Shown: positions 1-24,449 of the stretch, in pieces
Position numbering within the stretch: position 1 is the stretch's first letter
Layout: every line of letters begins with the position of its first letter
IMG/VR virus record: IMGVR_UViG_3300008339_000457
Span: 1 to 24,449 of that record
Strand: one strand, 5' to 3'
Source of the DNA: a virus
Length of the DNA: 24,449 nt
Notes under the pieces: generated by a model
The model's database searches: none
The model's input: only the letters and a program-made list of their open reading frames with translations
Told to the model about the DNA's origin: nothing
Program-made: the position numbers and the translations under genes

Positions 1-642
1 AATATATCCAGTAGCGGAAGTATTAAAAACCTCGCCAGTTGAAACTTTGACATTCCCACTTGCATCAACAAACAACCGCCCAGTGCCATTAGTCGAGATG
101 GCTACTTGGTCTGCGCCGGGGGAGTACAGGCCGGTGTTAGTGTCACCGGTGAAGGTAATCGTCGGTGCGCCAGCAGTACCCAACGGATGCTGCGCAATGC
201 TGTCGAATGTTGCGGTGCTGGTAACGTCCAGCGTGCCTGGTACATCAACGTTGCTGGTCCACTCAACACCGGTGCCAGCAGCATCGGTTTGGATGAGCTG
301 GCGGGCAGCGCCATCTTGCAGCTTCGAGACAGGCAGTTCGTCGGCGACAATGCCGACCCAGGTGCTGCCGTTCCAGACTTTCATCTGAGCAGGGGACACA
401 CTTGTGTCCAGCCACTGCTCACCTGTGTAGTTTCCGCTGCTTCCGCCAGAAGCCGGCACACTGTTTGGTGCCGTGGTGCCAACGTGCACCGGGCCTACTT
501 TGACGATGCCTGTGCCAGCGGAATCCTTGAAAAAGAGGCCGGGGCTTGCGGTATTCGTATTGATCGCAATGCGCCCGTCAGCCAAGCTGGTAGTGGGGCG
601 CTTGTTTGCGGTGCTGCTGCGGAGATGCTGCCAAGTAGCCAT
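1..642 (-). CDS. Tail fibre protein, N-terminal part (runs off left edge)
   Basis: The frame is open from an ATG at 642 to base 1, giving 214 codons without a stop, so only the N-terminal part is present. A GGGGAG ribosome binding site lies about 8 bases upstream. The protein begins MATWQHLRSSTANKRPTT, continues with SLADGRIAINTN, and has a GEQWLDTSVSPAQMKVWNG segment near residues 73-91. These are typical of fibre or appendage proteins of cyanobacterial phages. Near residue 168 it has the motif TFTGDTNTGLYSPGADQVAIST, followed by GTGRLFVDASGNV. In many phage fibres this repeat precedes a C-terminal trimerisation or intramolecular chaperone domain, which would lie outside the window. It is probably a trimeric, receptor-facing virion protein. 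It is the last gene visible in the leftward fibre cluster and starts 37 bases after the 52-residue gene. Confidence 0.85.
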   Translation of the reverse strand, partial: MATWQHLRSSTANKRPTTSLADGRIAINTNTASPGLFFKDSAGTGIVKVGPVHVGTTAPNSVPASGGSSGNYTGEQWLDTSVSPAQMKVWNGSTWVGIVADELPVSKLQDGAARQLIQTDAAGTGVEWTSNVDVPGTLDVTSTATFDSIAQHPLGTAGAPTITFTGDTNTGLYSPGADQVAISTNGTGRLFVDASGNVKVSTGEVFNTSATGYI

Positions 643-679
643 GCCTTAACTCCCCTCTGGGACGGCGTTACGGCCCAGT

Positions 680-838
680 CTAGTATTCGCCCTCGTCGAT
701 CTCGAATTCGTACTCGGCGAAGACTTCCGTGAGAGTTTTGTATTGGACGTAGTAATCGGCGTTGCTGACTTTTACAAGCAGCTCACCGGGTGTGCCTCCT
801 TTGGGCAGGTTTTCGCCATTGTAATTAAAGCCGGACAT
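680..838 (-). CDS. Small conserved-looking protein between two tail fibre genes (52 aa)
   Basis: An ATG at 838 opens a 52-residue frame ending in TAG at 680-682. It fills the only gap between the two fibre genes. The product starts MSGFNYNGENLPKGGTPGELL and ends EFEIDEGEY. It is acidic at its C-terminus and has no signal peptide or membrane segment. The start is 8 bases downstream of the TGA of the 846-residue fibre, which suggests coupled translation; the upstream GTGGTGG is a weak ribosome binding site. The C-terminal DEG-x-Y matches the last residues of the preceding fibre (VDEGTY). I do not recognise a family. Position suggests a small fibre accessory, adaptor or virion protein. The real-gene call rests on fit, spacing and a non-random protein. 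Confidence 0.7.
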   Translation of the reverse strand: MSGFNYNGENLPKGGTPGELLVKVSNADYYVQYKTLTEVFAEYEFEIDEGEY

Positions 839-846
839 GCCACCAC

Positions 847-3387
847 TCAGTAGGTGCCTTCATCGACAGTGCCAACTGTCATGGCACCCGTGGAGTTGTT
901 GACCTCGATCTCGGTTGTTTCGAGGACAATGCCTAGCGTTGATGCTGTGGCGATCTGGACGCGGCCCCACAATGTGGTCAGAGCTGCTTCGGCGTCCGCG
1001 ACGCCAGTCATGGCGGGCGTTAAGGAGCCACCAGAGAAAGTGACGTCACCAGCATCAATCACGCTGATGCCCGCGCCAACCAAGTTGACGTGTGTCCACG
1101 TTGTGCCTTGGCCGGGGCTGAGGATCCAGTCGCCAACGTCGAGGGCGACAGCTGGTGCAGGTGCTACGCCAGTGCCGGCAGTGGTTACCAGCAGATACAC
1201 ACCAGCGCTAGCTGATGTTGGCGCAATCAACGAAGAGCCTACGGTTAAGCCAGCGCCGGCACCGTAAGTGTTCAGGCTGGAGACGGTATTTGTGCTTGCG
1301 TTATAGGTGCCACCAAAACGCAAGTTGGCTTGAGCGCCGAACTCGTTGTTGAGTGGGAGATAGTAGCCCTGGGCTGGAGAGACTTGGCCGACCCAGACGT
1401 AAGCGGTGCGGTCGGTGGGGTTGATCCAGAGTTGGCCGGCGAACTCGGGGACAGGCTGTGAGCTGCTGACTTGCGCGATTCCGTAGTCAGCAAGTTGAGC
1501 TGCCGTGACGCTATTTGGTGCAAGACGGGCGGTACTGAATGTGCCGCTTGTAATCTTGCTAGCGTCAAGATCTGGAATATCAGTAGAGTTAAGTGATAGA
1601 GCGCTGGTGATGTGGCCTTGATTGTCGTATGTGACTTTGGCTGCAGTGCCTCCAACAACGGCATTAGTGTGATTAAGAGTGCCGAGCCCGGTAACGCCTA
1701 AGCCACTACCGGGACTGATAACGCCGACAGTACTTACGGTGGCTACAGGTACATCAGCACCTACGAGTGTGCGGCCACCGGTTACTAAACCTCTGGAGTT
1801 ATACTGAACAACGTGATGGTTACTTGTTTCTGCGGTGACCGTGTTATTGATGGCGATTGTGTTACCGCTAATAGTTAGGCCGTTGCCATTAACAACTACA
1901 GCACCTTTGGTTGTAGTGGTTGCTGTAGGTAAATCGTCGCCAGCAATGGTGCGGTAAGTAACGACTCCACTTGCTGCAGTGGGGCCAGCTAAGAATTGTG
2001 CGGCGCTTGCGGTGTTGTCGAGGGTGGTGTTGATTGTGGCGGTGTCGCCTGTTGCGGATACGGTTACGTTGACGACTCCAGCCGTGCCACCTACAAGTGT
2101 GTTAAGTGAGCCAGCGGCTTTAATTGGAGTCCAAGTTGCACCGCTCCACGAATAGACTTTGTTGTCGCCCGTTGTTAGTGCAAGCTGGCCGTTGTACGCG
2201 CCACTCGCTGGTAGCGATGTAACAAAGTCAACGGTCGACTCGTTGGCTAGTTTGGCTGCGGTGACTGCATCGTCGGTCAGTTCACTGGTGCCGACGCTAT
2301 TGACGGTGGCGACGGTACCTAGCCCGAGTGTTGTGCGCTGGGCGGCAGCGTCGGCGTCGTCGAGTAGTGCTCGACCTGCGGCGGTCAAACCGGTTACCGC
2401 GTAGGTGTCGGCACCAGTGGTGTAGATGGTTTGGTTGGCGCCAGTTGTTAGGGCCGCAATGGATTGCAAACCTGCGTCATAGGCTTGCACATTGGTACCG
2501 ATGGTCACACCGAGATTGGTGCGAGCATCAGCGGCGTTGCTGGCACCAGTGCCTCCGTCGGCTACAGCGAGGTCAGTGATGCCGGTAATGCTGCCGCCGG
2601 TAATCGTTGTAGATGCGGATGTAATAGAAACAGCGCTAAGCGAACCACCTGTAATCGCTACAGCTCCGGCAGATTGCGTAGCAATACTGCCCAGACCGAG
2701 TGCTGTGCGTTGATCGGCTGCAGTGGCGCTGCCAATTACTGCGCGTCCGACAGATGTACACGCAATTTCTTCTACCGTGCCGCCACCAGCACTGCTACGG
2801 CCTAGGACAACATTAGCAGTGGTTGTATTTTGTATCTTGCCATAGGTGACTGCATTGTTAGTAATAGAAGTAGCGAACGAGCCTGTGCCACTTCCTGTAA
2901 CAGCACCTGTAAGTGTGATGGTCTGGTCACCAGTGTTGGTGCCGGAGGTGGTGCCGCTGTGTGTACCACTGAACGTGCCTGATTGGGTGGCAAGCGTTCC
3001 GAGACCTAGCGTGGTGCGTTGGGCAGCAGCGTCAACGTCATCCAGAAGTGCTCGGCCAGCTGCCGTGCAGCCGATCTCTTCGACGTCACCCGCGCCAGCA
3101 GTGCGGCGACCCAGAAGACGGTCAGTAGCGCTGACGTCTTGGAGCTTGGCGTAGGTGACCGCACCATCAGCCAGGGCTTCTGTGCCTAGTTTGGTGAGGC
3201 TGGCTTGGTCGAGTTTGGCGAGGTCGATCTCGCCGTTGTCTACGAGATCGATGCCCGCGGCAACCAGATCCTTGGCGGTTACCTTTTTGGTCTCCGAAGC
3301 CGAGATGTCCGCAATCGGCAGGACATCGGTAGCAGCGACCCCAGCTTTGGGCAGCGCTGTTAGTTGGGTAATACGCTGGTCGGCCAA
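847..3387 (-). CDS. Repeat-rich tail fibre protein (846 aa)
   Basis: This is a long Gly/Thr/Ser/Ala-rich protein with no long hydrophobic segment, the composition of an elongated beta-structured fibre. The N-terminus MADQRITQLTALPKAGVAAT followed by DVLPIAD is a common phage fibre attachment start. The middle carries reiterated modules of the type GRALLDDxDAAAQRTTLGLGT-ATQS at residues 111-135, 213-237 and 338-362, plus DGGTGASNAADARTNLGV at 278-294. Further on are LDASKITSGTFSTARL and QLWINPTDRTAYVWVG modules. The start is a TTG: an in-frame TAG lies four codons upstream and no ATG or GTG lies between. A GGAG sits about 9 bases before the TTG. It is likely a trimeric adsorption fibre, downstream of the tip protein and small tail genes. 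The C-terminal receptor-binding part has no recognisable enzymatic domain. Confidence 0.85.
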   Translation of the reverse strand: MADQRITQLTALPKAGVAATDVLPIADISASETKKVTAKDLVAAGIDLVDNGEIDLAKLDQASLTKLGTEALADGAVTYAKLQDVSATDRLLGRRTAGAGDVEEIGCTAAGRALLDDVDAAAQRTTLGLGTLATQSGTFSGTHSGTTSGTNTGDQTITLTGAVTGSGTGSFATSITNNAVTYGKIQNTTTANVVLGRSSAGGGTVEEIACTSVGRAVIGSATAADQRTALGLGSIATQSAGAVAITGGSLSAVSITSASTTITGGSITGITDLAVADGGTGASNAADARTNLGVTIGTNVQAYDAGLQSIAALTTGANQTIYTTGADTYAVTGLTAAGRALLDDADAAAQRTTLGLGTVATVNSVGTSELTDDAVTAAKLANESTVDFVTSLPASGAYNGQLALTTGDNKVYSWSGATWTPIKAAGSLNTLVGGTAGVVNVTVSATGDTATINTTLDNTASAAQFLAGPTAASGVVTYRTIAGDDLPTATTTTKGAVVVNGNGLTISGNTIAINNTVTAETSNHHVVQYNSRGLVTGGRTLVGADVPVATVSTVGVISPGSGLGVTGLGTLNHTNAVVGGTAAKVTYDNQGHITSALSLNSTDIPDLDASKITSGTFSTARLAPNSVTAAQLADYGIAQVSSSQPVPEFAGQLWINPTDRTAYVWVGQVSPAQGYYLPLNNEFGAQANLRFGGTYNASTNTVSSLNTYGAGAGLTVGSSLIAPTSASAGVYLLVTTAGTGVAPAPAVALDVGDWILSPGQGTTWTHVNLVGAGISVIDAGDVTFSGGSLTPAMTGVADAEAALTTLWGRVQIATASTLGIVLETTEIEVNNSTGAMTVGTVDEGTY

Positions 3388-3423
3388 AACCCGGCTCCGC
3401 TAGTGGGTACTGCTTGGCCCAGT

Positions 3424-4299
3424 TTAGTCCTCGGATTCTGTCAGCAGGAAATCGAGCGAGCGCTCCAAGAGAATACGGTCTTCGTCTTCTTTAAGAATGT
3501 ATCCAGATGGTTCTCCGACTAATAGTTTGATCTCTCCAGTTGTAACAAAGTCTAGTGTACACGTTATGATTGCATCAGCGCTTACGTTTAAGCCTGACGC
3601 AGTTATGGTTGCCTCGAACTCGTAGTAGACAGATGATTCGCCGGGAGCCAGTGATCTGTCAACTATGTACAGTGCCAAGTCGCAGCTGCTGCCAATATCT
3701 ACACGCTGCAGAGTTTGCAGCAACATTAATGGCACTTCTTTAATGCCGGTTGTGCTAGAATCGAATAAGCAGTCTATACGGCCACTACCGCTAATCAAGC
3801 CGGCAGCAAATTGTGTTCTGAACTTGTCGCTGAGGGATGTGGTATCTACTTGGTCGCGGGTTGTATTGAGTTCGTAGTTAGTAACATTACCTAGTACGCG
3901 GGTAACACTATCTCGTAGCGTGATAGTTACGGGCAGGGCCGCGCCCGAGAAAGCAGTGACAGTATATTCCGCGCTGCGATTGTTATTAACGGCCTCGTCA
4001 AAGGTGTCGAAAAGTCGTAAACCACCTACAGCATTGACATTGACGTAAGCAGTAATTGTGTCTTCAACGGTGGCGCTTGGCCAGTTGGATGAGGCGAAGC
4101 AGATCAAACCGCGTGGATCGGTAGTGCCGATCTCGATTCGGTCCCCTGTGACAAGGTTGTCACCGGAGCGGGCTAGGCCTACCCGATTTAGGGGAAGCGT
4201 TACATCGTCTGGGGTGATTTGGTCTGCGAACTGACTAAGCCCGGCTTGGCTGCCGCGCTTTAGCCGGATATTGCCTGTTGCACCAAGGAAGACGGCCAT
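3424..4299 (-). CDS. Tail protein, probable tail-tube-like or tip-associated (291 aa)
   Basis: The ATG at 4299 overlaps the stop of the preceding gene as TAATG, so translation is probably coupled. The protein starts MAVFLGATGNIRLKRG. Around residues 130-175 it has VTNYELNTTRDQVDTTSLSD followed by KFRTQFAAGLISGSGRIDCLFD. That is the pattern of a tail-tube fold, where a strand with a D-x-TS/TN turn precedes a gly-rich strand and a charged strand. The neighbouring 144-residue protein has an equivalent stretch (TVELLSTNAIDSTVNTFTPG then KGATGSATLIYY). The C-terminus (GYILKEDEDRILLERSLDF then LLTESED) is acidic and separate. It is likely a virion protein of the distal tail. A function as a second tube-like ring is inference. 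Confidence 0.6.
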   Translation of the reverse strand: MAVFLGATGNIRLKRGSQAGLSQFADQITPDDVTLPLNRVGLARSGDNLVTGDRIEIGTTDPRGLICFASSNWPSATVEDTITAYVNVNAVGGLRLFDTFDEAVNNNRSAEYTVTAFSGAALPVTITLRDSVTRVLGNVTNYELNTTRDQVDTTSLSDKFRTQFAAGLISGSGRIDCLFDSSTTGIKEVPLMLLQTLQRVDIGSSCDLALYIVDRSLAPGESSVYYEFEATITASGLNVSADAIITCTLDFVTTGEIKLLVGEPSGYILKEDEDRILLERSLDFLLTESED

Positions 4300-4733
4300 T
4301 ACGCAGTAACGACTTCAACAAAGTCACCATCCATAGTGAATTGGATTGGCACAGTACTCAACTCGCCAGTACTGACGCTGACTTGGGCGCTGGTGATGTA
4401 CGCATTAAATTTGATGTCGTCTGCAGCACCGCCGCCTACATTTAGCTCCAAAAACACGCGATCAGATTCGGTTGCAGCACCGCCTTTCATAATTCGGCTA
4501 AGAAGTGCTGTGAACTGCGTGAAAGAGGCGCTTTCGGTGCCTTCAAGTCTGTAGTAGATAAGTGTGGCGCTACCTGTTGCGCCTTTGACTCCAGGGGTAA
4601 AGGTATTAACGGTACTGTCAATGGCGTTAGTGGACAGCAACTCAACCGTGGTATCCAACGACCAATCACGGATTTTGGCTACGGGCTTTCCGTCAAAGGT
4701 TAGGGACCCGGTACGCCCTGTATAGAAAGCCAT
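4299..4733 (-). CDS. Small tail-tube-like protein (144 aa)
   Basis: The product starts MAFYTGRTGSLTFDGKPVAKIRDWSLD. This order (GxxGxLxxDGxxVAxIxxW) and the later LSTNAIDSTVNTFTPGVKG and TGSATLIYYRLEG segments resemble the small tube proteins of phage tails. In the middle, residues 78-115 include FLELNVGGGAADDIKFNAYI, and the chain ends SAQVSVSTGELSTVPIQFTMDGDF, again like the closing strands of that fold. The true major tail protein gene lies upstream at 15959-16969, so this copy after the tip protein is probably a specialised ring or tip component. It sits 40 bases downstream of the 123-residue gene and is coupled by TAATG to the 291-residue gene. The fold assignment is by eye only. Confidence 0.6.
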   Translation of the reverse strand: MAFYTGRTGSLTFDGKPVAKIRDWSLDTTVELLSTNAIDSTVNTFTPGVKGATGSATLIYYRLEGTESASFTQFTALLSRIMKGGAATESDRVFLELNVGGGAADDIKFNAYITSAQVSVSTGELSTVPIQFTMDGDFVEVVTA

Positions 4734-4773
4734 GACGACTACGTCTCGTGTGTTGCCTCAGTTTACCGGCGGC

Positions 4774-5145
4774 CTAGGCGACAGCTATCAGTTCGACAGC
4801 GACGGAGCAACGTCCTGCGTAGACATGCTGGATTTTAGGCTCACTCTCATAACGCCAGCGGGTACCAGGTGGTGCGTTTAACCCAGTGGCATTAGGCCAT
4901 CCGCTAAACAGAACAGACGGTAGAGTAAAAGTACGTAGTGTACCGTAGGTACTGTTGTAGTCGTCTAGAAATAGCTGACCATTAGCATTAGATATATTGG
5001 TATAGTTAAAACTAAGTTTGGCATTGATGCGCTGACTGCCGTAGAGGATGCGTACCTCAGCGCCTGATTGCGAGCTGAAGCGCTTTATGGGCCAGTCGCC
5101 GGGTGTGAACTCGCGGGAGGTTGGGATCAGGGTGGGGAAGGCCAT
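4774..5145 (-). CDS. Small tail tip protein (123 aa), unknown family
   Basis: The ATG at 5145 overlaps the TAA of the 1300-residue tip gene (TAATG), which supports the start and implies coupling. The protein begins MAFPTLIPTSREFTPGDWPI, then KRFSSQSGAEVRILYGSQR, and has LDDYNSTYGTLRTFTLPS and WRYESEPKIQHVYAGRCSVAVELIAV. The last segment resembles the end of small tail proteins where a conserved WRY precedes a closing beta strand. It has no signal peptide or membrane segment. Similar short proteins follow the tip gene in cyanophage siphovirus clusters, so a virion role is likely. I cannot name the family with certainty. Confidence 0.7.
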   Translation of the reverse strand: MAFPTLIPTSREFTPGDWPIKRFSSQSGAEVRILYGSQRINAKLSFNYTNISNANGQLFLDDYNSTYGTLRTFTLPSVLFSGWPNATGLNAPPGTRWRYESEPKIQHVYAGRCSVAVELIAVA

Positions 5146-8100
5146 TACTCCAATACGCGGAAGCTGGCTTCTGACAGCACGTCCTTTGCAACAATGCTAG
5201 CTCCTGTGCTATCGACTGGTACCTCTACGGCAGAGACGTTGACGAGGCCGTCCTCGTCGAGGGTGAGCTGCTCCACTTGGTACATACCAACACTGGCGCT
5301 CGAACTGAGCAGTGTGAACAGGCATCCGTACAACGTCGAATTTGTGACGGCGTTATTTGTGATGGTGATTCGTTGCTCTGTTACAGCGCCAGTGGAAGGG
5401 TTGTAGACGAGAGCGTCATAGGTGCCGTTGGCGATGGTTGTGATGCTGACCAAGGTGCCGGCGTCCGTGATGCCGCCGTTGTTGGTGGCGCTGTAGCTGG
5501 TGGACTCGGTAATCACACGGATGTAAGAGCCGGGTTGGATCCCGAGGGCGTCGGGCACAGTTTTGAAGCTGACGGTGTGGGTGACGCGGCGGCGGATGCT
5601 CAGCAGGAAGCGAGCAGTCAGCAATGCCTGGGCGCGGTTGGTGCAGAAGTCGGTAAGATCGAAGGCTTGCTGGGTGGTGGCACGGTTGCCTTCCGTGATG
5701 TCTGCCCAGTCGACCAGGGCAGATGCCTGCGTGGGTAGGTCGTTCTCGACGGTGATGCGCCAACTAACCAGAGCACGGAAGTTTGAACGCTGAGCGGCGT
5801 CGATGTACTGCACTTGCAGGCTGTCTTGGATGATATTGCCGGCAGTGAAAATTTGATCGACAGCAATGGGGCTGGTGCTGATTTCGTAATTACTGTTGTA
5901 AGGCAGCGCTGGCATCATGCCGAAGCGGCCATTTTTGATAGTGAAGTTACAGAGTTGTAGTGCTGCGTTGTCGTAAAGGAAAGATCGGAAGCTGTCGCTG
6001 TCTTCTACAACACCATCGAAGAAGATTCTGTTCGAGCGTTGGAAATTAGCGGTGATGCGTAGGGAGTCGATGTCGATCAACTCTGGCGGTACGATATTGC
6101 CAACGCCTTGGCTCTTGCTGGTTAGTAGATAGTAGACCAGATCCGCGAATAGGTTGCTGGGTCTGGTGTCGCCCTCGATTAGGCGGTAGACGCTGATGCC
6201 GGTTGGGACCCAAGCGCGTAGTTGACCAATGCCACCAAGCTGCCCACTAGATTTAACAGCTAGTCCGAATGTTGACATGCCGTAGTATTCGGCAAGCGAT
6301 TCATTGGAGATGGATTCGTTGACGTAAACGATCTCGTGCTCGGGGGAGCTTTCATTCGACTTAACCAGCTCTAGGTAGTGGCTGCAGTCTGAAACCTGAG
6401 AATTCTCCTCGAAAATACGGCCTTCTCCAGTGAGTAAAATTTCACCGGGAACCTCTACACTCTTTACTGCAACGCTTGAAACGCTAAAAGCAAAGCCCAC
6501 CGACGAGTAACCTTCTTGGCGAGCAAACGGATTAGTACTAGGTGTAGCTTTTTCGATCGTAAAAGCGTCATTGACTGCCCAACTTTTTGTGGCGGAAACT
6601 ACGCTGTACGATTCGGAAGTCCAACGGTAAGTTGAGCCTGCCGCTGATATATACCTTGATCCGACATCAACGCCAACAGTTCCCACACCTGAATAGGCTG
6701 TTACGCGTACAGTAATGTATCTATCCCCGTTGGGTTTATAATGCTGTACGTCTACAGAACGCCATTGATTGGCGTAGCTAGGAGCGAATCCTAGTATTTC
6801 AGTTAGCCAGGCATGGCGTATTAGTTGTATGCTACCCGTGTTTGAACTTTGTGCATATTGTGATAAGCCCGTAGGCGTTGTTGTAGTGGTAGTGGTTACA
6901 GTCGGCTGCACAGATTGCTTAGGATCTGCAAGCATTTCTTCGTTAAACCTGATGCTAGAGATGACCACTACTTCACCAGTCGTTGTTATGCGAAAATCAC
7001 CGTAAGGAGTTGTGTAATCTTCTCCGATTACTTTACCACCGGACGCATCGAGTCTTGTTGCGAGATTACTGTCGATACTATTAATGGCGATATCAGATCC
7101 TGTGCGGGGTATTATGCGATACTCGTAATACCCAGATGTGCGCGGACGGATACGCAAGTAGTTATACAGATCAATAGGCGCTTTTCCGGTGACGCAAAAT
7201 ACTCGTGGGATACGAGCCCAAGGCTGCTGTGGCTGGCCGTAGCGTTGGACCGGGCGAACCCATAAAGAGAAGCACGACGACCGTTCAAAGTACTTGTCCA
7301 TACGCGGTGTAGTCACCGTTATGTTTGCTTTATCTAGCGTGTGTAGTTTTTCGGCTGTCGGTATTGCATTGAAATTGCACAAGCCATTCGCTCGGTTCCA
7401 CACCTGACTGCGGATACCGAGCTCGATAACTTCGGTGTCACGGCGCACCGGGCGAATTGTTGCGATGTGCAGTCTGCATATGTTGTAAAAAGCTGCCCCA
7501 CAATGTTTGCGCGTGTTAAACCCATCGCCACTTAGGGGAAAAGGTGGTGCGCCCGGACCAGGCCAAGGACCTTCGTACCCACCGAGCGGTTCTTCGATGG
7601 TCCGCGTGCCGGGGATACCAACTTCTGGTACGCCTATAATTGCAGTGCAGAGAAACGTTATATTAGACAATAGATTCTTGTTTGTATCACGCTCTGAGCG
7701 GCTTTGTACAACCCATACGCTTCCGGCTATAACCCATTTAGAACCTATGGTTAGTAAGTCATAAGCACGTTCGCGCCATGACTTTGACGATGTACGTAAG
7801 TCTTTTATATCTACATCCGTGTTCTTAAATCCACCGTCTTCTACTGTACGCTCCATCAATTCTTTGTATTGTTGACCTAACGTGATGCGAAACACTAATG
7901 TGTCACCTTCACTTACTGCTACTATTGTGCGGTCTGCTATATCGTTGCCTCCGTTTGTGCGGCTATGGCTGACAAAACCCATACCACGTGAATATGCTCG
8001 TCCTACGCCAGGCATACCTACTTGTTTACGATCGTCAGCCGGTTGGCCTTCGTACCTGTGCAAGACGTTTGCATTGGCACCAGCTATTTTGGTGCGTTTT

Positions 8101-9047
8101 GCTTGGGTCTCGAAGCGTGCTGTTTTAATATCATCTTCGGAACCTTTTGTACTAGCGTACGGTGCGCTGATGATTTCCCAGTTGAAGCGATAGGCCGATC
8201 CGTTATGAATAGGTTCTGACGTCCCAAAAGCAGTGTTGCTCTGTGGGCTGTACGTCATGGAGAATCCTTGACTAAATTCTCCGTCAGCCGTAGGTGCAGT
8301 GAAGATAGGGCGCGTGCCTGTGCCGCTATCTGGTAACCCTTGGGTACCTGCGATTATCCGCGACGGTATAGGGCGATTTTCACCTAGCTGCGAAGACCAA
8401 TAGAGAGCGTAATCGCGAGAGCCAAGACTATTCAGAGCTGATGTATCGAGACGGATACCACCAAGTTGCGGTGTCTCAACCCCGTGCTCGCCAGCAACAT
8501 AGATACCCTCGAATGCTTGGTAGCTGCCGTAGGAGTACAGCCGGCTCCAGACCAGTGCGGGAGCGAGGATTAGGCCCCCAGTTAGTACACCGTCGCGTCC
8601 AGTTCCGCGTTTGCCGAACGGGATGGGGATTGGTTGACCGTACTCGGCAAGGCTGCTGACATTGTCGAAGCTGGTGGTTTGGTTGAAGCGGCTAGGGCCG
8701 ATCTGATCCGCGAGCTTTTTACCTCTGATCTTGGCGGGTGTCTCTAGCGCAGGCGCTTTAGGTGCCAGCAAGATGCTGACGGCTGTAGATGCTAAGCCTA
8801 AAACAAGGCTGACGATCGCTACAACTTCCCAGTTGTTGATGTCTGGGATATGGTCGTATTCAGCTGGTCTTACATATGCTCGCGACTGCGCGTGACGGAT
8901 AAGTACTCGATATTCCTGTTCGCTGCAACCTAGAGCTTCAATCAGTGCGATTTCATACGGTAAGAGCGGAGGATCGTAAGGGCGGACACCGGCTTCCAAT
9001 CGGCTGTTCCGGTCAGGCGATTGAGATACAGGATTCCGTTCTGCCAT
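5145..9047 (-). CDS. Central tail tip / host specificity protein, lambda J-like (1300 aa)
   Basis: The size and position after the tape measure match the central tip (tip attachment) protein of siphoviruses, which plugs the tube and directs adsorption. The N-terminus contains NPVSQSPDRNSRLEAGVRPY and a hydrophobic stretch at residues 73-95 (WEVVAIVSLVLGLASTAVSI), as in J-type proteins. Then comes EYGQPIPIPFGKRGTGRDGV, an assembly-domain-like motif. Residues about 490-600 form a Cys-containing insertion, and a poly-Thr linker (TVTTTTTTTPTG) lies near residue 720. Around residues 1125-1175, FCTNRAQALLTARFLLSIRR and HTVSFKTVPDALGIQPGSYI form the conserved domain of J proteins. The middle, roughly bases 6250-8250, looks clearly more AT-rich than the flanks, suggesting mosaic exchange. 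The start at 9047 overlaps the preceding gene by 106 bases and has only a weak GGGG upstream. Confidence 0.85.
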   Translation of the reverse strand: MAERNPVSQSPDRNSRLEAGVRPYDPPLLPYEIALIEALGCSEQEYRVLIRHAQSRAYVRPAEYDHIPDINNWEVVAIVSLVLGLASTAVSILLAPKAPALETPAKIRGKKLADQIGPSRFNQTTSFDNVSSLAEYGQPIPIPFGKRGTGRDGVLTGGLILAPALVWSRLYSYGSYQAFEGIYVAGEHGVETPQLGGIRLDTSALNSLGSRDYALYWSSQLGENRPIPSRIIAGTQGLPDSGTGTRPIFTAPTADGEFSQGFSMTYSPQSNTAFGTSEPIHNGSAYRFNWEIISAPYASTKGSEDDIKTARFETQAKRTKIAGANANVLHRYEGQPADDRKQVGMPGVGRAYSRGMGFVSHSRTNGGNDIADRTIVAVSEGDTLVFRITLGQQYKELMERTVEDGGFKNTDVDIKDLRTSSKSWRERAYDLLTIGSKWVIAGSVWVVQSRSERDTNKNLLSNITFLCTAIIGVPEVGIPGTRTIEEPLGGYEGPWPGPGAPPFPLSGDGFNTRKHCGAAFYNICRLHIATIRPVRRDTEVIELGIRSQVWNRANGLCNFNAIPTAEKLHTLDKANITVTTPRMDKYFERSSCFSLWVRPVQRYGQPQQPWARIPRVFCVTGKAPIDLYNYLRIRPRTSGYYEYRIIPRTGSDIAINSIDSNLATRLDASGGKVIGEDYTTPYGDFRITTTGEVVVISSIRFNEEMLADPKQSVQPTVTTTTTTTPTGLSQYAQSSNTGSIQLIRHAWLTEILGFAPSYANQWRSVDVQHYKPNGDRYITVRVTAYSGVGTVGVDVGSRYISAAGSTYRWTSESYSVVSATKSWAVNDAFTIEKATPSTNPFARQEGYSSVGFAFSVSSVAVKSVEVPGEILLTGEGRIFEENSQVSDCSHYLELVKSNESSPEHEIVYVNESISNESLAEYYGMSTFGLAVKSSGQLGGIGQLRAWVPTGISVYRLIEGDTRPSNLFADLVYYLLTSKSQGVGNIVPPELIDIDSLRITANFQRSNRIFFDGVVEDSDSFRSFLYDNAALQLCNFTIKNGRFGMMPALPYNSNYEISTSPIAVDQIFTAGNIIQDSLQVQYIDAAQRSNFRALVSWRITVENDLPTQASALVDWADITEGNRATTQQAFDLTDFCTNRAQALLTARFLLSIRRRVTHTVSFKTVPDALGIQPGSYIRVITESTSYSATNNGGITDAGTLVSITTIANGTYDALVYNPSTGAVTEQRITITNNAVTNSTLYGCLFTLLSSSASVGMYQVEQLTLDEDGLVNVSAVEVPVDSTGASIVAKDVLSEASFRVLE

Positions 9048-9274
9048 GTCACCCCGAGAGCTGCTGGGTTTGAGGCCAGCAATACCACGTCACCATCATA
9101 GAGCGGAGCCTCTATAGGTTCACCATACCTTCTGACTTCGCGTAGAATACCTTTAATCTCTAGCGCATACCAATCAGGCTGATCACTAGGAGGATCAAGC
9201 CCCATAGCTGTCATAGCTTCTATTACTAGCTGGTGACAACGATCGTACTTCCGCCCTATTAAATGATCACACAC
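8942..9274 (-). CDS. Small tail tip assembly protein, possibly degenerate NlpC/P60-like (110 aa)
   Basis: The frame starts at GTG 9274, overlapping the TGA of the preceding gene by 8 bases, and runs 106 bases into the tip gene. Its place between the gpL-like protein and the J-like protein is that of the lambda K/I genes. The N-terminus reads HLIGRKYDRCHQLVIEAM, similar to the catalytic Cys region of phage NlpC/P60 peptidases (usually DCxGLV). Further on, PLYDGDVVLLASNP and QNGILYLN parallel the GDVVLF and HVGIYL strands. The His expected before GI is Asn here, and the Asp before Cys is Arg, so if the relationship is real the enzyme is probably inactive. It may instead be a purely structural adaptor. 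The assignment is inference from motif order. Confidence 0.55.
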   Translation of the reverse strand: MCDHLIGRKYDRCHQLVIEAMTAMGLDPPSDQPDWYALEIKGILREVRRYGEPIEAPLYDGDVVLLASNPAALGVTWQNGILYLNRLTGTADWKPVSALTILRSYRMKSH

Positions 9275-9719
9275 GGATTTGTGCAGTAAATGGGATGCTT
9301 CCGACTTGCCAACGATGTAGTCGGCGGGCTGGGATATTGGTCTGAACTGCGTCCAGCACTGAGTTCAAGCTGATCTGGATGTTGGTTTCGTCCCAGCCTC
9401 CGCTAGAACAGGTGCCCCAATAGGTGTAAAGGGTGCTCTGGACTGCTCGAGTGGAGGGTTCCCAGAGCACCGTGGTGACCTTGGCAACCCATAGGTTATC
9501 GAGGGCGTCAACGATCCAGGCTCGGGTCATCGCGGTGTTAGCAAATTGAAGCGTGGCGTCTAAGTTGTCACCCTGAAGGGAGGCCACCGCTCCACCGAAG
9601 CTGAACGGTAAAAATAGGTAGCCATTTATGTTTTGGTTGATAGCGTAGTTTTGGAAACGATATTGTGCTGCTTGGCCACTAGGGCCGACTTCAAATAAGT
9701 GGCCGTAGGCGTATTCCAT
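9267..9719 (-). CDS. Minor tail protein at the distal tail, gpL/DUF1833-like (150 aa)
   Basis: The ATG at 9719 overlaps the TAA of the tape measure gene (TAATG), so it is coupled to it. The product has MEYAYGHLFEVGPSGQAAQY, then YAINQNINGYLFLPFSFGGA, GDNLDATLQFANTAMTRAW and LNSVLDAVQTNIPARRLHRW. The order of an all-beta domain with a conserved L-SVLDAV and PARR near the C-terminus fits small hub proteins that sit between the tape measure and the tip protein (positions of lambda M/L). It lacks the cysteine set of lambda gpL. Role: probably a ring or connector between tail tube end and central tip. Family name given only tentatively. Confidence 0.65.
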   Translation of the reverse strand: MEYAYGHLFEVGPSGQAAQYRFQNYAINQNINGYLFLPFSFGGAVASLQGDNLDATLQFANTAMTRAWIVDALDNLWVAKVTTVLWEPSTRAVQSTLYTYWGTCSSGGWDETNIQISLNSVLDAVQTNIPARRLHRWQVGSIPFTAQIRV

Positions 9720-12700
9720 TAGATACCAACTCCTCTACGTGTGGCGGCGCTGTTTTTCAGGCTGCGCATGGCGCGGCGTTCGCCTTGGATAGCGCCCTGT
9801 TGGGCAGCTTGCGCCATACCACGCTGGAACTGATCAGCCGTAACGTAGTCCACATTGTTGATGCGTTCCACGCTGTAGCGGACGTCGATAGGCTCCATCG
9901 GAGCAGTCCTGCGGGTGGCTTCAGCCATGACCCCACCGCTACCGACAAAACCACCACCAGCAGGACCGCGGTAACGTCCCATGGCGCCATCCAGGCGAGC
10001 TGTGACACCTAGCTTGCCATCAGGTCCGCGCTTGAGCGGCATGATCGCTTCTGGGCCGGCCTCGCCCATGAGACCTGTTTGCACAGCACCTCCATCGGCG
10101 AACTGGAATAAGGTCGGAGACGATACGACACCACCCTTAGCGAAGCGGGCAGTACTCCCATCGAAGTAGGCACCCTTAGCGGCCATCAGGGGGAATGAGC
10201 CGGGGAGTGGTGGTTTAGCTCCACCTGCTCCCCCACCGAACAAGCCAGCAAACTGCTTAGCAATACCGATTGCTATGTATGTGGCAATCATCTTAGCGGC
10301 TTCTTGCATTAAAATCTGACCGATGTCTTTTAAGAAGCTGGAGAATACTTCTTTTGCGGTTGTCGTGCCTTCGATGAGTCCAGTTATACCGTTTGTTAAT
10401 GCATTACCAACAGCATCTCCGATGCCTTGAGAAACAGTAATAGCAACACCTTCGAGATCTTCTAGCTGTCGTTGTGCATCACCAATGAAGCCCCGTATAC
10501 GCGTGCCGGGCTCGGTGGCGGCTTTCGCGCGGGCGTCTTCGGCTCCTGCACCGGCACGGCCGGCTGCTCCAACACCTTCGATCTGCTTGCGCAAGCGCTC
10601 GATGGTGGCGAGCGCAGCAGCGAGCTGTTTCTCTAGTTCAACCTTTTCGGTACCCGAAGTCGCTGCGATCTTTTGCTGGAGTTCGTCTCGGAGCGCGAGC
10701 TCGGTGGTCAGTTGTGCACTGAGTTCCGTTGTGAGACGGTTTACTTCACGTTGAATATCTAACTTGGCTATTTCGGCTGCAATGAACTCGGGTGCGACAC
10801 CTTCTGCTTGCAAGCTGTTACGCAATTTGAGGGCTTCAATGTCCTCGTAAATACTGCGAGCCTGATCACGCGTTTGTTGAATGAAGTTTGTGGCTTGTTC
10901 AGTAGCCAGAATGCGTTGTTTGAGTAGCGCTTCTTGATCCAGCCCACGTAGATACTGTGCATGCTTCGTGTTGACCGCTTCAATAGCGCGTGTTCGCTCG
11001 GTATCACTGAGCTTTGTCTGTTTAGCAATACCGTCGAGGATCTGTTGGAGCTCACGCGCAGCAGTAGCGCGCTGGGCAAACAGGTTGGATTCGAGAGCGG
11101 CGCGCTCGGGGCTAAAGGTTGTCGAGTCACTACGTGTGAGAGCGTCGTAGTTGGCCTGCAGTTCGAGCAGCTGGTCTTGGTACTGCTCGATTGCGACCTG
11201 AGGGAAGGCGGCTTTTGCGATCTCGTCGAAAGCTTCCGCTGTGTTGGCCTCTGTAATCGCTGCCTGTAGTGAGCGGAGGCGCTCCATTGCGCCTGCAAGG
11301 CTGCGAACAGCAGTGGCGTAGTTGTCAGCCGCAGCGGATGCATCGGGTAATTCGCTGTCGCCAGCAGGGGCAGCTGTAGGAGGGGCAGCAGCAGCAGCAG
11401 CACCTGCGCCGCCTCCCATCAGTTGCTGTGTTGCGGCGCGAAGTTTGCGCGGGTCGGCATACTGGAGTCCGATCCACTCCTGTTTGAGTCCGCGCTCGGT
11501 GGCTGCGATGTCTCCCGGGACAACACGATTACGAGCCAGGGCTTCAAACAGCTTCTCCTGTACTGCTGGGCTGAACTTGTCCGAGGGAGAAACACCAGTG
11601 GGGCCATATCCTCCGCTCATTAAAGAGCGAAGAGTAGAGCCAATAATTTGATATTTACCAACAGCATGTAGCTGTTGATTGCGTGGAACATTGGGCGCTA
11701 GTTGCCTTCGCTGAATCTCAGCGATCGTCATATTGACTAGGTTTGGATCTATACCGCTGCCATGCGCTGTATGTCCCTGATTGCTACCGCCTCGGTTGAA
11801 CGCTCCGTAGTTTCCTCCGTAGCTTTCGTGGCCGCCGATGAGCTGACTGAGTGCTCCGCTCGGTCCTGTAGGTGCGGGGGGTCCGGCAACGCCTGCTCGG
11901 CGCCGAGCGTCAGCTGAATCGCGCTCGTAGTCGGCGGACTTTTTGCGGAGCTCGGCGATCTTCTTCTCAGTGTCGTAGCGGTAGTCGCTGATTGCCTTCT
12001 CGAGGTTGGTGACCTCAATGGCAATGGTTTGCTTGGCGGCTTCGATCTCAAGTTCGCCGCGTTCACGGGTGGCGATGTAGTTGTTAAGCGCCTCGAGGGC
12101 GGCGCGGGAGGCGCCTTCTTCGCCCTCGATGAGCTTGGCATTGGCTCGCTCGATCTGCTTGATGCGCAGCTCGCCGGCGGCACGGAAGATGTCGACTTCC
12201 TTCTGAGCTAAGGCTTCGCGCTGCTGAAATAGGTCGTTCTCGAGCTGGCGGCGCAGGTCAGCGATCTCGCGCTCGAGGTTGGTGCGGTTCTGCGCTTGGA
12301 GCTGGACGTCCTTGATCGCTTGCTCACGGTCGCGTTGGGCGTCTACGCCACGCAGCTCGGCTTTGATCTTGGCTTCCTCTTTGAGCAGGCCACCGAGTAC
12401 TTGACGAGAGCGTTCCTCGAAACGGCCTACCTCGGAGCCAGAGAGTGCATCCCAGAATTCGCCCCAGCTTTGGATACCGGGTTTGAGTTCGTATCGAATT
12501 TGGTTGATTTTCTTGCGTACTTCTTCTAGCTGATCGATATTGCGGCTGTAGTTGGCATTAACGATGGCCTGCTCAAAGTCGCGAGCGGATTTTGTAGCGC
12601 TATCAGCCGAATCACTTACATCCTTGTACGTTGTTTGGAGGCGACGGAGGGCTTCAGCAGCACGGGCGTTTGACTGTTGATCCTCTTGTGCACGCTGAAA

Positions 12701-14668
12701 GCGACCGAAGGCGTCGATTACAGCGGCGATACCGATCTGAATGACGGCGATCCAGCCCAAGGAAGCCAGGATCGATGCACCCGCGGCTTTGGCTCCAGCA
12801 CCGAGGCCGCGGAAGCCAGCAGCGAGGCCGTTCAGTTGCGTGCCTGACGTGACAGCTTGCTTGCCTACGGTGAGCAGCTCAACTGATAGCGCCTTGAGGC
12901 CGGCTGCCAGAGCGGGGATAGCGGCGGCTGGGCCTACGAGCGCTGTGGCCAGACCGGCGAAGAGGACGATCAGTTTGCCGATGGCCAGGACAACTGCGGC
13001 GATGGCACCGACCAGGCCGGCGAGAGCTGTGCCGAGGCCGCCGATGGCGGGGATGACTGCGCCGACGATGAAGCGGCCGAAGAGTACGAGCTGTGTAGCG
13101 GCGTCGAGCCCGACGCGCTTGAGGAGACCGAGTACTGCGGCGACCTCGGAGAAGTACTGGACGGCGGGGGTGTTGAGGAAACGGGAGTAGAGGTTGAACA
13201 GACCCGCCAGGGGCTGCGCAATCGTGCCCACCACGGTGGCGATGTTGGCCAGGGCGGAGGCGAGGGCTTCGAAGGTGCCGACCTTGATGCGGACAAAGGC
13301 CTCGGCGATGTTGCGGAAGGCATCGACCAGGATCAGTGCGGTGGGCTTCAACGCTTCGATGGCCTGCGTGAGGGCACCGACGGTGCGCTGAGCGACAAGC
13401 TCGATCTGGTTGAAGCCTTGCTGCGCGACGGAGGCAGCGGCAGAGGCGGCGCGGGAGGGGTCGCCGGCGCCGATTCCGGTGCGGCCGGCGGTGAGCCCGA
13501 CGACGAGCTGCCCGGCGCGGCCGATGGCTTGGCCGGCGCCCTCGGCGATGGCGAAGATCTGGGTGCGGATCTTGAACAGGGTCTCGAAGACACTGGTCAG
13601 GCCGGCAAGCAGGGGGTCGAGAAGGCCGCGGCCGAAGTTCTGGCCTATGAGTTCACCGAGGTCAGCGATGTTGGAGATGACACCGGCGAAGCCCTGAGCG
13701 GCAATTTTCTGGCCGGCTACTGCGGCGGCGAGGCGGTCCTCGAGGAACTTGGTTACGCCGCCGGTTTGAGACTTGGCGCGAGCGATGTCTTCATTGGTGA
13801 TACCGAGCGCTTTGGCTAGATACGAGTCCGTGGTGATGTCACCACGAAGGATGGAGCCGATCTCTTGCTGCGCCTGGTACAGCGGTATTCCGAAGGTGCC
13901 GAGAGCGGCAGCGAAGTTGATCGCGAGGTCTTCGGCTTCCTTCAAGCCACCGCCGATCTGTCCTACCTGTGCAGCAACGAGGCCAAAGACCTCGATGACG
14001 TCATTCGAGGTGACGCCCGCCAGGGCGATGGACCGTTCTCGGATGGAGTCGATACGCTCTGCTACGGCGCCGGTCAGTGAGACAATCTTCTGGTATGGAT
14101 CGGTGATCTCCTTGCCACCAGCAAAGACTCGGTTTGTAGACGCGAGCGTCGTCTGAGTCTTGAGGATCGTCTCGCGGAGCTGGATCTCGCGGCCGATGGT
14201 GTTGTTGAAGAAACCGTTCCATGCGGCTTGAACGACGCTGACGGCCTCTTTGAGGGCGAAGGTGGCGAAGCCGACCTTGGCGAGTACATCGATAAGGCGG
14301 CCACCGACGGTGCCGGCGACAGTGAGTGAGCGCGAGAGGATGCTTCCTGCTTGCGCGCTTTCCTTAAGCGCTGCGCCGAACTGGAACTGCTGTTTTGCTG
14401 TGGCTGCAGTGGTCTTAGCTAGGCTCTCAAACTCGCGGACTTTATCCCCTACTCCGGGTATATTCTTACTGATGGAGTAAAAGGTACGTATGTTGTTGCT
14501 GGCTGCCTTAATATCGTTCTGTATGTTTGAAAAGTCTTTGTTTAGACTTCTCAGGTCAATACTGAATTTACGCGACTTCGTAGCCGCAGTAGCGAGTTTA
14601 TCTACCTGCTGTAGTTTTCGCTCAGCGGCCTGAGTTTCAGCTATTACGTTGAGCCGAAAGTCAGACAC
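9719..14668 (-). CDS. Tape measure protein with embedded lysozyme-like domain (1649 aa)
   Basis: This is by far the longest gene and lies directly downstream of the tail chaperone frames, as tape measure genes do. It starts at GTG 14668 (SDFRLNVIAETQAAERKLQQ), giving an alpha-helical N-terminus. Hydrophobic helices lie near residues 548-595. Long coiled coils rich in Q, E, K and R lie around 690-930 and 1130-1430. Residues about 940-1080 form a lysozyme-like module: IGGHESYGGNYGAFNRGG with Glu948 as likely catalytic acid, then HAVGKYQIIGSTLRSLM. The C-terminus has FADGGAVQTGLMGEAGPEAI, a signature seen in many tape measure proteins. It scaffolds and sets tail length, is ejected with DNA, and the embedded hydrolase would open peptidoglycan locally during injection. 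At 0.15 nm per residue, it implies a tail of at most about 250 nm. Confidence 0.93.
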   Translation of the reverse strand: MSDFRLNVIAETQAAERKLQQVDKLATAATKSRKFSIDLRSLNKDFSNIQNDIKAASNNIRTFYSISKNIPGVGDKVREFESLAKTTAATAKQQFQFGAALKESAQAGSILSRSLTVAGTVGGRLIDVLAKVGFATFALKEAVSVVQAAWNGFFNNTIGREIQLRETILKTQTTLASTNRVFAGGKEITDPYQKIVSLTGAVAERIDSIRERSIALAGVTSNDVIEVFGLVAAQVGQIGGGLKEAEDLAINFAAALGTFGIPLYQAQQEIGSILRGDITTDSYLAKALGITNEDIARAKSQTGGVTKFLEDRLAAAVAGQKIAAQGFAGVISNIADLGELIGQNFGRGLLDPLLAGLTSVFETLFKIRTQIFAIAEGAGQAIGRAGQLVVGLTAGRTGIGAGDPSRAASAAASVAQQGFNQIELVAQRTVGALTQAIEALKPTALILVDAFRNIAEAFVRIKVGTFEALASALANIATVVGTIAQPLAGLFNLYSRFLNTPAVQYFSEVAAVLGLLKRVGLDAATQLVLFGRFIVGAVIPAIGGLGTALAGLVGAIAAVVLAIGKLIVLFAGLATALVGPAAAIPALAAGLKALSVELLTVGKQAVTSGTQLNGLAAGFRGLGAGAKAAGASILASLGWIAVIQIGIAAVIDAFGRFQRAQEDQQSNARAAEALRRLQTTYKDVSDSADSATKSARDFEQAIVNANYSRNIDQLEEVRKKINQIRYELKPGIQSWGEFWDALSGSEVGRFEERSRQVLGGLLKEEAKIKAELRGVDAQRDREQAIKDVQLQAQNRTNLEREIADLRRQLENDLFQQREALAQKEVDIFRAAGELRIKQIERANAKLIEGEEGASRAALEALNNYIATRERGELEIEAAKQTIAIEVTNLEKAISDYRYDTEKKIAELRKKSADYERDSADARRRAGVAGPPAPTGPSGALSQLIGGHESYGGNYGAFNRGGSNQGHTAHGSGIDPNLVNMTIAEIQRRQLAPNVPRNQQLHAVGKYQIIGSTLRSLMSGGYGPTGVSPSDKFSPAVQEKLFEALARNRVVPGDIAATERGLKQEWIGLQYADPRKLRAATQQLMGGGAGAAAAAAPPTAAPAGDSELPDASAAADNYATAVRSLAGAMERLRSLQAAITEANTAEAFDEIAKAAFPQVAIEQYQDQLLELQANYDALTRSDSTTFSPERAALESNLFAQRATAARELQQILDGIAKQTKLSDTERTRAIEAVNTKHAQYLRGLDQEALLKQRILATEQATNFIQQTRDQARSIYEDIEALKLRNSLQAEGVAPEFIAAEIAKLDIQREVNRLTTELSAQLTTELALRDELQQKIAATSGTEKVELEKQLAAALATIERLRKQIEGVGAAGRAGAGAEDARAKAATEPGTRIRGFIGDAQRQLEDLEGVAITVSQGIGDAVGNALTNGITGLIEGTTTAKEVFSSFLKDIGQILMQEAAKMIATYIAIGIAKQFAGLFGGGAGGAKPPLPGSFPLMAAKGAYFDGSTARFAKGGVVSSPTLFQFADGGAVQTGLMGEAGPEAIMPLKRGPDGKLGVTARLDGAMGRYRGPAGGGFVGSGGVMAEATRRTAPMEPIDVRYSVERINNVDYVTADQFQRGMAQAAQQGAIQGERRAMRSLKNSAATRRGVGI

Positions 14669-14692
14669 GGGCCGATATGCGCTACTCGTATG

Positions 14693-15666
14693 TTAGGTCG
14701 GGCCTGTGGCTGCGGTTGCGAGCGCGGCGTAGACGTGCAGCGGCAGGCACTGGGTGCGTACGAGCTCGGAGAGGATGAACTTGGTGGGTCCGTCGGGGCC
14801 GTCGGAGACTGCTGCGGTTGGTTTCCAGTCAGGGAAGGGAAGGAAATCGCGGGGCTGCACCTTGGGTGCGGGGCGCTTGGAACCGGAGTACCCGTGTGCG
14901 ATCTGGATCAGCACGGTGGTAAGCCGCGCCGCGGTGACGCTTTGCATGTTGGCGTTACCGCGCTCGAGGTCGTCGATCTGGCGCAGCAGCCAGCGGATTG
15001 TGCTAATCGGGGTGCGGAGGAACCGGGCGGGGGTGAAGTCTCCACCTACTGGAGATGAACGGACTCGGAAGTAGACCGAGTCCCAGTCAGACAGCGGTGT
15101 GCGGAGCGTGTCCTCGGCTTGCTTCAGGGTTTGCTCGGGGGAGGGCTGAATTCGGGCTCCTCCGCCGAATCGTTTCCCTCCGCTGTGGGCCAGCCATCAC
15201 GCTCCCAGGTGAGGAGCTCGAAGATTTGCTCCATCAAGCGTGCGGGGATGGCTTCGGTGTCGGCCTCGGTCCAGTCTTCAAGCTTTTGCCAGTCCTTGGC
15301 GCGTGGCAGCTTGGCTTCGCCGCGGTACTGCATGAAGAGCGTAACGAAGGCAATCTGCTGCTCGACAGCTCCGATGGAGTCGCGCTGCAGCTCCTCTAGG
15401 TCAGAAGCGTAGTCGTAGAGCAGCTCTTGGTTCTCTTCGGCGGAGTTGCCGAGAAGGTCAATAGCTTCTTTGGTTGTGATGCCTTTGTCTTTAGCAATGC
15501 GCTGCGCAAGCTTAATAGAGCGAAAAGTCGACTTAGATTGCTTACGGCTTAGCGTTTCAATGCCCTTAGCTTCACCTGGTACAAGGTCGTGGTAAACGGG
15601 GAAGCGGAAAGGGCCGATCTCGTGGTACTCCTCGGGGGAGAACAGGAGCGACGCGTACTTAGACAT
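14693..15666 (-). CDS. Tail assembly chaperone GT-type fusion made by -1 frameshift (about 324 aa)
   Basis: A second open frame runs from 15196 to a TAA at 14693 and contains no ATG, GTG or TTG before 14947. It must therefore be reached from the frame above. Reading the upstream gene from 15666 through codon AAC (15174-15172), slipping back one base on GGGAAAC and continuing CGA TTC GGC gives a fusion of about 324 residues. The extension reads RFGGGARIQPSPEQTLKQAE, later SDWDSVYFRVRSSPVGGDFT and RWLLRQIDDLERGNANMQSV. Phage tails of the lambda type make a short G and a longer GT chaperone this way, in this location just before the tape measure. GT recruits tail tube subunits onto the tape measure. 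An independent start at ATG 14947 would give only 84 residues and waste about 80 conserved-looking codons. Confidence 0.75.
15124..15666 (-). CDS. Tail assembly chaperone, G-type (unshifted product, 180 aa)
   Basis: The product starts MSKYASLLFSPEEYHEIGPF and is mostly acidic and helical (KSTFRSIKLAQRIAKDKGIT, then ELLYDYASDLEELQRDSIGA). It ends ERDGWPTAEGNDSAEEPEFS followed by PPPSKP. Location between the major tail protein and the tape measure is that of lambda G. I chose ATG 15666, which overlaps the TAA of the preceding gene (15659) by 8 bases and so suggests coupling. A TTG at 15708 would add 14 residues (MSLSGLGPSISPSL); it is possible but has no clear ribosome binding site. The protein is expected to be the abundant non-frameshifted chaperone that coats the tape measure during assembly and is absent from the virion. 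Confidence 0.75.
   Translation of the reverse strand: MSKYASLLFSPEEYHEIGPFRFPVYHDLVPGEAKGIETLSRKQSKSTFRSIKLAQRIAKDKGITTKEAIDLLGNSAEENQELLYDYASDLEELQRDSIGAVEQQIAFVTLFMQYRGEAKLPRAKDWQKLEDWTEADTEAIPARLMEQIFELLTWERDGWPTAEGNDSAEEPEFSPPPSKP
15140..15163 (-). other. Possible frameshift-stimulating stem-loop
   Basis: On the minus strand, GGAGG(A)GC at 15163-15156 can pair with GC-CCTCC at 15146-15140. This makes a seven-base-pair stem with one bulged A and a nine-base loop. The stem begins 8 nucleotides after the slippery heptamer, the spacing usually found for stimulatory structures. Pairing was done by eye and no folding energy was computed. Confidence 0.45.
15172..15178 (-). other. Slippery heptamer GGGAAAC for -1 ribosomal frameshifting
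   Basis: The coding strand reads GCG GAG GGA AAC GAT in the zero frame, so the heptamer sits as G GGA AAC, a classical X-XXY-YYZ arrangement. After a tandem slip the tRNAs re-pair on GGG AAA, and decoding continues as CGA TTC GGC in the -1 frame, which is open for 159 codons to 14693. The zero frame ends 16 codons later at 15124. G/GT chaperone genes of tailed phages commonly use such a site in this place. Confidence 0.8.
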
Positions 15667-15892
15667 CAGCGATGGGGAGATCGATGGACCAAGACCTGAA
15701 AGGCTCAACTTGGTTTACGAGCTCGTCAGGTAGTTCAACCATCACGCTAGCAGCCTCATACGCTAAGCGTATAGATTTGAACGGGATCAGGGGCTCCAGG
15801 TACAAGGCGCCGCAGTGAAGGGTGTCGCCTTGTACTTGGCAGTTCACTGCATACACCATGTGGGCTGCGTCCATTAAGAGGTCGTGTTGCAT
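15659..15892 (-). CDS. Hypothetical protein between major tail protein and chaperones (77 aa)
   Basis: The frame from ATG 15892 (MQHDLLMDAAHMVYAVNCQV) fills the space between the terminator and the chaperone gene. It overlaps the proposed chaperone start by 8 bases. The product contains QGDTLHCGALYLEPLIPF and ELPDELVNQVEPFRSWSIDL, and is soluble with no signal sequence. I do not recognise a family. No strong ribosome binding site is seen, and because it lies just beyond the terminator, expression would depend on read-through or on a promoter I cannot identify. Small unknown genes are common at this position in siphovirus tail clusters. Confidence 0.65.
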   Translation of the reverse strand: MQHDLLMDAAHMVYAVNCQVQGDTLHCGALYLEPLIPFKSIRLAYEAASVMVELPDELVNQVEPFRSWSIDLPIADV

Positions 15893-15904
15893 TGCTGTAG
15901 GTAC

Positions 15905-15929
15905 AAAAAAGCCCCGCGATGGCGGGGCT
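15905..15929 (-). terminator. Rho-independent terminator after the major tail protein gene
   Basis: On the minus strand a GCCCCGC arm, a short loop (CATC region) and a GCGGGGC arm are followed directly by TTTTTT (15910-15905). The stem is perfect and strongly GC, and it lies 30 bases after the stop of the major tail protein gene. It would reduce transcription into the chaperone and tape measure genes, matching the high copy number needed for tail tube subunits compared with those proteins. Confidence 0.9.
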
Positions 15930-15958
15930 GAGTAGTTGGCTCGAGCTCAGTCTGACCC

Positions 15959-16969
15959 TTAGGCCGTACGGAAGAGGGTCTCGAAACCTTGGAGGGGGAA
16001 CAGAACACCGGTAGCAGAGGGGTTACCGCTGTTGTCGAGGGCCTGTTTGATGGCACCGTCAGCCACGCGGAGGCGGTAGATGGTGTTGCTAGCCAGGTTG
16101 GCAGAGGGGTTGATGGTAACGACGTTGCTTGCCAGAGAGACCGCAGCAGGAACAAGAGCACCACCGGAGGCGACCTCGAGGCGGAAGCCACTGCCGTCGG
16201 TTTGACCCAGGGAGAGCTGAGTCAGCGCCGCGGTGCCGTCGCTGGTGTAGGTGACGGTGAGGTCGTTGCCTACAACCACAGAGGAAGCGTTGTTAGCTGG
16301 CACAACCGCATACCGGCGGGTGCCGGAGGTAGCAGAGGTGAACAGCAGGCTCGACTGCACGCCACCGAAGGCCAGGGGGGTAGCACCAGCGTCGTAGCGG
16401 CCGAATACGGGGCGACCGCGGGACATCAGGTCGAAGGAGACCTCGGTGAGACCCTCTGCGGTGAGGTTCTCGTTGTAGTTCATCACGACGGCGTTGAAGC
16501 CGGTGAAGTCGTAGATGTAGTTGCCGCTAGTACCGTTGGCCTGACCGAGCTCTTTAAGAAACTCGATGTAGAGCTCGTAGTCCTTGTTGTACCGCGCTTT
16601 CTCAATAAGAGAAAAGCCCTCTTCGTAGTTGCCACGGAACACGGGGCAGTTCTGGCCGGCCGGGATGCCTGTGTCCTTCAGGAAGTAGGCAGTCACCGAG
16701 GCCTGCACCGTGGAGCCGGTGATCACCGAGTCACCCCAACCGTCGTCACCGAGGAGACGGAACTCCTGGTTGTTGTCGTTGATGGCGAAGGTGGTGTTGC
16801 TGACACCTTGGATCTCGACGTAGCGGGAACCGGCGTCGAGAGTGGGCAGGGTGACCATGCCGGCGGTGTCGCGGGTGGCGAAGTAGCGGCAGGGAGGGGT
16901 GAGGTCCACGGCACGGACTAGGGTCCGGTGAGCCTTGTGGAACGACAGCCCGATGGCGTAGTCGGCCAT
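15959..16969 (-). CDS. Major tail (tube) protein with Ig-like C-terminus (336 aa)
   Basis: The start at ATG 16969 has a strong ribosome binding site (AAGGAG, 8 bases upstream), in keeping with high expression. The N-terminal part, residues 1-200, contains YAIGLSFHKAHRTLVRAVDL, YVEIQGVSNTTFAINDNNQ and LTEVSFDLMSRGRPVFG, consistent with a tail tube subunit. The C-terminal part, about residues 215-336, has LTVTYTSDGTAALTQLSLGQ and VVTINPSANLASNTIYRLRV. The pattern NPSANLASNTIYRLRV-DGAIKQALDNSGN resembles bacterial Ig-like (Big_5) domains, as decorating Ig-like domains occur on tube proteins such as lambda gpV. Such domains project from the tail surface and may bind host polysaccharide. A strong terminator follows. 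Confidence 0.85.
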   Translation of the reverse strand: MADYAIGLSFHKAHRTLVRAVDLTPPCRYFATRDTAGMVTLPTLDAGSRYVEIQGVSNTTFAINDNNQEFRLLGDDGWGDSVITGSTVQASVTAYFLKDTGIPAGQNCPVFRGNYEEGFSLIEKARYNKDYELYIEFLKELGQANGTSGNYIYDFTGFNAVVMNYNENLTAEGLTEVSFDLMSRGRPVFGRYDAGATPLAFGGVQSSLLFTSATSGTRRYAVVPANNASSVVVGNDLTVTYTSDGTAALTQLSLGQTDGSGFRLEVASGGALVPAAVSLASNVVTINPSANLASNTIYRLRVADGAIKQALDNSGNPSATGVLFPLQGFETLFRTA

Positions 16970-16981
16970 GGTTGGGACTCC

Positions 16982-17455
16982 TTATGGGATCGGGGGGTTC
17001 AGAACGGGGCCCAAGATGGACACCGTCAAGGCCTCGTATGTGGCCTCGGTCCGGGGAGTGTGCGTAGCACTATCCCGGGGGAAGGTGCGTGCCAGGCGCC
17101 TGCTGATGTCCAGCAGAGAGATCGGCATGCGAGTGCCCTTGCGGGTGCCGTAGTTCGTGAAACGAACAGGCCAGCGCTCGAAGGACAGGATGGCTCCGAC
17201 GGAGCCAGGAGAGACGATCTCGGGTACATCAGTGATGGTGCACTCGATTCCGGTTACAGCCCAGTTGGAGGGAACCATGGCCTCGCCGACGACGTAGACC
17301 GCAGGGATGCGGGTGTTGTTGGGCAAGGTGTAGTAGCCGGGCCAGCTGGCTTGCGACTTGAGCGTGGTGCCATCGACCTCGTAGAGATCGAGGATGTAGC
17401 GCTCGATGGTGGTGCGTAGGGAGCGCACCTCGGGGCAGCTGGTTGAGATCGTCAT
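16982..17455 (-). CDS. Probable tail terminator / tail completion protein (157 aa)
   Basis: The gene is coupled to the upstream gp10-like gene by an ATGA overlap and lies just before the major tail protein, the usual place of the tail terminator. The product starts MTISTSCPEVRSLRTTIERY and has PRIPAVYVVGE-like VRV patterns (NNTRIPAVYVVGEAMVPSNW), followed by FERWPVRFTNYGTRKGTRMP and RRLARTFPRDSATHTPRTEA. Terminators of this type cap the tube end facing the head and stop tube growth. The assignment rests on order and size; I see no diagnostic motif. Confidence 0.6.
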   Translation of the reverse strand: MTISTSCPEVRSLRTTIERYILDLYEVDGTTLKSQASWPGYYTLPNNTRIPAVYVVGEAMVPSNWAVTGIECTITDVPEIVSPGSVGAILSFERWPVRFTNYGTRKGTRMPISLLDISRRLARTFPRDSATHTPRTEATYEALTVSILGPVLNPPIP

Positions 17456-17823
17456 GACTGCTCAGCGCGGAGAGCGTTGCGCAGGAAGCGGTCGAACTGG
17501 GCTTGTGCTTCTTCAAGAGGAGCCTTAGTCCAAGGTCGGCCGGGGAAGCGGAGGCCGGTGATGGCAACTCCGCCCTCGTGGACCTGGGCGGCATATTCCA
17601 CCGGCCAGGTGAAGGTGACTGACCCGTCAGCGTTGACGGATCGAGTCTGGCTGGCACGGAGGCGGCCGGTATCCACGATGTCCCGCACCTTCGGAGGTGT
17701 GGGGTAGTCCCATTTGGCCGACGAGATCTCCGCGGTGAAGCGGGTGTCGAGCCAAGTGGCAAGCTGCCGGGTCGCCTGGGCGGTGGCAGCGCGGAGCTGT
17801 GCGTCGAGTGGGCGTCTAGCCAT
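17452..17823 (-). CDS. HK97 gp10-like neck/tail completion protein (123 aa)
   Basis: I chose ATG 17823, which overlaps the stop of the preceding gene (ATGGCTAG). The longer open frame upstream of it (to 17937) is only a shadow of that gene. The product begins MARRPLDAQLRAATAQATRQ and has VRDIVDTGRLRASQTRSVNA, then YAAQVHEGGVAITGLRFPGR and RPWTKAPLEEAQAQFDRFLR. The TGRLRxS, YAxxVHEG and RPW motifs are typical of HK97-gp10-type proteins found between head connectors and tail genes. It is likely a head-tail joining protein. Confidence 0.8.
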   Translation of the reverse strand: MARRPLDAQLRAATAQATRQLATWLDTRFTAEISSAKWDYPTPPKVRDIVDTGRLRASQTRSVNADGSVTFTWPVEYAAQVHEGGVAITGLRFPGRPWTKAPLEEAQAQFDRFLRNALRAEQS

Positions 17824-18220
17824 CGATGAAGCCTCCGATGACACGGAACGTGCCTTGGATGGACTGGCGGATGTCCTGGTAGGCAGTGGCGTCCATATCG
17901 AGATCGAAAACGAGCTCGAAACGGCCGCGGTAGCCATTGATGATGGCTTCCGCCTGGCTGCCGTTGGTAATCCGAAGGTCTAGGCGGTCGGGGCTAAGTA
18001 GGCGCCCGCTGCAGCGGTAGCTCGAGTTGTCGGCTCCTGGTTGGCCATCCCACGAGGGGGCCTCGAGTTTGAGCGCAGCCAGGTATTCGACGGTCTCGAC
18101 GGTTTGCACCGTGTTGCCCGTGCTGGCGTCCGTAGTGAGGGTGGTTCCGCCAACCTCGAATGCCAGCTGGGCGTTGCCCCAGGGGGCGTAGCTAGCGATC
18201 GTGGCGGCGGAGATAGCCAT
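17816..18220 (-). CDS. Head-tail connector / neck protein, unknown family (134 aa)
   Basis: The ATG at 18220 follows the TAG of the previous gene by two bases (TAGTCATG). The product reads MAISAATIASYAPWGNAQLA, then VETVEYLAALKLEAPSWDGQ, SYRCSGRLLSPDRLDLRITN and GYRGRFELVFDLDMDATAYQ. It is small, mostly beta-like, and soluble. It sits between a DUF4054-like connector and the gp10-like protein, where phages encode head closure or stopper proteins. The role is inferred from order alone. Confidence 0.65.
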   Translation of the reverse strand: MAISAATIASYAPWGNAQLAFEVGGTTLTTDASTGNTVQTVETVEYLAALKLEAPSWDGQPGADNSSYRCSGRLLSPDRLDLRITNGSQAEAIINGYRGRFELVFDLDMDATAYQDIRQSIQGTFRVIGGFIDG

Positions 18221-18222
18221 GA

Positions 18223-18531
18223 CTACAGCGCGAATCCAGAAAGAGCGAGGTTGCCTTTGAGGCGTTCGTACTCCTGGCCGTACAAGCTGGCGGTCAGACC
18301 GGTGCCGAGGGGCTGGCCGGCCTGACTACCGACCTGAAGGCCGATCTGCATGACACGGGTGGAGAGGATGTGAGCCGCCAGATTGCTGACGGCCTCGGTG
18401 TGAACGGTGCCCCAGTTGGCCGCAGGGGTGGAACGGCCAGCCTCCGTGAGGGCGCTCTGGACTACGGGGAGCGAAAGCTCGCCGAACTCGGGGAAGCGGG
18501 TAAGGAACTCACTGGAGGTGGGGACAGCCAT
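18223..18531 (-). CDS. Head-tail connector, DUF4054-like (102 aa)
   Basis: The product starts MAVPTSSEFLTRFPEFGELS and continues LPVVQSALTEAGRSTPAANW, then AVSNLAAHILSTRVMQIGLQ. The pattern FxxxFPEF near the N-terminus, a helix ending in W and then AAHIL is that of small connector proteins placed after the major capsid gene. It would form a ring between portal and neck. Its ATG overlaps the TAA of the upstream gene (TAATG), implying coupled synthesis. It is one of four short genes between capsid and tail terminator. Confidence 0.7.
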   Translation of the reverse strand: MAVPTSSEFLTRFPEFGELSLPVVQSALTEAGRSTPAANWGTVHTEAVSNLAAHILSTRVMQIGLQVGSQAGQPLGTGLTASLYGQEYERLKGNLALSGFAL

Positions 18532-18944
18532 TAGCCGTTACCCTCTGTGATGGCAGAGATGCGCTTGCTGATGGCGTTGCGGATGCGGATCCGCTGCTCA
18601 CCTGACTCCCAACGTTGGAGCTGGGCGACATCGAAGCTGTCCTCCACGAGACGGAGTGCCTGCGTGACAGGCATGTCTGCGATGGAGTCCACGTCAGCGG
18701 CTGCTGCAGGATCGGACACGAAGGCCTGATCCTCTTCGACGCGCAGGGCGCCGAGTTTCAGCATGTTCTTGACGACGTCGTAGTCCTTGATCTGCTCCCA
18801 CACTTTCTCGGGGAAGCCGCGGTTGACACCGGACTTCACCTGGATGCTTTCCGGTTGTCCTGTGTGTTGGACAAAGGAGAAGCCAATCGTGCACTCGGGG
18901 TCCATTGGAGGACTTTCGAGTTCGGGGCGATAGACGAGGATCAT
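18531..18944 (-). CDS. Small head-associated protein, unknown family (137 aa)
   Basis: The frame starts at ATG 18944, 45 bases after the major capsid stop, without a clear ribosome binding site. The product begins MILVYRPELESPPMDPECTI and includes VKSGVNRGFPEKVWEQIKDY, then LRVEEDQAFVSDPAAAADVD and RIRIRNAISKRISAITEGNG. It is acidic in the middle with a basic C-terminus. No domain is recognised. Its position between the major capsid and connector genes suggests a structural or assembly role in the head. Confidence 0.65.
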   Translation of the reverse strand: MILVYRPELESPPMDPECTIGFSFVQHTGQPESIQVKSGVNRGFPEKVWEQIKDYDVVKNMLKLGALRVEEDQAFVSDPAAAADVDSIADMPVTQALRLVEDSFDVAQLQRWESGEQRIRIRNAISKRISAITEGNG

Positions 18945-18981
18945 GATCAGAAAGGTGAAAGAGCCAACAAAGCAAGCGCGC

Positions 18982-18996
18982 AGCCTGGATCAGGCT
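18982..18996 (-). other. Hairpin overlapping the major capsid stop codon
   Basis: AGCCTG and CAGGCT form a perfect six-base inverted repeat with a three-base loop, and the TGA stop of the capsid gene is in the hairpin. No U-run follows (the minus strand reads GCGCGCTTGCTTTG), so it is not a standard terminator. It could protect or attenuate the capsid message, or be chance. Confidence 0.3.
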
Positions 18997-19907
18997 TTCT
19001 CGAGCACGATGGCGCTCTTGGGGTAGTAGAGCGCGAGGCCGCCGATGCGAGCGTGAGCGGCGACGGAGAACTCGAGCTCGGCGCGCACGGGCGGGAAGAA
19101 CTCGAGGGGCTGCGGGATGTGCAGCTGCAGCTTGTCGGGGCTGCGGTCGTAGCAGATCACGCGGTCCTTGGACAGGACACCACCAGACTTGGAGGCTTCG
19201 AGCTCGTTGATGGGCTCGATCGCGGTGATCATCGGGTTGGTGCGCAGGAAGAACTCCATCACCGTGGTGTCGGAGGTGGTGCTGCGCGGGGTGGTGGAGA
19301 TGATGCGGTACACGTTGTAGGGCACCAGCATCGTGTTGGGCATCTCCTTCATGTTGCTGTTCTGCACGATCCGTGTGGCGGGCTCGTTGAGCAGCTGCAG
19401 CATCTCGTCGGTGGTGATGTCCACGGTGTCGAACCAGTGGTCCGGCACCAGCTTGTCCACCTGGTTGTTGTTGAAGAAGCCCTTCATGCCGGAGGGGGCA
19501 TCGCCGAAGTAGGCGATCTCCTGCACTTTCTCCTCGTAGGCGCGGCGCACGGCGTTAGCGCGGCGCTGCTCCAGGTTCATGCCGGGCACCATGGAGGCGG
19601 CACGGGTTTCCTGGACGGTGTAGGCGAAGGAAGCACCGAGGCTGCGGACCGGGTGGGTCACTTCCTTGCGGAGGACGTCAGCGCGGGGCAGGTCTTGGGC
19701 TTTGTCGCCAATGACCTTCATCGAGCCTTGCTTGTCGAAGACGCGATAGGTGAAGGAATCAGCGCCGTTACCGACCTCGGAGGAGACGGGGATGACGGTG
19801 CTGTACTTGATGTCGGCGTACTCAACCTCGAAGGCGCGAGCGAGGATGGACTCCAGCTCGCGAGCAAGAAAGAGGCCGACCGAGTCGTTACGGATGTCGG
19901 TGGTCAT
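18990..19907 (-). CDS. Major capsid protein, DUF2184-like (305 aa)
   Basis: The position after the decoration protein, size and gene order support a capsid subunit. The protein starts MTTDIRNDSVGLFLARELES and has a stretch of HK97-like capsid features: SVEVADIKY-type strands (EVEYADIKYSTVIPVSSEVG), VLRKEVTHPVRSLGASFAYT, and AYEEKVQEIAYFGDAPSGMK followed by GFFNNNQVDKL, a common motif for encapsidation-form capsid proteins in which each subunit was once enzyme-annotated DUF2184. The C-terminus has LQLHIPQPLEFFPPVRAELE and FSVAAHARIGGLALYYPKSA, the usual closing pattern. A GGAG lies about 11 bases before ATG 19907. Codon use is strongly GC-rich, as expected for a high-expression gene. Confidence 0.88.
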   Translation of the reverse strand: MTTDIRNDSVGLFLARELESILARAFEVEYADIKYSTVIPVSSEVGNGADSFTYRVFDKQGSMKVIGDKAQDLPRADVLRKEVTHPVRSLGASFAYTVQETRAASMVPGMNLEQRRANAVRRAYEEKVQEIAYFGDAPSGMKGFFNNNQVDKLVPDHWFDTVDITTDEMLQLLNEPATRIVQNSNMKEMPNTMLVPYNVYRIISTTPRSTTSDTTVMEFFLRTNPMITAIEPINELEASKSGGVLSKDRVICYDRSPDKLQLHIPQPLEFFPPVRAELEFSVAAHARIGGLALYYPKSAIVLEKA

Positions 19908-19924
19908 GGGATGGGGCTCCGGGA

Positions 19925-20545
19925 TCAGGTGTCGGCGGTGAAGGTGATCCCCGGGATGTCAATCTCGAGGAGGACCAGGCCGGCGCCGCTGGTTTCAGAC
20001 AGCCAGCGAGCCCCGCCAGTCATGGCGAAGGTCTTGTTGGCCACGGCGGTCTTGGTGAAGCGACCCACGAAAGCACCGGTGACGGTGGACGAGTGGTCGA
20101 CGCCGAAGAAACGCACAGCATCACCGAGGGCGATGGCGGCGGTGCTGTAGACCCAGACGACGCCTTTGGAGACGACGTTCATGGTCTGGCCATTCGGGTA
20201 GCCCACGCGAAGGGAGCCATCACCGATGATGTTGGTGGGGTTGGGGGTGTAGGCAGAGCTGCCACCAACGCCCTCGAAGGTCAGACCGTCGACGGACAGA
20301 CCCACGACACCGGTGCCACTGGTTGCCAGCAGCACAGCAAAGGGATCGTTGCTGGTGGGGTCGTTATCGATGGCGACCAGCGAGCCGAAGGGGATGGCAA
20401 CGCCGGACTGGTTGTAGTAGCTGCGGGACACATAGGCCTGCAGGTCAGCGATCATGCCCTCGTGGCCCACGGTCAGCTCCAGGGGGTAGCTGCCTTGAGC
20501 GCCGGTCGGGTTGCTGACGACAGTAGGGGTGAAAGATACGGCCAT
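19925..20545 (-). CDS. Capsid decoration / cement protein (206 aa)
   Basis: A TAAGGAG ribosome binding site about 10 bases before ATG 20545 indicates strong translation. The product starts MAVSFTPTVVSNPTGAQGSY and has YYNQSGVAIPFGSLVAIDND, GVVGLSVDGLTFEGVGGSSA, then NVVSKGVVWVYSTAAIALGD. The NxSGVAIPFGSLV and GxVWVYSxAAIALGD segments resemble structural cement proteins that sit between the protease/scaffold and the major capsid genes. It likely binds the outside of the capsid to stabilise it. It may be the head fibre or decoration protein; the exact family was not tested. Confidence 0.75.
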   Translation of the reverse strand: MAVSFTPTVVSNPTGAQGSYPLELTVGHEGMIADLQAYVSRSYYNQSGVAIPFGSLVAIDNDPTSNDPFAVLLATSGTGVVGLSVDGLTFEGVGGSSAYTPNPTNIIGDGSLRVGYPNGQTMNVVSKGVVWVYSTAAIALGDAVRFFGVDHSSTVTGAFVGRFTKTAVANKTFAMTGGARWLSETSGAGLVLLEIDIPGITFTADT

Positions 20546-20558
20546 TGGAAGGAACTCC

Positions 20559-21839
20559 TTACTTGGTAGCGGTGAGGGGACGTTTCCAAGCGTCAGTCAC
20601 CTTGCTGCGATAGGCAGCGATGGGGCTGTCGGTGGAGCGGCCGGCACCTTTCAGCGCGTCACGCAGGGTGGCGGTGCTGTCGGCGCGATCGGAATCGGCG
20701 TCCTCTTTGGTTTCGCCGTCGGCATCCTCGGAGTCGTCGTCCTCGGGGTCGCCATCTTCGTCGCCTTCGGCGTCAGCACGGGCGGCGAGGATGCCTTCAA
20801 CCACGCCCTGGATGTAGGCGGGTTCGGCGTCGTCGCGGGGTGCGGAGCCGGTGAGGTTCTCGAAAGCCTGTGTGTACAGGGAGGCGTCGTCGATACCGTC
20901 GAACTTGAAGTCCTCGGTGAACGCGGGGGCGAGGCGTTGCAGGGTTGCGAGGCGCTCGGCGACCAGCTGGTCGAGCTCGGCGGTGTCGATGCGGGCGTCG
21001 CCGGAGGCAGCGAGCTGCTCCTCGAGTGCATCGGCACGACCTTCAGCGGCCTCTTTGTCGTAGGCCAGAGCGTCGAAGTCGGCCTGCAGAGTGTCGAGCT
21101 TGGTGGCAAGCTCGTCGCGCTCGGTGGTGAGTGCTTGCAGTTGGCGCCCCATGTCCCGGGAGTAGGACTGGACCGCGCTGGCTGCTTCTGCGGGCAGATC
21201 GATCTCCAGGCCGTCGAGTTTGACGGTTGCCATAACGGGAGATGCAGTTGAACTGGACTGGGGCGCCATTTCGTGCTCGGGGAAGGCGGCTACAGCATCA
21301 GCTGCATCCATTCGATCGAGCAAGAGTCGTACCTCCGGGCCAGCCCGGCCGCGGGGGACAATGGCGATGTGGTTCACCCGGATGTTGCGCTGGACGCCGG
21401 CGTACTCTTCGCCCTCGGGGGTGATTCCGGGGGTGGGGTCAAAGTCGACCTTGTAGCCGGCAGATACCTCGGTGGCATCCTTGCGCTTGATCTTCTCGAT
21501 GGCATCAGCGTCGGTGACAACGAGTGCGACCTCGACAAAACCGTCGTTGTACCGAACTTGGCTACCGGAGTAGCCGACTTGGTACTGCTTGGTGTTGGCG
21601 GAGTCGAGAAGAACCGGTGGGTGACCCCACGTTGCGGGTTTCATGCCGAACGTGGAGAGGGAGTCCGGGTTACTGACCTCCTCAGGGGGTCGGTATTCGC
21701 GGACTTGGGAGCCATCAGACCGGCGGTAGAGCTGCGTACCCGAGCGGGCGGCGCGACACCAAACCCGGAGGTAGCCCTCGGGGGTGGTTTCGCTGCCCGT
21801 GATGGGAGCGAAGTCGTACCTGGACACTGATGTTTCCAT
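20559..21839 (-). CDS. Prohead protease (DUF2213-type) fused to scaffold-like C-terminus (426 aa)
   Basis: The N-terminal part, residues 1-178, has the conserved order WGHPPVLLDS, GFVEVALVVTDADAIEKI, DATEVSAGYKVDFD and NHIAIVPRGRAGPEV (156-170). These are characteristic of DUF2213 head maturation proteases; His157 and Ser126 are likely catalytic candidates. The second half, residues about 222-280, is a predicted coiled coil (QALTTERDELATKLDTLQAD), followed by a very acidic segment (357-386), which resembles a scaffolding domain. An internal Met203 (MATVKLDGLEIDLP, base 21233) could start a separate scaffold product. This would process the capsid and scaffold during head assembly. The start at 21839 is the first gene of the continuous head cluster, diverging from the XRE gene. 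Confidence 0.85.
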   Translation of the reverse strand: METSVSRYDFAPITGSETTPEGYLRVWCRAARSGTQLYRRSDGSQVREYRPPEEVSNPDSLSTFGMKPATWGHPPVLLDSANTKQYQVGYSGSQVRYNDGFVEVALVVTDADAIEKIKRKDATEVSAGYKVDFDPTPGITPEGEEYAGVQRNIRVNHIAIVPRGRAGPEVRLLLDRMDAADAVAAFPEHEMAPQSSSTASPVMATVKLDGLEIDLPAEAASAVQSYSRDMGRQLQALTTERDELATKLDTLQADFDALAYDKEAAEGRADALEEQLAASGDARIDTAELDQLVAERLATLQRLAPAFTEDFKFDGIDDASLYTQAFENLTGSAPRDDAEPAYIQGVVEGILAARADAEGDEDGDPEDDDSEDADGETKEDADSDRADSTATLRDALKGAGRSTDSPIAAYRSKVTDAWKRPLTATK

Positions 21840-22117
21840 GCTTAAGAGCTTACCGGTTCTTGTGCGTTTGCTTAGCTTTATGCACAGAGCGGTTACAGCA
21901 CTTGGCGATTCATAGGCAGTTGACGTTGTGTCGGCGTATCAGGGCACTACGGGAATACCATAAGTTTACGCAGTTTGAAGTTGCAGAGAGGTTAGGCGTT
22001 AGCCAAGCTGCATATTCGCGGTTGGAGAAAGGAGAGATAGAGGTGTCAGTTATGAAGCTGATAGCTTTGAGCGAGATCTACGATGTTAGGTTGCAGGAAT
22101 TAGTAAAAGATATCTAG
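21830..22117 (+). CDS. XRE/Cro-type helix-turn-helix regulator (95 aa frame; true start probably internal)
   Basis: This is the only rightward gene. Residues 33-95 form a full XRE domain: LCRRIRALREYHKFTQFEVA, then ERLGVSQAAYSRLEKGEIEV with the recognition helix near residues 58-67, and SVMKLIALSEIYDVRLQELV. The long frame begins at ATG 21830, but the first 30 residues are Cys-rich and non-conserved-looking and overlap the start of the protease gene. The real start is more likely TTG 21902 or TTG 21920 (AGG just upstream), making a 65-72 residue protein. It lies alone in the 274-base gap between two minus-strand genes, and its TAG shares the palindrome CTAG with the stop of the opposing gene. 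The DNA looks more AT-rich than the neighbours. It probably represses or activates a promoter nearby; the target is unknown. Confidence 0.8.
   Translation: MFPCLRAYRFLCVCLALCTERLQHLAIHRQLTLCRRIRALREYHKFTQFEVAERLGVSQAAYSRLEKGEIEVSVMKLIALSEIYDVRLQELVKDI
21840..21880. promoter_or_regulatory. Possible operator region upstream of the XRE and protease genes
   Basis: The DNA between the protease start and the XRE domain carries GCTTA at 21840, 21848 and 21870, and GCTTTA at 21875. An inverted pair TAAG-AG-CTTA is present at 21843-21852. This could be an XRE binding site, but no good promoter was found beside it, so support is weak. Confidence 0.25.
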
Positions 22118-23379
22118 ACAATCTCGAACCACGCGAGGTCGAGGAATAGCTTGGCGGCGTTGTTGGTGGGAGTAGCAGCGATCAGTAGTACGTCGCTTAC
22201 ACCAGCGAGGGTGCGACCGAGCTGGAAGTTGAAGTCTGTAATGCTCCCGAGGTCTAGTGAAGAAGAGCTTGTGAGATAGCCTCCTGCGATCTCGGTACCA
22301 CCGGTGAAGCTGGTGATTGTGGTGTTGTATTGGACGTTGTTATTGACGTGAGTGGACCAGGTGCCTCCTGTGATTGTGGGGTTAAGCAAAACATGGTACT
22401 GGACAATGTCTAGCTTGTTATTTGTCGTCTGTTCGACAGCCGCGTTTAAGTTGGATGGAACAACTACACTATCTAAACGGGTGCTGTTTAAGCGCAGCGC
22501 CAGTACGGGGTAGATCGTGCCGGCAGTGGCGAGTGTGACTGCGGTGGAGCCGGTGGCGATGTTGTAGCGGCGGCTGAAGCCTTCGTATCCGCCCTCGGAG
22601 GCGACGGTGTTGCAGATCTGCTTTGCGGTAGCTGAGGTCGCAATAGTTCCTGTGTTCTCGATCTCCTGGCGTAGGGGGAGGATCGCGGTGGTCATGTAGC
22701 TGGTGAGGTTGATGTTGTCGCCGTGGAAGGTGTGAGCGATGACCATGCGGCCATCGACGACGAAGCCGCATCGGACATCGCCGACACCGAGCCACTCGAT
22801 GTCAATCCAGAAGATCTGGGTTTTGGATAGGTCGAGAGTGCGGCCGGAAAGGCCGGTGCCATCGAATTTGTCGTTGTTCCATTCGGCCTGGGCGATGCGG
22901 GTGTTTACGACCTCGCCGGTGACGTAGCTGCGGCGAACGAGGTAGGTAGCAGTGCCATCGCTCTCGAGATAGATGCCGTTCTGGGTGCCGAAGTAGCCGA
23001 TGCGTTGGCGCAGGTTGGTCTGTGGTGCCGCGAAAGCAAAGGATGTCATCACCAGCATCGATTTACCGGGCTGGTAAGGGAAGACCCGTTTGGTTTCGCG
23101 GTAGACGTAAGCGCCAGAGGTTGTTGGGACGGTGAGATTTACGCAGCTTTCGTTGGCGGCGTATGTCTTGGAGCCGCCACCATTTAATGCTGTGTCCCAT
23201 TTGTCGTTCTCTTGATAGCGGTGTTGGCTATCGAAGATTGTGAAGGGCGAGCTTGTACGTAGACGACCGAAGGCATCGCCGCTGGTGCCGGTGTTAGCGA
23301 GGACGGGTACGGGATATTCGACGTCGCCGCGGACGTACTCCAGCTCGTAGCGGTCGTTATTGACAATGCGTTGGCCCAC
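22114..23379 (-). CDS. Virion structural protein with DAFGRLR motif (421 aa)
   Basis: The start is GTG 23379. The product has MGQRIVNNDRYELEYVRG and, at residues 35-51, DAFGRLRTSSPFTIFDS, a signature of large structural proteins in cyanophages and other marine phages. It continues with ENDKWDTALNGGGSKTYAAN, RVFPYQPGKSMLVMTSFAFA, and ends in a beta-rich half (IQYHVLLNPTITGG-type, QYNTTITSFTGGTEIAGGYL). The function is not established; related proteins are detected in virions. It lies between the kinase-like gene and the XRE gene, ending convergently with the latter, which isolates it from the downstream head cluster. Its C-terminal part resembles a beta-sandwich, so a fibre, spike or head decoration role is plausible. 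Confidence 0.75.
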   Translation of the reverse strand: MGQRIVNNDRYELEYVRGDVEYPVPVLANTGTSGDAFGRLRTSSPFTIFDSQHRYQENDKWDTALNGGGSKTYAANESCVNLTVPTTSGAYVYRETKRVFPYQPGKSMLVMTSFAFAAPQTNLRQRIGYFGTQNGIYLESDGTATYLVRRSYVTGEVVNTRIAQAEWNNDKFDGTGLSGRTLDLSKTQIFWIDIEWLGVGDVRCGFVVDGRMVIAHTFHGDNINLTSYMTTAILPLRQEIENTGTIATSATAKQICNTVASEGGYEGFSRRYNIATGSTAVTLATAGTIYPVLALRLNSTRLDSVVVPSNLNAAVEQTTNNKLDIVQYHVLLNPTITGGTWSTHVNNNVQYNTTITSFTGGTEIAGGYLTSSSSLDLGSITDFNFQLGRTLAGVSDVLLIAATPTNNAAKLFLDLAWFEIV

Positions 23380-23417
23380 GGGTAGATAGCGCTGCTGCTG
23401 CTATCAGGCTAGGGGCG

Positions 23418-24428
23418 CTACAGCGGAGTACCGAAGGGCTGCTTGCGCTCGCGGGCAAGGCGGGCGGCACGTTCTGGCTCTAGGGCTAGTCGTAGCCGTG
23501 GGGTTTTGACACCGAGAGCCTTTGCTACATCACTCATTTGAATGAGTCCACGCTCCATGGCTGCTCGCGGCGCTGTGTTGGCGTTGGCAGTCAGGATACG
23601 GCGTGTGAGTCCAGGAATGCGCGGTTGATCGGCCCCGCTTACGAAGCGTGAGCGGGGCATCCGGTCGGCAGCCAAGAGTTCGCGCTCGAGAGCGTCGTGG
23701 TAACGCTTGACTGCGATCTCGAAGCGCTCGGTGTTGGCAGCGCCTCCGTAAGTCGATAGTGCCTTTGCCTGCTTCTCAACGTTAGCTAGTACACCTTTGT
23801 ATTTATTAGTAAAATCAGCACCGCGTGAATTAAACCCTAAAAAGTCGGGAAGCCTATTCATATCATACATCAAGTTCATTACACCATTGCGGTAATGCGC
23901 TGGTTGCCGTGGATCATGCAGCTCTGTAGCATAACCAAAGTCTATCAATGCTACTTTTTTACTTTTAGCATTAACCATAAGATTTCCGTTATGAATGTCT
24001 CCATGTGCTAAGCCTGCTGTGTGTAACTTGCGAAACTCACGTGCGATTTTTGTTTTAACAATTAAGGGTGCGTTTGAGGCGTTACCATTAGAGTCACGGT
24101 ATTCTTTACCTAAAGTCTTGTAGCCACTCATATGAGTCAAAATCAGAGTCTGCGACCTTACCTGGCCATCCGCGTCGCTGATTGCTTGCATACGAAGCGG
24201 AGCGGGGACGTTGACACCGGCATAGTCGGCCAGGTCTAGGCGGCGGAACTCGCTAGCAACGTCGTCCTCGTCGCCATTGCGGAAGAGCTTGATGCCGTAC
24301 TTCTCAGAAGGATGGACAAAGTAAGTGCCGAAAGCTCCTGCGCCTGCTTGGCAGCGGGGTTGATTGACGTAGCCTCCTGCCGATGCAAGACCCTGGCTGC
24401 CGGTAGACACCAAGGCGCGGGCGTGCAT
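23418..24428 (-). CDS. Protein-kinase-like protein (336 aa; may extend past the right edge)
   Basis: All main motifs of a protein-kinase-like fold are in order. There is a glycine-rich loop at residues 29-35 (GAGAFGT), a candidate ATP-binding Lys47 (GIKLF), and Glu60 in the following helix. The catalytic loop HGDIHNGN spans 142-149 (Asp144, Asn149) and DFG spans 163-165. A C-terminal helical region follows (residues about 200-336). The substrate is unknown; it could be a host or virion protein, a lipid or a small molecule. The frame stays open upstream of ATG 24428 to the window edge (YGLSTGA), so the true start may lie outside or this may be the C-terminus of a larger protein. The centre (23760-24130) is visibly AT-rich. 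It sits next to virion genes; whether it is packaged is inference. Confidence 0.8.
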   Translation of the reverse strand: MHARALVSTGSQGLASAGGYVNQPRCQAGAGAFGTYFVHPSEKYGIKLFRNGDEDDVASEFRRLDLADYAGVNVPAPLRMQAISDADGQVRSQTLILTHMSGYKTLGKEYRDSNGNASNAPLIVKTKIAREFRKLHTAGLAHGDIHNGNLMVNAKSKKVALIDFGYATELHDPRQPAHYRNGVMNLMYDMNRLPDFLGFNSRGADFTNKYKGVLANVEKQAKALSTYGGAANTERFEIAVKRYHDALERELLAADRMPRSRFVSGADQPRIPGLTRRILTANANTAPRAAMERGLIQMSDVAKALGVKTPRLRLALEPERAARLARERKQPFGTPL

Positions 24429-24449
24429 AGCCCCGGTGGAAAGGCCGTA

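Follow-up and report, generated by a model that had tools for sequence, protein, structure and literature searches.

A putative G/GT-type −1 ribosomal frameshift in the tail operon of an uncultured siphophage, and its conservation among relatives

The virus record IMGVR_UViG_3300008339_000457 was analysed over its full 24,449 nt (the window). Its minus strand carries a pair of overlapping reading frames, here called G and T, that is best explained by G/GT-type programmed −1 ribosomal frameshifting within the tail operon of a siphophage (probability about 0.95). The predicted products are a G protein of 180 aa and a GT fusion of 324 aa. Both frames are coding, T has no separate start, and the presumed point of slippage, the heptamer, is conserved. 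Actual shifting by ribosomes at this site, the ratio of G to GT and the binding partners of the two products are inferred. The site is real, almost certainly functional and ordinary in kind: it adds a new member to the G/GT frameshifts well known from long-tailed phages, in proteins whose family had not been annotated.

Organisation of the G/T module

The features of the locus are as follows.

15959–16969, minus strand: probable major tail (tube) protein, with an Ig-like domain at the C-terminus (Pfam Big_5, E 1.6e-7)
15659–15892, minus strand: 77-aa ORF just upstream of G, its stop overlapping the ATG of G
15124–15666, minus strand: G, the zero-frame ORF of 180 aa (ATG 15666, TGA 15126–15124)
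15172–15178, minus strand: slippery heptamer GGGAAAC, read G GGA AAC, in phase near the 3' end of G
15134–15169, minus strand: predicted stem-loop (inner stem 15163–15140), which folds here and is not a conserved element
15124–15171, minus strand: dual-coded overlap of 48 nt that follows the heptamer and includes the zero-frame stop
14693–15172, minus strand: T, the −1 frame, with 159 codons after the slip and TAA 14695–14693, predicted to be made only within GT
14693–14947, minus strand: 84-codon ATG ORF, the C-terminal half of T, which a gene caller would report
9719–14668, minus strand: tape measure protein (PHROG tail length tape measure families, best E 8e-24)

A preliminary description of this DNA had placed GGGAAAC in the zero frame of G as G GGA AAC, and this placement was confirmed together with all of its coordinates. 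G contributes 165 residues up to the AAC of the heptamer. The −1 frame is open from after the TGA at 15199–15197 and, as also described, runs on for 159 codons after the slip to the edge of the tape measure gene with no ATG, GTG or TTG before ATG 14947, from which an 84-aa ORF could be read. The tape measure ORF starts at GTG 14668, 24 nt beyond the end of T. Most ribosomes would stay in the zero frame and terminate at 15124, giving the 180-aa protein, and some would slip back one base at the heptamer to give the longer GT.

The 77-aa ORF lies between G and the 15959–16969 ORF, and neither PHROG nor Pfam searches gave a match for it. The 15959–16969 product is probably the major tail (tube) protein, a role assigned from its position only; it has no PHROG match, and the family search did not return a major tail protein for it. 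A 144-aa ORF at 4299–4733 (minus strand), far downstream of the tape measure gene, weakly matches a PHROG major tail protein (E 7e-7), whereas the ORF in the expected tube position has none.

Two further genes of the window were noted. A 336-aa ORF at 23418–24428 (minus strand), within the virion gene cluster and adjoining a virion structural protein, carries a kinase-like catalytic motif (HGDIHNGN ... DFG) and scores above cut-off with Pfam APH, Kdo/WaaP, ABC1 and RIO. A 95-aa Cro/C1-type HTH protein (HTH_3) is encoded at 21830–22117 on the opposite (plus) strand inside the head gene cluster; phage S-CBS4 has a reversed transcriptional regulator, gp021, at a similar place.

Conservation of the heptamer and coding in the −1 frame

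When the codons of the window's G were permuted synonymously, the heptamer reappeared in 14% of the permutations, and the chance of 158 consecutive open codons in the −1 frame is ~0.04 at the base composition of the window; taken alone, the window is therefore only suggestive. The relatives decide the matter: the site is in phase in every related module. Viral contigs were searched with G and with T and, with the cultured phage S-CBS4 added, 69 distinct complete modules were obtained. A second search, seeded with S-CBS4, gave 66 distinct sequences, in two of which T is cut by the contig end. As S-CBS4 is counted in both sets, the total is 134 sequences. A shift-prone heptamer was defined as an in-phase [A/G]3A3N.

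All 69 modules related to the window have an in-phase heptamer in the same place: GGGAAAC in 47, GGGAAAG in 14, AAAAAAC in three, GGGAAAA and AAAAAAA in two each, and AAAAAAG in one. The ATG start and the protein of G are conserved in all 69 as well. The S-CBS4 clade likewise has the heptamer in phase in 66 of 66 sequences, as AAAAAAA (55), AAAAAAG (7) or GGGAAAA (4), the last of these occurring as GGGAAAAAAA, which holds both kinds. Outside the junction, an in-phase [A/G]3A3N was found at one of 8051 codon positions of G among the relatives. In a tree built without the junction columns, well supported branches require GGGAAA and AAAAAA to have replaced one another at least twice. The genome collection yielded a single contig, binned as Proteobacteria and probably a phage contig, and GGGAAAG is in phase there too.

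Codon choice at the site is also restricted. In a reduced set of 50 modules, the glycine of the site is encoded by GGA in 45 of 45 modules with GGGAAA, as against 15% of the Gly codons in the remainder of G, and the glutamate preceding the site, where present, is always GAG in the GGGAAA modules. Because the sequences are related, neither these codon counts nor the heptamer counts are independent draws.

Selection on the two frames was estimated as dN/dS (Nei-Gojobori, median over pairs). G has a value of ~0.05. T residues 18–75, which lie past the zero-frame stop and before ATG 14947, have ~0.09, and the remainder of T after this ATG has ~0.08. T is thus under purifying selection before its first ATG as it is after it. 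Within the overlap, conservation at the third positions of −1 codons is higher (0.745, compared with 0.49–0.53 in the remainder of T), as expected because the sequence there codes in two frames. The zero-frame tail past the slip (15124–15171, minus strand; EFSPPPSK.), within this overlap, is well conserved in the window's clade; this conservation may be of value to G or may be a mere consequence of the coding of T. The G/GT arrangement that had been proposed from the window is supported both by the heptamer in 69/69 and 66/66 sequences and by the purifying selection on T.

It could be supposed that T is a separate gene entered by an internal start or by reinitiation, at ATG 14947, at CTG 15127, or at ATT 15151. 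In the window, GGAGGAG stands 5 nt before ATT 15151, and CTG 15127 overlaps the zero-frame TGA as CTGA, a CTG/TGA overlap that recurs in 48 of the 69 modules. In the other 21, however, the triplet overlapping the stop is CTA, TTA or ATA, so CTG reinitiation is not the mechanism of the family. ATG 14947 is not conserved among relatives, and the purifying selection reaches upstream of it. Standard starts in the −1 frame of the relatives vary in place and almost none has a Shine-Dalgarno sequence; a conserved start with a ribosome binding site inside this frame, which the preliminary description had named as evidence against frameshifting, was not found among them. For 12 of the 50 modules, the −1 frame is open from just one codon before the heptamer, and hence an upstream start is impossible there. 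Since internal entry would also leave the conservation of the heptamer and the choice of GGA unexplained, we regard it as very unlikely.

Slippage of RNA polymerase on an A run in place of the ribosome, giving mRNAs of changed length, might be considered for the S-CBS4 clade, most members of which have seven A in a row. Transcriptional slippage in bacteria is known at runs of that length. The window and most of its clade, however, have just three A, preceded by three G, and a run of that size does not suffice for slippage of the ordinary kind. Both clades nevertheless keep the two frames in the same relation, which makes the polymerase a highly improbable source of the shift. No support was found for gene decay or for an error in sequencing or assembly. 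The frames stand in the same relation in the isolate S-CBS4 and across many metagenomes, in more than 130 distinct sequences, with both frames under purifying selection; the relatives thus already refute such an origin, and its probability is negligible. Relatives that had kept both frames and lost the heptamer, the other finding that would have spoken against frameshifting, were absent from both sets. Ribosomal frameshifting at the heptamer is the reading retained below.

The predicted stem downstream of the heptamer

A stem with a nine-base loop had been predicted to begin 8 bases past the heptamer. In the window it does fold: the inner stem (GGAGG.GC/GCCCUCC, 9-nt loop) begins at 15163, 8 nt past the heptamer. 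An outer UUCGG/CCGAG pairing extends it to 15169–15134, and because of this extension the whole predicted stem begins only 2 nt past the heptamer. The folding energy corresponds to z-scores of −1.7 (72 nt) and −2.2 (61 nt) relative to dinucleotide shuffles.

A role of this stem as a stimulator throughout the family was considered and rejected, and this part of the earlier proposal did not stand. Across 32 aligned relatives, the 12 stem pairs are formed in 68.8% of cells compared with 67.6% after shuffling, and changes on both sides of the stem show no excess over shuffles. RNAalifold gave no stem common to the relatives, and folding is ordinary in most of them: the 54 nt past the heptamer have a median folding-energy rank of 0.58 within their own genes (n=50), with a GC-adjusted z below −1 in only 3 of 50 modules. 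The GGAGG/CCUCC pairing is common to a few close relatives (L011, L020, L022) and to L100. As the alignment, RNAalifold and fold-rank tests were all negative, the structure does not belong to the conserved signal. What is conserved is the heptamer and not the downstream stem; a pseudoknot or a structural effect specific to one clade may exist.

A Shine-Dalgarno-like stimulator upstream of the heptamer was also rejected: in an imperfectly aligned table, the upstream codon columns carry no synonymous constraint like that on GGA. Of the frameshift features tested, the in-phase heptamer, its conservation, the coding −1 frame without a conserved start and the place before the tape measure gene were found and a conserved stimulator was not; the same test did not find one in phage lambda either.

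Likely function and comparison with known systems

Neither G nor T matched a known chaperone family or a known function in Pfam or PHROGs, and PDB sequences gave nothing relevant. A fold search of the PDB (model pLDDT 79) found no matching solved structure, and the comparison with lambda G by hhalign was negative. The comparison with G/GT chaperones that had been proposed as a check thus brought no sequence match. In fold searches of BFVD, G matched A0A346A5Z9 (E 1.7e-5) and A0A510E8E6, and T matched A0A346A600 and A0A510E8J5 (E 0.037). These matches are accession neighbours and may represent adjacent genes of the same two phages. Foldseek (BFVD) also gave weak matches to proteins named tail assembly chaperone, at E 0.3 and above, which are not significant.

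Since the searches detected no relation to chaperone families already known, G and GT are assigned as putative tail assembly chaperones from their position and architecture. The lack of such homology, with the weakness of the Foldseek matches to named chaperones, would also suit a true frameshift whose products do something else. The location directly before the tape measure gene, the sizes and the −1 layout all fit G/GT, and we consider another function unlikely.

It is possible, if rather doubtful, that these proteins form a new chaperone family, unrelated in sequence, in cyanobacterial siphophages, with frameshifting that depends on the heptamer alone. If so, the exchange between GGGAAAC/G and A6N would represent tuning or replacement of the slip site without a structural stimulator. 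Frameshifting at this locus corrects the annotation of the gene pair in S-CBS4 and in a large group of siphophages that are uncultured and probably cyanobacterial, where T is currently missing or appears as an orphan. The 134 slip sites differ in their heptamers and share no conserved stem, and they offer a natural test set for what determines the efficiency of frameshifting beyond E. coli. How G/GT frameshifting is understood in general does not change.

In the account of lambda given in PMC5009743 (citing Levin 1993; Xu 2004, 2013, 2014), gpG binds the tape measure protein, as does the minority product gpGT, and T is the part that binds the tube protein; both gpG and gpGT leave before the tail is complete, and the ratio of the products matters. 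By analogy, many copies of G would coat the tape measure protein, a few copies of GT would recruit the tail tube protein via T, and both would leave before the tail is completed. Run through the same script, lambda (NC_001416) gave GGGAAAG, a G of 140 aa, a GT of 279 aa and a T that ends at the tape measure gene; its fold rank past the heptamer, 0.45, is unremarkable. The module described here is alike in that T occupies the −1 frame after an in-phase heptamer near the 3' end of G and extends up to the tape measure gene. It differs from lambda in a heptamer that ends in C, where lambda has GGGAAAG, in an overlap of 48 nt instead of 18 nt, and in having no sequence homology to lambda G detectable by hhalign. 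The haloarchaeal siphoviruses HCTV-1, -2 and -5 (PMC5009743), which have archaeal hosts, are likened to it by arrangement.

The only annotated relative found is Synechococcus phage S-CBS4 (HQ698895), whose gp032/gp033 are homologous over 92% of the fusion with ~29% identity. S-CBS4 is also the nearest annotated phage by the capsid (55.6% identical), which suggests, as an inference, a cyanobacterial host for the phage studied here. Among the publications searched, two mention S-CBS4 and frameshift once each, and neither is about the G/T pair judging by title or abstract, an absence that is no proof that the site went unnoticed. In the annotation, gp032 and gp033 are two separate hypothetical proteins. 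Both S-CBS4 records start gp032 69 nt late, at an internal start (locus 8070) instead of the conserved ATG 8001 of the module at 8001–8971, and restrict gp033 to the C-terminal half of T; the expectation that a gene caller would report an orphan in place of T is thus borne out in a cultured phage. The slip site of S-CBS4 is in the same place and, as in the window, the tape measure gene follows directly; the heptamer is AAAAAAA in S-CBS4 and GGGAAAC here.
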